Shown here piece by piece: positions 1-64,000 of a stretch of 64,000 bases of DNA. Positions within the stretch are counted from its first letter, which is position 1; every line of letters begins with the position of its first letter. The DNA is from Candidatus Zhuqueibacterota bacterium (GTDB lineage Bacteria > Zhuqueibacterota > Zhuqueibacteria > Oceanimicrobiales > Oceanimicrobiaceae), in assembly GCA_029262005.1 (NCBI GenBank), contig JAJDAG010000038.1, positions 1 through 64,000 on the forward strand, given 5' to 3'. Under the pieces are notes generated by a model. That model was given only the letters and a program-made list of their open reading frames with translations, had not been told where the DNA came from and ran no database searches. A program made the translations under genes and the position numbers.

Positions 1-745
1 GAACTATGGTAGGATTGAAATGAGGATTATTGTTTTGCCATCAATAAATTGTAGATATGTCTTAATCGAACTATGGTAGGATTGAAATAAGTTTCGGAAG
101 GGACTTTTAAGCTAACAATAGTAATTGTCTTAATCGAACTATGGTAGGATTGAAATAATCATCAATACGTGAATTAAAATCCAGAAAATCAGGTCTTAAT
201 CGAACTATGGTAGGATTGAAATAGCAAAATACCGACGATTGTTTTTGATTTGATGAGTCTTAATCGAACTATGGTAGGATTGAAATGCAATTTCTTCTAT
301 AACCGTGAACCCTGCGGCCCTTGTCTTAATCGAACTATGGTAGGATAGAAATTTTGTCAATATCGTTGGTATTTACGTGGAAAACAACAGTCTTAATCGA
401 ACTATGGTAGGATTGAAATTCTTTGTACCGGTCTTCAGACTGCGCCGTTGCCTGGTCTTAATCGAACTATGGTAGGATTGAAATACCTTTTTTCTTCTCC
501 TAGTGCCGCCATCCGAGCGGTCTTAATCGAACTATGGTAGGATTGAAATGCGGGTGAAGTCTTCTCGGTAGAGGGTATCAACAAGTCTTAATCGAACTAT
601 GGTAGGATTGAAATTCGGAAAAAAGGAGCCGGAGGTTGCGGTTTGCGGCTGTCTTAATCGAACTATGGTAGGGTTGAAATACAAGAGCAAGCATCCGGTT
701 GAGACGGTTGTTAGAGTCTTAATCGAACTATGGTAGGATTGAAAT
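1..745 (+). CRISPR. CRISPR array, distal part, 12 repeat units
   Basis: Eleven full 30-nt repeats start at 59, 127, 193, 257, 323, 390, 455, 520, 585, 651 and 716. A partial repeat fills 1-21, so the array runs off the left edge. Repeats begin GTCTTAATCGAAC and end GGATTGAAAT. The eleven complete spacers are 34-38 nt and all different. Two repeats carry one substitution each: T to A in the 323 copy, A to G in the 651 copy. The ATTGAAAN end is the usual 3' end of type I and type III repeats and would give an 8-nt crRNA 5' handle, so transcription is probably left to right. The leader and newest spacers would then lie off the window, and 745 is the old end. No cas gene is present here. The 152 bases to the next gene hold nothing recognisable. 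Confidence 0.97.
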
Positions 746-897
746 TTTTAAATTCTTATATTGATTTCATCTGTGATTGGAATTGGGCTAAATTTAGGCC
801 GGCGTGTAAGCAAAAAACAATAAGGAATACCCGGTTTTCAATCCACTCGTCACAATTCCTGCATGAGTTATTTATAAGCCTTTAAATATTTCAAGAA

Positions 898-3126
898 ATG
901 TTCAAGCTTTTAACAATTAGAAAATGCACTGTCTTGTTGTTCGTGTTGCTCATTTATGCTTGCGGCCTGCAAGCCGACGACAACCGGGAGACCGCAAGCG
1001 GCTTTCCAGCGTTGAGGCTTAACACAGATTCCCCGCAAAAAATTGTGGTCGATGGCCTGCTTACTGAAAAAGTGTGGCAACAGGCGCAGCCGGCAAGTGG
1101 TTTCCGTCAGCGTGAACCATTGGCAGGTGAAGCCGCGACTGAGCGGACGGAAGTGCGCATTCTCTATAATGATGAAATGCTCTATGTTGGTGTTCTGGCA
1201 ATGGATAGTGAGCCCGACAAAGTCATTGCCCGCATTTTGCAGCGAGACAAATTGATGTTTAAGAATTTCGACGGCACACCGCTTTTTGCCGGTGATGATG
1301 CTGTTGCTATTTTGTTTGACCCGTTTCATGATCAGAAGAACGGCGTTGTCTTTGCCACCAATCCGAACGGTGCGGAATTCGATGCTCTGCTAACCGATGA
1401 AGGCAGCGAATTTAATATTGACTGGCGTGCTGTCTGGGAAGTTTCCGCCAAACGGATCCCCGAAGGTTGGAGCGCTGAATTTGCCATTCCATTCAGGTCG
1501 CTGCGTTACCCGGATGGTGACAACAATGCACCGTGGGGCTTCAATGTTTACCGAACGATTCGCCGCAAAAATGAAGAGGTTTTGTGGACGTCCTGGTCGC
1601 GCGACAACGCCGGTTTTAAGCGCGTCAGCCGGGCCGGACACATCCATGGCATGACAAATCTGCCGCGCTCCCGGGTTAATCTTGAAGTCAAGCCGTTTGC
1701 CTTAACCGGTCTTGTGCGCGAAATGAACGATAACGATATTCTTGAATCAGGCCATAAACTGAGCAGCGGGTTTGATGCAAAGTGGGAAGTTCGGCCCGGA
1801 CTAATGCTTGATTTAACTTACAACACAGATTTTGCCCAGGTTGAAGCGGATGATGAACAGGTGAATTTAACCCGCTTCAGTCTGTTTTTTCCTGAGAAGC
1901 GTGATTTCTTTCTGGAGAATGCCGGCATTTTTGACTTTGGCAGCCGGAGTATCGGGGAGGCGCCGCCGTTTCAACTCTTTTTTTCAAGAAGAATCGGCAT
2001 TTCCGAGGATGGCGAAATTCCGGTCATTGGTGGCGCTCGTCTCACCGGGCGGGTTGGCAAGCAGACCGTCGGTTTCTTGAATATTGTAACGGAAGAAACG
2101 CTTGATGAGCCCGTGGCAAATTTTGCTGTTGCCCGTATAAAGCGCGATATTGGCAGGAACAACTACATCGGCGCGATGGTCACTGACAAGAGATCTGATT
2201 TGGCCGCCAACACCGGGCTGGGCCTGGATGCCTCTTTCTGGCTGTCCAACGCGCTCAATGTGCAGGGATTTTTCGTTCGCACTCAGACGGACACATCCGG
2301 CACAGGCATTGGCGACCAAGCCTTTCGGGTCGGGCTTAGTTATCAAACCGATCGCTTCGGAATTCGCGCACAACATTACACCATCGGTCCGGATGTCAGG
2401 GCAGAAATGGGATTTGTTACCCGGGAGGATATTCGCCGCACAGGGGGCTTTTCCCGCCTTAGTTTTCGTCCCGGCCGATTCGGCGTGCGGGTGGTTAATC
2501 TGTTTTTTGGCGGCAATTATTTTACGGACTTGCGTGGTGAAGTGCAGGACTGGGATGTTGGCCCGGGTTTCATCATGGATTGGAATTCCGGCGAGTCACT
2601 GGGGGCGTTTTTTTCACGCTCGTTTACCCGGCTGGATGAAGCTTTTGACCCGGACGACGATATCACAGTCCCGGTTGGCGACTATGACTATGGTCAGATT
2701 TTCTGGTTTGGCGGTTCCAGCAATAATCGTCCATGGCAGCTTGATTTGAGCGGAACCTACCAGGGCTACTTCGGCGGCACTTTGTTGAGCGTGAACACCG
2801 GGCTGAACCTGGCCTTTAATTCCCGATTGGCAACGGGCGTTCAATACAGTCATAACCACGTTGAAGTGCCGGCCGGAATGTTCAACGCAGATGTGTCTTC
2901 TTTACGTTTGTCTTATTCATTTTCAACCCGTCTATTTGCCAACGCTTTGTTGCAATATAACAGTTTGAGCAACACGCTGTCAGCCAACGTACGCCTGAAT
3001 TATATTCATCGACCGGGTAGCGATTTGTTTATTGTATTCAACGAAGAAGATATTTCGGAACAGGGGAACTGGGTGCTTGAAAACCGGGGCATGGTTGCCA
3101 AGCTAACCTGGCTAAAACGGCTGTGA
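898..3126 (+). CDS. CBM9-like / DUF5916 outer-membrane protein
   Basis: This 742-residue protein has an N-terminal hydrophobic export segment (about residues 8-26, ending near a Cys). A CBM9-like beta-sandwich follows at about 45-240, recognisable from the VVDGLLTEKVW and GDDAVAILFDP-type segments. A long C-terminal region of alternating beta strands looks like an outer-membrane barrel (DUF5916). This family is common in Bacteroidota, Calditrichota and Gemmatimonadota and is often annotated as carbohydrate-binding family 9 domain protein, but no substrate is established. The Cys near residue 22 could be a lipobox, but Tyr at -2 is atypical, so a normal signal peptide is equally possible. The ATG at 898 is the only start that includes the signal. 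The gene stands alone between the CRISPR array and recC. Confidence 0.85.
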   Translation: MFKLLTIRKCTVLLFVLLIYACGLQADDNRETASGFPALRLNTDSPQKIVVDGLLTEKVWQQAQPASGFRQREPLAGEAATERTEVRILYNDEMLYVGVLAMDSEPDKVIARILQRDKLMFKNFDGTPLFAGDDAVAILFDPFHDQKNGVVFATNPNGAEFDALLTDEGSEFNIDWRAVWEVSAKRIPEGWSAEFAIPFRSLRYPDGDNNAPWGFNVYRTIRRKNEEVLWTSWSRDNAGFKRVSRAGHIHGMTNLPRSRVNLEVKPFALTGLVREMNDNDILESGHKLSSGFDAKWEVRPGLMLDLTYNTDFAQVEADDEQVNLTRFSLFFPEKRDFFLENAGIFDFGSRSIGEAPPFQLFFSRRIGISEDGEIPVIGGARLTGRVGKQTVGFLNIVTEETLDEPVANFAVARIKRDIGRNNYIGAMVTDKRSDLAANTGLGLDASFWLSNALNVQGFFVRTQTDTSGTGIGDQAFRVGLSYQTDRFGIRAQHYTIGPDVRAEMGFVTREDIRRTGGFSRLSFRPGRFGVRVVNLFFGGNYFTDLRGEVQDWDVGPGFIMDWNSGESLGAFFSRSFTRLDEAFDPDDDITVPVGDYDYGQIFWFGGSSNNRPWQLDLSGTYQGYFGGTLLSVNTGLNLAFNSRLATGVQYSHNHVEVPAGMFNADVSSLRLSYSFSTRLFANALLQYNSLSNTLSANVRLNYIHRPGSDLFIVFNEEDISEQGNWVLENRGMVAKLTWLKRL

Positions 3127-3238
3127 TTTTTCAGTTTGTGCTGGAATAACAGATGTTGTGGCGCTAACATTTCTGTGCGTAAAAATGCTGTTCGGATTGT
3201 GAGCAAAATCGCTACTTTAACTCCCGGGAAACCTGCTT

Positions 3239-6200
3239 TTGCCGTTGAAAATAATTACCAGCAATCGCCTTGAAAACCTTTCTGCGGTTTTGGCCTCGAC
3301 ATTGTCCATACCAATTGCCTCGCCGATGGCGCCCGAAATTATTGTGGTTCAGAGTGGCGGCATGCAGCGTTGGCTTTCATTGGAATTGGCCAAAAAGCTG
3401 GGGGTTTGCGCCAACATTCGTTTTCCTTTTCCCAATGCATTTATTCATGAAATAACATGCGGCATTTTTCCGGATTTGCCGGAACATTCAACTTTTGAGC
3501 CGACCCTTCTAACCTGGCGCATCATGAAGTTGCTGCCTGACTGCCTCACCCGGCCTGTGTTTCAGCCGCTGCAAACTTATTTACGGGAACCCGGTTCCGG
3601 CCTGAAACGGTTGCAGCTTGCTGTCCGCATCGCCGATCTTTTTGACCAATACCTGCTTTTTCGCCCGGACATGATTTTAAACTGGGAAAGAGGCAAGAAT
3701 TCACACTGGCAGGCAGCGCTTTGGCGGGAATTGGTTGCAGAGGAGGAGGCGCTGCACCGGGCTGCATTGGGTAAAAGGCTGACCGGGCATCTCCTGTCTG
3801 CGAAAACCAGGATGCTGGATTTGCCGGAGCGCATTTCAGTATTCGGTATTTCGTCGTTGCCCGAATTCCACATGCAAATATTTGATGCATTGAGCAAGCA
3901 CGTTGCGGTGAAACTTTTTCTGCTCAATCCTTGTCGGGAATATTGGGGTGATATTCGTACAAAAAGAGAGCAGCGATTCACTGCCTCGGCTCAGGAAGTG
4001 GGGCAACTGTCAGTTGATTTTACAGCCGCGGATCTGCATTTTGACGAGGGCAATGCCCTGTTGGCTTCACTGGGAAAAATGGGACGTGAGTTTTTTGATC
4101 TGCTTGAGGACAAACTTGAGTTTGCGAGTGAGGAGCATTTTGGTGAGCCGGACGAATCGTCGCTGCTGGCGTGTTTGCAGTCGGATATTTTAACGTTAAC
4201 CAATCGCGAGGGGCTGCTCGAAGAACCGGGCGAAAACTTGTCTGAAAGCATGGAAGCAACTTTGATTTCGGACAAGGATCGCTCTATTCAAGTACACGCC
4301 TGCCATTCTGAGAGGCGGGAAATCGAAGTGCTACAGGACCATTTATTGGCCATGTTTGCACAGGATGCCGCGCTTGAACCGGGTGATGTTTTGGTGATGG
4401 CGCCGGATATTGAGCCGTACGTCCCGTTTATTCAGTCTGTTTTTGATCTGCCGTACCAGGATTCGCGCCGTCTGCCGTATGGCATTGCCGATCGGTCGTA
4501 TGGGCGAGAAAGTGAACTCGTGGTGACCTTTTTCGCAATTTTGAATTTGCACAACAGCCGCTGCAGTGCCACAGAAATTTTTGGTATATTGGAAAATTCC
4601 GTGGTGCATGAAAATTTCGGAATTGAAGCAACTGACCTGGAAATCATTCGCAATTGGCTGCAGCAAACGCACATTCGCTGGGGAAAAGATGCGGCGCATC
4701 GGGCACAATTAGGTTTGCCTGGGATTTCGCAAAACACGTGGCGCAGCGGCCTGGAGCGTCTGCTGCTCGGCTACGCACTTGGCAATGATAACGAAGAAAT
4801 TTATGATGCGAAAATATTGCCGTTTGCCGGTGTCGAAGGCGGACAAGCTGAGGTGCTTGGATTTTTTGTCGAATATGTAGAGCGTCTGTTTTCGTTAGTT
4901 GAAGCGCTTGAGCAAGATCGCACCCTCGTAGAATGGTCTGAGACGCTCACACAAATCCTCACACTCTTTTTTATGGATAACGCCGAGACGGGCCCGCAGC
5001 TACAAATCATGCGGCAGGCGATTGCTGAACTATCAGTTTTTCAGGATGTGGCCGGTTTTGATGAGAAGCTCGAACTCCGTGTGGTCCGGCAGTATTTGCA
5101 GAACAAATTGCAACGCGAAGGCCATGGCTTTGGATTTCTATCCGGCGGTATCACGTTCTGTTCAATGCTGCCAATGCGCAGTATTCCTGCCAAAGTCATC
5201 TGTCTCATCGGCATGAATAATGACGCCTACCCACGTAGTGTCCAGCCGCTGGGTTTCGATTTAATTGCCCAAAATCCACGTAAAGGTGACCGTTCGCGCA
5301 GAAATGATGATCGCTATCTGTTTCTGGAAGCGTTGTTTTCAGCGAGAGGCGTCCTGTATCTTAGCTACATTGGGCAGAGCACACAAGACAATTCAATTAT
5401 ACCGCCCTCTGTTTTGGTCAGTGAATTTATTTCTTATTTGGACAGCAATTATCAGGTATCGGGAGCAAGCAAGGCCAGCGACCAGATCTGTGTCAAACAT
5501 CGGCTGCAGGCTTTTAGTCCTGACTATTTCCTCGAAGATCAGCACTTGTTTAGTTACTCCCGTGAAAACCTTGAAGCCGCGGTTGCCATAAGCAGCGGCG
5601 CTAAAAAGTGGCCTGCCTTTTTTGATTCTAAGGCACTGCCGGAACCTGGCGATGAATTCCGTTCACTCAGACTCGAAGACTTATGCCTGTTTTTTAAGTC
5701 CCCGGTGCAGTACTTTTTCAACAAGCGGCTGGGCGTGCGGTTTAACGAAAATGTTGATTTGTTGGAAGATAGCGAAATTTTTTCATTGAGTGGTCTTGAG
5801 CGCTATTTGGTTGCCGCTGATTTACTGACAGATGCAAGAAGTTTGGCGCAGGTTGAAGAAATCAAAGCAAAGAAGCGACTGGCAGGGCAACTTCCGCATG
5901 GCGCTGTGGGAGATGTGACCATTGATGCGTTAGAAAAAAATGTAAAAAGATTTGCCGACAAATTGCAGGCTCTCGATTGCAAGGAATTGTTGCCACCAAT
6001 TGAAGTTGATTTGAGTTTGGCCGGCTTTAATCTTTCCGGCAAACTTGCTCCGGTTTATGACACCGGCCTCGTTTTACATCGTTACGCCAAAGTTAAGGCG
6101 CGCGATCATTTGCAGATTTGGATTCATCACTTGTTACTAAATTTGTGCAATGAGAAAGACTCTCCAAACGAAAGTATTTGGGCCGGCCTCGATAGTTTGA

Positions 6201-6553
6201 ACAAAGGCAATTGGTCTGCCTGGCGATACTTGCCCGTGCCGGAGGCGGAGAAGTATCTCGCTGAATTGCTGCAACTTTACTGGCTGGGTTTGCAGAAGCC
6301 GTTCCGTTTTTTTCCGGAAAGTACTTATGCTTATTGGGATAAGTTTGTCAGTTCAAAGGGGGAGGAAAGCGCTGCACTGCGAGCGGCCGGCAAAGCGTGG
6401 TATGGCAGTGATTATGCTCAGGGTGAGTTGCAGGATCTGTATTTACAGCGCTGCTTCAAAAGAGATGAGAATCCTTTTACCGCTGAATTTATGACGTTGG
6501 CCGAACAAGTTTGGGAGCCGATTTTCAAAAATCGGCTGGCGCTGGAAGGCTGA
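3239..6553 (+). CDS. recC: Exodeoxyribonuclease V subunit gamma (RecC)
   Basis: RecC is the Chi-recognition subunit of the RecBCD helicase-nuclease that processes double-strand DNA ends for RecA. The 1104 residues are close to the usual size of about 1100. The N-terminus carries the family pattern VVQSGGMQRWLSLELA, followed by IRFPFPNAFIHE. The degenerate helicase core contains SGGITFCSMLPMRSIP and the C-terminal inactive-nuclease region has FFKSPVQYFFNKRLGVRF. The start is a TTG at 3239, because no ATG lies upstream of the conserved N-terminus. The gene is followed by recB on the same strand after about 100 bases. The order recC-recB is as in enterobacteria, but the intervening ptrA is absent. 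Confidence 0.93.
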   Translation: MPLKIITSNRLENLSAVLASTLSIPIASPMAPEIIVVQSGGMQRWLSLELAKKLGVCANIRFPFPNAFIHEITCGIFPDLPEHSTFEPTLLTWRIMKLLPDCLTRPVFQPLQTYLREPGSGLKRLQLAVRIADLFDQYLLFRPDMILNWERGKNSHWQAALWRELVAEEEALHRAALGKRLTGHLLSAKTRMLDLPERISVFGISSLPEFHMQIFDALSKHVAVKLFLLNPCREYWGDIRTKREQRFTASAQEVGQLSVDFTAADLHFDEGNALLASLGKMGREFFDLLEDKLEFASEEHFGEPDESSLLACLQSDILTLTNREGLLEEPGENLSESMEATLISDKDRSIQVHACHSERREIEVLQDHLLAMFAQDAALEPGDVLVMAPDIEPYVPFIQSVFDLPYQDSRRLPYGIADRSYGRESELVVTFFAILNLHNSRCSATEIFGILENSVVHENFGIEATDLEIIRNWLQQTHIRWGKDAAHRAQLGLPGISQNTWRSGLERLLLGYALGNDNEEIYDAKILPFAGVEGGQAEVLGFFVEYVERLFSLVEALEQDRTLVEWSETLTQILTLFFMDNAETGPQLQIMRQAIAELSVFQDVAGFDEKLELRVVRQYLQNKLQREGHGFGFLSGGITFCSMLPMRSIPAKVICLIGMNNDAYPRSVQPLGFDLIAQNPRKGDRSRRNDDRYLFLEALFSARGVLYLSYIGQSTQDNSIIPPSVLVSEFISYLDSNYQVSGASKASDQICVKHRLQAFSPDYFLEDQHLFSYSRENLEAAVAISSGAKKWPAFFDSKALPEPGDEFRSLRLEDLCLFFKSPVQYFFNKRLGVRFNENVDLLEDSEIFSLSGLERYLVAADLLTDARSLAQVEEIKAKKRLAGQLPHGAVGDVTIDALEKNVKRFADKLQALDCKELLPPIEVDLSLAGFNLSGKLAPVYDTGLVLHRYAKVKARDHLQIWIHHLLLNLCNEKDSPNESIWAGLDSLNKGNWSAWRYLPVPEAEKYLAELLQLYWLGLQKPFRFFPESTYAYWDKFVSSKGEESAALRAAGKAWYGSDYAQGELQDLYLQRCFKRDENPFTAEFMTLAEQVWEPIFKNRLALEG

Positions 6554-6653
6554 TTTTCAGTGTTAATATTCATGGCGTCAAAGTTAAACCGTAAAAAGCC
6601 AAAAGCTGAATTGTCATTAGTCTAATAATATTTACTGGTGATACCGTAAAATT

Positions 6654-9600
6654 ATGCTCCTGAAAGAATTCGATCCCTATTCCGGTCCGTTGTCCGGACG
6701 AAACCTCATTGAGGCCAGCGCGGGTACCGGCAAAACATTTACCATCAGCCGGATTTTTCTCCGGCTGATGCTTGAGAAGGGGCTTAACGTTGATGAAATT
6801 CTTGTGGTGACATTTACTGAAGCCGCAACAAATGAGTTGAAGCTGCGCATTCTTGATACGTTGAATCAAGCGCTTTCAGCCTTTCTGGGACGGGAAATTG
6901 ATGAGGATTCGCTGCGGACTTATATTGCCTCACAAAAAAATGCTTCGATGGCAATCCAGCGATTACAAGCTGCGATTCAAAGCTTCGACAGGGCCGCGGT
7001 TTTTACCATTCATAGTTTCTGCAAACGTGTAATGCAGGAGAACGCGTTTGAAAGCGGCAGCATGTTTGATACTGAGCTGGTTACAGAACAAACCAGCCTG
7101 CTTCGGGAGGTTGTGCAGGACTATTGGCGCACTCATTTTTACCAGGCGTCCCCACTGTTCCTGCAGTTTGCACTGAGCAAAACCAGTCCGGCAGAACTTA
7201 TGAAAATGCTTGGAAATAGCAGGTTGGTACGGTTGCATTTGCGCATTTTGCCGGAAAAAGCCGAAGTCAGTTCTTCTGCGGCTGAAGCGGCTCTGCAAAG
7301 CTCCTACGAACACGCCCGAAAATTGTGGTTTGATGCCAGGGGGGAAATAGTCAAGCTGCTGGAAAATTCCAGTCTGCACAAAAGTAAATACAAGCGGGAA
7401 AAAATTCCATTCTGGGCGGAGGAAATGGATGCCTGTTTCGACACGAAATTGGCTGGAGCTGTTTTAAATAAAAACTTTGAAAAGTTCACATCGGCAAAAA
7501 TTGCGGACGCTGAAACAAAAGCCGGGCCGCCACCAACACACCCATTCTTTGATGCCTGTGAGCTTCATTTTGACAATCACACCAAATTGATGGCATGTTA
7601 TAACGGGCAGCTTTTGCAGTTAAAGTCCGGGCTGTTTGACTACGCCCGAAGTGAATTACAGCGCCGCAAAGAGGCCCGAAATGTCTTCTATTTTGATGAC
7701 GTCTTATTGAGCTTGCACGCTGCTCTGGAGACTCAGGGTGATGTTTTTGCACGCAGTATTCGCAAGAAATTCAAAGCCGCACTCATCGATGAATTCCAGG
7801 ACACGGACCCGGTTCAATACGAAATATTCAATGGTATTTTTTCTCATGAAGAAAGTGCATTGTTTCTTATTGGCGATCCAAAACAGGCAATTTACGGTTT
7901 TCGTGGCGCGGATATTTTTGCCTACATGCAGGCGAAGGCCGATACCAGACCCGACAGCCGTTACACCCTCACCACCAATTATCGCTCAGCGCCAGGATTG
8001 ATTTCTGCGTTCAATGCGCTTTTCGGTAATGTTGACAGGGCTTTCCTTTACGAGGATATTCCTTTTCAGAGCGCAGTGGCGGCAGAGCGTAAAAGTCCGG
8101 CTGAGCTAAGAAGCACAGGTGAGTTGTCGGAACCGTTGCGGCTCTGGTACCTGGACCCGGCAGAACATAAAGTTGACGCAAAACCGATGAATCGTGCGGA
8201 TGTGGACGCGGCCATTGTTGAGGCAACTGCGTCGGAAATTGTGCGGCTATTAAATCTGGCCAAAGCGGGAAAAGTACATTTGGGTGAGCGTCCGCTTAAA
8301 GAAGAAGATATTGCGGTTCTGGTGCGCCGAAATTCGGAGGCCGTCAAAGTCCAGGCGGCGTTGACAGCAAGAAATGTAAATAGTGTTGTTTATGGTTCCG
8401 GCAGCTTGTTCCACTCTCAGGAAGCGCAGAATTTGCAACATATTTTGGCCGCCATTGTTGAGCCTGAGAACCGAGGATTGTTAAAAACCGCCCTGGCAAC
8501 TGAAACCCTTGGTGTGAGCGCTGCTGAATTGTTTGCATTTGAGCAGGATGATGCCGGGTTGGAGGTTTACCGTTTGCGTTTTGCGAGGTACCATCGGCTT
8601 TGGCAAAATGTCGGTTTTATGCGTATGTTTAAGGAGTTGAGTACGCAGGAAAATTTATTACCCCGGCTCATGATGTTTCAGGGTGGCGAGCGCTGCGTGA
8701 CCAACTTTTTGCATCTTTCTGAAGTGTTAAGCACCGCGGCAGTGGAGTCCAGGCTTGGCATGACCGCTTTGCTCAACTGGCTTATTTCACAGCGCACCAG
8801 CGAGGATAAGCCCGGCGATGAATTTCAATTGCGTTTGGAAAGCGATGAGAAGGCAATAAAATTGATAACTGTGCACAAGAGTAAAGGCCAGGAATTTCCA
8901 ATTGTTTTTTGTCCATTCATGTGGACAGGTGCTAATTTGCAGATGAATGAGTTGCCGGAATTTCATGATGAAGTAGATGGTTCCCTCATTCTGGATCTTG
9001 GGTCGGAAGATCTGGCCCGGAGCAAAACCTTGGCAAAAAAGGAGAAACTGGCAGAAAATCTCAGGCTGTTTTATGTGGCGGCTACCCGGGCGCAACATCG
9101 ATGTTATTTTGTCTGGGGGCCGTTAAATTGGAGCGGGCGCCCGCAAGCCGCAAGTTCAGCTCTGGCTTATTTGCTGCATCACCCAAGCCCGTTTGATGAA
9201 CATCAGCCGGTTGAGGCGCTCGAAAAAGCTTGCAAATCTTTGCCGGCCGAGGGCTACAAAAATACCGCGAAGCAACTTGCCGATGCCTCCGCCGGTGCCA
9301 TTGGCTTGCAATCCATGCCGGAGAATTCACCGCAAAAGATGATTTTAGCGAAACATGGCAAAGAAGCTTTGTCGTATCGTCAATTCAACAATTTTGTGGA
9401 TGGCTCGACGCGAATTTCAAGCTACTCTTCGTTGATTTCGCGGCAGCCACATGCTGCGGAACTAGCCGATCATGATGTGGCAACTGTTCTGCCGAGAGCA
9501 AGCCGTGAACACCGGCTGCAACCATCGGACGATGTTTTTTCGCATTTTCGCTGGTTTCCCCGTGGTACCCGGACAGGGCTTTTTGCACATGACCTGCTCG

Positions 9601-10289
9601 AACATCTCGATTTTACTGCACTTGCTGCGCCTGAAAGCAGTACCGCTGTTCGGCACATGCTGCAAAAATACGGGTTTGATAGCGCCTGGTCCAACGCTGT
9701 CACAGACATGCTCAAGCAGGTTCTGCAAGTCCGGTTAAGCACACCGGCCGCCGCGCCCTTTTCTCTTTCTGAAATAAAACAGAAGCAGCGCCTGAATGAA
9801 TTGGAGTTTTATTTCCCCCTGAAGTCAATCACCCCGGACACGTTTGCGGAGGTTTTCGGCAAACATGCTACCGGCCGTTTACCGGCAGGACTACCGGAAA
9901 AAATAGAAACATTGTCTTTTGCACCGCTTAAGGGATATATGAAAGGGTTTATCGATCTTGTTTTTGAACACAGGGGCCGGTATTATTTGCTCGATTGGAA
10001 GTCAAATTTCCTCGGTTCTAAAATCGAAGATTACGCTGCTGCCGGGCTTACCGAAGCCATGGTGGGGCATCAATATGTTTTGCAATATCACATTTATGCA
10101 GTTGCTTTGAATCAATATTTGAAAAGTAGAGTCTCCGGCTATGATTACAACTCGCATTTTGGTGGCGCTTTGTACATTTTTCTGCGTGGCGTTGAGCTGG
10201 AAAAGGGTAGCGAGTTTGGTGTTTTTTTCGCTCGGCCGGAGGCCGGTCTCATTGCAGAGTTGACAGCAAAAATGCTGTGTCCGGCATGA
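6654..10289 (+). CDS. recB: Exodeoxyribonuclease V subunit beta (RecB)
   Basis: RecB is the 3'-5' SF1 helicase and the sole nuclease of RecBCD. The 1211-residue product starts with Walker A EASAGTGKT (K27) and motif Ia VTFTEAATNEL. It then has motif II ALIDEFQDTDP, motif III GDPKQAIYGFRGAD and motif V/VI VHKSKGQEFP and FYVAATRAQHR. The C-terminal nuclease keeps the metal-binding triad D1101, D1114 and K1116 (GFIDL and LLDWKS), with the same 13- and 2-residue spacing as in the E. coli enzyme. It should therefore be catalytically active. The ATG at 6654 fits the conserved N-terminus. No recD follows: the next gene is a secreted hydrolase-like protein. Confidence 0.95.
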   Translation: MLLKEFDPYSGPLSGRNLIEASAGTGKTFTISRIFLRLMLEKGLNVDEILVVTFTEAATNELKLRILDTLNQALSAFLGREIDEDSLRTYIASQKNASMAIQRLQAAIQSFDRAAVFTIHSFCKRVMQENAFESGSMFDTELVTEQTSLLREVVQDYWRTHFYQASPLFLQFALSKTSPAELMKMLGNSRLVRLHLRILPEKAEVSSSAAEAALQSSYEHARKLWFDARGEIVKLLENSSLHKSKYKREKIPFWAEEMDACFDTKLAGAVLNKNFEKFTSAKIADAETKAGPPPTHPFFDACELHFDNHTKLMACYNGQLLQLKSGLFDYARSELQRRKEARNVFYFDDVLLSLHAALETQGDVFARSIRKKFKAALIDEFQDTDPVQYEIFNGIFSHEESALFLIGDPKQAIYGFRGADIFAYMQAKADTRPDSRYTLTTNYRSAPGLISAFNALFGNVDRAFLYEDIPFQSAVAAERKSPAELRSTGELSEPLRLWYLDPAEHKVDAKPMNRADVDAAIVEATASEIVRLLNLAKAGKVHLGERPLKEEDIAVLVRRNSEAVKVQAALTARNVNSVVYGSGSLFHSQEAQNLQHILAAIVEPENRGLLKTALATETLGVSAAELFAFEQDDAGLEVYRLRFARYHRLWQNVGFMRMFKELSTQENLLPRLMMFQGGERCVTNFLHLSEVLSTAAVESRLGMTALLNWLISQRTSEDKPGDEFQLRLESDEKAIKLITVHKSKGQEFPIVFCPFMWTGANLQMNELPEFHDEVDGSLILDLGSEDLARSKTLAKKEKLAENLRLFYVAATRAQHRCYFVWGPLNWSGRPQAASSALAYLLHHPSPFDEHQPVEALEKACKSLPAEGYKNTAKQLADASAGAIGLQSMPENSPQKMILAKHGKEALSYRQFNNFVDGSTRISSYSSLISRQPHAAELADHDVATVLPRASREHRLQPSDDVFSHFRWFPRGTRTGLFAHDLLEHLDFTALAAPESSTAVRHMLQKYGFDSAWSNAVTDMLKQVLQVRLSTPAAAPFSLSEIKQKQRLNELEFYFPLKSITPDTFAEVFGKHATGRLPAGLPEKIETLSFAPLKGYMKGFIDLVFEHRGRYYLLDWKSNFLGSKIEDYAAAGLTEAMVGHQYVLQYHIYAVALNQYLKSRVSGYDYNSHFGGALYIFLRGVELEKGSEFGVFFARPEAGLIAELTAKMLCPA

Positions 10290-10423
10290 TGCTCCAGGCG
10301 TGGTAATGGTGTCGTTTGCGTAAATGGAACTCACCGTAGAAAATAGCGTTGAGGCTAAATGTGCAATCAGGATAGCTTATTCACTCGTTAGTTTGTACCC
10401 CAATAAAGGAGTCTTAATTTCAA

Positions 10424-11797
10424 TTGACAGAAATTGCAACGTGGTTTAATACCCCAATTCGTTCTATGATTTTGCTGTTTTGTACTCTGCTGCTTTTGTT
10501 TGGTTTTTCGGCACATTCGGGGCTAGTCGAAGAGGAGCCATTTTATTTGGGCGGTATTCAGATCAATGAACCTGATGACTCTGAGTGGGTAAAAACGCTG
10601 GATGCGGCAGGCATGAATACGGTTTCAGTCACTGTATATGCACGCCAGGAACAGTGGGATAGTGAGCACCTTTGGTTTGATCCAGTCGATACATCTGTGG
10701 TTCAGGAAATAAGGGAAGCAAAGAAGCAAGGTCTGAATGTCACGCTGATTTTGCGGACTTTACTGGACTGGAAATTCCCTGAAAATCATTTTCTCTGGCA
10801 CGGCATGATTATGCCCAAAACAGATGAGCAAGTGAAAATCTGGTTTGACGTTTACAGTCGCTATGCTCGTAGGTGGGCGCAAATTGCTCAGCAGGAGGCC
10901 GTAGACATTTTCGTGATTGGCAGCGAGATGAATGCGCTTTCCGCCAGTGCTCCGGTTGACTCTTTGCCTGTTCTATTAGAATATTATCTCAACTCGCAAA
11001 AGCTGGAGCGGACAAAGCGCAAGCTGCTTGCATTCTCTGATTCGTTGGAAGAACGGCATTTGTGGGTGCGCGGCCGTGACAATTACCAATCATTGGTGGA
11101 ATATGTTGATGCCCAACAGGCCGCCAATATCGCCTGGGCCAGGCAGGTTTCATGGTACGACACGCCCGATAGTCTATCCAGGATAAATCAGCGCCGCAAG
11201 TTGATCAATGCTGAATGGGAAACGCTTATTCATGAAGTTCGCGGTGTTTACGGCGGTAAATTGAGCTATGCAGCCAATTTTGATAATTATTTGGAAGTAG
11301 ATTTCTGGCAACATCTCGACTATATTGGTATTAACGCATACTTTAAACTTCGCGATGACATGCAGTTTGCCGATAACGGAGCGCTGTTTGACTCGCTGCG
11401 GGTTGGCTGGCAAAATGTTTTTGATGAAATCGCTGCTTTCCGCATAAAGAAACAACTTGAGGGTAAACCGGTGATTTTCACCGAACTTGGTTATACTTAC
11501 CGCAAGAACTCCACTCTCGAACCGTGGAATGGCGCTGGTTTTTCAATCGTTACACGTGATAGTACTGAGCGTCTGCTGGTTTGGGAAGATCAGCCCATTG
11601 ATTTGGTTGAGAGGTCGCTGGCAGTTGCTGCACTTTATGATGCGCATTTGACCTACGACAAAAGACTGCTACAGGGGCTTCTTTACTGGAAATTATCCAC
11701 AAAAAAATATCACATGGTGCACGAACCGTTTATGCTGCACGTTTCCCGGGACTCCAAAGATCCATTGCTTGAAGAGTTGGCTAAATTTGCGAGATAA
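10424..11797 (+). CDS. GH113-like TIM-barrel glycoside hydrolase
   Basis: The 457-residue protein has one N-terminal membrane or signal segment (about residues 15-32) and then a TIM-barrel resembling glycoside hydrolase family 113. That family includes endo-beta-1,4-mannanases. The two barrel-end carboxylates are visible: E168 in the IGSEMNAL strand (acid/base position) and E354 in VIFTELGYT (nucleophile position). A short N-terminal strand (FYLGGIQINEP) is also typical. The start is TTG at 10424, preceded by AAAGGAG at 10405-10411. An ATG at 10466 would cut into the signal segment. Substrate specificity cannot be read from the sequence. The gene stands alone, with no sugar-utilisation genes beside it. 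Confidence 0.72.
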   Translation: MTEIATWFNTPIRSMILLFCTLLLLFGFSAHSGLVEEEPFYLGGIQINEPDDSEWVKTLDAAGMNTVSVTVYARQEQWDSEHLWFDPVDTSVVQEIREAKKQGLNVTLILRTLLDWKFPENHFLWHGMIMPKTDEQVKIWFDVYSRYARRWAQIAQQEAVDIFVIGSEMNALSASAPVDSLPVLLEYYLNSQKLERTKRKLLAFSDSLEERHLWVRGRDNYQSLVEYVDAQQAANIAWARQVSWYDTPDSLSRINQRRKLINAEWETLIHEVRGVYGGKLSYAANFDNYLEVDFWQHLDYIGINAYFKLRDDMQFADNGALFDSLRVGWQNVFDEIAAFRIKKQLEGKPVIFTELGYTYRKNSTLEPWNGAGFSIVTRDSTERLLVWEDQPIDLVERSLAVAALYDAHLTYDKRLLQGLLYWKLSTKKYHMVHEPFMLHVSRDSKDPLLEELAKFAR

Positions 11798-11950
11798 AAG
11801 GACTTGTAAAGTCGTGAGTGCAGGAAAAATTTCTCCTTTGTAGAAAAACGCGCTCGTTTGGGTGCCGGTGTCTGTTGAATATTAAGCATTTTTTCTCTAC
11901 ATTAAACGGCACCACGCTTATGTTTACTACAATGAGACAGAGAAACAAAA

Positions 11951-12583
11951 ATGTTAAGGGCAAAAAATACAATCGATTTGTACACGGTTCATCCTTCTGT
12001 TCGCCATGCTCAATCCATCCTGAAAAATCTTTCAGAAAAAACAGGCAAGCCACTGGCTGCCTGGATTTCATTCTTGCACAAGGCAGGACCAAAAGATGAA
12101 AAAGAACAGCGAGTCTGGCTCAAACAAAAGTACCGTTTGGGTGGCACAACCGCAGCACTGATTGCCGAGCTGGCTGCGGGCAGAGGTAGAGAAAAGACAG
12201 ATGGGGATGGGTATTTGCAGGCCGCTGTGCAGTATGTCGAGAATATGTATTCAGGAGCAAAGTCAGGGCTCCGCCCCCTGCATGACGTGCTGATTGATTT
12301 GGGTCTATCGCTGGGCGATGATGTCAAAATCAGTCCTTGCAAAACCATTGTTCCGTTTTATCGCAACCATGTTTTTGCCGAAATTAAGCCGGCAACCCGC
12401 AGTCGCATCGATTTGGGCCTTTGTCTGAGACACGCCGAAAGTCCGTTGGCCGGGCGCCTCATCGCTAGCGGCGGCCTGGCTAAAGGCGATCGCATCACGC
12501 ATCGTTTTTCCATTTGCGCGTTGCAGGAAATTGACCACGAAGTAAAGCGCTGGTTGAAAATAGCCTACGAAATGGATGGTTGA
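11951..12583 (+). CDS. DUF4287 / DUF5655 domain protein
   Basis: The 210-residue soluble protein has two recognisable small domains. The N-terminal part (about residues 25-75, SEKTGKPLAAWISFLHKAG) matches the DUF4287 pattern. The C-terminal part (about 90-205, with ISPCKTIVPFYRNHVFAEI and RIDLGLCL) matches DUF5655, a domain thought to be related to restriction-nuclease-associated or nucleic-acid-associated proteins. No function is established. No signal peptide or membrane segment is visible. It lies about 150 bases after the GH113-like gene and 53 bases before the acylase gene, with no sign of functional linkage. Confidence 0.75.
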   Translation: MLRAKNTIDLYTVHPSVRHAQSILKNLSEKTGKPLAAWISFLHKAGPKDEKEQRVWLKQKYRLGGTTAALIAELAAGRGREKTDGDGYLQAAVQYVENMYSGAKSGLRPLHDVLIDLGLSLGDDVKISPCKTIVPFYRNHVFAEIKPATRSRIDLGLCLRHAESPLAGRLIASGGLAKGDRITHRFSICALQEIDHEVKRWLKIAYEMDG

Positions 12584-12636
12584 ACTCAGCCATGAAGCGT
12601 CAATTGTTTAATCACTATACTAAATAAGGAGAAAAA

Positions 12637-14784
12637 ATGGACCGGTATAAACGTTATGTTTTTTTCTCGCTTGTCTTTATTTTTGCTTTTGTCGCAAATG
12701 GCAGCGCTCAAACAGAGTCGCTCATTTTGCACGCTCCGGATGGCACGGATGTTTCCATAAATCGTGATGCCTACGGTGTGCCACACATTTCTGCAAAGTC
12801 GGAGGTCGGTGTTTTTTTCGGCCAGGGTTTTGCTGTGGCGCAGGATCGGCTGGCGCAACTGGATTTGCACAGACGTGCTGCCGAGGGTAAGCTTTCAGAG
12901 TCTCTGGGAATTTTAGCGCTTTCAATGGATCAGGAGAGAAGGGCAGTAACTTACACTGATAATGAACGGCAGCAACAATTCGCCGCGCTGCCTGTGGCGT
13001 TTCAGCAGATGTTGACCGCTTACACTGCCGGCGTGAATACTTACATCGATTCAATGGGGCGAAATCCTGAAAAATACCGCCCGCTCGAATTTGTCGAATC
13101 GGATATGGAGCGCTGGACCGTTTACAAAAGCGTTGCAGTGATACAATTTTTAATCCGTATTTTTGGCCAGGTTGGTGGAGAAGAACTTGACCGTTTGATG
13201 GAGTTGCAAGACAACGGCCAGCAGTGGTTGGATGAAAACAGACCCATAAACGATGCCAATGTGCCGACAACCGTCAAAGGTGGCAATAATGGACAACCAC
13301 AGAAATGGCATTATTCGGGCCTGAGCATTCGACCCGAAGTGATTCGGACTCTTGACGGCAAGGCGCAGCAATTGCGAGAGAAGTCAGCACAATTGGGTAT
13401 TCCGCAAAAGTTCGGTAGCTTTGCTGCACTTATTTCAACCGGCAAATCCGCCACCGGCAATGTCATGCTGCTGGGAGCGCCGCAGATGGGTGCGCCAACT
13501 CAGGAGGAGCCTGCGGTTACACACGAAGTTGAGTTGCAGTGCCCGGCTTTTCACGTTGGGGGCATGACGGTGGCGGGCATCCCGCTGGTCATTATCGGCC
13601 ACACGGAAACGCATGCCTGGACCATGACAAGTGGCATTAGCGACAACAGCGATGTTTATATCGAGACAACTCAGGACGATTCTTTCGGTAAATATTTCCA
13701 CGATGGCCAGTGGCTTGATTTCGAAGTTGTACAGGATACAATTCCTGTGCTGGGCATTGCAGGCGGCTTGCCGTTTACCCGGCGTCGGACCATCCACGGT
13801 CCGGTTTTCGCAGATGACCTGGCCAGTCACCAGGTTTTTTCCATGAAAATGACGTTCTGGAACCAGGAGTTGGACATGATTAATTTTGTGCTTGGTGTTA
13901 TAAAGGCGAAAACTCTGGAAGAATTCGAAGCTGCCGCCGCACTCAATCCAATGTCATTTAACTTGTTTTACGCGGGTAAAGATCAGAAAATTAAGTACTG
14001 GCACATTGGCAAATATCAAGACCGAAGCGATGGGGTAGATCCCAGGCTGCCACACAACGGTGATGGCAGTGAAGAATGGGGTGGTTTTATTCCGTTCGAC
14101 CAGCTTCCAAGCGCCGATGTTGGCGCGCAAGATTATTTTGTCAATTGGAATAACAAGCCGGTAGCCTGGTGGAATAACGGCGACAACATCGCCTGGACGG
14201 TGAATACCAATTTTGGCACGCGCGTGCAGGCGATGCAGGATTTCGTCGGGCCGATTAGCGAATTTACTTACGAAAATCTTAAAGATATACCGCGGCAGAT
14301 TGTTGATCACGGAACCTACCAACAGGCGATTGAACTGTCACCAGCTACAATTCGTGATGAAAATGTCGTGCCGCCCGGACAAAGTGGATTTATCAGCATG
14401 CTCGGCGTGAAGAGCCCACATTTTGACGACCAATGGCCGCTGCATATCAATTGGCAATTTAAAGACATGTCTTTTGGCGAGCTTGTGACAGGTATTGATG
14501 CAGGAACAACAAGCGTTCCTAACAGTTTTGTTTTGCATCAAAATTATCCGAACCCGTTTAACCCGGAGACCACAATTGTTTATGATTTGCCGGAAACCGG
14601 CCATGTTCGTTTGCAGGTTTTTAATATTAAAGGGCAACTGGTTGCTACCTTGCAGGATGGGACACAGTTGGCGGGTACGCACAAAACTGAGTTGAATGGC
14701 GCCGCTTTGAGTACCGGTGTGTACTTTTATAAATTAACAACAGGCAGAATTTCGCGTATTGGCAAGGGCTTGCTTTTGAAGTGA
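12637..14784 (+). CDS. Penicillin-acylase-family hydrolase with C-terminal sorting domain
   Basis: This is an Ntn-hydrolase of the penicillin/acyl-homoserine-lactone acylase family. These enzymes are exported and autocleave before a catalytic Ser. The signal peptide ends near residue 25 (NGSA then Q). The alpha-chain motif YGVPHISAKSE and the FGQGFAVAQDRLAQLDLHRR segment are typical. The predicted nucleophile is Ser261 in KFGSFAAL, followed by SATGNVMLLGAPQMG. The distal family motif ENVVPPGQSGF is present, but the region between Ser261 and that motif is shorter than in known acylases. The last 85 residues form a Por/T9SS-type sorting domain (NYPNPFNPET ... GVYFYKL). A strong AAGGAG ribosome site precedes ATG 12637. 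Substrate unknown; activity uncertain because of the shortened beta chain. Confidence 0.85.
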   Translation: MDRYKRYVFFSLVFIFAFVANGSAQTESLILHAPDGTDVSINRDAYGVPHISAKSEVGVFFGQGFAVAQDRLAQLDLHRRAAEGKLSESLGILALSMDQERRAVTYTDNERQQQFAALPVAFQQMLTAYTAGVNTYIDSMGRNPEKYRPLEFVESDMERWTVYKSVAVIQFLIRIFGQVGGEELDRLMELQDNGQQWLDENRPINDANVPTTVKGGNNGQPQKWHYSGLSIRPEVIRTLDGKAQQLREKSAQLGIPQKFGSFAALISTGKSATGNVMLLGAPQMGAPTQEEPAVTHEVELQCPAFHVGGMTVAGIPLVIIGHTETHAWTMTSGISDNSDVYIETTQDDSFGKYFHDGQWLDFEVVQDTIPVLGIAGGLPFTRRRTIHGPVFADDLASHQVFSMKMTFWNQELDMINFVLGVIKAKTLEEFEAAAALNPMSFNLFYAGKDQKIKYWHIGKYQDRSDGVDPRLPHNGDGSEEWGGFIPFDQLPSADVGAQDYFVNWNNKPVAWWNNGDNIAWTVNTNFGTRVQAMQDFVGPISEFTYENLKDIPRQIVDHGTYQQAIELSPATIRDENVVPPGQSGFISMLGVKSPHFDDQWPLHINWQFKDMSFGELVTGIDAGTTSVPNSFVLHQNYPNPFNPETTIVYDLPETGHVRLQVFNIKGQLVATLQDGTQLAGTHKTELNGAALSTGVYFYKLTTGRISRIGKGLLLK

Positions 14785-14928
14785 TTTGACGGTTTATTTT
14801 GTTGCTTTGAATGTCTTTGTTTAGAATTTTTTGCCGTAAAGTCTTAGTCTCCATTTGGAGGCCAAAACTCCCTTTTCGGTGGATATTGTGAATCAAATTG
14901 TCGGGATTGTAAAACTGAAAGGACAACG

Positions 14929-16200
14929 ATGAGTTTTTCTGCCGCACGCATCATGGTTTTGGGTGCCGGCGCCAGCATGCAAGGCGTTTTGCATGCCCTC
15001 AAAACACAAGGCGCAGAGGTTTACGCTTACTTTACGAAAGAGAGTGGCAATTACAGTCCGGGCCTGGAAGTTGAGTCATTTGCTGCAACTGTACATCCCA
15101 ATTTGTGCTCCTTGTTGAAAGACAGGGAAATCGATTTTGTTATTCCCATGTCCATTGATTGGCACACGACAGATTGGGTAGCTGAGTTTCTGGAAATGGG
15201 CATCCCCATTTTGTCGCCCACCGGCCAGGGCATGCAACTGGAACGTTCCCGTGATTTTGCCAGAGAACTGTGCGTTGAATATGACATTCCGTTCCCAAAA
15301 GCCTTTGTGGCGCAGAGTCGTTTGCAAGCAGAGCATATTCTCAATCAACATCCAGGCGGTTACGTGATCAAAAACCCTTTGTGCTCACCCCAAAGTCCGG
15401 TGCACACAATATTGTGCGAAACTGAAGAAGATACCAGAAGCTGGCTGCATCAGATCAATTACGAGGAAGGTATTTTTTTGCAGGAATTTATGGGACAAGC
15501 CGAGGCTGGGCACATTGCTTTTGTTAGCGGTGGCGAAATCTATTCGCTGATTAGCAACCAGGAATACAAGCGAGCGCATGACGGCAACATGGGTGTTATC
15601 ACCGGTGCGCCGCTGGGCGGTCTGGTGGAAAAAGATCCGGGTGATAAATACGGACTTGCCCGCCAGCTCTTGCAGCCTCTTTTGCCCTGGTTCCGAGAGG
15701 TTGGGTTTCATGGACCTGTACAGGTGACAGCCATGCAGCGGGATGGCCTGTGGTATGTTTTGGAGTACAATGTTCGCATCGGCGTAACTTGTGGGCCGAT
15801 TATTATGCGCCTTCTAAAGGACCCTGTTCGTGTACTCCGCGATGTGGTCAACAACCGAAAAACACAAATTGAATTTCGCGAGGAACTGAATTTTGGCTGT
15901 TCTTTGACCCTGGCCGGGTACGGTTATCCGTACAGCACAGTGCAATGCCCGTCCTTTCCGGTTCGTGTTCACGGAGAGTTTGACTGCGACGTCTGGTGGA
16001 ATGACGTATCATTAAATCAAAACGGCGACTTGTATACAAGCGGTCAGCGTATTGCTGATTTGGTTGCGGTGGAAGCGACGCTTGAAAAAGCAATTGCAAA
16101 AGTATACGCCAACGTGAGTAAAATTCGCTGCACAAACAGTTATTATCGTACAGATGTTGGCCGGAGTTTGTGGCCACCGGGGACTGTCGGAAAGAGATGA
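14929..16200 (+). CDS. PurD-like ATP-grasp ligase
   Basis: The 423-residue product resembles phosphoribosylamine-glycine ligase (GARS). It has an N-terminal Rossmann-like domain with IMVLGAGASMQGVLHAL and the boundary segment GIPILSPTGQGMQLERSRDFA. An ATP-grasp core follows with YVIKNPLCSP, IFLQEFMGQAEAGHIAFV and LEYNVRIG, then a short C-terminal barrel with LTLAGYGYPYS. GARS normally has GREHA in the first loop and conserved phosphoribosylamine-binding residues; here the first loop reads GAGASMQG. The gene is also not with other pur genes. I infer a divergent paralogue or a ligase with another carboxylate/amine pair, but a true PurD cannot be excluded. A GAAAGGA ribosome site precedes ATG 14929. 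Confidence 0.72.
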   Translation: MSFSAARIMVLGAGASMQGVLHALKTQGAEVYAYFTKESGNYSPGLEVESFAATVHPNLCSLLKDREIDFVIPMSIDWHTTDWVAEFLEMGIPILSPTGQGMQLERSRDFARELCVEYDIPFPKAFVAQSRLQAEHILNQHPGGYVIKNPLCSPQSPVHTILCETEEDTRSWLHQINYEEGIFLQEFMGQAEAGHIAFVSGGEIYSLISNQEYKRAHDGNMGVITGAPLGGLVEKDPGDKYGLARQLLQPLLPWFREVGFHGPVQVTAMQRDGLWYVLEYNVRIGVTCGPIIMRLLKDPVRVLRDVVNNRKTQIEFREELNFGCSLTLAGYGYPYSTVQCPSFPVRVHGEFDCDVWWNDVSLNQNGDLYTSGQRIADLVAVEATLEKAIAKVYANVSKIRCTNSYYRTDVGRSLWPPGTVGKR

Positions 16201-16287
16201 TTTTCTGTTCGATTAGAAAAATATAGTTTGCTTCTTCACTCTATATTACATAAATTAACCTTGAAAATTGTAATTGGAACTTTCAAT

Positions 16288-17460
16288 ATGCAAGGTTATT
16301 TGATTCCACGACGTATTCGCAATGATGTTTTAGCATATCTTGATAACTTTCCGGTTGTTGCGATTCTCGGCCCACGACAGGCAGGCAAATCTACTTTAGC
16401 CCAAAAAATTGTTCAGGATAGAAAACAGACCGTCTATCTTGATCTCGAAAAACCATCAGATTTACGGAAACTGAGTGAACCGGAAATGTTCTTCCAATCC
16501 CAGGGAGAGCGAATGATTTGTCTGGATGAGATTCAACGGACCCCGGATTTATTTACTGTTTTAAGAAGCGTTGTAGATCAAGACGGCCGCAATGGCCGGT
16601 TTTTAATACTTGGCTCGGCATCTCCGGATTTAATTAAACAAAGTTCAGAGACATTGGCAGGCCGGATAGTTTATCTTGAATTGTCACCGTTTGATTTAAC
16701 CGAAATTCAGAATGGCCATGATAAAAGCCTGACTTCTCTTTGGTTAAAGGGCGGGTTCCCTCGCAGTTTTCTTGTGAAAAACAATAATATTTCAGTTGCA
16801 TGGAGAGAAAATTTCATCCGTACTTTTCTGGAACGGGACATTCCGCAACATGGGTTCAAAATTCCTGCCGAATCGTTGAGAAGGCTTTGGTTGATGTGCG
16901 CCCACAATCATGGCCAACTGTTGAATGCCTCACGCCTCGGAGAATCATTGGGGGTCAGCCATTTAACGGTTCGCTCTTATATCGATTTATTCAAACAGAC
17001 TTTCATGCTCAGGGTTTTGCCGCCAATGGAAGTTAATTTGAAGAAACGGCTTGTTAAATCCCCTAAAATTTATGTTCGTGACTCAGGAATTCTGCATGCT
17101 CTTCTTGAAATTGAATCATTTGATGGTCTCATCGGACACCCGGTTTATGGGGCTTCGTGGGAAGGCTTTGCGCTGGAAAATATTTTATCTTTGCTGCCAC
17201 GCTGGCGCGCCGGATTTTATGGAACTTCTTCCGGGGCTGAATTAGATTTAGTGTTAGCAAGAGGGCAGCGGAAAATCGGCGTCGAATTTAAGGCGTCTAA
17301 AGCGCCTAAACTGACGAGAGGCTTTTGGAATTCTATTGATGATTTGGAATTGTCTGAAGTATGGGTTATCGCGCCAATTGAAGATGAGTATCCGATAAAA
17401 GAAAATGTTCGGGTTTCAGGCTTAATGAATTTCCTGGATTACCTTCGGTCGCTTTCTTGA
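16288..17460 (+). CDS. AAA-type ATPase with DUF4143 domain
   Basis: The 390-residue protein is a single-copy AAA ATPase of the family whose C-terminal domain is DUF4143. The Walker A loop is GPRQAGKST and the Walker B is MICLDEIQRTPD. The sensor region is FLILGSASPDL, followed by a winged-helix-like segment (ASRLGESLGVSHLTVRSYIDL). The C-terminus has a PD-(D/E)XK-like strand set (GAELDLVLARGQRKIGVEFK). These proteins occur widely in patchy distributions and often move horizontally; their cellular role is not established. ATG 16288 is preferred over an upstream in-frame TTG at 16228, because homologues begin just before the (L)IPRRI segment. It separates a PurD-like gene from alr, with no operon logic. 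Confidence 0.85.
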   Translation: MQGYLIPRRIRNDVLAYLDNFPVVAILGPRQAGKSTLAQKIVQDRKQTVYLDLEKPSDLRKLSEPEMFFQSQGERMICLDEIQRTPDLFTVLRSVVDQDGRNGRFLILGSASPDLIKQSSETLAGRIVYLELSPFDLTEIQNGHDKSLTSLWLKGGFPRSFLVKNNNISVAWRENFIRTFLERDIPQHGFKIPAESLRRLWLMCAHNHGQLLNASRLGESLGVSHLTVRSYIDLFKQTFMLRVLPPMEVNLKKRLVKSPKIYVRDSGILHALLEIESFDGLIGHPVYGASWEGFALENILSLLPRWRAGFYGTSSGAELDLVLARGQRKIGVEFKASKAPKLTRGFWNSIDDLELSEVWVIAPIEDEYPIKENVRVSGLMNFLDYLRSLS

Positions 17461-17492
17461 TCGGTTGATCTATCGAGAGGATAATTGATTAA

Positions 17493-18638
17493 TTGAAGAT
17501 GAATGCAAGTTATCGTCCGGCCTGGGTTGAAATTGATCTCAGCCGTTTGCGACAAAACTTTTCGCTTTTCCTAAAGGATAAGCCGGCTGCGCTCGGTTTC
17601 ATCAGCGTTGTCAAAGATCAGGCCTACGGACACGGCATGGTGCAGATTGCAAAAGTGGCGCTTGAGTTTGGCGCTAAAAGTCTGGCGGTTGCCACTGTTG
17701 ATGCCGCTATTGAGCTGCGCCAAAGTGGTATCAGTGCACCTGTCCTGGTTTTCGGAGAACGTACGACAGAAGAACTGGAATTATGTGTCGCGCAGAATCT
17801 GACCTGTTTTGTCAATGACATGGCTCAAGCTGATAATTTAAAAAAACTGGCTGTCTCTGTAGGACAAAAAATGCCTGTTCACGTAGAAGTCGACTCCGGG
17901 CTCAGCCGCTATGGCGTACGCTGGACTGAGGCCCTACCAGTTATCGAATACGTTGCCGGCCTGGAGGGCCTTGTGCTGGAAGGCGTGATGAGCCATTTCG
18001 CCATGTCTGATGAGCTGGATAAGACTTTTGCTTTGGAGCAATTGAAACGATTTAATCTTGTCCTTGCACAAATGGCTGAGCGTCAAGTCCGGGTTAAGTG
18101 TCGGCATATCTGTAATACCGGGGGGTATCTTGATCTGCCTCAGGCACATTTAGATTTTGTCAGAATCGGTATTTTGCCGTTGGGTGTTTACCCTTCCCAG
18201 GTTTGCAGACGAATCCCCGGATTGGAACCGGTACTTTCGGTTAAAACCCGTATTGTCGGCATTCGTGAGTTGCAGGTTGGGGATTACGTGGGGTATGGTA
18301 TGCGCTACCTGGCCACAGAGCCGCGCCGAATTGCCGTGCTGCCAATTGGTTATGGTGATGGCTATCCGCGCGTGCGTAATCAAGGCGAAGTGCTGCTCGC
18401 AGGCAAGCGCGCACCGATTGTTGGCGGCAACGCCATGGATGCCATGATGGTGGACATTTCCAATATTCCACAAGCGAAAGTGGGGGATGAAGTTGTTTTG
18501 CAGGGCTGTCAAGGCGACGACGAAATTGACGTACACGAAATAGCCGGTTTAAAAGGCAGTGTAAGTTATGATATTCTCACCGGTTGGCGTTCACGGCTGC
18601 CGCGGTTGTACCTGAATGCCGAAAACGTGCGGTCGTGA
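17493..18638 (+). CDS. alr: Alanine racemase
   Basis: A PLP-dependent racemase making D-alanine for peptidoglycan. The PLP lysine is K41 in SVVKDQAYGHG. The usual context is KANAYGHG, so the KDQ variant is mildly unusual. The second catalytic base is the Tyr in VGYGMRYLA. The remaining family pattern (VDSGLSRYG, HICNTGGYLDLPQAHLDFVRIGI, PIGYGDGYPR, DAMMVDIS) is complete. At 381 residues it is normal length. The start is TTG 17493, 12 bases after GAGAGG; ATG 17499 is two codons later and gives nearly the same protein. The gene is not coupled to murF, as it is in some genomes. Confidence 0.95.
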   Translation: MKMNASYRPAWVEIDLSRLRQNFSLFLKDKPAALGFISVVKDQAYGHGMVQIAKVALEFGAKSLAVATVDAAIELRQSGISAPVLVFGERTTEELELCVAQNLTCFVNDMAQADNLKKLAVSVGQKMPVHVEVDSGLSRYGVRWTEALPVIEYVAGLEGLVLEGVMSHFAMSDELDKTFALEQLKRFNLVLAQMAERQVRVKCRHICNTGGYLDLPQAHLDFVRIGILPLGVYPSQVCRRIPGLEPVLSVKTRIVGIRELQVGDYVGYGMRYLATEPRRIAVLPIGYGDGYPRVRNQGEVLLAGKRAPIVGGNAMDAMMVDISNIPQAKVGDEVVLQGCQGDDEIDVHEIAGLKGSVSYDILTGWRSRLPRLYLNAENVRS

Positions 18639-18761
18639 AGAGTGTTTCCGGATGCAGGTTGCGAGAAGTGCCGCAGAATTCATCGTTCTTTCACATCCGG
18701 GCCCAGCACAAGATGCTTTATTTTAAAACTGTAAGGTGTTAGAATTGAATAACTCCGGCTG

Positions 18762-18909
18762 TTCTTTGCGTCTCTGCGTGAGAAGTTTTTTATGAGTAGA
18801 TTTGCCTTGTAATAGATTAACCGACATAGGAAAAGATGTTGGCTTGATTCTGAATTGTAGCGAGATACAAGTAGAGATTAAACGAGAAGTTAGAGAACTG
18901 AACGACTGA
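18762..18909 (+). pseudogene. Remnant of a GxxExxY-family gene with associated repeat
   Basis: The intergenic stretch 18639-19006 contains no intact gene. One frame running from about 18796 to the TGA at 18907-18909 encodes a tail reading DIGKDVGLILNCSEIQVEIK and then REVRELND. This closely resembles the C-terminal end of GxxExxY proteins, which finish in a GLxLNF ... VExKR pattern. The rest of the gene is missing. Just upstream (18762-18790) lies CTTTGCGTCTCTGCGTGAGA followed by a T-rich run, a phrase that recurs near such genes in many genomes (recollection, not searched). I read this as a decayed insertion of such a gene. Confidence 0.5.
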
Positions 18910-19006
18910 ATTACAGAATAAGAACTCTGAAAATCCTGTTATCCTGAGAACAAAGATAGACCGTGGCCCACGTAAATCGACCTAGAATCAAACAAAGGTA
19001 ATCCCA

Positions 19007-19810
19007 ATGAAACTCGTGTTTTCCGAATACAAGTCTGATTACCAGAATTACATATTTCCGTATGCCATTTGGGCCGTTCCGCAACCGGGAGATACGCCGG
19101 CAATGATTTTCGCGCGTGGATTCCTACCGTCTTCAAGTGATTTTGCGCGGTTCTACATGTGCCGACACCTGCGGGTTGAGCTTAGTAAATTCACCTGTTC
19201 GTCTGAAAATCGGCGTATCCTTCGCAAGTGTGATGGCATTGATTGCCGCCTGGTTCCGCGGGCAGACTTTGAATTCACGGGCGCGTGGCGGGATTTTTGT
19301 AAGAATTATGCCGACATCAAGTTTGGCAAAGATGTCATGACATATGAGCGGCTCGATGCCCTTCTGAGCTCGAAACTGGTCACGCATTTGCTGGTTTTCA
19401 CTGATAGAGCCTCTGGTAAAGATGTCGGTATTGTCACCCTTTACGTCGAGGAAGAGCAGCTCGCTTATTTCTATTATTCTTTTTATGACTTGAATTACTA
19501 TTCACGCAATCTTGGCATGTTTATTATGACTTCTGCAGTTGAATGTTTTGCGCAGCTTGGGAAGCAGTACATGTACCTCGGAACGTGCTATTCACGCAAT
19601 GCGCTTTACAAAACGCAGTTTTCCGGCGCTGAATTTTTTAACGGATTTCGCTGGTCGGACAATTTAAATGAGTTGAAATATATTATCGAACGTGACGCCG
19701 GTACCGTCACCCAACATCTGGTAGAAACAGACGCGTTTTCCCAAAAATATTACGGTGGCAGTCTGACGAACATTCTTGAGTTCGATCAGTTTGTGCTGCC
19801 TTTTGAATAA
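19007..19810 (+). CDS. Arginyl/leucyl-tRNA-protein transferase-like protein
   Basis: The 267-residue protein looks like an aminoacyl-tRNA-protein transferase of the ATE/Bpt type. These enzymes add an amino acid to protein N-termini for N-degron turnover and have a GNAT-like C-terminal half. The middle shows ELSKFTCSSENRRILRK, comparable to the Bpt segment before the GNAT fold. The C-terminal half shows YFYYSFYDLNYYSRNLGMFI and QYMYLGTCYSRNALYK, comparable to the SLG and YLGYWI motifs. The usual N-terminal CxxC-type metal site is not evident, so activity is uncertain. ATG 19007 follows AAAGG. The next gene begins 11 bases downstream, so the two are probably cotranscribed. Confidence 0.65.
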   Translation: MKLVFSEYKSDYQNYIFPYAIWAVPQPGDTPAMIFARGFLPSSSDFARFYMCRHLRVELSKFTCSSENRRILRKCDGIDCRLVPRADFEFTGAWRDFCKNYADIKFGKDVMTYERLDALLSSKLVTHLLVFTDRASGKDVGIVTLYVEEEQLAYFYYSFYDLNYYSRNLGMFIMTSAVECFAQLGKQYMYLGTCYSRNALYKTQFSGAEFFNGFRWSDNLNELKYIIERDAGTVTQHLVETDAFSQKYYGGSLTNILEFDQFVLPFE

Positions 19811-19821
19811 AGGAGGTGTCT

Positions 19822-21636
19822 ATGAAATTTCCCTCAGTTAGACTTTTGCTCCAAAATGCCGGGCAGACATTTGTTCGTTTTCCTTTTTCACTATTGAGCG
19901 CAGCGCTTGGCACAATCGTGTGTGTGGTTCTTCTGCAAGACAATGACTTTCGCCACGAACACATACTAGTAAAACTCTTGATGATCGCTGCACTTGGGCT
20001 GCCTGTTTTTACTGTTTTTAGCGTGTTTGCTGAAAAGACTGGCCGTTCAAAGTCTATGTGGTTTGCTATGCACGGAGTGGTTGTTCTTGTATTCGTAGCC
20101 TATTTTTTTTCTCTGCCGGAGTCGATTGAAAAAGCGCCAAGGCTCCATCTTATCCGCTTCATACTATTGATTGTCGGCTCGCATTTTTTAGTGGCGTTTT
20201 TGCCATACTTGGATAAAGGTGAGGTAAATGGCTTCTGGCATTTCAACAAAACGCTTTTCCTCCGTTTTTTGACATCGGTGTTCTATTCCGGGGTACTTTT
20301 CGTTGGACTGGTCATTGCGCTGCAGGCAATAGAACATTTATTTGGCCTGAAGGTTGCGGAGAAACGTTATGGCCAACTTTGGGTTGTGATGGCGGGCTTG
20401 TTCAACACGTGGTTTTTTCTGGCCGGTGTGCCGAAGGATTTTTCGCGTTTGAATTCTGCTAAAGGGTACCCAATCGGGCTTAAAGTATTTACACAATATA
20501 TCCTCTTGCCTCTGGTGGTGCTTTATCTTGCAATTTTATATACTTACGAAGCAAAGATTGCTTTAAGTTGGAACTGGCCTAAAGGCTGGGTTGCGCAGTT
20601 GGTACTTTGGTTTTCTGTGACTGGCATTTTTTCTCTGCTGTTGGTTCATCCGGTGAAAGACAGCAAGGAAAACCGCTGGGTCCGCACGTTTTCAACATGG
20701 TTTTTTCGCGTCCTCATCCCGTTGATTGCTATGTTGCTATTGGCTATTTTCCGTCGGATTTCCGACTACGGCATTACAGAAAATCGCTATTTTGTTTTGG
20801 TGCAGGCAATTGCTCTGACAGTGGTGGTGCTCTATTTTGTTTTCAGTAAATCCCGGGATATTCGAATCATTCCGATTATTCTTTGCTTTCTGGCTTATTT
20901 TTCGACCTTCGGTCCCTGGGGCGCTTTTGCAGTGTCAAAAGCCAGCCAGAAAGACAGGCTGCAAACGATACTGACTGAGCACAACATTCTCGTGAATGGT
21001 AGAGTGCAAAAAGCGCCGGCCGAGGTTCCTTTTGCGGACAGTCGAAATATCAGCAACATCGTGACTTATCTTGTCGATGCACATGGCATTGAGTCGATTC
21101 AGCCCTGGTTTGTTAATGATTTACAGGTTGCGAAAGAAGAAACGACTGCTTATGACCTGAGGCAGCAGAGGCTCAGTGACATCGTTGCATTGATGGGGCT
21201 TTCCTATGTTGATCACTTTCAGACAAGTCCAGATAGTTCGTTTCATTTTAATGCTGAAGCAAACGAGCCTTTGGTGATTTCTGGGTATGACTATTTGGTT
21301 CAGAATGTTTACCTTGGGAAAGAGGGGCAGACACCCACTTTTAAAATTGGCAGGAAGGTGCTTGTCGTTTCCCTCGATCTGAAAACTGCATCACTACAAC
21401 TTGATATTCAGGGCTCTATTGCGGGAAGCACAGAGATTCCGCTTGAAGATGTGATGGTTGATCTGATTTCCCGCTATGAGCGGGGCGTTGTTCCGTCGCA
21501 AAATTTGACATTCAGCCGGGTTGTCTCCGGGCATGAAGTTAAAGTTTTAATCACCAATCTTTCCGGCCTGATAAAAGCGGATGGCGTTCATTTGAACGAT
21601 CTGAAATGCCGCTTGCTAGTTAAGAATCGCAATTGA
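19822..21636 (+). CDS. DUF4153 polytopic membrane protein
   Basis: The 604-residue protein has about 11-12 hydrophobic helices in its first 380 residues, then a soluble C-terminal domain of about 220 residues. The pattern (FLRFLTSVFYSGVLFVGL, YILLPLVVLYLAILYTYEAK) matches DUF4153 proteins, whose function is unknown. The perfect AGGAGG at 19811-19816 lies 5 bases before ATG 19822 and overlaps an in-frame GTG at 19816. ATG 19822 is therefore the real start. It follows the transferase-like gene by 11 bases, suggesting an operon. Confidence 0.85.
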   Translation: MKFPSVRLLLQNAGQTFVRFPFSLLSAALGTIVCVVLLQDNDFRHEHILVKLLMIAALGLPVFTVFSVFAEKTGRSKSMWFAMHGVVVLVFVAYFFSLPESIEKAPRLHLIRFILLIVGSHFLVAFLPYLDKGEVNGFWHFNKTLFLRFLTSVFYSGVLFVGLVIALQAIEHLFGLKVAEKRYGQLWVVMAGLFNTWFFLAGVPKDFSRLNSAKGYPIGLKVFTQYILLPLVVLYLAILYTYEAKIALSWNWPKGWVAQLVLWFSVTGIFSLLLVHPVKDSKENRWVRTFSTWFFRVLIPLIAMLLLAIFRRISDYGITENRYFVLVQAIALTVVVLYFVFSKSRDIRIIPIILCFLAYFSTFGPWGAFAVSKASQKDRLQTILTEHNILVNGRVQKAPAEVPFADSRNISNIVTYLVDAHGIESIQPWFVNDLQVAKEETTAYDLRQQRLSDIVALMGLSYVDHFQTSPDSSFHFNAEANEPLVISGYDYLVQNVYLGKEGQTPTFKIGRKVLVVSLDLKTASLQLDIQGSIAGSTEIPLEDVMVDLISRYERGVVPSQNLTFSRVVSGHEVKVLITNLSGLIKADGVHLNDLKCRLLVKNRN

Positions 21637-21831
21637 TTTTCTGAAATATACATGGAAGTACATGGTTCAGATGTGTTTTATTGAAAATAAATACGTATTG
21701 TTGCAACGACCAATTCAAAGGTTTGATCTCGCGGATAACCGCTTTGTTTTTTATTTCTTATGGGTGAAGCCGGAGTTTGAACCAACCAACCCTTTTTTTG
21801 AAATTTTGTAGAGTATTCTTCCAATCAAAAT

Positions 21832-23418
21832 ATGAACAATATATTTTTCTCTTTCAGTGTTTTAGTCTCACTTGTATTTTGTCAGTCGAATATAATTTTT
21901 GCCCAAAGCGCCAATGTGCCGATCGAACACTGGGTTTACCGGTTTGTCGATCGATTGGAGACGAAAGGTCTGTTCATGCGTGCGGAGTTTCACACGCGCC
22001 CATTTCCGCGTTTGGCTGTAGCTAAAATGCTGCAACAGGCGGCCAAAGTCGAGCAGGCTGGGCAGTTGACCTTTGAAGAAGTCGGGTTGTTGCGGCAACT
22101 CGAAGGGGAATTTCACGATGAGCTTGCTGAGCTGGACCCCGGCTTTCAGCTAGAAAAAGTTGAGCCGGAGCGACATTTGTATGCCTTGCGGACCGATGAT
22201 TTGCGTTTCCTTTTCGATGGGTTCATCGATCAGCGTTTTCGTTTTAATTCAAAGAAACGCATCGAGCGGGGTGTTTCGAAATCAAGTACATCCTGGGGCG
22301 TACAGGCCCGGGTTAAACTGCATAATAGCATGGTGATCGATGTTGAGGGCCGCGGCTTTATTCTAAGTGACATCGACAGTCTGAGCAACACCGCTTTTGA
22401 TCCGTCCGCGGGTCTGCCGGTCACTGAAAAAGCACTGGTGGATATTACGGTCACCGACAACGTGCGTTCCGTTCTCAAATTTAATTTACCCTGGTTTGAC
22501 CTGGAGTTGGGGCGTGACTTGCTTGAATGGGGCCCGGGATTTCGTGGCAATCTACTGGTGTCACGCAATTCAAACTATTATGATCTTATCAAAACAACAT
22601 TCCGTTACAAAAAAATCAGGCTTATTTACGCCCACACTTTCCTGAATTCTAACAGATCAAAATATCTGGTGGCTCACCGGCTGGAATTTCAACCGGTTGA
22701 GAATTTGTTGATTTCGGTTTCTGAGTCCGTTGTTTACGGCGGGCGCGATGTTGAGCCACTCTATTTGAACCCGTTTGTTCCAATGATAATATCAGAGCGG
22801 CATCTCGGCAATCAGGACAATAATCTGATGGCCTTTGATGGCTCTTATTATTTGCGTAATTTGCGAATGAAACTTTACGGCGAAATCTTGTTTGATGATT
22901 TCAGTTTTGCCAAGGATATTTTTCGAAGCTGGGGCAACAAATGGGGAATACTATTGGGAGGCTACTGGGTCGATCCGTTTGGTATACAAAACACGGATTT
23001 TCGTGTTGAAGCTGTTCGATTGCAACCATTTGTCTATTCGCATCGGAAGTTGCAGAACACTTACTCGAATTACAATAACGCGATTGGGCACTGGCTTGGA
23101 CCTGATGCCGATGATTTATATTTTGGTTTGGAGCATCGTCTGCACAAAAATTTAAAAGTCGGGATTTCCTGGGAGCAGCGTAGACGCGCACAAAATGACT
23201 TTACCAAAGGCGCTCGTCCCGTAGATGGCCGGATAAAATTTCTCGACGGTGTTGTTGAGAAAAATCGTTTCTATGGTGTTATACTAGAGTGGCAGGTGTT
23301 ACGTGATTTGTTTGTGAATGCAAATTATAATTTTATTCAGACACAAAATCTGCATCGCAAGGAAGGAAATTCACAAAAAAGTCACCGCCTGCTTTTGAAC
23401 ATAGGGTTGAACTACTAG
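21832..23418 (+). CDS. Wzi-like capsule-assembly outer-membrane protein
   Basis: The 528-residue protein has an N-terminal signal peptide (about 1-24, ending FAQ). A helical periplasmic segment (about 30-100) contains VYRFVDRLETKGLF and FPRLAVAKML. The rest is a beta-rich barrel ending in NIGLNY, which fits outer-membrane insertion. The barrel includes LELGRDLLEWGPGFRGNLLVS and EPLYLNPFVP, typical of the capsule assembly protein Wzi family. In enterobacteria Wzi anchors capsule on the cell surface; here the ligand is unknown and no capsule genes lie nearby. The gene stands alone, about 195 bases after the DUF4153 gene. Confidence 0.8.
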   Translation: MNNIFFSFSVLVSLVFCQSNIIFAQSANVPIEHWVYRFVDRLETKGLFMRAEFHTRPFPRLAVAKMLQQAAKVEQAGQLTFEEVGLLRQLEGEFHDELAELDPGFQLEKVEPERHLYALRTDDLRFLFDGFIDQRFRFNSKKRIERGVSKSSTSWGVQARVKLHNSMVIDVEGRGFILSDIDSLSNTAFDPSAGLPVTEKALVDITVTDNVRSVLKFNLPWFDLELGRDLLEWGPGFRGNLLVSRNSNYYDLIKTTFRYKKIRLIYAHTFLNSNRSKYLVAHRLEFQPVENLLISVSESVVYGGRDVEPLYLNPFVPMIISERHLGNQDNNLMAFDGSYYLRNLRMKLYGEILFDDFSFAKDIFRSWGNKWGILLGGYWVDPFGIQNTDFRVEAVRLQPFVYSHRKLQNTYSNYNNAIGHWLGPDADDLYFGLEHRLHKNLKVGISWEQRRRAQNDFTKGARPVDGRIKFLDGVVEKNRFYGVILEWQVLRDLFVNANYNFIQTQNLHRKEGNSQKSHRLLLNIGLNY

Positions 23419-23431
23419 CAGCCTGGTTTCC

Positions 23432-23695
23432 TTACTTCATAAATTGCCGATATTTTTTTCTGATATGTTCCGGGTAGACGCCTTCTCCGCTTAACCGCTG
23501 GATAGAAATGATGCGGTCTTCTTCAAGGTTGATATGGATTTTGTATTGCTGGTTTTCCACATTTTCGACCAAAATGGCCTGGCGATTGGGTGTGAAGAAT
23601 TCTATTTTCAGTTTGTCCGGGTCCAGACCAAATTTTTTGGCCATTTCAATAAGGTGTTTTTTGAACTTCTTGTAGTGCGTCAACTCAAATTCCAT
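23432..23695 (-). CDS. Small conserved-looking hypothetical protein
   Basis: This 87-residue, lysine-rich, soluble protein has an N-terminal helix (HYKKFKKHLIEMAKKFGLD) and a central beta segment (IEFFTPNRQAILVENVE). I do not recognise a family. A good ribosome site (GGAAGGAAATG) lies upstream of the ATG at 23695, and the codon use looks normal. It is convergent with the Wzi-like gene, the two stops being 14 bases apart. The 234 bases to thiE show no further gene. Confidence 0.6.
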   Translation of the reverse strand: MEFELTHYKKFKKHLIEMAKKFGLDPDKLKIEFFTPNRQAILVENVENQQYKIHINLEEDRIISIQRLSGEGVYPEHIRKKYRQFMK

Positions 23696-23929
23696 CAGAC
23701 ATTTCCTTCCGGTAAGGATTAGGCGAGTCCGTCATGGCTCTCTGTATTGACTGTATCCACTTTGTTGGACGATTGCAGAATATTAAATTGAATGTACAGG
23801 GAAGCAGTGCAAGAAGCAAAATAACAAGAAAAAGGCATGTGAAATAATACGGTTTTGTAGCAAAAAAGTCAACACTAAAATCGCTATTTTTGTCGAAAAC
23901 AGCAAGATAGTAGCGTTATGTGCTGTTTA

Positions 23930-24559
23930 TTAAAGTTTTCCCAGATTTTCCTCGAACCGGCGAATTGTCTCTTCAATATTTTCAGCCTTTAGTATTGCAC
24001 TTATGGCGGCAACACCGTAAGCGCCGTGCTCTAAACACTGTTTGGCACCTTTCGGTCCAATACCGCCGACGGCAAAAACCGGGAGGGCGGTTGACTTTGT
24101 TACGGTCTCAAGCTTGGCCAGACCTTGCGGCCGGCCATAGTTTATTTTTGCAGGTGTTGAAAAAACAGGGCCGAACAAAATAAAGTCGCACTGCTGTAAG
24201 GTTGCTTGTTCAACCTCAGCAAGCGAATGGGTGGAAACGCCAATTAAACTCTGTTTTTTTAGAACAGTCCTGGTTGCAGATATAGGCAGGCTTGTTGCAG
24301 TTAGCTGCACGCCACACGCTGAAATGGCTCTGGCAATATCTACTCTGTCATTGACGAAAAGACGGACTTTTTCGGGAGGGCACAATGAACGCAATTCCTT
24401 GGCAAAGTTATAAAGTTGCCTGCTGGCCAGATCTTTTTCTCTTAGTTGAATTGCCTTGACGCCGGCGCTTTGGGCCTGTTTCAGAACATCGACCAATTGA
24501 CGCTTGTTGCACAAATGCCGATCTGTAATCAGGTATAATTTGAAATCAACTTTGCACAT
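23930..24559 (-). CDS. thiE: Thiamine phosphate synthase
   Basis: ThiE joins hydroxymethylpyrimidine diphosphate and thiazole phosphate to give thiamine phosphate. The 209-residue TIM-barrel has LYLITDR at the start, then the substrate-binding VKAIQLREKD, FVNDRVDIA, LIGVSTHS, FILFGPVFSTP and the phosphate-binding VFAVGGIGPKG. In the third position the usual GVHL reads GVQL. The gene is last in a minus-strand cluster thiS-thiG-thiE and lies 83 bases after thiG. No TPP riboswitch was seen upstream of the cluster. Confidence 0.94.
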   Translation of the reverse strand: MCKVDFKLYLITDRHLCNKRQLVDVLKQAQSAGVKAIQLREKDLASRQLYNFAKELRSLCPPEKVRLFVNDRVDIARAISACGVQLTATSLPISATRTVLKKQSLIGVSTHSLAEVEQATLQQCDFILFGPVFSTPAKINYGRPQGLAKLETVTKSTALPVFAVGGIGPKGAKQCLEHGAYGVAAISAILKAENIEETIRRFEENLGKL

Positions 24560-24642
24560 ATTCGTACTTGAGAGTGAACAGGCTCAATTTTCATCCATTG
24601 CTTTGCCGAACCGGTCGATTGTTATCACGGAATCACCGGGAC

Positions 24643-25428
24643 CTATTTATCGCCTAAACGAACAACGCCTTCCAGCGGGCTTGAGGCTGTAGCGTAAAGC
24701 TTTTTTTCTATGCGCCCTGCCTGGTATGCAAGCCTGCCGGCCTCAACGGCTTTGCGCATGGCTTCTGCCATTTTTACCGGGTCTTTTGCACCGGCAATAG
24801 CAGTGTTCAGGAGCACTGCATCGCAGCCTAATTCCATAGCAATTGCTGCATCGGAGGCTGTGCCGACACCAGCATCAACAATAACCGGGATGCTGATTTG
24901 CTCCAATATTATCCTGAGATTATACGGATTGCGAATGCCGAGGCCAGACCCGATTGGAGCGCCTAACGGCATAACCGCAGCGCAGCCAATGTCCTGAAGC
25001 TTCTTGCAGAGCACAACGTCGTCGCTGGTGTATGGTAAAACGATAAAGTCTTGTTTTGTCAGTTCGCGGGCAGCTTCTAACAAAGCTTCGTTATCTGGGA
25101 AAAGCGTTTTTTCATCCCCAAGCACTTCCAGTTTTACCAGATTGGTGTTCAGCGCTTCACGGGCAAGCTCGCAAGTGAGAATGGCATCCCTGGCATTATA
25201 ACATCCTGCTGTGTTGGGAAGCAGTTCAATCTTGCTCTTATCAATGTGGTCGAGGAGTGATTCCCCTGACTTGTCATTAAGGTCAATCCGGCGAATGGCC
25301 ACCGTTACCATTTGCGTGCCACTTACTTCATGGGCGCGTTTCATTGTTTGATTGTCCGGATATTTCCCCGTTCCAAGAATGAGGCGGGAGGTGTAGGTCT
25401 TGTTACCTATTTTCACGGATGAGTCCAT
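24643..25428 (-). CDS. thiG: Thiazole synthase
   Basis: ThiG builds the thiazole phosphate ring of thiamine from deoxyxylulose phosphate, dehydroglycine and ThiS thiocarboxylate. The product contains the N-terminal [12 protein letters not shown]. It also has the central KLEVLGD (lysine forms the imine), [14 protein letters not shown], the [14 protein letters not shown] loop, and [21 protein letters not shown] chose ATG 25428 because GGAG lies 11 bases upstream and the 261-residue length matches the family. In-frame starts at 25464 (ATG) and 25467 (GTG) lack a visible ribosome site. It follows thiS after about 220 bases, and thiF and thiH are not in the window. Confidence 0.93.
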
Positions 25429-25646
25429 TGGTATAGCTGCTCCTGGCGCGATAGATTTGTTCATCACAAATCAGGTTAATAATTTAATTTGAATTATTTT
25501 CGAACCCCACATGATGTGCACGACTAGAGATTGTTTTCTTGTTTTTTTTTGAGAAGCGGCAAAGGTTTGAGGGGGAAATCATATTGGTCGAGCTGCAACT
25601 GACTGTAAGTAATTATTCGGCTGTGTTGTCTGAAAGATAGTCGTTT

Positions 25647-25853
25647 CTAACCCCCGGCGGTTGCGTGGATGACCTCTATCTTGTCCCCATCTTCCAGGTA
25701 TGTGCTAGCAAATGTCTGCCTGGAAAGCACAGAATGATTGAGCGCAACCGCAATGCCATTGTCTCTGCGAATGCTTAGATCTGTGAGCACTTTTTCCACG
25801 TTGGGCTTGGCGTCGTATTCGTGAATTTTGCCGTTGATGGTGATGCTAATCAT
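25647..25853 (-). CDS. thiS: Sulfur carrier protein ThiS
   Basis: A 68-residue ubiquitin-fold sulfur carrier that supplies sulfur for the thiazole ring as a C-terminal thiocarboxylate. The sequence begins MISITINGK and ends ATAGG, the required diglycine. ATG 25853 gives the normal length; longer in-frame versions starting upstream would add a basic extension unlike the family. It is the first gene of the minus-strand thi cluster. The ThiF-type adenylating enzyme is not adjacent. Confidence 0.92.
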   Translation of the reverse strand: MISITINGKIHEYDAKPNVEKVLTDLSIRRDNGIAVALNHSVLSRQTFASTYLEDGDKIEVIHATAGG

Positions 25854-26474
25854 GCGCTGTTTCCGTAAAATCCTTATGAATATAAAGAGAAATCGTTCCC
25901 GATGCAAGAGTTTATTGCTGCAACAAAAACTTGTTTCTGCGACGAGAATATCGGCTATTCCTAATCATAGATCAGCAATATGCTTGCCGTTCATTGGCTA
26001 GCTGTATGAGGGTAGACAACGTTGATTAAATCTGCTCAATGTCAAAAAAGTTACCCATTTGGATATTTTGCAAGTAATATCCTTATTACTAGCCTGCATT
26101 ATTCAGGTAAATGTCTTTTTATGAACGTTGGTTTAGTGGTTTTAGAAAATGAGCTGTTTATTTAGTGCTATGAGTTCGGGAAAGTTCTTGTTGGGGTGGG
26201 ACTGGACTAATTTTGATTATGGCCATGAAAAAGCTCGCCAAATCATAACGAGCTTTTTCTTATTGGAGGTGATGGGTTCCCGGATAACCCCAAGCTTGTG
26301 GGCTGAAATGACAAAGACGAGCGTTTTTGGTCAATTAACAATTAATTTATCGAACGGGTGGATTACACAGAAGCAGGCAGCTTTTGTTTAGGTTTCAACA
26401 ATTATTTAAAAAAGTTTAAACTCACTATAAAACTGTTATACAAAAGAGGCCCTTGCGGTCAGCCTGAATAGTCG
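25854..26474. other. 620-bp divergent intergenic region with dyad and hairpin
   Basis: This region separates thiS (minus) from the pseudokinase gene (plus). I see no convincing coding frame. It holds a perfect dyad AGTAATA-TCCT-TATTACT at 26073-26090 and a terminator-like hairpin at 26228-26258 (separate entry). A short palindrome GTTTAAAC lies near 26410. No TPP riboswitch consensus is visible on the thiS side. Confidence 0.5.
26228..26260 (+). terminator. Intrinsic terminator hairpin with no upstream plus-strand gene
   Basis: A perfect 10-bp stem AAAAAGCTCG / CGAGCTTTTT with an 11-base loop, the 3' arm ending in five T. Because both arms are A/T-tailed, it could work in either direction. 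No gene on the plus strand precedes it for 2.8 kb, so it may end a short RNA or a leader of the downstream pseudokinase gene, or stop antisense transcription. Confidence 0.65.
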
Positions 26475-29186
26475 ATGCAATTAGAAGATTTTCAAATTGG
26501 CAGTCTCGTTTTTCAAGACGTCTTGGGGAAAACCCATAACGCCCGCCGCCGAAATACGGGTGAATCTGTTCATTTAAAGATCCTCCATCCAACACACAAC
26601 AAAATTCCACATTTTTCCGAAACGTTCAAAGGCAACCTGGCAACTGCAACACTGGAGAATCATCATGTTGCGCGAGTGCTTGCCTATGAGGAGGGTGGAT
26701 ATTCGAATTTTGTCGTTTCTGAGGTAGCCGATTTGGTCCCACTGGAAGTTCTGCTTTCTGAGGGTATTTCACTATCTATAATAGAATACACCGCATTTAT
26801 TCACAAAGTCGCCTCTGCGATTCGTTCCGTTCATATTGACGGGAAAGTGCATGGGGCTTTGTCGCCTCAAACGATTTTCACCGACCGAAAGCTTGGACAG
26901 GTGCAGATCGGCAGTTGGGGTTTCGAGGATGTGTTCCGCCTGCTTCTTGCGCACCAAGCTGAAGAGTTGCGGCCGGTGCTGCCGTATCTTTCGCCGGAAA
27001 TGACCACCCATAGTGTCAGGCTGCAACGACAAAGTGATATTTATTCTATGGGTGTGCTTTATTATCGCCTACTTGTTGGCAATACGCCATGGCAGGGAAC
27101 GGATTTAGGTAAGTTTTATCACAGTGGGGAGAGGCTTCCAGTCATTCCACCGAGCTTACAGAGACTTGAAATTCCTGAATTGCTCGATACGGTGATCCAG
27201 AATGCACTTGAATTGGATGTGGCTTGCCGTTGTCCCAATATGAGCATGTTTATTAAAAGCCTTAGTGAGGCCAGGACTGATTTGCTTGCTTCTTTTACGC
27301 CAACGTCGTCTTTCCTTTTTGAGGCTGAGCCCGTTGGCGGTAAATATGAGGAAATCATCGACACGGTGGAGAAAAATGGCGAGGCGAAGCCGGCGGTGAG
27401 TTCAAATCGAGTTGAACCACACTTGACTGATGATATTGTTGATGCCCCTGCTCAAGTTAGCGCTGCAGAGTTGCCTCCGTCTTCTCATGATGAATTCGAG
27501 AAGAAGACGGGTGGCAACGCGACTAACAATGGCCACTCATCTGAACAGGGTAGTGACTATAAGCAGCAGTTATTAGCGCACGAGGGGGATTTTTTCGCTG
27601 ATTTGTCCAACCCGCCTTCGTCTGAGCCGGAGCCACCAGCAGCCGAAGTGACGAAGGGGCCGGATGCAAAGACTGCCGGGAATGGTCAAGCGGCTTCCGG
27701 TACGATTACATTGGAGTCACTGGACTTAATGGTGGATCAATCCCCGCTGCCTGGGCCGCAAAAAACTGAACTAAAGCAGTTAGAAGTCAAGCAAGAAGGT
27801 GATGCTGCGGAGATCTCTGCAAATCGTCCGTTTACAAACTTGCAGGCAGAAGAATTTGATGATGGTGGCGCTGTGAAAGCTCCGATTGCATCTAGCGCGC
27901 AGTATGGCAACAGACCAGTGCAACGCTCGACCCCTATTCCCATTAGACAGCCGGTGCCTGGAAACATAAACCGGCCGGATCAAAATATTGCACCACAAGC
28001 GCCGCCGCAGACTTACCATGACAACGATGTCTCTTTTTTAGATGAGGAGGATTTTGACGAGCGCACGGCGACACAAACCCAGGATTTCGCGACAACGAAC
28101 ACGGTTGATTTAAAGCGTGTCCATTCGGGCTGGTCCGTTAATGGGCTGTTTAAGACCGCTGCCTTAACGGTTTTGCCGTTAACTTTTCTGTTATTGATTG
28201 TCATCTATGCATTTAATCTAAAGCTTGAGGTCCCCGGGGGTGCTTTCTGGCAGAGTTGGGTAAGCAGCCAACCGGTTGAGTCTATTGCACGTCGTGCTGA
28301 GTCGCCTCTGCAGAAAAAGTCGGCTGCTGTCAAACGGCGCTCACCAAACGTCGCGAAAGGTACAACGCAATCCGCCACCAGGCAGCGTTCAGGCTCAAAG
28401 CCCGTGAATTCGCAGAACAAGGCCATACTCAAAAAGGGTCAGTCACAGCCTGTACGCCAGGTTGTACAGAAGAGGCAAAGGAACCTCGCCAATGGCCGGG
28501 CCATTCAGAAAAATCAAATTTTGCCTTCAGCCCAGGCGGTCAACGCAACAGTATTGGATATCAATGTAGTGATAGCGTCTGGCGATGTTGCCCAGATCGC
28601 TGATGTCTATTTGGATGGCCGTTTGCTTGGTTCAACGAACGGAAGGGGTAGAATTGACATCTTGAATCTGAAACCCAATCGCGGGTATTTGTTGAAGGTG
28701 AAAAAGGCGGGGTTTAAGATGTGGGCGCGCGAAGTCTCTTTTCCGGCAGGAGGCCGCAGATCATTGTCGGTGCAGCTTGAACCTGTAACGCAGGTTCAGA
28801 AGTCTGTGCCGGCGAAAGTGGTGACCGCAGATAGAAATAATGTTCTTGAAAAGAATATCGGACCGCAAAAAATGAAGCCGTTGTCAAAGCAAGCGAGCCG
28901 CAAAACCACCAGTAAAACTGTGGGTGATCGGAATTCTCAAGCGGCTTATGGCATTGTTGATATTGTTCTGGACAATGTTGAAAGATTAAATGATGTTTAT
29001 ATTTATGTTAATGGCGCTTTGTGGAACGGGCAAAATTACACTGCCCCGGCCCAAGTTCAGCTTCCAGCAGGCACATACATGATTGAGATCCGAAAAGAAG
29101 GTTATTTTTCTGCACCGGCTTCGCGTTCTGTTAACATTCTTAACGGTGAAACAGAGACATTGCATTTTATTTTAACAGCTCAATAG
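26475..29186 (+). CDS. Membrane-anchored PEGA-domain pseudokinase
   Basis: The 903-residue protein has a Hanks-type kinase fold at about 1-275. The ATP lysine is plausible (K35 in VHLKIL), and YLSPEM and DIYSMGVLYYRLL mark the activation-segment end and helix F. The glycine loop is absent. The catalytic loop reads HGALSPQTIF at 126-135, without the HRD aspartate, and the DFG position reads SWGF. It should therefore lack phosphotransfer. A long low-complexity acidic linker (about 280-555) is followed by one membrane helix (about 557-580) and a basic stretch. Two PEGA-type beta domains end the protein (about 693-770 and 825-903). The topology suggests a cytoplasmic pseudokinase with an extracytoplasmic surface-binding domain. 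The ATG at 26475 fits the conserved start. Confidence 0.8.
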   Translation: MQLEDFQIGSLVFQDVLGKTHNARRRNTGESVHLKILHPTHNKIPHFSETFKGNLATATLENHHVARVLAYEEGGYSNFVVSEVADLVPLEVLLSEGISLSIIEYTAFIHKVASAIRSVHIDGKVHGALSPQTIFTDRKLGQVQIGSWGFEDVFRLLLAHQAEELRPVLPYLSPEMTTHSVRLQRQSDIYSMGVLYYRLLVGNTPWQGTDLGKFYHSGERLPVIPPSLQRLEIPELLDTVIQNALELDVACRCPNMSMFIKSLSEARTDLLASFTPTSSFLFEAEPVGGKYEEIIDTVEKNGEAKPAVSSNRVEPHLTDDIVDAPAQVSAAELPPSSHDEFEKKTGGNATNNGHSSEQGSDYKQQLLAHEGDFFADLSNPPSSEPEPPAAEVTKGPDAKTAGNGQAASGTITLESLDLMVDQSPLPGPQKTELKQLEVKQEGDAAEISANRPFTNLQAEEFDDGGAVKAPIASSAQYGNRPVQRSTPIPIRQPVPGNINRPDQNIAPQAPPQTYHDNDVSFLDEEDFDERTATQTQDFATTNTVDLKRVHSGWSVNGLFKTAALTVLPLTFLLLIVIYAFNLKLEVPGGAFWQSWVSSQPVESIARRAESPLQKKSAAVKRRSPNVAKGTTQSATRQRSGSKPVNSQNKAILKKGQSQPVRQVVQKRQRNLANGRAIQKNQILPSAQAVNATVLDINVVIASGDVAQIADVYLDGRLLGSTNGRGRIDILNLKPNRGYLLKVKKAGFKMWAREVSFPAGGRRSLSVQLEPVTQVQKSVPAKVVTADRNNVLEKNIGPQKMKPLSKQASRKTTSKTVGDRNSQAAYGIVDIVLDNVERLNDVYIYVNGALWNGQNYTAPAQVQLPAGTYMIEIRKEGYFSAPASRSVNILNGETETLHFILTAQ

Positions 29187-29208
29187 AAATGGCACCGTCG
29201 GAATCCAC

Positions 29209-29237
29209 TTGACATAGTAGATTTATATATCTATATT
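29209..29237 (+). promoter_or_regulatory. Sigma-70-type promoter upstream of proS
   Basis: TTGACA at 29209-29214 and TATATT at 29232-29237 are separated by exactly 17 bases. Predicted transcription start is near 29244, giving a leader of about 90 bases before proS that contains a terminator hairpin. Confidence 0.7.
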
Positions 29238-29275
29238 AGTCCCGATTTGGTTAATTTACACTGCTTTAACATTGG

Positions 29276-29308
29276 ACCCCTATCTGGAGGAGGATAGGGG
29301 TTTTTGTT
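29276..29308 (+). terminator. Intrinsic terminator or attenuator in the proS leader
   Basis: A perfect 9-bp stem ACCCCTATC / GATAGGGGT with an 8-base purine-rich loop, followed by TTTTTG. It lies between the promoter at 29209-29237 and the proS start at 29334. It would therefore stop transcripts from that promoter, as well as those from the upstream pseudokinase gene. Confidence 0.8.
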
Positions 29309-29333
29309 ATTCCACACAGAGGAAATTGAATAG

Positions 29334-30764
29334 ATGGCAAAGGGCATTACAAAACGTTCTGTTGATTATTCCCGCTGGTACCTGGATGTAATAGCCGCGG
29401 CACAGATGGCAGACTATGGGCCGGTCAAGGGGTGCATGGTTATCCGCCCGACCGGGTATGCGATATGGGAAGCCATGCAGAGTGAGCTGGATGCGATGTT
29501 CAAGGAAACAGGGCATGTCAACGCCTATTTTCCTCTTCTTATCCCGGAAAGTTTTTTGCAAAAAGAGGCCGAGCACGTTGAAGGGTTTGCACCGGAGTGT
29601 GCAGTGGTTACGCACGGCGGCGGCAAAAAACTTGAAGAGAGAGTTGTGATCAGGCCGACTTCGGAAACGGTAATTTGGTCGATGTATAAAAACTGGATTC
29701 AATCTTATCGTGATCTGCCTCTGCTCATTAACCAATGGGCAAACGTGGTTCGCTGGGAGATGCGTACAAGATTGTTTCTGCGTACAATGGAGTTTTTGTG
29801 GCAGGAAGGTCACACTGCTCATGCAACCTATGACGAGGCTGAAGAAGAGACGCTAAAGATCCTCGGCATTTACAAGAATTTTGCCGAGGAATATATGGCC
29901 ATGCCGGTGCTCACTGGCCTCAAAACCGAGAAAGAACGTTTTGCCGGTGCCGTGAAAACATACGCCATTGAAGCGATGATGCAGGATCGGCGTGCTTTGC
30001 AGGCTGGAACTTCACATAATCTTGGGCAGAATTTTGCCAAAGCATTTGATGTTACCTTTCAGACAGAAAATGGTAAGTTGGAACATGTTTGGGCTACCAG
30101 TTGGGGTGTTTCCACCCGGCTGATTGGTGGCCTTATTATGACCCACAGCGATGATAATGGATTGGTTGTGCCGCCAAGACTTGCACCTGTGCAGGTAGCG
30201 ATTGTTCCTATCTGGCGAAGCGATGACGAAAAAACAGCCGTGCTGGAGCGGTTGCATGCGATTACTGCCGATTGGCAGGGCAAGATTCGCTTTAAGTTGG
30301 ATGATCGCGATAACTATCGCCCTGGCTGGAAGTTCAATGAATGGGAAAAACAAGGCGTGCCTATTCGACTGGAGATGGGGCCGAAGGATTTGGCGAGCGA
30401 GGAACTGGTTATGGTTAAACGCCACTCCGGAGAAAAGGAACGCATTCCACAAAGTGCGGTTTATGAAAAAGTAAATGAAGCCCTTGAACAGGTACAACAA
30501 GAGCTTTTCGAGCGTGCGCTTGCTCACCGTGAAAAAAATTCACATTATGTGGATAGCTACAGTGAGTTGAAGGAGCGGCTCAAGGATGAAGGCGGATTCT
30601 ACTATGTTCACTGGAATGGTAAGCGCGAAAGCGAGGACAAACTCCAGGAAGAAACCAAGGCCACAATCCGTGTCATTCCTTCTGACCAACCAGAAGAGAA
30701 CGGACAGTGTATTTTCACCGGCGAAGCTTCCAGTCGCAGGGTTGTTGTGGCAAAGGCATATTAA
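29334..30764 (+). CDS. proS: Prolyl-tRNA synthetase, archaeal/eukaryal type
   Basis: A class II synthetase that charges tRNA-Pro. The 476-residue product lacks the large bacterial editing insertion and instead has the archaeal/eukaryal layout. Motif 1 region is [17 protein letters not shown]. The active site has [18 protein letters not shown] and [23 protein letters not shown], then [16 protein letters not shown]. An anticodon-binding domain follows at about 280-385, and a C-terminal domain ends in the conserved VVVAKAY. Most zinc-binding cysteines of the C-terminal domain are absent. GAGGAAA precedes ATG 29334. This form is found in a scattered set of bacteria. Confidence 0.95.
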
Positions 30765-30856
30765 TGGGACGAAAGAAGTTTGTTGTTGAGCATTGATTTT
30801 TCATCTTTGGCAGTTCTCCATTCTGAGTTCATCACATCTTTTGGCACATCGCAACG

Positions 30857-31765
30857 ATGAGTACCTCAATCGAAAAAAACGTTTTTAAATCGGGCTATGT
30901 AGCCATTGTTGGCCGGCCGAATGTCGGCAAGTCAACGCTGCTGAATAATCTACTTCAGTTTAAATTGTCGTCAGTGACGCGCAAACCGCAAACGACCCGG
31001 CATCAAATTCGTGGTATTTTGCACGGTGATAACTATCAGGTCGTATTTGTAGATACGCCGGGCCTGTTGCAGCCAAAATACAAGCTGCAGGAAGCCATGC
31101 TCCGCGTTGCCCACAGAGCTTTGGCTGAAGCTGATTTGGTGCTTTTTATGGTGGAGGCCAGCGCCAAGCCCGATGCCACAGACTTGAAGCATCTTGATGA
31201 GATCGTCAAGCTGACACCGCGTTTGCTTCTTGTCATCAACAAGATCGACATGATTCACAAAGAAGCCATCCTGCCGCTGATGCAATTTTTTCATGAGAGC
31301 AAAAATATAGAGACAATTTTGCCGGTGTCAGCGCTCAAGTCTGACGGTCTGGACAGTTTGACCAAAGAAATTGTCGCGGCTTTGCCGGTAGGGGTTCCTT
31401 ATTACAGCAAAGACCAAATCACCGATCATCCTGAGCGTTTTCTTGTCGCAGAAATCATTCGCGAAAAGATATTCCTCAGATATGGTGATGAAATCCCTTA
31501 TTCGACAACCGTTTCAATTGAAGAATTCAAAGAGCGTGGCAAGCATAAGGACTATGTTCGAGCCTCAATTTACGTTGAACGCAGCAGTCAGAAGGGCATC
31601 CTGATTGGGAAAAATGGGGCGGCCCTGAAAGAAATTGGGCTCCTCGCCCGTAAGGATATTGAGGAACTAATTGGTCGCAGTGTCTATCTCGATCTGTGGG
31701 TGCGGGTTAAGGAAAAATGGCGGCAAAATGAGCTGATGTTAAAGGACTTTGGCTACTATAAGTGA
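30857..31765 (+). CDS. era: GTPase Era
   Basis: Era is an essential GTPase that binds the 3' end of 16S rRNA during 30S assembly. The 302-residue protein has G1 GRPNVGKST, G2 (TTRHQIRG), G3 DTPGL, G4 NKID and G5 SALKSDG. A C-terminal KH domain with YVERSSQKGILIGKNG follows. All residues needed for GTP binding are present. The gene starts at ATG 30857, about 90 bases after proS, and is probably read through from it. Confidence 0.97.
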   Translation: MSTSIEKNVFKSGYVAIVGRPNVGKSTLLNNLLQFKLSSVTRKPQTTRHQIRGILHGDNYQVVFVDTPGLLQPKYKLQEAMLRVAHRALAEADLVLFMVEASAKPDATDLKHLDEIVKLTPRLLLVINKIDMIHKEAILPLMQFFHESKNIETILPVSALKSDGLDSLTKEIVAALPVGVPYYSKDQITDHPERFLVAEIIREKIFLRYGDEIPYSTTVSIEEFKERGKHKDYVRASIYVERSSQKGILIGKNGAALKEIGLLARKDIEELIGRSVYLDLWVRVKEKWRQNELMLKDFGYYK

Positions 31766-31897
31766 GAGATGGCCGGCAGGAGTTGCATCATAAATAAACG
31801 GCAGGTCGCAATTCTCAAAATTATTGCTCTTGTTTCTTGGGTTCGCACATAAGTTGATTTTTCGACTTTCACAATTCCGCCTTAGGACACGGATAAA

Positions 31898-33547
31898 ATG
31901 GTCTTGCAAGCTAAGCGCATAAACAAAAAAAATATGCTTATATCGCTGTTGTTATTGTTTTCAGTCCCTCTGGTAAATTGTAAGGCACCACTCCCCAGAT
32001 TGGGAATGAGCCGTCAGCCTGTCGTGCGGGTCGGCATTGTTGAACAGCGCACAAGGGTAGATTTTGCAGTGGGTAAACCGGTTGCCTTCCGTCGTGCGAA
32101 CGGTGGGTATGCGCTGCGCAATGCACAAAAAGGACGCTGGAAGGTGGAGGCGTTCAACACAGTATCGGCAGAAGTTGAATATCGATTGGTTGTTAGCACA
32201 TCCAAGAACCGTTTTTCCGCTGAAGAGAGCAGAGACTCGGTTATGGATAAAGGTGTGGATGTTGTGGTGAAAAAGCGGGAGCTCAACACCCCACTGTCTA
32301 TTTCTTATGCACATGATGCAGTATATCAGGTTTTGTTGAGTAAGAAGTTTAAGTCTGAAGCTGAAGCAAGGGCCCATCAGAGTAAAATTGCAGACAAAAC
32401 CGTTACAGAGCTGGCTGCGCTGCCCATGGTGCAGGCTCGTGGGTTGCTTCGTTTCACGAATATAAACACGGGCCAAAGTTTTGAATCCCGGCAGCCAATC
32501 CGAATTCAAATGATGGAAGTTGAAATCGCTGACGTCGATGTTGGCAGCGGCTTCCACTGGGAAAGCAGTGAGACACGTCGTTATGACGGTATTATTGAAT
32601 TTGTCCTCGATCATGCGGGAAAGGTTACCGTTGTAAACCATTTGCAGTTGGAACATTACATAAAAGGTGTTGTGCCATCTGAAATGCCTGCAAGTTTCCC
32701 GGTCGAGGCGTTGAAAGCGCAAGCAGTCACTGCCCGGGTTGAGGCGTTGGCTAAAGTAGGGCTGAGGCATCCTCAGGATTTGTTCGACCTTTGCGATGAC
32801 GTCCATTGCCAGGTGTTTAGCGGCCTGTCCAAAAGGGCTGAGGTCACGGATCGTGTTGTCGAAAGCACACGTGGGATTTTTATGATTTATCGTAACAAAT
32901 TTGCCGAGGCTTTTTATGCCGGCCTTTGTGGAGGGCACACTGAAAACAATGACAATGTTTGGATGATGAGTCCCGAGCCATATTTGCGAGGTGGGTTGGA
33001 TATGTCCGGCAAATCACTTCGTACATCCCTGACACGTGAAAACAACGTCAAAAAATGGATTGATAGTAAGCCCGATGTTTATTGCAATGCGAACCGTAAA
33101 GACATCCCGAAATCAGTGAACTACGGCAAACGTTACTTCCGGTGGCAGGTTGAATATTCACGCGAGGAACTTGAAAAGATAATTCGTGAAAAAACCGGTG
33201 AGGAATTCGGCGATTTACTCAATCTGAAACCCATAAAGCGCGGTGTCTCCGGGCGTTTGATCGAACTGGAAATTATTGGCAGTAGGCGGCATTTCCGAAT
33301 TGGTAAGGAGTTGGCGATTCGCCAGGCCCTTTCTAATCGTACGCTGTACAGCGCATGTTTTTATGTGGAAAAAATAGGTTCGCAACGCGGACGGCCTGCA
33401 AAGTTTCTTCTCAAGGGTGCGGGCTGGGGGCACGGTGTAGGCATGTGTCAGGTTGGGGCTGCTGTAATGGGGCACCGCGGCAAGAAATATGATCAAATAT
33501 TAACGCATTATTATAAAGGTGTTTTTCTTGAAAAACTCTATAGGTAG
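31898..33547 (+). CDS. SpoIID/LytB-domain lipoprotein
   Basis: The 549-residue protein has an N-terminal export signal ending in a lipobox-like LVNC (about residue 26). A region at about 135-175 resembles a SPOR-type repeat (VYQVLLSKKFKSEAEARAHQ). A SpoIID/LytB domain follows at about 205-545, with HYIKGVVPSEMPASFPVEAL, KAQAVTARVEAL and the diagnostic GAGWGHGVGMCQVGA. In sporulating bacteria SpoIID is a lytic transglycosylase acting on denuded glycan; relatives in non-sporulating Gram-negatives are thought to act on septal peptidoglycan. The start at 31898 includes the signal. The gene follows era by about 130 bases. Confidence 0.88.
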   Translation: MVLQAKRINKKNMLISLLLLFSVPLVNCKAPLPRLGMSRQPVVRVGIVEQRTRVDFAVGKPVAFRRANGGYALRNAQKGRWKVEAFNTVSAEVEYRLVVSTSKNRFSAEESRDSVMDKGVDVVVKKRELNTPLSISYAHDAVYQVLLSKKFKSEAEARAHQSKIADKTVTELAALPMVQARGLLRFTNINTGQSFESRQPIRIQMMEVEIADVDVGSGFHWESSETRRYDGIIEFVLDHAGKVTVVNHLQLEHYIKGVVPSEMPASFPVEALKAQAVTARVEALAKVGLRHPQDLFDLCDDVHCQVFSGLSKRAEVTDRVVESTRGIFMIYRNKFAEAFYAGLCGGHTENNDNVWMMSPEPYLRGGLDMSGKSLRTSLTRENNVKKWIDSKPDVYCNANRKDIPKSVNYGKRYFRWQVEYSREELEKIIREKTGEEFGDLLNLKPIKRGVSGRLIELEIIGSRRHFRIGKELAIRQALSNRTLYSACFYVEKIGSQRGRPAKFLLKGAGWGHGVGMCQVGAAVMGHRGKKYDQILTHYYKGVFLEKLYR

Positions 33548-33579
33548 GGTTTTATTATTTGACCTTTTAGCACGATATA

Positions 33580-33741
33580 CTAATAGGTATTGACAAAGTC
33601 TGTCGCTCCTGCGTACTCCGGAGCCGGAATGGACGAATTATTCGAGTCTTTGTCATACTTGAATCCGACCCGTTCAGCACATGCCTTCATTTGGCTGTAA
33701 ATGTAGTTGAGTTTGCCGGAGCCGCATTGACGGCGCTTCAT
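33580..33741 (-). CDS. Possible 53-residue small protein
   Basis: A short minus-strand frame in the gap between the SpoIID-like and DUF151 genes encodes 53 residues. It starts MKRRQCGSGKLNYIYSQMKA, continues CAERVGFKYDKD and ends ATDFVNTY. Composition and codon use look protein-like, with a mixed basic N-terminus and acidic C-terminus and two cysteines. A second ATG lies one codon upstream (33744) and a TGA two codons above that. No clear ribosome site is seen. It could be a real small gene or the tail of a lost one. I recognise no family. Confidence 0.4.
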   Translation of the reverse strand: MKRRQCGSGKLNYIYSQMKACAERVGFKYDKDSNNSSIPAPEYAGATDFVNTY

Positions 33742-33843
33742 CATGTTTCATATTTAGCTTGATTGTATTGCATTATTTATTTATTTTTATCGAAGGGCGC
33801 TGGTGAAAAGAAATGCCGTGCCCAAAATTGCGGAGAAAACAAG

Positions 33844-34401
33844 ATGTTGATCGCGGTTCGAGTCGACAGAGTAACACTGGACGCACATACCAACAGATTT
33901 GTTGTTATACTTAGAGACGATGTACATAATCGCTGGTTACCGATTGTTGTTGGCAACACGGAAGCACAAGCAATTGCGCTTCAGCTCGAAAACGTGGCCC
34001 CACCGAGACCGCTTACGCATGACCTCATAAAAAATCTTATAGAATCAATCGAAGCGAAGATTTCCAGGGTGATCGTGAATGATCTGCGGGAAAATACTTA
34101 CTATGCTCTGATCAGCTTGAAACTTAACGGAATCAACACTGAAATCGATGCTCGCCCGAGCGATGCCATAGCGCTTGCTTTGAGAACACACGCTCCCATT
34201 TTCGTTTCTGAAGATGTGATGGAGCGCGCCTCCGTTACTGATAAAGAAACTGAAGGTGAAAAAGGTGAGGCCACGACAGCGCCCATGCCTATGAACGATC
34301 TTGACCGGCTGCAGTTAGATATGCAAAAAGCAATCTCCGATGAACGTTACGAAGATGCAGCCAGGCTGCGTGATAAAATTAACAACCTGAAGAACACATA
34401 A
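33844..34401 (+). CDS. Bifunctional nuclease family (DUF151) protein with UvrB/UvrC motif
   Basis: The 185-residue protein contains a DUF151 (BFN) domain at about 1-130. Characteristic segments are RWLPIVVGNTEAQAIALQLE and INTEIDARPSDAIALALRT. A C-terminal UVR-type helical hairpin (LDMQKAISDERYEDAARLRDKI) follows. Plant and Thermotoga relatives bind or cleave nucleic acid or regulate proteins; the bacterial role is not settled. An in-frame start at 33763 exists, but GGAG sits about 9 bases before ATG 33844 and the family begins there. Confidence 0.9.
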   Translation: MLIAVRVDRVTLDAHTNRFVVILRDDVHNRWLPIVVGNTEAQAIALQLENVAPPRPLTHDLIKNLIESIEAKISRVIVNDLRENTYYALISLKLNGINTEIDARPSDAIALALRTHAPIFVSEDVMERASVTDKETEGEKGEATTAPMPMNDLDRLQLDMQKAISDERYEDAARLRDKINNLKNT

Positions 34402-34698
34402 TTTTTGTAATAGATGTTTAATTTGAAAAGGCAGAGCCTCATAGTAATGCTTGAATTATAATGAATTGCTTTGTCACTTTGTTCAGGCCGGGTAGTTACC
34501 GTTTACAATCCAATAAATTATTATATTTCCCCCGTTACACTGAGTTTCTGTTTTCCCGTCAAACTTATTCCCGGCGTTTGAGATTTACTTAAGTCTTCAT
34601 ATCCTGTATCTGGGTGCCTGTCACTACATAGCACGGATTCAATTTTTCCCGGAAAGCTTTAGAAACATTCACCTTCAACCAACGGAAAAGGATTAACA

Positions 34699-36435
34699 AT
34701 GCATTTGTCAAGCATCGACTGGCTCATCATAATTGCATATATGCTATTTGCGCTCGGTGTTGGTGTGTATTTTTCCCGCAAGGCAGGCAAGAGCATTAAT
34801 GAGTTTTTTGTTTCCGGGCGTAACCTTCCGTGGTGGATCGCCGGCACATCGATGGTGGCGACCACTTTCGCCGTGGATACACCGTTGTTTGTGGCGGGTG
34901 TTGTGGCAAGGGAAGGAATTGCCGGAAATTGGCTTTGGTGGAATGTCGCTGCTACGCACGTTATGGCGACTCTGTTTTTCTCCAAACTCTGGCACCGTGC
35001 CGGTATCATTACCGATCTGGAATTGCTTGAAATTCGTTACTCAGGTAAACCTGCCAGAATATTGCGGGGATTCCGGGCTCTTTGGGAGGGTATTTTACTC
35101 AATTGTATTATTATGGGTTGGGTGATGCTGGCCATGATCAAAGTCACAGGTGTTTTTGTGGATTGGCCAAAATGGAATGTGCTTTTGGTTTTGCTCAGCA
35201 TCGCCTTTACCTATTCTGTGTTGTCCGGTTTCTGGGGTGTGGTCATGACGGATGTTATTCAGTTTATCATCGCAATGGCTTCAGCAGTGGTGTTGGCTGT
35301 CATTGTTGTGAATGAAAACGGAGGTATTGCCACCATTAAACTGAAACTGCATGAAATTTACGCTGATAAAACCGACCAGGTTCTCAGTTTTGTCCCGGAA
35401 CTGGGATCGACTTTTTTGCCCGTCACAACATTTATTGCATTTATCACCGTGAACTGGTGGGCTGCGAAAACCGCAGATGGCGGTGGCTATCTTGCTCAAC
35501 GGATGTTTTCTACCAAAAACGAAAAACACTCTTTTCTTGCTACGCTTTGGTTTACGATTGCAAACTACTGTCTTCGCCCCTGGCCGTGGATTTTGGTGGG
35601 GCTTGTGGCGTTGATTGTTTATCCCAATTTGGACGATCCCGAGCTGGCTTACCCAATGATGGTGCTGAAATATTTGCCCAGCGGTTTGCTCGGTTTAATG
35701 CTGGTTTCCTTTCTGGCTGCTTTCATGTCGACTATTGATACGCAAGTTAACTGGGGAACCTCCATTATTGTAAATGATTTTTACAAGGCATTTATACGCA
35801 CCGATGGATCTGATAAGCACTATGTACAGGTTTCGAGAGTCGTAACTTTTCTGATGTTGGCGCTCGGCACATGCACGACCATGTTGATGACTTCAATTAA
35901 AGGAGGGTGGGAGCTTTTTTACGGGATGTCCGCCGGAATTGGTGGTGTTTATATCGCGCGTTGGTTTTGGTGGCGTGTAAATGCATGGTCCGAGATTTCA
36001 GCCTGGCTATCTGCGGCGTTGGCTTATTTCACGCTCTATTTTATTCATCAGAGTCAACCCACGGAATTTTACTCTGTTTATGGTTGGCGTTTGATCATTG
36101 TTACCGGGTTCTCCACTGTTTGCTGGTTGACCGCTACATTTCTCACCGCACCGGTTGCAGAGAAGAAGTTGATTACTTTCTATGAAAAAGTTAAGCCGGG
36201 CTCGCCATTCTGGAAGCCCATTGCTGCGAAGGCAAAGGTGGGACACGTTGCAATGTATGGCTTCAAGGATCTGTTGTCCTGGCTGGCCGGTATCATTGCA
36301 GTTTATGCCTTCCTGTTTGGAATCGGAAAAATAGTGCTTGGCTTTCCGGGAACAGGTTTAATTTATCTGTTAGTCGGCGGCCTTGCCGGGGCCTGGGGTT
36401 TTCGCTTGCTGTCGAAAGACATTGTCACGGAGTAA
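34699..36435 (+). CDS. Sodium:solute symporter family protein
   Basis: The 578-residue polytopic protein has about 13 membrane helices and the SSS family signature. The first helices read IDWLIIIAYMLFALGVGVYF. They are followed by GRNLPWWIAGTSMVATTFAVDTP, which is the region lining sodium and substrate sites. Another family mark is FLAAFMSTIDTQVNWGTS. The substrate could be a sugar, proline or other small organic molecule and cannot be assigned from sequence. AAAGGA precedes ATG 34699. The 297-base gap upstream shows nothing convincing. Confidence 0.92.
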   Translation: MHLSSIDWLIIIAYMLFALGVGVYFSRKAGKSINEFFVSGRNLPWWIAGTSMVATTFAVDTPLFVAGVVAREGIAGNWLWWNVAATHVMATLFFSKLWHRAGIITDLELLEIRYSGKPARILRGFRALWEGILLNCIIMGWVMLAMIKVTGVFVDWPKWNVLLVLLSIAFTYSVLSGFWGVVMTDVIQFIIAMASAVVLAVIVVNENGGIATIKLKLHEIYADKTDQVLSFVPELGSTFLPVTTFIAFITVNWWAAKTADGGGYLAQRMFSTKNEKHSFLATLWFTIANYCLRPWPWILVGLVALIVYPNLDDPELAYPMMVLKYLPSGLLGLMLVSFLAAFMSTIDTQVNWGTSIIVNDFYKAFIRTDGSDKHYVQVSRVVTFLMLALGTCTTMLMTSIKGGWELFYGMSAGIGGVYIARWFWWRVNAWSEISAWLSAALAYFTLYFIHQSQPTEFYSVYGWRLIIVTGFSTVCWLTATFLTAPVAEKKLITFYEKVKPGSPFWKPIAAKAKVGHVAMYGFKDLLSWLAGIIAVYAFLFGIGKIVLGFPGTGLIYLLVGGLAGAWGFRLLSKDIVTE

Positions 36436-36489
36436 AGGCATTGTGTCTACCTCTTTTTAGTGCAAGGCAGCCAATTTATTGTTATGAAC

Positions 36490-36513
36490 GGGCTTTTCAA
36501 GCCCATGAAATTA
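36490..36513 (+). terminator. Weak terminator-like hairpin after the symporter gene
   Basis: GGGCTT-TTC-AAGCCC forms a perfect 6-bp stem with a 3-base loop, followed by ATGAAATTATTTTAAT. The T run is delayed, so termination would be weak. It lies between the symporter gene and rnr. Confidence 0.4.
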
Positions 36514-36538
36514 TTTTAATTTAACGAGATATAAATTT

Positions 36539-38734
36539 TTGAAAAAGAATATTCTAAAAAAAGTTCAGGGTCTCCTGGATACTTATCCACATCGCACTTT
36601 CAAGCCGAAGGAAATGGCCCGAAAACTCGGCGTCACAAAAGCGGAATACCAGGATTTTCGCGACTTGATAAAACAGGCGGCTCGTGAGGGGAAAATTGCC
36701 AAACATCGCGGCAACAATTTTGGCGCGACTAATCAGACAACTATGGCTGAAGGTGAGCTTCACGTAAAAACGCAAGGGTATGGGTTTTTAATTACCGAAG
36801 ACGGCGAGGAAGACGTTTTTATCAGTCAAAGAAATATGGGTACGGCTTTGAATAAGGACATTGTCCTGGTTCAGCTTTACGCACAATCCAGGGGGAAAAG
36901 CCATGAAGGTCGGGTGGTTGAGGTTGTGAAACGAGCCCGCCAACAAATGGTTGGCACTTACCAGAAAAGTCGCAACTATGGGCATGTTGTGCCGGACGAC
37001 ATAAAAATGCAGCGCGATATTTTTGTTCCGGAGGGCATGGATTTGAAGGCAAAGTCCGGGCATAAAGTCGTCGTAAAATTAACATTTTGGGAAGACGAGC
37101 GCAGCAACCCTGAAGGGGAAATTGTTGAAGTTCTCGGTTTTCCGGACGACCCGGGAGTGGATGTCATGTCCGTGATTAAGGCGTTTGATTTACCGACGAG
37201 TTTTCCGCAGGAAGTGGAAGAAGAGGCAGGTGCCATTTCCGAGAAAATTCCGGCCAAAGAAATTGCACGCCGTCTTGACCTGCGCGATGATATTTGTATT
37301 ACCATTGACCCGGATGATGCCAAAGATTTCGATGATGCTGTTTCGCTGCGGCAACTCAAAAACGGCAACTGGGAGCTGGGCGTGCATATCGCTGATGTCA
37401 GTTATTACGCAACCCCCGGCACAAAACTCGATCGAGAGGCGCTCAGGCGGGGAACATCTGTCTATTTGGTTGATCAGGTTGTGCCCATGTTGCCGGAGAA
37501 ACTTAGCAACCATATTTGCAGTTTACGTCCAGAAGTAGATCGCCTGACATTTAGTTGCATTATGGAAGTGACACCCGGGGGCCGTGTTGCCGGTTATAAA
37601 ATAGCGGAAACCGTCATTCACAGCAAGCGCCGGTTTACTTATGAAGAGGTGCAAACCATCATTGATGGCGGCGGCGAAGATTTGCCATTTACCAGTGAAG
37701 TCAAGGCCATGCATAAGCTCAGCAAAATATTTATTAAGAAGCGAGCACAGCTTGGTAGCCTCGATTTTAACTTGCCGGAGGTCAAGGTTGAGCTCGACAA
37801 GGAAGGTGTTCCCATCGCCATTAAAAAACGTGAGCGATTGGACAGTCATCGCCTGGTCGAAGAATTTATGTTGCTGGCAAATCAAACCGTTACGGAGCAC
37901 GTAACGCTCAAACTCGGCGAAAAAGGCAGAGTGCCGCCATTTATTTTTCGTATACATGAAGAACCAACGCATGAAAAAATAGAAGATTTCCGCAAGTATG
38001 TAAAGACGTTCGGACGCCCGCTTGACCCCGGTAAACAGGTGACGGCCAAACTCCTGGGTGCGTATCTAAAGAGTTTGAAAGGCGAGCCGGAAGAAGCTGT
38101 TGTGCAAAAATTAATGTTGCGCTCAATGATGAAAGCCAAATATTCCATTGATAATTGTGGGCACTTTGGTCTTGGGTTCAAGCATTATACCCATTTCACT
38201 TCACCGATCCGGCGCTATCCTGACTTGGAGGTGCACCGGCTGTTGAAAGAGTACTTGCTCCCTTATGACTTCAAGGATGTGACGGCCGAAAAGAAGCGCA
38301 TTAGTCAGATTGCTCAAATATCGTCAGATCGTGAGTTGGTGGCATTGGAAGCAGAACGCGAGTCAATTAAGCTGAAAAAAGTTGAATTCATGCAGCGGCA
38401 CCTTGGCAGTGAATTCGACGGTGTTATTTCGGGTGTGGTTGCATTTGGTATTTTTGTTGAATTGTGCGATCTTTTAGTGGAAGGTCTGGTGCATATTTCC
38501 GACCTGGAAGATGATTATTATATGCATGATGAAAAAAATCATCAGCTTATTGGACAGACGAACCAGCATACTTATCGTCTAGGCGATACGGTGCGCGTAA
38601 AAGTCGTGCGTGTTGCTGTTGATGAACGTGTGATTGATTTTGTTCTGGCTGCAAAGAATGAAGAGGAAAAGCCGGAAAAGAAGCGTCTCCAGGGCTCGCC
38701 GTGGCGAAGCAGTTCTAAGCGGACAGGTAGATGA
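36539..38734 (+). CDS. rnr: Ribonuclease R
   Basis: A processive 3'-5' hydrolytic exoribonuclease of the RNase II superfamily that degrades structured RNA. The 731 residues run as an N-terminal helix-turn-helix-like domain (about 1-60), two cold-shock domains and the RNB catalytic core. The metal-binding IDPDDAKDFDDA is complete. The AEFxLxAN-type segment reads VEEFMLLANQTV and is followed by HFTSPIRRYPDLEVHRLL. A C-terminal S1 domain (FDGVISGVVAFGIFVELCD) and a short basic tail complete the protein. The start is TTG 36539. The last 20 bases overlap tail-to-tail with the phosphoesterase gene on the other strand. Confidence 0.96.
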   Translation: MKKNILKKVQGLLDTYPHRTFKPKEMARKLGVTKAEYQDFRDLIKQAAREGKIAKHRGNNFGATNQTTMAEGELHVKTQGYGFLITEDGEEDVFISQRNMGTALNKDIVLVQLYAQSRGKSHEGRVVEVVKRARQQMVGTYQKSRNYGHVVPDDIKMQRDIFVPEGMDLKAKSGHKVVVKLTFWEDERSNPEGEIVEVLGFPDDPGVDVMSVIKAFDLPTSFPQEVEEEAGAISEKIPAKEIARRLDLRDDICITIDPDDAKDFDDAVSLRQLKNGNWELGVHIADVSYYATPGTKLDREALRRGTSVYLVDQVVPMLPEKLSNHICSLRPEVDRLTFSCIMEVTPGGRVAGYKIAETVIHSKRRFTYEEVQTIIDGGGEDLPFTSEVKAMHKLSKIFIKKRAQLGSLDFNLPEVKVELDKEGVPIAIKKRERLDSHRLVEEFMLLANQTVTEHVTLKLGEKGRVPPFIFRIHEEPTHEKIEDFRKYVKTFGRPLDPGKQVTAKLLGAYLKSLKGEPEEAVVQKLMLRSMMKAKYSIDNCGHFGLGFKHYTHFTSPIRRYPDLEVHRLLKEYLLPYDFKDVTAEKKRISQIAQISSDRELVALEAERESIKLKKVEFMQRHLGSEFDGVISGVVAFGIFVELCDLLVEGLVHISDLEDDYYMHDEKNHQLIGQTNQHTYRLGDTVRVKVVRVAVDERVIDFVLAAKNEEEKPEKKRLQGSPWRSSSKRTGR

Positions 38735-39230
38735 TTTCCGGTGTAAAAGAACCGTTTTCGAAGATGTGGATCAAGCCAACTGCCGGGCGTAATGAAAAAC
38801 GACGTTTTCCAGCCGAACCGGGATTAAAAAGGTAAATATCTTCTAAACGTTCCAGTTTTGCTGAGTGTGTGTGCCCGTAAATGAGTATGTCGAGCTTGCC
38901 GTTTAACTGTCCGTTTACTGTGTTCTGAATGTTTGATGTTTTCAGGCTGACAAGCTGGTGCAACATGCAAATGTGAACATCATTAATTGCCACCGCAAAA
39001 ACTTCCGGATATCGGGTTGTTAGTGGAAAAGTATCGACGTTGCCATACACGGCATATACCGGAGCCAGTGCTTCTAACGCAGTGATCACATCTTCGTTAC
39101 CGATGTCACCTGCGTGAAGAATCATGTCCACGTTTTCGAACACAGGAAACACCTGTGGGTTGGTGTAGCCATGATTGTCTGAAATAACACCTATTGTGTG
39201 CACAATGTTTGATGTTTTTGATTTTGTCAT
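38715..39230 (-). CDS. YfcE/MJ0936-type metallophosphoesterase
   Basis: The 171-residue calcineurin-like phosphoesterase has the metal ligands in order: GVISDNHG, ILHAGDIG, YGNVD, and IYGHTHSAKLE, then FNPGS. Small enzymes of this group hydrolyse phosphodiesters; the physiological substrate is not known. The gene is convergent with rnr, overlapping by 20 bases, and divergent from the Smr gene. Confidence 0.92.
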   Translation of the reverse strand: MTKSKTSNIVHTIGVISDNHGYTNPQVFPVFENVDMILHAGDIGNEDVITALEALAPVYAVYGNVDTFPLTTRYPEVFAVAINDVHICMLHQLVSLKTSNIQNTVNGQLNGKLDILIYGHTHSAKLERLEDIYLFNPGSAGKRRFSLRPAVGLIHIFENGSFTPEIIYLSA

Positions 39231-39274
39231 CTTGGTTTAGTGGAATAGAGTCGCTGCAAAATTGATTCTTGAAA

Positions 39275-39583
39275 ATGTCTAAAAATAAGCAGTCATCTGA
39301 TAAAGACGAACAAATTCCAGACTATGTTGTTATCACCGATCGGCTTGATTTACATGGGTTTTTCCCGGAGCAAATCGCAGAGGTCGTAGATGAGTTTGTC
39401 AGAAATGCGGTTGAACTCAAGCTGGACCAGGTTCAGATAATTCACGGCAAGGGCAAAAGCAAGCTGAAATATTTGGTGCGAAAGCAACTGCAAAAGAACC
39501 CGCATGTGTTGGAATTTGCTGATGCGCCGCCTGAACTCGGTGGCTGGGGTAGAACCCTGGTGCTTCTCAAATTAGACGCCTGA
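39275..39583 (+). CDS. Smr-domain protein
   Basis: The 102-residue protein is almost only an Smr domain, with DLHGFFPEQIAEVVDEF at the start and IIHGKGKSKLKYLVRKQL in the middle. The C-terminus is DAPPELGGWGRTLVLLKL. Such domains occur at the C-terminus of MutS2 and as single-domain proteins, and many are nucleases acting on branched DNA or RNA. ATG 39275 is chosen; an in-frame TTG at 39269 adds two residues. No mutS2 is in the window. Confidence 0.87.
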   Translation: MSKNKQSSDKDEQIPDYVVITDRLDLHGFFPEQIAEVVDEFVRNAVELKLDQVQIIHGKGKSKLKYLVRKQLQKNPHVLEFADAPPELGGWGRTLVLLKLDA

Positions 39584-39636
39584 CACCTCCATATTGCTTG
39601 CGTAACATACTCTGAATTTATTCCCGAAGCATAGAT

Positions 39637-40161
39637 TTATTCCATTGCGTTAAGCGTTTTAGCAAACAGCTCAAATGTGCTTTGGTCAAACAAGCAAAAA
39701 ATAACGCGCTCCAAAGTTGTCCTTCCTTGCAAATATTCAACCGTTTGCACAAGCATGATTCCGGCGCATTTTTCAACTGGATAGCCAAAAATTCCGGTGC
39801 TGATTGCTGGAAAGGCAATGCTTTTCAGGTTGTTTTCATTGGCTACGCGCAAACTGCTCATCGTGGCATTTTTCAGCTTTGTATCCTCGTCCCCTTCGCC
39901 AATTCTTGGACCGACAGCATGTATGACATGCCGCGCCGGCAATTCTCCTGCAGTCGTGATAACTGCGCCGCCAACGGGACAGCCGCCAATACGGTCACAT
40001 TCGGCTTGAATTTTTGGACCTCCTTTTTTGTCAATTGCACCCGCTACACCCGCTCCAAGGATCAGCGCAGAGTTTGCAGCATTGACAATGGCGTCGACAA
40101 CCTGCTCAGTAATATCACCTTTGACAAGCTGAATCAGCTTGCCATTAACTTCCTTTTGCAT
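39637..40161 (-). CDS. Macrodomain protein, O-acetyl-ADP-ribose deacetylase-like
   Basis: The 174-residue protein is a complete macrodomain of the YmdB/MacroD type. It has the ADP-ribose pocket segments DAIVNAANSALILGAGVAGA and PVGGAVITTAG. They are followed by HVIHAVGPR and the phosphate loop FPAISTGIFGYP. The asparagines of NAAN and the catalytic-region aspartate are present. It probably removes ADP-ribose or deacetylates O-acetyl-ADP-ribose. It is transcribed from a promoter with an internal dyad at 40283-40311. Confidence 0.93.
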   Translation of the reverse strand: MQKEVNGKLIQLVKGDITEQVVDAIVNAANSALILGAGVAGAIDKKGGPKIQAECDRIGGCPVGGAVITTAGELPARHVIHAVGPRIGEGDEDTKLKNATMSSLRVANENNLKSIAFPAISTGIFGYPVEKCAGIMLVQTVEYLQGRTTLERVIFCLFDQSTFELFAKTLNAME

Positions 40162-40282
40162 TTATTGTGCTATTTTTTTTATATCTGCGTAGCCACCGGC
40201 ATTTGTTACATGAATATATTCCATATTCGGCAAGTATCTGCAGCGTTTTCCGTCCTTCCAATGCTATTCCGGGCGGTAAATT

Positions 40283-40311
40283 ATTATACAAATGACATTT
40301 GTGAAATGCAA
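40283..40311 (-). promoter_or_regulatory. Promoter of the macrodomain gene with dyad operator in the spacer
   Basis: On the minus strand, TTGCAT (40306-40311) and a perfect TATAAT (40283-40288) are separated by 17 bases. The spacer is almost filled by the perfect 15-base dyad ACAAATGACATTTGT (40288-40302), a typical repressor site placement. The divergent gene begins at 40413, so a bound protein could also affect it. Confidence 0.68.
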
Positions 40312-40412
40312 GTTGTGCGATGGGGGAAGCGCTGCACCACCCCGGGTTTTATTCTTTCAGTTCAGCAAAAAGTAATTTGACTTTGTTCGCGGAAATGTTA
40401 CTCTCTTTGAGA

Positions 40413-41138
40413 ATGGACATGGATAAACTTGAAAAATACTACTCCGGATTTTGGCTTGACTGCCCACGCGGGAACAATGCATTTTCCTATGAGGAACGCA
40501 GCAATAAACGTATTTATGTTGCCCCGGTTGTCCAGGCGGGACCGGCGGCGCTGCAAACTTCTGACAAGACAGCTTTTAGCGAAATAGAAGGCGGGCTGGA
40601 GTACAACAGGAAAGGTCTGGAGAATTTCTTGATTTTCGAACACGAGAACAAAGTTGTCTCGATTTTTGATAACCACAACCATGCTTTTTTCTTTTGGATG
40701 TGGGGACTCAAGACTGGCAGGGTGCAGTTGAATTCCACGCTTGTGCATGTGGATCAACACACCGACATGCGCAAGCCGGAAGATTATTTCGCGATTTCGA
40801 ACGACGGCGATATTGATTTGCAGCTTGCTTTTGAATACACAAACTATGATTTGAATGTTGGTAATTTCATTCAACCGGCGCTAAAAGCCGGCATCTTTTC
40901 TGATATCCATATCATAGATAGCCAAGCTGCCTTCGAAAAAGTTTTACCAGAAAAATACGTGCTTGATGTCGATCTCGATATTTTTGCTGACGATATGTCC
41001 TACATTGACACCGACTTTAAGATTGAACGAATCCGCAGTTATATTAAACAAACAAGCTTCATTACTTTTGCAACCAGCCCTTATTTTGTCGAGCAGGAAG
41101 TTGCCATTCAGATGGTAAAGAGGTTGCTTGCGCCATAA
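40413..41138 (+). CDS. UPF0489 family protein (arginase-like fold)
   Basis: The product, 241 residues from ATG 40413, has the UPF0489 pattern: SIFDNHNHAFFFW, LVHVDQHTDMRKPEDY and VLDVDLDIFADDM. The His/Asp clusters are those of the arginase/deacetylase metal site. As I recall, a peptide arginase (OspR) that makes ornithine in RiPPs belongs to this family, but most members are uncharacterised. No RiPP precursor is seen here. In-frame ATGs at 40320 and 40395 are also possible; a TTGACT-16-TACTCT promoter-like pair at 40377-40404 argues for 40413 and would make the message nearly leaderless. Confidence 0.75.
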   Translation: MDMDKLEKYYSGFWLDCPRGNNAFSYEERSNKRIYVAPVVQAGPAALQTSDKTAFSEIEGGLEYNRKGLENFLIFEHENKVVSIFDNHNHAFFFWMWGLKTGRVQLNSTLVHVDQHTDMRKPEDYFAISNDGDIDLQLAFEYTNYDLNVGNFIQPALKAGIFSDIHIIDSQAAFEKVLPEKYVLDVDLDIFADDMSYIDTDFKIERIRSYIKQTSFITFATSPYFVEQEVAIQMVKRLLAP

Positions 41139-41142
41139 CTTT

Positions 41143-42228
41143 TTATCGCAAGTGCACAGCGGCGCCCAGGGTTACGCCAGGGTAGTCTGCCATGGTGTAG
41201 CTCGCGTAGGCAGACAATAAATAGAAGTCCAATCGCAAACCGATACTGGCTCGCATCTTGTTGGGACCTGTAAACGACAGAGCAACAGGGTCTTCTAAGT
41301 CATCAATTATTGTCTTTCCAAAATTTGGGCTCGCGAGATTTGTTTCTATTGAAGTAGCCGGATAAGTGCCAGTCAGGTTCAAGTCCAGGCTTGAAGTTTC
41401 GATACCAATCCCCCCGAACAATGTAAAAATAGCCAGTTTTTTAGATGCCAGCAGGTTGAAAGTAAAAGCGTTGGCTTCAACCTTCACCTTTTGATTGTCA
41501 TAGCTGGCTCCGGATGGGATAGCAGTCTGATCCGGAGCGACATCCAGATCGGCCTGTGTCTGCAAAGTGGTGACACCAGCCAAAACAGCCAGGTCCAGAG
41601 GGAAGTTACTGCCACCGGGAATCCATTGGTTGAGACTATGTTTTACGCCAAACCCCAGCATTTTTACGCTGCCGACATCCTTTTCAAATTCTGTTTCAGG
41701 GAAGAAACGCAAAATGAAATCAGTATTCAGCGGCAGACCTACGGACGCCTGAATCATAGGCGCCGGCACATAATTTATACCTGTGCCCTTTGGCAGTTGC
41801 AGCGTTGAAACCACCTCATCCTGGCGGGTCAGTGGATTCTGTAAAACAAGGTCGAGAAGCGGTCCTGCGACATCATCGCCAACAATGGTAGGTGCAATGG
41901 TGTTATTTGGGTCTTGTGGACGCATAAACTGCAAGCCAAGCGTAGAAACATCAAAAGTTTCGTCGCTGGAAGGAGCAGTAGCAGCGCTCGCAGAAACGGT
42001 TAAATCAAACCCGAGGAATTTATGTGTTTTTGCCGTGTAGTACCAGCCGTTGTTCAGGTCTGCGCCGAAACCATTACCCAACGGCCGCAAATATTCATTG
42101 ATAAGGATTTGGGCATCGCCAACACCGCCGCGGATTAATTCACCGGCATTTTCAATTTGTGCATTACCAGGCTTCGCGTAAAAACAGCAAAGGGAAAATA
42201 GCAGCGTGATTTTGATTAATTTATTCAT
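41143..42228 (-). CDS. DUF6588 family secreted beta-barrel protein
   Basis: The 361-residue protein has a signal peptide (about 1-23, ending GNA before Q). A characteristic segment PLGNGFGADLNNGWYYTAKT follows, and the remainder is beta-rich with a terminal TMADYPGVTLGAAVHLR. The pattern matches DUF6588 proteins of FCB-group bacteria, which look like outer-membrane barrels of unknown function. AGGAGG lies 5 bases before the ATG. It is convergent with the UPF0489 gene (4 bases apart). A short dyad ACTTCACATGAAGT at 42261-42274 lies upstream. Confidence 0.8.
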   Translation of the reverse strand: MNKLIKITLLFSLCCFYAKPGNAQIENAGELIRGGVGDAQILINEYLRPLGNGFGADLNNGWYYTAKTHKFLGFDLTVSASAATAPSSDETFDVSTLGLQFMRPQDPNNTIAPTIVGDDVAGPLLDLVLQNPLTRQDEVVSTLQLPKGTGINYVPAPMIQASVGLPLNTDFILRFFPETEFEKDVGSVKMLGFGVKHSLNQWIPGGSNFPLDLAVLAGVTTLQTQADLDVAPDQTAIPSGASYDNQKVKVEANAFTFNLLASKKLAIFTLFGGIGIETSSLDLNLTGTYPATSIETNLASPNFGKTIIDDLEDPVALSFTGPNKMRASIGLRLDFYLLSAYASYTMADYPGVTLGAAVHLR

Positions 42229-42379
42229 GTTACCTCCTTGCGTGGTCCGCGTGTGTCAGAACTTCACATGAAGTCGGGATGGTTTTTGATTTGCTCTGTT
42301 TGTGTCTGCAGTATTTTTAATGTGCAAAAATATTAGCTTTTGTGCAAGGGTTAGTTGGCTTTGGTGGTTGCAAAACCGC

Positions 42380-42408
42380 TTGCATCTTTCCTGCAAATAT
42401 CCTATTTT
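42380..42408 (+). promoter_or_regulatory. Sigma-70-type promoter upstream of the GMC operon
   Basis: TTGCAT at 42380-42385 and TATTTT at 42403-42408 are separated by 17 bases. The predicted start near 42415 gives a short leader that runs into the terminator at 42451-42484 before the oxidoreductase gene. Confidence 0.5.
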
Positions 42409-42450
42409 TTCTGCCTGGTAACAATTTTGACTGAACAAAATTTAGAACGC

Positions 42451-42484
42451 GCCTTCAACGGTTGAGCCTTGAAGGCATTTTTTT
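42451..42484 (+). terminator. Intrinsic terminator or attenuator before the GMC oxidoreductase gene
   Basis: GCCTTCAA (42451-42458) and TTGAAGGC (42469-42476) form a perfect 8-bp stem with a 10-base loop, followed by A and seven T. No plus-strand gene lies upstream for 1.3 kb; the preceding gene diverges. It must act on a short transcript from the intergenic region, and the next gene starts only 19 bases later. Confidence 0.82.
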
Positions 42485-42502
42485 GTATGGATTTCTGAAA
42501 CA

Positions 42503-44071
42503 TTGACTACGAAGACTGACAAACAAAATGAATACGACGCTATCGTCATTGGTAGCGGTTTCGGTGGGTGCATGACCGCGCATGCGCTGGTCAATGCCGG
42601 TAAGAAAGTGCTTATGTTGGAGCGCGGCGACTGGGTAGAACGCGGCGAGCACAATTGGTCGATGGCTGGCTCCCTGGATTTGACGCCACATTATTCAAAA
42701 GAAATTCCATATCGCGTTTTGGCCGGCGGTAACAGTCCGGTGATGGGTGCTTGTACTTGTGTTGGCGGCCCGTCTGTTTTTTATGGCGCAGTTTCAATGC
42801 GATTTCGCGAGGCGGATTTTGCGCCTACCGATGAAATTGTGGCTGAATCGGGCGCAGAGTGGCCGTTAAAATATAAGGACTTGGAGCAGTACTACACACG
42901 CGCTGAAGAGATTGTCGGTATTGCGGGTGATGCCGGGGCAGACCCAACTGAACCCCCGCGTTCAAAGCCGTACACGCAAGGCGTTGGCCCACTTGCAGAT
43001 ACATCTAAAATGATTCAGGCCGCGGCCGAGTCTTTGAACTTGCACCCGTTCAGAATGCCGCTTGCAATCAACTATGCAAATAATAATGGTCGCGCCGGGT
43101 GCACGGCTTGCCCGACTTGCGATACTTTTGCTTGTGCGATTCAAGCGAAAAATGATTTGGCCACCACGGTTATTCCGAGGCTGCTGGAAAAGGGCATGAC
43201 GCTCAAAACCAATACCATTGCCACTCATTTACGCCCTGAAAATGATGCAATCTCCGAAGTGGTTTGTTTCGATAGAAATAAAAATACGGAAGTTCGCTAT
43301 TCAAGTAAAGTCGTGATTTTATCTGCCGGCGCGTTGGCCTCTCCGCATTTGTTGCTTGCCTCCGGACTTGAAAAATTGAATCCTGGCGGACAGAATGTTG
43401 GCCGTTATCTTATGCGTCACTGCAATGCGATTGCATTTGGATTCTTCATAAAACAACCAAATCCCAAAGACGAATTTCATAAACAACTGGCTGTTCATGA
43501 TTATTATTTCGGGCACGAAACAGTCGAAAGCCCAAAAGGCAAGCTTGGCAGTATGCAGCAGTTGCAGACGCCGCCCATCGGCCTTGTGCAATCCATGGTT
43601 CCCTGGCCGTTTGGAAAATTGTTGGGACTGGGGGTGCCACATCTCACCGGGCTGTTGGTGATGGCTGAGGACCAGCCTCGTTTTGATAACAGACTCACAC
43701 TGGATGCAAGTGCAGTCGATAGATTTGGCTTGCCGCAACTTTTGGTTACGCACAATCACACTGAACGGGACTATGCTGCCAGGGAAGCGCTCTTGCAAAA
43801 AGCCGGGACGATTCTGAAAAAAGCCGGCGCGCTTTTTTGTTACAACCACAAAATTAAAACGTTTTCACACGCAGTGGGCACGGTGCGAATGGGCAACGAT
43901 CCGCAAAACTCTGCACTTGATGAGAATTGTCAATTCCGCGGGTTGAAGAATTTATTTGTTGTTGATGGCAGTTTTATGCCGACCTCTGGCGGGCTGAACC
44001 CGAGTCTGACCATTTCTGCAAACGCGTTGCGGGTCGGAGATTATCTCACAAATGCGTCGAACCTCTTCTAA
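42503..44071 (+). CDS. GMC-family FAD-dependent oxidoreductase
   Basis: The 522-residue flavoprotein has the dinucleotide fold IVIGSGFGGCMTAHAL and the GMC segment LAGGNSPVMGACTCVGGPSVFYGA. The C-terminal active-site region HAVGTVRMGNDPQNS and GLKNLFVVDGSFMPTSGGLNPSLTI completes it. These enzymes oxidise alcohols or sterol-like substrates. A cysteine-rich insert (GCTACPTCDTFACA, about 200-215) is typical of the cholesterol-oxidase/glucose-methanol-choline branch in these phyla. The start appears to be TTG 42503, with only a weak ribosome site. It is the first of three genes (gaps 9 and 66 bases). Confidence 0.88.
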   Translation: MTTKTDKQNEYDAIVIGSGFGGCMTAHALVNAGKKVLMLERGDWVERGEHNWSMAGSLDLTPHYSKEIPYRVLAGGNSPVMGACTCVGGPSVFYGAVSMRFREADFAPTDEIVAESGAEWPLKYKDLEQYYTRAEEIVGIAGDAGADPTEPPRSKPYTQGVGPLADTSKMIQAAAESLNLHPFRMPLAINYANNNGRAGCTACPTCDTFACAIQAKNDLATTVIPRLLEKGMTLKTNTIATHLRPENDAISEVVCFDRNKNTEVRYSSKVVILSAGALASPHLLLASGLEKLNPGGQNVGRYLMRHCNAIAFGFFIKQPNPKDEFHKQLAVHDYYFGHETVESPKGKLGSMQQLQTPPIGLVQSMVPWPFGKLLGLGVPHLTGLLVMAEDQPRFDNRLTLDASAVDRFGLPQLLVTHNHTERDYAAREALLQKAGTILKKAGALFCYNHKIKTFSHAVGTVRMGNDPQNSALDENCQFRGLKNLFVVDGSFMPTSGGLNPSLTISANALRVGDYLTNASNLF

Positions 44072-44080
44072 CCGGAGGGT

Positions 44081-45079
44081 ATGAAATTGAGCCAAGAAAA
44101 AGTCTTGAACCTTGCGTTTCTCGGTTGTGGTTTTGCAACACATCTTCATAGTAAAACGTTGTCTGGTTTTGGTGGTCGTGTGCATTGCCACTATGCCAGC
44201 CGGGATATTGCCAAGGCAGAATCTTACAACATTAAATATAAAGGAGATGGTGCATTTGCATCCTACGAGGCTGCCATACAGTCCGATAGAATTGATGCCG
44301 TCCTGGTTGCCACACCGCCGGTTCAGCACCTTGGCCTGACTTTGTCGGCGCTGCGGGCTGGAAAACATGTTATTGTAGAAAAGCCACCTTTTTTAACTAC
44401 CAGAGATTTTGACAGGGTGATTAATGAGCAGAAGAAAAGTGGCAAACAGGTTTTTGTTGCAGAGAATTATTTTTACAAGCCGCTACTAAGGCAATTGCGT
44501 CAACTCATCCAGTCTGGCATTATCGGGGATATTCTTTTTGTGAATGCCAACGCGCTCAAGGAGCAAAAAATTACAGATTGGCGTGATAATGCCGAACTTT
44601 CCGGCGGCGGTGCCTTGTTTGAAGGCGGTATTCATTGGGTCAACTTCGTTGCAAATCTTGGTTTGACCCTTGATTCGGTGCATGGGTTTCGGCCTGGCTC
44701 GCATGCAGGTATGGACAGAAGCATGCTTGTGGGCTTGCGCTATGCCGAGGGCGCTGTTGGCACACTTTTTTATTCGTGGGAAACGCCATCTCTTTTTAAA
44801 GGGCTGCGAATGTCCAAGATTTACGGTAGAAAAGGCAGCATCACATTTGAGTCCAATGGTATTTTTATGATTGTGCGTGGCACGAAGAAGCGGTTTATCC
44901 TGCCTGGATTCAAAGATATTGCCGGCTACAAAGGCATGTTCAGTGATTTTATCACAGCTATGCAGGAAGGCCGACCGGCCGTGTTTACACTTGAAATGGC
45001 GCGTAACGATCTTCAAACAATAGAGCAAGTCTACGCTTCGGTTAAATCGGCAACAAAAGAAAAGAAAACTTCCAATTAA
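44081..45079 (+). CDS. Gfo/Idh/MocA-family oxidoreductase
   Basis: The 332-residue NAD(P)-dependent oxidoreductase starts with the nucleotide fold NLAFLGCGFATHLHS and has the family motif VIVEKPPFLTTRDFDRVI (EKP lysine). A C-terminal substrate domain with GGALFEGGIHWVNF follows. These enzymes act on sugars, inositols or related polyols, and the exact substrate cannot be told. GGAGGGT precedes ATG 44081, 9 bases after the GMC gene stop, so the two are surely cotranscribed and may act on the same compound. Confidence 0.9.
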   Translation: MKLSQEKVLNLAFLGCGFATHLHSKTLSGFGGRVHCHYASRDIAKAESYNIKYKGDGAFASYEAAIQSDRIDAVLVATPPVQHLGLTLSALRAGKHVIVEKPPFLTTRDFDRVINEQKKSGKQVFVAENYFYKPLLRQLRQLIQSGIIGDILFVNANALKEQKITDWRDNAELSGGGALFEGGIHWVNFVANLGLTLDSVHGFRPGSHAGMDRSMLVGLRYAEGAVGTLFYSWETPSLFKGLRMSKIYGRKGSITFESNGIFMIVRGTKKRFILPGFKDIAGYKGMFSDFITAMQEGRPAVFTLEMARNDLQTIEQVYASVKSATKEKKTSN

Positions 45080-45145
45080 GGAGTTCTGCCGGCGTTGCAA
45101 GCGCTTGTTCATTTTTATTTAGACTTCAAATATCTGGAGGGATGA

Positions 45146-45967
45146 ATGGAGTATATTATTGCTTTAATTGTTGGTTTGTGTGCGGGCCTGCACACATCGA
45201 CATGGGGAATGTACAAAGATGTGCCGTATGAAGGTTTTACCTGGCCGAGATATTTTCGCAGTACAGTCATCAGCGCTTTGGCTGCCATGGCTGTGGTGAA
45301 ATTCACAGACCTGGATGTGACTATGGCTTCAGGCATGATTGTTTTGTTCGCCTTTACCTATGTTATCGAGCGTGCTTTTGTCGAATATTGGAAAACGTTT
45401 CTGCGTGTACAGGATCAATCAAAGTTTTTTATTCCAATGCAATTTAGTGTTGGCGGTAATGTGGTTAAAAGTAATGCAGTTAGATTGGCGGCCGCGGCGG
45501 CTTATTTGGCAGGTGTGGTTCTCGTCGTTTGGGGTGTCTCGTATTTGCAGACAGCCAACTTTGGCTTAAACGGACTTATGACTGTTTTGGTTCTCGGTAG
45601 TATTGGCGGCTGGATTTCGGCGTTTGGCGGCGCATGGAAGGATGCGCCAAAAGAAGGTTTTGAAACGCTGAAGTTTTTCCGCAGCCCCGGCATGGCTTTG
45701 TCTTACGCTTTCGTGCTGGCAAATTTTACAGATAATTATTTATTCATTGTGTTTGGTGCGCTAGGCATGACCATTGCCACCATTGAGACTTATAAAACAT
45801 TTTTCTTTCCGAGCAGGCCGCGCGGTAAATTTTCCGGCAAGGAAATTCAGTTTCCCGGCATGCTGAAAAAGAGGCAGCGCTTTGTGCCGCTGTATGTGGT
45901 AATCTGGATTGCGATTATTGTGACAACGATTGTGGCTTTTGTTCAGCCGCATCAGGGGTTGGTTTAG
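45146..45967 (+). CDS. Membrane protein with an internal two-fold repeat
   Basis: The 273-residue protein has about 8 hydrophobic helices. Two halves share a motif: WGMYKDVPYEGFTWPRYFRS at 20-39 and GAWKDAPKEGFETLKFFRS at about 163-181. Each is followed by a helix ending KFTD or NFTD. The duplicated KDxPxEGF loop looks functional, but I do not recognise a named family. CTGGAGGG lies 6 bases before ATG 45146. As third gene of the GMC-Gfo operon it could transport or sense the same substrate. Its stop overlaps the convergent NFACT-R gene by 4 bases. Confidence 0.8.
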   Translation: MEYIIALIVGLCAGLHTSTWGMYKDVPYEGFTWPRYFRSTVISALAAMAVVKFTDLDVTMASGMIVLFAFTYVIERAFVEYWKTFLRVQDQSKFFIPMQFSVGGNVVKSNAVRLAAAAAYLAGVVLVVWGVSYLQTANFGLNGLMTVLVLGSIGGWISAFGGAWKDAPKEGFETLKFFRSPGMALSYAFVLANFTDNYLFIVFGALGMTIATIETYKTFFFPSRPRGKFSGKEIQFPGMLKKRQRFVPLYVVIWIAIIVTTIVAFVQPHQGLV

Positions 45968-46335
45968 CTCGCCTCAGGCATTAGTTGCGGATAGACCATC
46001 AGTTTTTTTGCTTGTTTTATTGTAACCGAACCTGGTTTTGCTTTTGGTGGTTTTGCGACCTGCTTAATCAGGCAGTGGTGTACCGCAACTTTGCCGCCAT
46101 CCCGCATTTTGGAAAAATAGGCTGCGAGCCCCGCTGCCTCTAGCAGGCTCCCTCGATCGGGTTTGACTTTTGCTTCGCCGCAACGCAGGACAACATGACT
46201 TCCGGGCGCACCATTTACATGCATCCAAATATCATTGGGATGACTGACGCGAAATGTAAGTTCATCATTGCTGAAGTCATCCTGACCTACCAGTATTTCA
46301 ATACCTGTGCTACTTATGAATTTTTTTATTTTCAC
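45964..46335 (-). CDS. Stand-alone NFACT-R (DUF814) domain protein
   Basis: The 123-residue protein is a single NFACT-R domain, the C-terminal RNA-binding part of RqcH/Rqc2/FbpA proteins. It shows EILVGQDDFSNDELTFRVSH, DIWMHVNGAPGSHVVLR and GGKVAVHHCLIKQVAKP. Full NFACT proteins rescue stalled large ribosomal subunits; the stand-alone form is common but poorly characterised. No full-length rqcH is in the window. Convergent with the membrane protein gene. Confidence 0.88.
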   Translation of the reverse strand: MKIKKFISSTGIEILVGQDDFSNDELTFRVSHPNDIWMHVNGAPGSHVVLRCGEAKVKPDRGSLLEAAGLAAYFSKMRDGGKVAVHHCLIKQVAKPPKAKPGSVTIKQAKKLMVYPQLMPEAS

Positions 46336-46530
46336 TTGACTGATTCGGTAACCGTGAAAATTAATTGTTGTAAATTCAACAAAAGAAACAATAAGTTATG
46401 TTTAGCCGAAAATTCTGAGTTTGCTGTTAGTCCAAACCCATTTTTCAGGGAGCGGAACTGAAGCGTGACTATTTATCTGAAATAAAAACAACTGTTGATG
46501 TCAAAGTGTCGGAATGCTTCCAGATGTTTT

Positions 46531-47118
46531 TTATTTTTTGCTTTCAGTGTGCATCATTTGGACCCGCTGCTTCACTGTGTTCAGGTGATGCAGGTTGTGG
46601 TAAATTGTGAAAAGGAGCATCTCACGCACGGACAATTTGCCGAGTAATGGGTGTGGCAGCAGATGTTTGTCCAACTGGCGATTTGACCATTTCTGTATGA
46701 CTTTGCTAAGATTATGTCCTGTCTTTTGCCATTTCAGCAGGAGGTCTTTGCGTACAGCTTCAGCCTCGGCCTGTGATGCTGGAAGTTCTTTAAGGGGTGG
46801 TGCAAAACGGCCTGCCCCGGCTCCCTGGCTGAGTACCGTCAAATATGCCTCCTGAATTTGGTGGTATTGCTTCGAAGGCAGATCTGATTTACCAAATGCT
46901 GCTGCCAAAATAAATTTGGGTAATCGCATTGCCTGGTACAATGGCCCGGCTGATTTTATCAAATGCTGAAGCGTGTCGCAGGCTGACCACTTCCCCTGCG
47001 GACGAGTAAAAAAATCGTCAAGAGATAATCCTTTCATTGCTATCCTGAATTCCTGAGTCACTTTATCGAGCGCTACAAGAATTTTTTTACGCGAATATAA
47101 ATTCTCGATTTGTTCCAA
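46531..47118 (-). CDS. DinB-superfamily four-helix protein
   Basis: The 195-residue protein matches the DinB/YfiT metal-dependent hydrolase-like fold. It has GKWSACDTLQHLIKSAGPLY (first His ligand) and MLLFTIYHNLHHLNTVKQRV (HxxHH pair). Such proteins bind a divalent metal and often act in thiol conjugation or stress. The start is TTG 47118: AAGGAG lies 9 bases upstream, and an upstream ATG is out of frame. A good minus-strand promoter lies at 47168-47196. Confidence 0.85.
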   Translation of the reverse strand: MEQIENLYSRKKILVALDKVTQEFRIAMKGLSLDDFFTRPQGKWSACDTLQHLIKSAGPLYQAMRLPKFILAAAFGKSDLPSKQYHQIQEAYLTVLSQGAGAGRFAPPLKELPASQAEAEAVRKDLLLKWQKTGHNLSKVIQKWSNRQLDKHLLPHPLLGKLSVREMLLFTIYHNLHHLNTVKQRVQMMHTESKK

Positions 47119-47167
47119 AACGGCATTCTCCTTTCCTCCCCTTTTCTTGACGTTAAGTTAACTTTGT

Positions 47168-47196
47168 AACATATTCAGCGAATGTGAGATTGTCAA
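47168..47196 (-). promoter_or_regulatory. Promoter of the DinB-family gene with adjacent dyad
   Basis: On the minus strand TTGACA (47191-47196) and TATGTT (47168-47173) are separated by 17 bases. The predicted start point falls at the perfect dyad GTTAAGTTAAC (47152-47162), a possible operator. The remainder of the gap up to 47478 shows no convincing gene or RNA. Confidence 0.65.
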
Positions 47197-47478
47197 GAGG
47201 AAAAAAGCAGACATTGCGGAGGACTTCGCCTCAATCTTGGAAAACGTGCAAATAAGTACCTAAGAGTGGTGTTCTATTGTAATTTGATTTTGTTTCTTTC
47301 GAAGGCGTTAGAGAATACCGCCCGGGGTACAGTCGGTTATGTTGTCACGGGATTGGTTTGCCGTTCGAGAGTCTGTTTATTTGCAGATGAAAAGCAAAAA
47401 CGGGTTGTAGATATGCGCTTTTGTGGATGGGAAATGCGGGGTCGCTTCTGCAGGAAGTGGCCTGAAGAGTGGCGGGCA

Positions 47479-47817
47479 TCAGCGCCCGTACGCCGCAATC
47501 AAGGATTCAATCGCCCGAGTGGTTTCGTTTTGTGTCTGTTGAATTTTGAAGCCTGTGTTGTAAAAGCCTGGGTCAAATTTTTTAGCACTCCAGAGGCTTT
47601 CTGCTTCAAACGTGATACTATCTGTTTCAGGGATATCTTCCGGAAGCTGTATTTTCATTGTGTAAGTGCGTTTGGTTGCAAGATTTTCCTCGTTCATCAG
47701 CAGGAATCCTTCTACATGAATATCGAGAACTTGTCCCATGAGTTCGTCATTGTCGGCGCTGTGCACATTGAGAAAACAGGAAAGCCGGTTGCGTTTTAGG
47801 CGTCTTTTCTCAAGCAT
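47479..47817 (-). CDS. PilZ-domain protein
   Basis: A 112-residue protein with a PilZ-type beta-barrel. The N-terminal basic motif is RRLKRNRLSCFLNV (RxxxR), and VLDIHVEGFLLMN stands in the place of the DxSxxG motif, here degenerate (DIHVEG). SxxxG-type residues are partly lost, so cyclic di-GMP binding is uncertain. The family binds cyclic di-GMP to control motility or exopolysaccharide. GAGGAG lies before ATG 47817 and overlaps the upstream in-frame TTG at 47832, so 47817 is the start. Confidence 0.8.
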   Translation of the reverse strand: MLEKRRLKRNRLSCFLNVHSADNDELMGQVLDIHVEGFLLMNEENLATKRTYTMKIQLPEDIPETDSITFEAESLWSAKKFDPGFYNTGFKIQQTQNETTRAIESLIAAYGR

Positions 47818-47957
47818 TTTGACGCTCCTCAATATAGGTATGTGTGCTTGATTGAAAACATATCGACAATGTGGCGCGGTACCTCAACCTGCATTTCTAA
47901 TTTTTCACAAGTAAAAACAAAGAGCCGTATTTTGAACCCTGCACAGCGAGCCTGTTC

Positions 47958-48374
47958 TTATTCCGGATCTGTTTTTTCAGAAGAAGAAATGCGAGCATCT
48001 TCCCATTGCAAAAAAAGGACAATATCGCGCTTTATGGATTTTAGAACAAAGCCAATAACGGTGGCGTCGTCGAGGTAACCGCTACCAGGTATGAAATCGG
48101 GGACAATATCGAATGGATTAACAAAGTAGACGATGGCGGCAATTACAAACAGGAGTGTTTGCCAGGGAATGGCATAATCTCCGCGAATCCAGACTTTCAT
48201 TAAGCGAAACAGCGCCTGCAAATCTTCCCAAATATTTTTCAGTGTGGTTTGATGTCGTTCTGCTTTGGCAATTGCCGCGCTAAGGAGGTGCTCGGCCTTG
48301 TCCTTATCTTCAATGTATTCTTGTGCGGTCCTGCTCGCAGTGTCGAACCCGTCTGGCTTGCTGTTTTTTTTCAT
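47958..48374 (-). CDS. YkvA/DUF1232 family protein
   Basis: The 138-residue protein has a helical N-terminal half and a DUF1232 segment in its C-terminal half. That segment is one hydrophobic helix (QTLLFVIAAIVYFVNPFD) followed by IVPDFIPGSGYLDDATVIGF, the family hallmark. Function unknown; members are small inner-membrane proteins. It lies 140 bases upstream (in transcription) of the PilZ gene, so the two could be cotranscribed. Confidence 0.88.
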   Translation of the reverse strand: MKKNSKPDGFDTASRTAQEYIEDKDKAEHLLSAAIAKAERHQTTLKNIWEDLQALFRLMKVWIRGDYAIPWQTLLFVIAAIVYFVNPFDIVPDFIPGSGYLDDATVIGFVLKSIKRDIVLFLQWEDARISSSEKTDPE

Positions 48375-48511
48375 TGTCGTGTTCCACCATGTTTAAAGGT
48401 GCTGCATTTCACTGTCCTGTCAGGTTTGAATAACCGGGTGCTCAGCATATTTGTGGTTCTGTGTGGCTCCAATTGTTATCAATCACGCGCCAAGGGCTTT
48501 TTGTTTTACAA

Positions 48512-48703
48512 CTACCGCCTAAGAGCCAACGCCATTAAACCAATATAAAGGTTCACCTCCGCAAAGTAAAGAATTTCATGCGCCGCCATATTGCCGTCCG
48601 GCTGATAATCATCAATCTCGTTTGTTTCAGTGTAAATGAAATTGACTTCTTGCAATTCTCCGGATCTTTTTTGGACATGGTGAAACGATGTCTGTAAAAT
48701 CAT
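48512..48703 (-). CDS. Possible small hypothetical protein in a 470-bp gap
   Basis: The stretch 48375-48846 has no strong gene. A 63-codon minus-strand frame encodes MILQTSFHHVQKRSGELQ at its start and ends in NLYIGLMALALRR. It has no recognised family and no clear ribosome site, so it may be non-coding. I report it only because nothing else fills the interval. Confidence 0.22.
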   Translation of the reverse strand: MILQTSFHHVQKRSGELQEVNFIYTETNEIDDYQPDGNMAAHEILYFAEVNLYIGLMALALRR

Positions 48704-48846
48704 ACATTTGGGTAAAGTGTTATTCGTTGTTATTCGATATTATAATTGGATGTAAGCACAATGGCTGCGGCGATAATAAGGGTTGGATGCCTTGTAGTCA
48801 CCAACAAACTGACGTGTATGATTTTTACCTTTGATATGTGGTTTCC

Positions 48847-49725
48847 ATGGACCTGACAGAGATAAGAGATTACCAGGTAGACGGAAAAATATGCAATAAG
48901 CTCTGCTTCAGCCTTTATGAGGGAATGAGCCGTTTGACAGGAGAAAAACGCTTTCTCAAGGTTCTTGACGAAGCCCTGAGTAAAGATGAAACCTGTGTTT
49001 TTGATTACCTGAACGGAGCTCGTTTAAGCAGCTTGCTTGAGTGCAATCAGGTCTGCAGGGTGTACCATTACGGCAAGGAAGCCGGCCATTATGTGATCGT
49101 TTCGGAGCACGTAGCTGAAAAATCGCTGAGTTTGTTTCTACAGGAGCAATTCCCTCTGGACATGAAGCATGTGACGGATATCATCAACAATATTGCCAGG
49201 ACGCTGAGAGAGGTTCACTTGCGTGGCCTGGTGCACAGTGTGCTTAACCCGAGTTGTATTTTTGTCAACGAAGAAGGGTATGTTAAACTTGATGATTTTG
49301 GCTACAATTGGGCTGTGCCGTATTTGTTCCAGCGAGAAGAACCGGAATCTACTTACCTTTCACACTATCTTTCACCCGAAGTCTATTTTCATCGTGGTAG
49401 AATTGATGGCCGGGCTGATATCTACTCGCTTGGTGTTGTTTTCCTGCAACTCCTCACAGATAATTTTAGTCTCAACGGACATGTTAATGCCACTTTTAAA
49501 CACTCTTTACTGTTGGCCACCATGCATAAAGCAAAACGGATTTACCCGAAAAACGCAGAGCAAATCGAGAAAATTCTCACAAGAGCGTTAAGTCTTAATC
49601 CGGGAGACCGGTATCAAAACATGAATGAGTTTGCTGCTGCCATGAAGGTGCTTAAACCTGAAATGCCGGCGGTTGGTGCCATCTACCTAAAAGTAAAAAA
49701 AAGCCCAAAGAGACCCGGTTCATGA
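48847..49725 (+). CDS. Serine/threonine-kinase-like protein lacking the catalytic aspartate
   Basis: The 292-residue protein is a kinase domain only. It has the ATP-lysine region RFLKVLD, and the catalytic loop reads HSVLNPSCIF (130-139) instead of HRDxKPxN. DFG is kept (LDDFGY, D150). YLSPEVYF and DIYSLGVVFLQLL mark the activation-segment end and helix F. No glycine loop, membrane helix or extra domain is visible. It could be a pseudokinase that still binds nucleotide. It resembles the kinase part of the protein at 26475. ATG 48847 is preferred; GTG 48838 would add three residues. Confidence 0.78.
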   Translation: MDLTEIRDYQVDGKICNKLCFSLYEGMSRLTGEKRFLKVLDEALSKDETCVFDYLNGARLSSLLECNQVCRVYHYGKEAGHYVIVSEHVAEKSLSLFLQEQFPLDMKHVTDIINNIARTLREVHLRGLVHSVLNPSCIFVNEEGYVKLDDFGYNWAVPYLFQREEPESTYLSHYLSPEVYFHRGRIDGRADIYSLGVVFLQLLTDNFSLNGHVNATFKHSLLLATMHKAKRIYPKNAEQIEKILTRALSLNPGDRYQNMNEFAAAMKVLKPEMPAVGAIYLKVKKSPKRPGS

Positions 49726-49746
49726 CCCTTTGAGCCCGCTCCCGGT

Positions 49747-51255
49747 TCAGTTATTCAAAGCAAAACCACGGCGGTCTTTGCGGCACTTTTCTTCCTCAAT
49801 CAGTTTTATCAAGCCGGCTTGGAGTGATTGTTCGGCCAAAGGCCACAAATCAACATTGACATCGTTGTACACAGTCTGAACCAGTTTTTTTATTGCTTGT
49901 GGTTTGCGTGTTAGTGAAGTCAGTATTTTGTCTTCGCGTTCCTGTCTGTGTTTGATGAAATGTTGTACCAGGAGTTTGCCTGTTTTCACAGCAGAACCGT
50001 GACTGGGATATATCGTCCCATCCGTGATGGTTTCGAGAAATTGCAGCGAGCGCATGTAAGTTGCCATGTGCCCCTCAGGTGGTGCAATTATGATTGTTGA
50101 GAGAGTGGAGAGCAGGTCCCCGGCGATGACGGCGCCATAGCGGCTTTCCCGAAATGTAAGGTGACCGGCTGCATGTCCCGGCGTGTGATAAATGTTCAAT
50201 TTCCACTCAGGTTCGCCATCCGGGGTTTTACCCAGCTCTAATTCATCGCCATGGTTAAGGGGCCGTTCAAAGTCGATATCGGTAAGGTGAGCGATCGTGT
50301 TTTTATGCGCGAAAACAGGCAGTCCGTACTTTTCCTGGCATGCCGACACAGCACCAACATGATCAGCGTGATGATGCGTGAGGAGAATCCCTTTCAACTG
50401 CCTGCCTTCAGCAACTCGTTTTTCCAGATAATCCCAAAGGCGCTGTTGTTCAGCAGGTTCCGTCGGGGCAGGGTCGATGATGTAGAGTTGTTCATCTCCA
50501 ACAAGATAGCAGTTCGTGTGGGTCGCCGGGGCCAATGTCCGGGTTTTTAATGGCAGCATGTGCACGCCCGGAGTAAAATAGATTTCGTGAATCGCACCTT
50601 GCTTGTACGCCTCCGCCTGGACCCTGACGCTGTGAATGCAATGCTCCCAGGTTTGCCCAAGAAGCTCGCGCAGCATAAAGATGACCGGTGGAACAATAGA
50701 CATTTCACCCTTTTGCCACAGGTTGAATGCGCGCTCGGCAGTATAAAAATCACCGCTGATCAGCTCCCCCTCGAGTATGGTTGGCTCTTGTCCTGCAGGC
50801 ATTTGCACCTTATAAAATTGTGTGTCATAACGAATTGGCGCAAATTCGGGTGTCAGCAGCGATACCACAAAGTGAAAATCTCGTGCATCAATTACCAGGC
50901 CCTCTTGCTGTAGAATTTCATTGAACCCTAGTTCTTCAGACAGTAAGTCTTTGCGGTACAGTGCCAGACGTTCTGCTGAAATAGCGGCCGAAGCACGCGC
51001 GAGAAGTACGCCGGTTTCTTCGAAAGTTTCCCTGACAGCAGCGGCTATGTACGGCAATGACTCCGCTGGTACGGCTTCACTGTGTTCAATCCTTACTTCC
51101 TTGTCCGGCAAATCAAGGGTACCGCCGGGATAGGCAAAATAGCCACCAAAAAATTTTAGCTTCGGGTTACGCTCAACCAGGTATATTTTTTTTGGGTCGC
51201 TTCTGTGGGTCAGGATAATAGTGACTGCTTTGCGTTCAGCCATATAAGCATCCAT
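49747..51255 (-). CDS. Nudix hydrolase fused to a metallo-beta-lactamase domain
   Basis: The 502-residue protein has an N-terminal Nudix domain (about 8-235): FAYPGGTLD then, after a 30-residue insert, AAAVRETFEETGVLLA, as in NUDT7/8/19 relatives. A metallo-beta-lactamase domain (about 245-440) follows, with THHHADHVGA, HTPGHAAGHL, AGDLLS and PSHG, closest to LACTB2-type proteins. A winged-helix-like tail (440-502) ends it. NUDT19-like enzymes cleave CoA derivatives and LACTB2 is an RNase; the fused reaction is unknown. All catalytic motifs are intact. ATG 51255 or 51243 are both possible starts. Confidence 0.85.
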   Translation of the reverse strand: MDAYMAERKAVTIILTHRSDPKKIYLVERNPKLKFFGGYFAYPGGTLDLPDKEVRIEHSEAVPAESLPYIAAAVRETFEETGVLLARASAAISAERLALYRKDLLSEELGFNEILQQEGLVIDARDFHFVVSLLTPEFAPIRYDTQFYKVQMPAGQEPTILEGELISGDFYTAERAFNLWQKGEMSIVPPVIFMLRELLGQTWEHCIHSVRVQAEAYKQGAIHEIYFTPGVHMLPLKTRTLAPATHTNCYLVGDEQLYIIDPAPTEPAEQQRLWDYLEKRVAEGRQLKGILLTHHHADHVGAVSACQEKYGLPVFAHKNTIAHLTDIDFERPLNHGDELELGKTPDGEPEWKLNIYHTPGHAAGHLTFRESRYGAVIAGDLLSTLSTIIIAPPEGHMATYMRSLQFLETITDGTIYPSHGSAVKTGKLLVQHFIKHRQEREDKILTSLTRKPQAIKKLVQTVYNDVNVDLWPLAEQSLQAGLIKLIEEEKCRKDRRGFALNN

Positions 51256-51355
51256 GTTTTTTTGAAGTAATGTAATAAATATTGTTGCTCGTGGTTTGTA
51301 GAAAAAGGTGATGATGAATATAGAATAAAAGGAGCAAATGAAAAGGGGAAAATGA

Positions 51356-51384
51356 TTGACTTTAACAATGTCAGCATATATATT
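51356..51384 (+). promoter_or_regulatory. Sigma-70-type promoter of the putative structured RNA
   Basis: TTGACT at 51356-51361 and TATATT at 51379-51384 are separated by 17 bases, the same -10 hexamer as the proS promoter. Predicted start is near 51391, and the transcript would end at the terminator 51582-51609. Confidence 0.65.
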
Positions 51385-51390
51385 AAAACT

Positions 51391-51609
51391 AATTCCTAAA
51401 GCCGGGTATTTAACCAGGGGAATGCCGGGTGATTGTTGTAACGCCCTGAAAAAGGAGGTGATTCTATTTCTAGCAAATTAGATATAGAGACCTCCGCAAG
51501 AACCTGCTAAACCAGTTGGTCAATCAATCGATCTGAAGCTAAATAGGAAAGCAAAGTTCTTCGGAGTTTTCTGAACGGTATAGCCCCGCTATTTGGCGGG
51601 GCTTTTTTT
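51391..51609 (+). ncRNA. Putative structured RNA or ferritin leader, about 215 nt
   Basis: Between promoter and terminator the sequence forms several stems. A 16-bp hairpin (GGAGGT at 51454-51459 with ACCTCC at 51490-51495, then TCTATTTCTA with TAGATATAGA) has one mismatch, a small bulge and a 6-base loop. AAGAAC (51498-51503) pairs with GTTCTT (51556-51561), and CAGGG (51415-51419) pairs with CCCTG (51444-51448). The first stem buries a perfect Shine-Dalgarno AAAGGAGGTGA. The only short frame after it would start at a non-ATG codon. No known RNA family is recognised. It could be an independent sRNA or a regulated leader of the ferritin gene 150 bases downstream. Confidence 0.55.
51582..51609 (+). 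terminator. Intrinsic terminator of the putative structured RNA
   Basis: AGCCCCGC (51582-51589) and GCGGGGCT (51596-51603) form a perfect 8-bp GC-rich stem with a 6-base loop, followed by seven T. No protein gene precedes it on this strand within 1.8 kb. Confidence 0.88.
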
Positions 51610-51757
51610 GTTTGATCAATTTATAACATAGTTTCCGTGAGTTGAACTGAGATATAAACAAAAAAATGCTTTATTTTGTAACATCATCTCGATATATTAA
51701 CCTTCTTTTTAAGGTGTTCTGTTATTGAATTTTGCTTGTTAATCTGGAGAATTGGAA

Positions 51758-52258
51758 ATGATCAACAAAAATGTAGAAGAAGCCCTGAATGTGCAAGTTC
51801 AAGCCGAGTTTTCTTCGGCCTATCTGTATCTTTCAATGGCAGCCTATTGCGAATCAATAAGCCTGCCCGGCTTTGCGCATTGGATGCGTTTGCAACATGA
51901 GGAAGAGACTGCACACGCATTGCGGTTGTTTAATTTTGTCATCGATCGCGGTGGTCATATTGATTTGCGTGCCATAGAAAAACCGGTAGGATCTTTTGAG
52001 TCACCGCACAAAATGTTTGATGAAGTTTTGGCGCATGAGCAGTTGATAACGGAAAAGATTCACAATTTGTATGCGCTATCGGTTAAGGAAAACGATTATC
52101 CGACTCAGGTTGAAATGCAGTGGTTCATTAGTGAGCAGGTTGAAGAAGAAAAGAATGCGGGTGGCATTGTTGAGCAGTTAAAATTTGTCGGTGACAGCAG
52201 CTCGGCGCTGTTAATGCTCGATAGAGAAATGGGAGTCCGCCTGACAGAGGCCAAGTAG
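51758..52258 (+). CDS. Ferritin
   Basis: A 166-residue non-heme ferritin that stores iron as a ferric core in a 24-mer. The four-helix bundle shows the ferroxidase ligands in EFSSAYLYLSMAAYCES, HEEETAHALRLFNFV and QWFISEQVEEEKNAGGIVEQL. It matches the bacterial FtnA type with no heme-binding Met. GGAG lies 8 bases before ATG 51758, which is preferred over the in-frame TTG at 51752. A putative structured RNA and terminator lie upstream. Confidence 0.94.
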   Translation: MINKNVEEALNVQVQAEFSSAYLYLSMAAYCESISLPGFAHWMRLQHEEETAHALRLFNFVIDRGGHIDLRAIEKPVGSFESPHKMFDEVLAHEQLITEKIHNLYALSVKENDYPTQVEMQWFISEQVEEEKNAGGIVEQLKFVGDSSSALLMLDREMGVRLTEAK

Positions 52259-52488
52259 GGATAGCCTCTAAGTGTATTCTGTAAAAACGGATGCAGAGTT
52301 TTTATAGATTGAGGTACAGTATTTTTTGGCATGAAAGGCCATTTCATACGTCAAAAGAAGCCGCTAACATTTTATAAAGTATACAATTGACCATACTGAA
52401 AGGTCTTGCTTGCTGTAACTCAAGGTGACGAAATCCAACACCCAATCTTTCAATATAGATAAGACTTGAGTCTATGGAGAATTAAATA

Positions 52489-53238
52489 ATGATCAAACTT
52501 GTATTGCTCAGACATGGTGAAAGCCAGTGGAACAAAGAGAATAGATTTACCGGCTGGAAAGATGTCGATTTGTCTGCAAAAGGTGTTGAAGAAGCAAGGG
52601 CAGCCGGCCGGATTCTCAAGGAAAAAGGATTTGTTTTTGACATTGCTTTTACTTCGCTCTTGAAGCGTGCTATTAAGACGCTGTGGCTGTCGCTTGAGGA
52701 GCTTGAGCAAATGTGGATTCCTGTGCATCGTTCCTGGCGTTTGAACGAACGCCATTATGGAGCCTTGCAGGGACTCAACAAGGCGGAAACTGCAGCAAAA
52801 TATGGAGATGAGCAGGTACTCATCTGGCGTCGTAGTTATGATACGCCACCACCAGCGCTGGAGAAATCCGATAAGCATTATCCTGGCCATGACCCACGTT
52901 ATGCTAGTTTAAGCGAACATGATTTGCCGGTGGCAGAGTGTTTGAAAGATACGGTTGAGCGTTTTCTGCCCTACTGGTACGATACCATGGCCCCGACCGT
53001 TCGCCAGGGTAAACGTGTCCTCATTGCCGCACATGGAAACAGCCTGCGTGCTCTGGTGAAATATCTTGATGAAGTTTCGGATGAGGAAATCGTCGGCTTA
53101 AATATACCAACTGGTATGCCGTTGGTATATGAACTTAATGATGCCCTGAAACCGCTTAATAAATACTATCTTGGCGATCCGGAGAAAGTAAAAAAAGCTA
53201 TGGATGCAGTGGCCCGGCAAGGGCAGGCCAAAGGTTAG
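52489..53238 (+). CDS. gpmA: 2,3-bisphosphoglycerate-dependent phosphoglycerate mutase
   Basis: Interconverts 3- and 2-phosphoglycerate in glycolysis via a phosphohistidine. The 249-residue product begins with [20 protein letters not shown] (His9 carries phosphate). It continues with [30 protein letters not shown] and YDTPPPAL, then [14 protein letters not shown] with the second histidine. The length and motifs are those of the cofactor-dependent dPGM. ATG 52489 follows GGAGA. The gene is monocistronic or followed by the ZIP gene after 48 bases. Confidence 0.96.
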
Positions 53239-53286
53239 TATGCGACTTTTCAACCGATTTTTACTGCACCACAGCATGGTTAATTG

Positions 53287-54075
53287 ATGTCAGGTGACTA
53301 TCAATCTTCATTGTTTTTCTGGACTTTTGCGACCGGTGTCGTGAGCGCTTTGGCTACCGGACTGGGAGCGATCCCGGTGGCATTTATCAGCAGCAGCTCG
53401 AAGTGGATGCGTGCATTCTCCGGGGCTATTGCTGCCGGCATGATGATTTCCGCCTCTGTATTTTCATTGGCTCAGGAAGGGATTGCACTCAAAGCCACAA
53501 GACCATCAGCGCCTTACGAAGTGATTTTGGGCTTGATGCTCGGGGCTGGATTTTTTTGGCTTGTTGAGAAGAGGCTAAGCGGCCGTGAGTTTGAATGGGC
53601 TAAGTTCAGCGGCGATTCTTCAAAGCGCAGTTTCTTGATTTTTTTGGCCATGTTCATTCATTCTTTTCCAGAAGGCGTGGCCATCGGTGTTGGATTTGCT
53701 ACCGGAGATTTTAATTTCGGCCTTCTCATGGCCATCGCTATTTCAGTTCATAACATCCCGGAAGGTATGGCGATTTCACTGCCGCTGCGCACAGAGGGAG
53801 CTACTTTCGGCAAGTGCTTTTGGATGTCTGTTCTCTCAAGCGTTCCGCAACCCCTGGCGGCTGTACCCGCCGCTTTTGCAGTTTGGCTATTTCGACCGTT
53901 GCTCGCAACGGGCCTCGGATTCGCTGGTGGCGCAATGATTTATCTTGTTGTGCTTGAGCTAATTCCGGAAGCGCTTGAAGAGGGTGGCAGGTCACTAACT
54001 GCATGGGGCGTCATGGTTGGCCTGGGAGGCATGTTGTTGATTACGACACTGCTGGGGATGATTGAAGTGTCGTGA
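53287..54075 (+). CDS. ZIP family divalent metal transporter
   Basis: The 262-residue protein has about 8 membrane helices and both metal-site helices: MFIHSFPEGVAIGVGFATGD and ISVHNIPEGMAISLPLRTEG (HNxPEG type). This is the ZupT/GufA subgroup of ZIP transporters, which import zinc, iron or manganese. It ends in a typical ELIPEALEE helix. ATG 53287 is chosen over the in-frame TTG 53284. Its position close to ferritin could reflect metal homeostasis, but that is only suggestive. Confidence 0.93.
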   Translation: MSGDYQSSLFFWTFATGVVSALATGLGAIPVAFISSSSKWMRAFSGAIAAGMMISASVFSLAQEGIALKATRPSAPYEVILGLMLGAGFFWLVEKRLSGREFEWAKFSGDSSKRSFLIFLAMFIHSFPEGVAIGVGFATGDFNFGLLMAIAISVHNIPEGMAISLPLRTEGATFGKCFWMSVLSSVPQPLAAVPAAFAVWLFRPLLATGLGFAGGAMIYLVVLELIPEALEEGGRSLTAWGVMVGLGGMLLITTLLGMIEVS

Positions 54076-54133
54076 ACACGAAAAATCGACCTCATTGATC
54101 ACATGAAGCATCGGTCTTACAAAGTGAAAACAG

Positions 54134-54175
54134 AGCCCCTTTCAGGATTTTTCTATTACCCGGAGGGGCTTTTTC
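54134..54175 (+). terminator. Intrinsic terminator after the ZIP gene
   Basis: AGCCCCT (54134-54140) and AGGGGCT (54164-54170) pair across a 23-base loop, followed by a T-rich run. It ends the gpmA-ZIP unit before the methyltransferase gene. Confidence 0.7.
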
Positions 54176-54218
54176 TGTCCTCATTTTCTGTCGCGCCAAG
54201 CGCCAATGTTGGATAATA

Positions 54219-55319
54219 ATGAATACTCTGCATAAATTGGTTTTCACTGACTCAAGAAACCTGTCAACCATTGAAACAGAATCAATTGATTTGGTTGTGA
54301 CTTCACCGCCTTATCCCATGATTGAAATGTGGGATGCCTTATTTGCTGAACTAAACTCGGATATTGGTAGTGCGATAGCTGAGTCTGATGGAAAATCAGC
54401 ATTCAATTTGATGCATGCCGAGCTGGACAAAGTGTGGCTTGAGCTGGAACGAATCGTTCGGCCCAGTGGGTTTGTTTGTATCAATATCGGTGATGCAACA
54501 AGAACGCTTGGCGATGAATTTGGTCTTTATTCGAATCATTCGCGCATTATTAACAGCATGACTAAAATGTCGTTTTGTGCGCTCCCACTTATTCTCTGGC
54601 GCAAAACGACCAATGCACCCACCAAATTTATGGGTTCCGGTATGCTGCCCGCAGGCGCTTATGTGACTCTTGAACATGAGTACATTTTGATTTTTCGCAA
54701 AGGTGGCAAGCGGCATTTTAAGACTGAGGAAGAAAAGGGTTGCAGGAATGCAAGCGCCTTATTTTGGGAAGAACGCAACAAATGGTTTTCCGATTTGTGG
54801 GATTTGAGCGGCGTTAGACAGACATTGAATAATTCGAAATTGCGAGAGCGAAGCGCTGCTTATCCGTTTGAGTTATCTTACCGGTTGATAAATATGTATT
54901 CAGTAAAGGGAGACATGGTTTTAGACCCTTTTCTCGGCACCGGCACGACCATGTTTTCGGCCATGGCTTCTGAGAGAAACAGCATCGGCGTTGAATATGA
55001 TTCTGACTTCAAAAATACAATTATTGAGAATATGGGGGCTGTTGCAAGGACTGCGAATCAGCGTATGTTGCAACGGCTACGCGAGCACCAGGCCTTTATG
55101 GATGACTATATCAAATTGAAAGGGGAACCAAAATATAAGAACAACCATTTGGGTTTTCCCGTTGTCGCCAGACAAGAGCGGGAGATGCTGCTGTCCACGA
55201 TTGCCAAATGCAAGTTCGATGGTGAGTCATCTTTTGCTGTGGAATACAAAAAAGTTGACATGGCGAATCTGAATTCAAATAGCGACGTAACAATTCAAGG
55301 GGACGTACAGGCGGTGTAA
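54219..55319 (+). CDS. Site-specific DNA methyltransferase (N4-cytosine/N6-adenine type)
   Basis: The 366-residue enzyme has the catalytic motif TSPPY at 28-32 before the AdoMet motif DPFLGTGTT (about 236-244), the beta-class order. The SPPY form favours N4-methylcytosine, though N6-adenine cannot be excluded. Between them lies a variable region with a DNA-recognition-like segment. Both catalytic and cofactor motifs are intact. No restriction endonuclease or specificity gene is adjacent on either side, so it appears solitary. The target sequence cannot be predicted. Confidence 0.92.
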   Translation: MNTLHKLVFTDSRNLSTIETESIDLVVTSPPYPMIEMWDALFAELNSDIGSAIAESDGKSAFNLMHAELDKVWLELERIVRPSGFVCINIGDATRTLGDEFGLYSNHSRIINSMTKMSFCALPLILWRKTTNAPTKFMGSGMLPAGAYVTLEHEYILIFRKGGKRHFKTEEEKGCRNASALFWEERNKWFSDLWDLSGVRQTLNNSKLRERSAAYPFELSYRLINMYSVKGDMVLDPFLGTGTTMFSAMASERNSIGVEYDSDFKNTIIENMGAVARTANQRMLQRLREHQAFMDDYIKLKGEPKYKNNHLGFPVVARQEREMLLSTIAKCKFDGESSFAVEYKKVDMANLNSNSDVTIQGDVQAV

Positions 55320-55345
55320 CAGAGTTTGTTCTAATCGCCCTGGTG

Positions 55346-56905
55346 TCACAACAAGTATTCCTTCGCCAACTCCACATAGGCGCTCAGTTGCTCCTTTTCC
55401 CAGTCCACATCTTTTTTCAGTTCTGCGCTCATCATTCTGGCAACATCGGGTGCGATGGCCATGCTCGCACGTGCATCTAATAGCAGTGCCCGGGTGCGGC
55501 GCGCCAGTACATCTTCAAGGGTTCGGGCCATTTCGTGACGGACGGCCCAAATCACTTCTGCTTTGATGTAAGGTAAATTTGCATGCAGTTTTTTCCCCAG
55601 TTCAGACTCAGTCTGAATGAGCCTGCGAATATGGCCCGAGTCGCTGCCATAATATTGCAAAGGGTCGTCTTCTCGAACATGATTGGTCCAACCGTGGATT
55701 TTCATGGTCTCGGTTTTACTGGGCCTGGGTGTAATGCAAGCGACCATGCATGCGTGATTAATGGCATCCTCGCCCATTTTTCGATAGGTTGTCCATTTGC
55801 CGCCGGTAATGGTCACCAGTCCCGAGCGTGAAGTCAGAATGGTGTGGTCCCGGGAAATGGCTGCGGTGTTTTTTTCGTCATTTGCTCTGACTAGGGGGCG
55901 GAGGCCGGCAAAAGCGCTGAGTACATCTTTTCTTTGTGGATCTTTGGTTAAATACTGTGCCGCATGTTTAAGAATAAACTCGACTTCCTCATCCAATGGG
56001 CGCGGCTCAAGCGATGGCTTGTCGATTGGCGTGTCTGTGGTACCAACGACCACGCGGTTGCGCCACGGCACAGCAAACAACACGCGGCCATCTTCGGTGT
56101 GTGGCACCATAACCGCTGATTCGCCCGGCAGAAAAGATTTGTCCAACACCAGGTGTACGCCTTGACTCGGTGCGATGATGGGCTTTGCGTCAGGGTCGTC
56201 CATTTGCAGAATGCTGTCGGTAAACACACCAGTGGCATTTACGACAACGGCGGCGTGGATTTCAAATTCCTTCCCCGATTCAAGGTCTGTCGCCACAACG
56301 CCATTGGTAACATTTTGGCTTTTCAGCAAGCTTTGAACCGGCATGTAGTTAATGGCCGTTCCACCCGCTTCGAGCAGAGTTTGGGCCAGATTTATGGCCA
56401 GGCGAGAATCGTCGAATTGACCATCATAATAAATCACGCCTCCATGTAGCCCTTCGGGTTCCAGCGTTGGAATTTGTTCCAGCGTTTCCTCCCGCGAGAG
56501 AATTTTGGAGGGCCTGAGGCCAAGTTTACCTGCGAGCATGTCATAAACTTTGAGGCCGATGCCGTAGAAAGGGCCCTCCCACCAATCATAGGTCGGCACA
56601 ATAAATGACTGGTGCCGCACAAGGTGGGGTGCGTTGTCAATAAGCAGGCCGCGCTCATGCAGCGCTTCCAGCACCAGCGAAATATTGCCTTGCTGGAGGT
56701 AGCGCACGCCACCGTGAATCAGTTTGGTGCTGCGGCTTGAGGTGCCTTTGGCAAAGTCGTGCCGTTCCAGAAGCAGTGTTTTAAAGCCTCGGGATGCCGC
56801 TTCAAGAGCAGTACCAAGCCCTGTGGCACCACCTCCGATTACAATAAAATCCCAGTTTTCGGAGGACATGTCCTGCAGCATTTCAAGTTGTTGGTTGCGG
56901 TTCAT
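55346..56905 (-). CDS. glpD: Glycerol-3-phosphate dehydrogenase
   Basis: An FAD-dependent membrane-associated dehydrogenase that oxidises glycerol 3-phosphate to dihydroxyacetone phosphate and feeds the quinone pool. The 519-residue product has the dinucleotide fold FIVIGGGATGLGTALEAASRG and SSRSTKLIHGGVRYLQQG. The substrate-domain segments are WRNRVVVGTTDTPID and ITGGKWTTYRKMGEDAI. It is the last gene of the glpK - Cys-rich protein - glpD operon and lies 72 bases after the middle gene. Confidence 0.96.
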   Translation of the reverse strand: MNRNQQLEMLQDMSSENWDFIVIGGGATGLGTALEAASRGFKTLLLERHDFAKGTSSRSTKLIHGGVRYLQQGNISLVLEALHERGLLIDNAPHLVRHQSFIVPTYDWWEGPFYGIGLKVYDMLAGKLGLRPSKILSREETLEQIPTLEPEGLHGGVIYYDGQFDDSRLAINLAQTLLEAGGTAINYMPVQSLLKSQNVTNGVVATDLESGKEFEIHAAVVVNATGVFTDSILQMDDPDAKPIIAPSQGVHLVLDKSFLPGESAVMVPHTEDGRVLFAVPWRNRVVVGTTDTPIDKPSLEPRPLDEEVEFILKHAAQYLTKDPQRKDVLSAFAGLRPLVRANDEKNTAAISRDHTILTSRSGLVTITGGKWTTYRKMGEDAINHACMVACITPRPSKTETMKIHGWTNHVREDDPLQYYGSDSGHIRRLIQTESELGKKLHANLPYIKAEVIWAVRHEMARTLEDVLARRTRALLLDARASMAIAPDVARMMSAELKKDVDWEKEQLSAYVELAKEYLL

Positions 56906-56977
56906 TTTCTATATTTTGATTTGGGGTTGAGCCAGCTGATATTTGTTTGATTATTGTTTGCGAATTATCGACCCACG

Positions 56978-57577
56978 CTAAAAAATGAGCACAGGACGAT
57001 CAAGCGGATTGATTTCTAGTTCCGGCGGCACACCGAAATATTCATTCATAAAGCCGCCAATTTCTCCGAGAGTCTCATTGGATAGAAGTTGCATCATTTC
57101 ATCCATGGCCTCGCCGCCAATCATGAACGGCATATAGGCAAAAATCAATTGCGTGCCATCACACTGACAGTAAAGTTGATACTCTGAGAATTCATGTGCT
57201 CTTTTCCCCTTAATAATGCAGTGTGACAGCCATTCTTTTGGGTCAAACTCTTCGGCCGCGATTAAACGTTCTCGTCGTTGGACAAGATCGACCCTCTCAG
57301 CAAAATAGATGTCGATGCGTGCGCGGGATGTGTCGGAGATTTTTCCTCTGAACTTCTCCACACAGGCAAAACACATGGCATACTCAAATATGGTATCTGT
57401 AGTGTTGAAATCTTTGTAATTCTTTACGGCCTTTTCAATGATGTAAAGCGTCCCTGGTGTGAGCAGGTCACATTTACAGAGCAGGCAGCTTGAAAAAGGT
57501 TTGCCCGTTGCGTCGGAGTAAAGCTCCGGCGGAATATCGGCGTATTCGCTTGTGATGTAAAGATCCGGTAGTTTCAT
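56978..57577 (-). CDS. Unknown cysteine-rich protein in the glp operon
   Basis: The 199-residue soluble protein has two CxxC pairs, C31-x2-C34 (with C36) and C69-x2-C72, that could make one zinc site of about 40 residues. The remainder is acidic and contains CIIKGKRAHEFSEYQLYCQC and a C-terminal helix (GEAMDEMMQLLSNETLGEIG). No signal peptide is visible and I recognise no family. It lies only 5 bases after glpK and is cotranscribed with it, so it is probably linked to glycerol use or its control, though that is inference. Confidence 0.75.
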   Translation of the reverse strand: MKLPDLYITSEYADIPPELYSDATGKPFSSCLLCKCDLLTPGTLYIIEKAVKNYKDFNTTDTIFEYAMCFACVEKFRGKISDTSRARIDIYFAERVDLVQRRERLIAAEEFDPKEWLSHCIIKGKRAHEFSEYQLYCQCDGTQLIFAYMPFMIGGEAMDEMMQLLSNETLGEIGGFMNEYFGVPPELEINPLDRPVLIF

Positions 57578-57582
57578 TTTAG

Positions 57583-59091
57583 TTAACCTGAGTTAGTCCA
57601 ACCTTTTGCGCGTTCAAGGGCCGCATGCCATGACCGGGTTAGTCGGTCAATATCCCCCTGTTTCATACCACAATGAAATTCACTTTCCTTTTGCCATTGC
57701 TGTTGAACGGCATCCAGATCTTGCCAAAATCCCACTGCCAGTCCGGCAAAATAAGCGGCGCCAAGGGCCGTTGTTTCAGAAATCTGAGGACGGATTACCG
57801 GCACGCCAAGTATGTCTGCTTGAAATTGCATGAGCATGTTATTAGCCGTGGCACCACCGTCCACACGCAGTTGTTCTATTTTAATACCGGAGTCGGCTTC
57901 CATGGCACAAAGGACATCTCTGGTTTGAAAGGCGATGCCTTCGAGCGCGGCCCTGGCAATGTGCCCGGACGTTGTGCCGCGGGTCAGGCCAACGATGGTG
58001 CCGCGGGCAAATTGATCCCAATGCGGTGCGCCGAGACCAGTAAATGCCGGTACTAGAAAAACGTCACCATTGTTTTTGACAGTGTTGGCTAACGCCTCAA
58101 TTTCTGCTGAGGATTTGATTATTCCCAGGCCATCCCGCAACCATTGAACAACTGCACCGCCGATGAAAACACTGCCTTCCAGGGCGTAAGTGACTTTGTC
58201 ATTTCTTTGCCAGGCAATGGTGGTGAGCAGGTTGTTTTTGGAGGCAACCGCTTTTTCACCTGTATTCATGACGATGAAACAGCCGGTGCCGTAGGTGTTT
58301 TTTAACATGCCTGGTTCGGTACACATTTGCCCGAACAACGCGGCTTGTTGATCACCCGCCACTCCGGAGATTGGCGTTGCGGCACCCATGAATTCGGAGT
58401 CAGCTTCGGCATAAAATTCACTGCAGGAACGAACTTCCGGCAGCATGTTTTTCGGGATGTTGAGCAACGTGAGCAGCTCGTGGTCCCACGCACATGTGTG
58501 AATATTAAAAAGCATGGTTCGGCTGGCATTGGTGATATCGGTGGCGTGGCATTTACCTTTTGTGAGGTTCCATATCAGCCAGCTGTCGATGGTGCCGAAA
58601 GCAAGTTCGCCTGCTTCTGCTTGAGCGCGGGCGCCCCGGACATTGTCCAGAATCCACCTTATTTTGGTTGCAGAAAAATACGCATCGAGAATCAGGCCGG
58701 TTTTTTGTTGAATCAGCGGGGCAATCCCGTCTGCTTTGAGTTGCTGGCAAAATTCAGCCGTGCGTCTATCCTGCCAGACAATGGCGTTCGAAATGGGCTT
58801 GCCGGTTTTTCGTTCCCAAATGACGGTGGTTTCCCGTTGATTGGTGATGCCGATGGCCGCGATTTCAGCCGCTTCAATATTGGCAGTGACAACTGCCTCT
58901 TTTGCCACAGCAGCCTGTGTTGTCCAGATTTCCGTCGCATCGTGTTCCACCCAGCCGGGCTGTGGGAAATATTGCTGAAATTCCTGTTGTGCAATCGAAA
59001 CAATGTTGCCTGAGTGGTCAAATAGAATGGCGCGCGAACTGGTCGTTCCCTGGTCGAGAGCAAGAATGTGTTTTTTTAATGTCACTTTCAC
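57583..59091 (-). CDS. glpK: Glycerol kinase
   Basis: Phosphorylates glycerol to glycerol 3-phosphate. The FGGY-family kinase has [16 protein letters not shown] (phosphate loop), [30 protein letters not shown] and [13 protein letters not shown], then the C-terminal FGGY signature [20 protein letters not shown]. At about 500 residues it is full length. An in-frame ATG at 59136 exists, but AAGGA lies just before GTG 59091 (and GTG 59085), which fits the conserved start. First gene of the operon. Confidence 0.96.
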
Positions 59092-59134
59092 AGATTCCTT
59101 TTGCTTTAAGTTAGTGATCACAAAATTAAATGTC

Positions 59135-59176
59135 ACTATAAATAATGTTTGAAATCTGTAAAAAATTGGCTATTAT
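59135..59176. promoter_or_regulatory. Overlapping divergent promoters of the glp and ccm operons
   Basis: Plus strand: TTGAAA (59149-59154), 16 bases, TATTAT (59171-59176), start near 59183, reading the ccm operon. Minus strand: TTTACA (59157-59162) and TATAGT (59135-59140) with 16 bases between, start near 59128, reading glpK. The two overlap, so they may compete. A perfect GTGATCAC at 59114-59121 lies just downstream of the glp start, a possible operator. Confidence 0.6.
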
Positions 59177-59209
59177 GCCATTTGAATTTCTGACTGGAGC
59201 AGGGAGACT

Positions 59210-59647
59210 ATGTTGACAAATGTCTTGTTTTTTGTAATGGCCGTAATGGTTTCAATCTATGTGATTTTACCGATTGTGCAGGCTCGCACCGGAGCATTGC
59301 GCAAAACTTCACATAAGGGCAATCATCGTGCAGCCGACCTGGAGGATAGAAAGAATTCTATTTACAGTGCGATCAAGGAAATTGAGTTTGATTACCAAAT
59401 GGGCAAACTTTCTGAAGAGGATTATGATGAGTTGCGTCAGCAGTATAAAAACGATGCGGTTGGCCTCATGAAGCAGTTGGACAAAGTTGCGCCGAAGGCT
59501 GCTGTTGGCAAGAAAGGCACCCGTCAGGCTGCCGGCAAAAAGAGCAATGGGGCCGTAGAATTCTGTTGGCTTTGTGGCACAAATGTCACAGCAGACGACC
59601 ATTTTTGTCCTCAGTGTGGTAATACACTTGGAGAGGTTTCAAACTGA
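59210..59647 (+). CDS. CcmI-like zinc-ribbon protein
   Basis: The 145-residue protein has an N-terminal membrane helix (about 3-22) and a helical segment DRKNSIYSAIKEIEFDYQMG KLSEEDYDEL that resembles the N-terminal part of CcmI-type proteins. The C-terminal zinc ribbon is C119-x2-C122-x10-C133-x2-C136. The gene opens the ccm operon, 43 bases before ccmA. CcmI presents apocytochrome c in other bacteria; here the TPR part is missing. The promoter at 59149-59176 and GGGAG before the ATG fit this start. Confidence 0.78.
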   Translation: MLTNVLFFVMAVMVSIYVILPIVQARTGALRKTSHKGNHRAADLEDRKNSIYSAIKEIEFDYQMGKLSEEDYDELRQQYKNDAVGLMKQLDKVAPKAAVGKKGTRQAAGKKSNGAVEFCWLCGTNVTADDHFCPQCGNTLGEVSN

Positions 59648-59690
59648 GTGCCTGGTGCCTCCGGACCGATAAAGTTCGGAGGGAGAGTCA

Positions 59691-60428
59691 GTGAAAGCAG
59701 AAGGCTCTTTTGCGATCACGGTAGCCGGGCTGACCAAGTGTTTCGGCCACATGTACGCGCTCAGACAAGTTGACCTTGCAGTGAAGACAGGTGAATTTGT
59801 GACCATTTTCGGGCCGAATGGCGCGGGCAAGACGACTTTGATTCGTATCCTTTCTACACTCAGCAAATCTTCCTCGGGTGAAGTTTCTATACTTGGCTCC
59901 TCCCCGGCTAAAGAGCCGGAATCAATTCGTCGCCAGATTGGCGTTATCGGGCACAATACTTTTCTGTATGAAGAATTGACGGCAGCCGAAAATCTCAAGT
60001 TTTACGGAAAACTTTACAGCGTTTCTAATCTTGGGCAACGCATCGAGGAAAGCCTTGCTGAGGTTGGTTTGAGTGCGAGGGCGGCGGATCGCGTCCGCAC
60101 GTTTTCTCGTGGTATGCAGCAACGTTTGGCCATTGCAAGAGCCATGCTGCATGATCCGTCGATTTTGTTGCTGGATGAGCCGTATACTGGTCTTGATCAA
60201 CATGCCGCACATGTGCTTTCCGAATGGCTGAGCAGACTTCGAAAAGAGAGCCGAACAACACTGATGGTTACTCACAATATCGAACGGGGAATTGAACTGG
60301 CTGACCGCATTGTTGTTCTGAGAAATGGTGAATTCGTTTACGATCATCTGCGTAAAGGTGTGAGCGCTGAAGATTTCAAGCAGATTTACAACGACCTTGT
60401 TGAAGGGAAACCCGGGAAACATGCATAG
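59691..60428 (+). CDS. ccmA: Heme-exporter ATP-binding protein CcmA
   Basis: The 245-residue ABC ATPase has Walker A GPNGAGKTT, an LSGGQ-like FSRGMQQRLAIARAM signature, Walker B LLLDEPYTGLD and the His switch VTHN. In System I cytochrome c maturation, CcmA with CcmB and CcmC releases heme-bound CcmE. The GTG start at 59691 follows GGAGGGAGAG. The gene overlaps ccmB by 8 bases and lies in the ccm operon. Confidence 0.9.
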   Translation: MKAEGSFAITVAGLTKCFGHMYALRQVDLAVKTGEFVTIFGPNGAGKTTLIRILSTLSKSSSGEVSILGSSPAKEPESIRRQIGVIGHNTFLYEELTAAENLKFYGKLYSVSNLGQRIEESLAEVGLSARAADRVRTFSRGMQQRLAIARAMLHDPSILLLDEPYTGLDQHAAHVLSEWLSRLRKESRTTLMVTHNIERGIELADRIVVLRNGEFVYDHLRKGVSAEDFKQIYNDLVEGKPGKHA

Positions 60429-61095
60429 CAAGATCACCGCAATTTTGTGGAAAGATTTGATCACTGAATTCCGCAGCAGGGAAATGATATTTTCCATGCT
60501 GGTTTTTAGTTTGATGGTCGCGGTTATTTTTAATTTTTCATTTCCACCCGGCAGCGAATTTATTGATGATGCTGCAGCCGGCATTATTTGGATGACCTTT
60601 ATTTTTACCAGTCTTCTAGGCATGAGCCGTTCATTTGTTCGGGAAGTCGATAAAGGTTGCATGCAGGGGTTGTTGCTGGCACCTATCGACAGGGTCGATA
60701 TTTACATCAGTAAAATGTTGATCAATCTGATTTTTATTATCATGGTGGAAGTTGTGGTTGTGCCGCTTTTTTCAGTTTTTTTTAAGATAAACCTGTTTGA
60801 CTCAATTGGCGCTCTGAGCGCCGTGCTGTTGCTCAGCACACTCGGTTTTGCCATAGTGGGCACTTTGTTCTCTGCCATCGCGGTCAACACCAGAACACGG
60901 GAAGTTATGCTGCCTATTCTGCATTTTCCTGTTTCAATTCCACTGATCATCTGTGCAGTGCAAGCCACCAATGCCGTCATGGCCGGTCAGGCATGGAGTG
61001 TCATTTGGCCCTGGCTGAAAATCATAATTGCATTTGATTTGATATTTTTTCTTGTTGGATATCTGACTTTTGAATATATTGTTGAGGATTCGTAG
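60421..61095 (+). CDS. ccmB: Heme-exporter membrane protein CcmB
   Basis: The 224-residue protein has six hydrophobic helices and the CcmB pattern: LITEFRSREMIFSMLVFSLM, GIIWMTFIFTSLLGMSRSF and LLLAPIDRVDIYISK, then NTRTREVMLPILHFPVSIPL. It is the transmembrane partner of CcmA. ATG 60421 overlaps the ccmA stop by 8 bases, which favours coupled translation; a longer in-frame TTG at 60397 is less likely. Confidence 0.92.
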   Translation: MHSKITAILWKDLITEFRSREMIFSMLVFSLMVAVIFNFSFPPGSEFIDDAAAGIIWMTFIFTSLLGMSRSFVREVDKGCMQGLLLAPIDRVDIYISKMLINLIFIIMVEVVVVPLFSVFFKINLFDSIGALSAVLLLSTLGFAIVGTLFSAIAVNTRTREVMLPILHFPVSIPLIICAVQATNAVMAGQAWSVIWPWLKIIIAFDLIFFLVGYLTFEYIVEDS

Positions 61096-61142
61096 CCATA
61101 CAAGACTGGTGATGAATCTGTTTACTGGTACTGGAGCATACT

Positions 61143-61838
61143 ATGGAGCAAAATAACCGTAAAGATATTTGGGGCAGCTTATTAAAGATCGGTGTCTTTG
61201 TCTGCATGACTGTAAACATCTATCTGGTGTTTCAATTTGCGCCGCAGGAGCAGTCCATGGGGCATGTGCAGCGCATATTTTATTTTCATGTACCATCTGC
61301 GTGGATAGCGTTTCTGGCATTTTTTGTGGTTTTTGTCGCCAGCATCGGTTATTTGTGGAAACGGGAACGCAAATATGATCTCGTGGCCGGTGCTGCTGCT
61401 GAAATTGGGGTCCTATTTGCGACTCTTGTCTTGATAACCGGGCCGATTTGGGGCCGTCCGGTCTGGAATACTTGGTGGGAATGGTCGCCGCGTCTTACAC
61501 TGTTTTTGGTGCTGTGGTTTATCTATATTGCCTATTTAATGCTGAGAAATTTTGTTGAAGGAGAGGAGAAAAGCGCACGATTTTCAGCCGTGTTTGGTAT
61601 TTTTGGTTTTGTAGATGTGCCCATTGTTTATATGTCAATTCGTTTGTGGCGCGATATTCATCCAAGCCCGGTTGTTGGCGGTGGTCAAGGTTCAGGGCTT
61701 CACCCGGATATGACGTTCACGTTGTTGTTTAGTGTGCTCACGTTTACCTTGCTTTTTCTTTTTCTGCTCAGCAATAGAATGAAACTGGAAAAAAGCAGAA
61801 TCGCTCTGGATGATTTGAAAAGACAGATAGCGTTTTAG
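61143..61838 (+). CDS. ccmC: Cytochrome c maturation protein CcmC
   Basis: The 231-residue protein has six membrane helices and the tryptophan-rich WWD-type segment WGRPVWNTWWEWSPRLTLF flanked by helices. The heme-axial histidine regions are in RIFYFHVPSAWIAF and the second, near IHPSPV. It loads heme on CcmE. The gene follows ccmB by 47 bases and precedes the CcmD-like fusion. Confidence 0.93.
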   Translation: MEQNNRKDIWGSLLKIGVFVCMTVNIYLVFQFAPQEQSMGHVQRIFYFHVPSAWIAFLAFFVVFVASIGYLWKRERKYDLVAGAAAEIGVLFATLVLITGPIWGRPVWNTWWEWSPRLTLFLVLWFIYIAYLMLRNFVEGEEKSARFSAVFGIFGFVDVPIVYMSIRLWRDIHPSPVVGGGQGSGLHPDMTFTLLFSVLTFTLLFLFLLSNRMKLEKSRIALDDLKRQIAF

Positions 61839-61885
61839 AAAACGATACTTAAAAACAGCCTATTCAGAAGGAAGGATTTGACAAC

Positions 61886-62380
61886 ATGAAAATTAGGAAA
61901 TTGAGCTTTGTTACCAGTTTTGTGCTTTTTTTTGGGGCGACTGCCCTGCAAGCGCAAACGCCTCGCCTGATGCATTACGAAGGTCAGCTTAAAGATGAGC
62001 AGGGTCAGCCCTTTGTTGGTGTCACGGATTTGGTTTTTAATATTTATAAAACGGCAAATGGTGAATCGCCTATTTGGTCTGAATCGCATGTGGGCGTCCA
62101 AATCGAGAATGGCAACTATGGCGTTCTCCTGGGCAGCAAAACACCGTTGAAATTATCCTTTTTTGAGTATTATCTTGAGGTGAAAACAAGCACAGTGACG
62201 GCGGGGCAACCAAGGCGGATGATTGTTGGTTCAGGCTATAATTTTCGTCTCTGGTTTCTTTTTGCAGCATACACGATTGTTTGGGTTGCAATTTTTATTT
62301 ATGTACTGAGCATTGGCCGGCGGCAAAAGAAAATTGCTGCAGAACTCGCTGCCCTGACCCGGGATACAGGCTCAGCTTAA
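61886..62380 (+). CDS. Secreted-domain protein fused to a CcmD-like membrane segment
   Basis: The 164-residue protein has a signal peptide (about 1-23, ending LQA before Q). A beta-rich domain follows (about 25-118: LMHYEGQLKDEQGQPFVGVT, FNIYKTANGESPIWSE). One membrane helix then leads into a basic tail (LFAAYTIVWVAIFIYVLSIG RRQKK). The tail matches CcmD, the 60-70-residue protein that helps release heme-loaded CcmE. It sits exactly where ccmD belongs, after ccmC, so I infer a CcmD with an added exported domain. The function of the added part is unknown. Confidence 0.75.
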   Translation: MKIRKLSFVTSFVLFFGATALQAQTPRLMHYEGQLKDEQGQPFVGVTDLVFNIYKTANGESPIWSESHVGVQIENGNYGVLLGSKTPLKLSFFEYYLEVKTSTVTAGQPRRMIVGSGYNFRLWFLFAAYTIVWVAIFIYVLSIGRRQKKIAAELAALTRDTGSA

Positions 62381-62425
62381 GGAAGTTTGAAATTTAAATT
62401 ATTAAACAACCCCTTGGAGGATTCG

Positions 62426-62965
62426 ATGTTCCGTTATTTGAAAATGATAATTGTACTGGGTCTGTTTTCGGCAGGTCTCTTGTTCACAGCCTGTGGCTCA
62501 AAGTCGGATGGAGATGCTCGGAAAAAGGCAGCGGTAGAGTCGGTATTGCCGGCCTTCTCACTATTGAATATGCAAGGAGAGTCGGTGGATTCTCAGCAAT
62601 TTGCCGGCGCTGTTTTGGTTGTAGATTTCTGGGCAACGTGGTGTAAGCCGTGCATACATGAAATTCCGGCTTATAATAAGCTCTACGAGAAGTATCGTGA
62701 CAAAAATTTTAAACTGATTGGCATCACTATGGACTCGGGTGATTTGAGCCAGATTCTGCCCTTTGCCGAAAAGAACAATATGGCATATCCTATTTATTTG
62801 GGGAACCAGAGCGCAACAGTTCCTTTCGGTGGTGTTGAGGGTTACCCTAAGACATTTGTAGTCGATCAGAAGGGTAATATCCTGAAGAGCTTTCTTGGTG
62901 CAGGGGAAGGGAAGGTCGAAGAAATTGACCAGATGGTTGAAACTCTGCTAGGTGAGGGAGTTTGA
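62426..62965 (+). CDS. TlpA/ResA-like thioredoxin lipoprotein
   Basis: The 179-residue protein has an export signal ending near a lipobox (LLFTAC, Cys about residue 23). A thioredoxin-fold follows with VDFWATWCKPC (C73, C76), the cis-Pro strand region GYPKTFVVDQKG and a TlpA/ResA-type insert. It probably reduces apocytochrome or another exported thiol before heme attachment (CcmG/ResA role). The AGG-rich site GGAGG lies 5 bases before ATG 62426, chosen over an upstream ATG at 62387. Last gene of the ccm operon. Confidence 0.88.
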   Translation: MFRYLKMIIVLGLFSAGLLFTACGSKSDGDARKKAAVESVLPAFSLLNMQGESVDSQQFAGAVLVVDFWATWCKPCIHEIPAYNKLYEKYRDKNFKLIGITMDSGDLSQILPFAEKNNMAYPIYLGNQSATVPFGGVEGYPKTFVVDQKGNILKSFLGAGEGKVEEIDQMVETLLGEGV

Positions 62966-63064
62966 AAAAAAGTGTGAGGTGTGTGGCCGAGTGCTGCGCG
63001 TTTGCCACTGTTTGATTATACGGTATCTGCTTATGATGTCAGGTTTACAGCGGCAGCCTCTCTT

Positions 63065-63721
63065 TTATTCTGCAAGTTTTGGGTGTGACCTGTTTCGGAG
63101 CGTAGAAATGAGGCTCACCCCGCCTTTAATCATCAGTAAGAGCACGGCTGGGAACAAAAACACAGCCGCCAGAAACCATACTGAATTCACATAATCCTTA
63201 CCATAATAAGCCAATAGATAATACCGTGGAATTCGACCCACAAAACCGGCTAACATAAACAGAATCCGTGAGTACTTTTGCGTAATTGCATAAATGCGCA
63301 AGGGTTCGGATGGAATAGGCAGGAAAGAAGTGAAAGCAAGTACGAAAAAACGGTTCTTGTCGAATAATGGCGCGGCTTTCTGGTAGATCCAGTTGTTTTT
63401 AAAATTGGCTATTTTGTTGAATTTGAATATAATGGTAAAGACGATGTATTCGGCAAGATACGCAACCAAAGTCGCAAAGCCGCTGACAAGAGCAACCGTT
63501 AAGACGTTGGCATTTTTTGCTGCTCCAAGCACGATGATGTTTGCAGGCAGCGGGAAGAAAGCCGTTGCCATAGATATGAGAACAAACAAACCGGTCAAAC
63601 CGAATGCGTCACCCGTATCCGAGATAATACGCTGATTGACCCAGTACCAGTATCCCCCGACAATGGTGAGTGCGACGATGGGTTTGAGAAGGGAGCGAGG
63701 GTTTACTTTAATTTTTTTCAT
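63065..63721 (-). CDS. VTT/SNARE-associated domain membrane protein
   Basis: The 218-residue protein has about 5 hydrophobic helices and the VTT (DedA-like) pattern. It shows FFPLPANIIVLGAAKNANVL (re-entrant helix with Pro), LVAYLAEYIVF and FTSFLPIPSEPLRIYAIT, then FVGRIPRYYLLAYYG. Such proteins are thought to move lipids across membranes. ATG 63721 is preferred over 63823, which would add a basic extension outside the family. It diverges from the ArsR gene with a gap of 92 bases. Confidence 0.85.
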   Translation of the reverse strand: MKKIKVNPRSLLKPIVALTIVGGYWYWVNQRIISDTGDAFGLTGLFVLISMATAFFPLPANIIVLGAAKNANVLTVALVSGFATLVAYLAEYIVFTIIFKFNKIANFKNNWIYQKAAPLFDKNRFFVLAFTSFLPIPSEPLRIYAITQKYSRILFMLAGFVGRIPRYYLLAYYGKDYVNSVWFLAAVFLFPAVLLLMIKGGVSLISTLRNRSHPKLAE

Positions 63722-63813
63722 GGGTGAATATACGAAAGATACAGACAGCGCGCAAGTCGTGTGAGAAACAACCGATTTGTTCAATTTGGGTAAAGATCGA
63801 AAGGCAATGCAGT

Positions 63814-64000
63814 ATGAGTGCATCTCAAAAGGCTTCCGGCGAATTTGATGTCGAACAATTTTTCCCCGATGCTTACATCAAGCGGGCGGTAAAAGTGCTT
63901 AAACTAATTAGCGATGAGAGCAAGCTGCGAATCATGTTACTGCTGGCCAAAGAAGGGCCCTGCAGGGTCACAGATATTGCTGAAATATTGCACATGAATC
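63814..64000 (+). CDS. ArsR-type transcriptional regulator, cut by the right edge
   Basis: The first 62 residues are in the window. They read as a winged-helix N-terminus: KVLKLISDESKLRIMLLLAK (helices 1-2), GPCRVTDIAEILHM (helix-turn-helix start). This is typical of ArsR-family repressors, which respond to metals or other small signals. ATG 63814 has AAAGG about 9 bases upstream. The end of the protein and its ligand-sensing residues are off the window. Confidence 0.75.
   Translation, partial: MSASQKASGEFDVEQFFPDAYIKRAVKVLKLISDESKLRIMLLLAKEGPCRVTDIAEILHMN

Follow-up and report, generated by a model that had tools for sequence, protein, structure and literature searches.

What is encoded between positions 51356 and 51757 of a 64,000-nucleotide stretch of a Candidatus Zhuqueibacterota genome (contig JAJDAG010000038.1; this whole stretch is called the window), upstream of a ferritin gene? 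A first-pass annotation described a highly structured RNA with its own promoter and terminator, and suggested either iron-related control or an independent small RNA. Judged by its sequence relatives, the region holds one copy of a small RNA that had not been described before and occurs in several bacterial phyla; this RNA is probably a very small messenger under regulation, and not an iron switch. A search of the open-access literature found no prior description of this RNA, or of a similar structured small RNA with an AUU start.

Architecture of the RNA

The locus contains the following features:

51356..51384, + strand: sigma70-type promoter TTGACT-17-TATATT, by consensus match; TTGACT(TTTTTCA) stands at the same place in family homologs
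51393..51398, + strand: putative 5' strand of P1, UUCCUA, complementary to UAGGAA at 51544-51549
51401..51430, + strand: hairpin P2 with an internal mismatch and CAGGG in its loop, supported by covariation
51415..51419, + strand: pseudoknot strand CAGGG, pairing with CCCUG at 51444-51448
51444..51448, + strand: pseudoknot strand CCCUG, by complementarity to CAGGG, 5 nt upstream of the Shine-Dalgarno (SD) core
51452..51464, + strand: extended SD AAGGAGGUGAUUC, complementary (one G-U) to the 16S rRNA 3' tail GGAUCACCUCCUU(U)
51454..51495, + strand: hairpin P3 sequestering the SD (GGAGGU with ACCUCC), with an invariant base and a covarying mid-stem
51466..51510, + strand: 14-codon ORF with AUU start and UAA stop, product ISSKLDIETSARTC, frame kept in homologs
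51492..51503, + strand: 5' strand of P4, CUCCGCAAGAAC, competing with P3 for CUCC
51505..51553, + strand: hairpin region P5 inside P4, confined to the long form, that of the window's family
51556..51566, + strand: 3' strand of P4, GUUCUUCGGAG; P4 covaries in gammaproteobacterial homologs
51582..51609, + strand: intrinsic terminator, stem 51582-51603 plus U tract
51758..52258, + strand: ferritin gene (PF00210, E=3e-39), a neighbour judged to lie outside the element

The promoter, which matches the consensus at 10 of 12 positions, and the terminator are both present as first described. As isolated consensus matches both are unremarkable, and the promoter is weak by itself: three promoter-like sites were found where shuffled sequences give 1.9, and one terminator where 0.5 is expected. 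The promoter sequence does recur among family homologs, and terminator-like hairpins were detected in 74 of the 87 homologs. The predicted transcript of about 220 nt compares with a size of roughly 150-220 nt across the family. Folding of 51388-51612 gives a minimum free energy of -70.1 kcal/mol (z = -2.74; 1 of 200 dinucleotide shuffles was as stable), and the three elements noticed earlier are all in this fold: a 16-bp hairpin sequestering AAGGAGGTGAT, a long-range stem and a short stem.

The size, the stand-alone layout and the GGA motifs could suggest a divergent member of a known family, such as 6S, tmRNA, SRP or a CsrA-binding small RNA. Rfam 15 gave no match at the gathering threshold for the window and 15 homologous loci, in agreement with the earlier view that no named family fits, and the sub-threshold matches were weak and at chance level. 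ARAGORN found no tRNA or tmRNA in the window. A conserved SD followed by an ORF fits none of these four families; unlike tmRNA, the ORF described here has an SD of its own. Since conservation across phyla also rules out a chance structure, an explanation by a known family or by chance is hardly credible.

Distribution and gene context

A DNA search of 60 related genomes located the element in five further members of the window's family and in two to three more genomes of the class. Their alignment revealed a common promoter, fold and terminator, with a long form in the window's family and a short form. The covariance model R1 found the RNA in 17 of 63 genomes of the window's class and in 18 of 82 of the phylum. 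An exact pattern, run over 84,980 species genomes, returned 105 stretches, most of which are the same RNA. The record titles of these matches include KSB1/Caldithrix/Calditrichaeota, Ignavibacteriae, Bacteroidetes, Chitinivibrionales, Lentisphaerae, Nitrospina and Gammaproteobacteria (OM182, K189A, Pseudohongiella and Pseudomonadales MAGs), but these are depositors' names and some are loose: L103, titled Bacteroidetes, is identical in sequence to G048 from the window's class. On gammaproteobacterial copies R1 reached E-values, rough as those of our own models are, down to 5e-13, as compared to 0.006 or worse for coding false positives. Pattern matches in coding regions (L029, L035, L038, L053, L063, L067, L070, L080, L090, L101, L118, L129 and L131) were rejected as such.

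Later models detected the RNA in 4 of 369 genomes of a gammaproteobacterial class sample, 3 of 24 in one gammaproteobacterial order, 5 of 295 in the order of a Pseudohongiella genome, 5 of 395 in the phylum of L041, 3 of 289 in the phylum of the Lentisphaerae record and 7 of 168 in that of the Chitinivibrionales record; owing to sampling and to strict filters in the large searches, all such distribution counts are lower bounds. Most of the genomes are MAGs. Those that carry the RNA have one copy each, except G1482 with two divergent copies (L165 and L167), each of which has an AUU-start ORF that ends in Cys-stop. A plasmid DNA search with the window gave no match. In one genome of the window's class an isolated GAAAGGAGGTGATGCTATTTCTAGCA lies upstream of a long ORF (L007:1495-1530); it matches the SD and the first ORF codons but not the rest, R1 has no match in that genome, and the sequence is either a remnant or a coincidence. 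At another locus (L002:1820-2100) a sequence of about 200 bp containing 'attccttgttcgatattcaagt' is tandemly repeated downstream of the RNA.

The ferritin gene does begin about 150 bases downstream of the RNA, at 51758. This proximity, repeated in L003, L004 and L006 and with a gap in L040, is what could recommend a cis-acting leader, attenuator or riboswitch, here one that places ferritin under iron control. The association is confined to the window's own family. Other homologs stand beside genes for PNPOx-like and LysR proteins, an Lhr-type helicase and DUF6164, ComEC, PBP, glutaminyl cyclase and others, with no conserved linkage to iron genes; of the 60 loci where the first gene downstream could be read, 54 have it on the opposite strand. 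With its own terminator and no conserved co-oriented gene behind it, the RNA is very improbable as a cis-acting element, and iron control through ferritin was dropped. Since the neighbours differ between groups and the next gene usually faces the other way, the product would act in trans. The proposal of an independent small RNA therefore stands as far as a stand-alone RNA is concerned, but its noncoding premise is probably wrong, given the conserved, translated-looking micro-ORF.

Other genes near the RNA in the window are those for a metallo-beta-lactamase fold protein with a BLACT winged helix and a weak NUDIX match (49747-51255, divergent from the RNA), a eukaryotic-like protein kinase (PF00069, 48838-49722), and, near the ferritin, gpm and ZIP genes, an ORF with a TSPPYP motif typical of DNA methyltransferases (54219-55319).

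A short reading frame behind the Shine-Dalgarno

16S rRNA has a single-stranded 3' tail, GGAUCACCUCCUUU, to which the SD sequence conserved in the family, AAAGGAGGUGAUCC, is complementary; the match extends over about 14 nt. In genomes of the window's family the 16S rRNA ends in GCGGCTGGATCACCTCCTTTC. An ORF begins three nucleotides downstream of GGAGGUGAU, or four in the case of L016 and L151. The first-pass annotation held that no protein frame explains the region; this cannot be maintained, as the SD serves a 14-codon, AUU-start ORF that is in frame across phyla. In the window it reads AUU UCU AGC AAA UUA GAU AUA GAG ACC UCC GCA AGA ACC UGC UAA, that is ISSKLDIETSARTC followed by stop, with a first residue that would be read as fMet. 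A protein-coding gene is present in the interval only in this limited sense.

Among 87 unique homologs the start codon is AUC in 53, AUU in 25, AUA in 4, AUG in 3 and UUG in 2, with no others, so that 82 begin with AUU, AUC or AUA. The ORF has 13-14 codons in 81 of them and ends with UAG, UAA or UGA, located 15-21 nt past a conserved Ala/Thr codon in 86. None contains an early stop in this frame, as compared to 31 and 82 in the other two. Column-wise shuffling predicts about 1400 stop-containing pairwise codon comparisons; zero were observed. The distance from the start to the Ala codon (GCC) is 21 or 24 nt only, showing that indels keep the frame. A GUG inside the SD was considered as the start, its +1 frame being open in many gammaproteobacteria, and was rejected because that frame has early stops in 31 of the 87 homologs.

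The ORF rule was recognised from L134 and L135, and 17 non-duplicate members found later serve as a held-out set (L137-L139, L141-L143, L147, L148, L150, L151 and L161-L167; L141 and L166 were read by eye). Each of the 17 starts at the expected place with a legal or near-cognate codon (AUG in six, GUG in one, AUU or AUC in the others) and reaches a stop in this frame after 13-15 codons, as in MSDMQKGASGDAC, VSQSSSCGASGGTF, ISTILTQGASGEAC and ISSNKLIGTPGTGC, each followed by a stop.

Is the peptide itself under selection? One explanation of the locus is a micropeptide gene: the functional molecule would be a product of 13-14 aa with the pattern I/M-[SN]-[SN]-x(3-5)-G-[AT]-S-[GE]-x-x-C/R, and the RNA structure would do no more than control how this product is translated. 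Several residues are indeed kept by differing codons: Gly by GGA, GGC, GGG or GGT, Ser3 by AGT, AGC or TCA, and Ala-Ser by GCC TCC, GCT TCC, GCT TCT, GCC TCT or GCA TCT. Most non-gammaproteobacterial members also end in Cys or Arg. Against this, the middle and C-terminal residues vary, and the Gly-Ala-Ser codons overlap P3 and P4; as both helices overlap the ORF, structure may account for some of the apparent codon conservation. A test over the whole ORF detected no amino-acid-level selection: the synonymous fraction, 0.22 in frame, compares with 0.205 (sd 0.008) after column shuffling, the BLOSUM score is below that of shuffles, and other frames do equally well in this test. In the absence of a clear synonymous excess we do not claim a functional peptide, and we regard a micropeptide gene as unlikely. 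With a synonymous fraction near the shuffled value and a lower BLOSUM score, the peptide itself may not matter. Because the frame is kept with variable residues, as in regulatory short ORFs, translation itself may be the function.

Competing helices and a possible initiation switch

The family shares the P2 hairpin, a pseudoknot between its CAGGG loop and CCCUG, the SD of about 14 nt, the short ORF and a CCUCC segment with two competing pairings. By comparative sequence evidence P2 is the best supported helix: across 84 sequences every pair but one shows changes on both sides, and nearly every pair occurs as several standard pair types. A model of P2 and P3 contains 346 cells with both-sided changes as compared to 110 in shuffles (0 of 500 shuffles as high), though in an alignment that was fitted to the model and hence leans towards it. 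This signal, far above slid controls, comes mainly from P2 and also from the middle of P3; the pairs at the base of P3 never vary and thus provide no covariation support. Compensatory changes, proposed earlier as support for all three stems, were found for P2 and also for P4, but not for the base of P3. The pseudoknot, located 5-7 nt upstream of the SD core across the family, is nearly invariant, with a matched change to CGGGG/CCCCG in L150, L162 and L163 and other paired changes in L165 and L167. P1 is clear only in long-form family homologs (CCUAGU/ACUAGG in L002-L006), and P5 is absent from the short-form loci L008 and L009.

The CCUCC segment, which lies inside the ORF, has two possible partners, the SD (in P3) and a GGAGG-like strand further downstream (in P4), so that the two helices are mutually exclusive and cannot coexist. 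For P4, 25 gammaproteobacterial sequences give a covariation score higher than that of any of 500 shuffles or any slid control, with matched changes in L054 and L134. By predicted energy P4 is the preferred helix in most members, and P3 in the window; these model values ignore pseudoknots and differ by a few kcal/mol only. With the SD blocked in the folding calculation, CCUCC re-pairs downstream in 95% of the sequences.

These features are best explained, we believe with moderate confidence, by a new family of structured micro-mRNAs, free-standing and spread over several phyla, in which initiation is gated by the P3/P4 switch and by a start codon restricted by initiation factor IF3. P3 would form first during transcription and hide the SD, which would be exposed once P4 forms or once a 30S subunit takes it. 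The very strong SD would recruit 30S subunits and compensate for the near-cognate start, which in turn would make initiation depend on IF3 and on initiation stringency, as in infC. A ribosome passing through the ORF would melt P3, P4 would form behind it, and the RNA would be kept open. The output in trans could be the micropeptide, the state of the RNA, or both. The role of IF3 is proposed by analogy, and members with AUG, UUG or GUG starts would escape this control.

A different view is that of a regulatory RNA which would trap or sense free 30S subunits by means of its poor start codon and its complement of about 14 nt to the 16S tail, with translation of the ORF as a by-product. The SD is conserved as far as the single-stranded 16S tail reaches, even at GA/GG positions that are bulged in P3; this agrees with the idea, as do near-cognate starts in 82 of 87 homologs and the pseudoknot beside the SD, a feature of other 30S-interacting leaders. 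Yet an in-frame stop within 13-16 codons and the complete lack of early stops need elongation to matter, and AUG-start members exist. We give a 30S-binding RNA little credence, and a purely anti-16S noncoding RNA had been demoted once the in-frame ORF was recognised. A more speculative reading, offered tentatively and in our judgement rather doubtful, would make the RNA a widespread class of trans-acting RNA, new to science, that serves as a readout of translation initiation itself. The extreme SD, the IF3-restricted start and a translation-driven P3/P4 fold switch would set its state, which would report free 30S subunits or IF3 activity, and the micro-ORF would be a sensor instead of a protein gene.

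If translated, the micro-mRNA would offer a natural means to probe start-codon stringency and the supply of ribosomes, and would be to our knowledge the first RNA family in which a full-length SD is systematically combined with start codons restricted by IF3. Rfam and gene callers have missed it because the ORF has only about 14 codons and starts with AUU, AUC or AUA. Sequestered SDs in other 'noncoding' RNAs may likewise belong to non-AUG micro-ORFs.

Free-standing small RNAs with a short ORF are known from SgrS/SgrT, Spot 42/SpfP and RNAIII/hld. The present RNA shares this layout, but has no known target pairing, a non-AUG start, a spread over several phyla, and the SD-ORF switch as its conserved core. 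Leader peptides and attenuators of the trpL, tnaC and ermC type also combine a short ORF with mutually exclusive hairpins and keep the frame with variable residues; in contrast to these, there is no regulated gene in cis here and the transcript ends at its own terminator. As to the start codon, IF3 represses noncanonical starts including those of infC and sigR (PMC5472188), and in Staphylococcus aureus extended SDs drive AUU and AUA starts (cvfC1/ccpN, PMC13009471). The autoregulated infC (AUU start) and sigR (GTC start) share with our RNA a near-cognate start, which in their case is repressed by IF3, and cvfC1/ccpN the near-cognate start with an extended SD. All of these are protein genes of at least 61 codons, as opposed to an ORF of about 14 codons in a free-standing structured RNA with a putative IF3 dependence. 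Finally, type I toxin mRNAs such as tisB, for which a pseudoknot is described as essential (PMC7708055), resemble the present RNA as small structured mRNAs with a sequestered ribosome-binding site. In contrast to type I toxins, the 13-14 aa peptides of this family are polar and not hydrophobic, as exemplified by INSQSIKGASELN.
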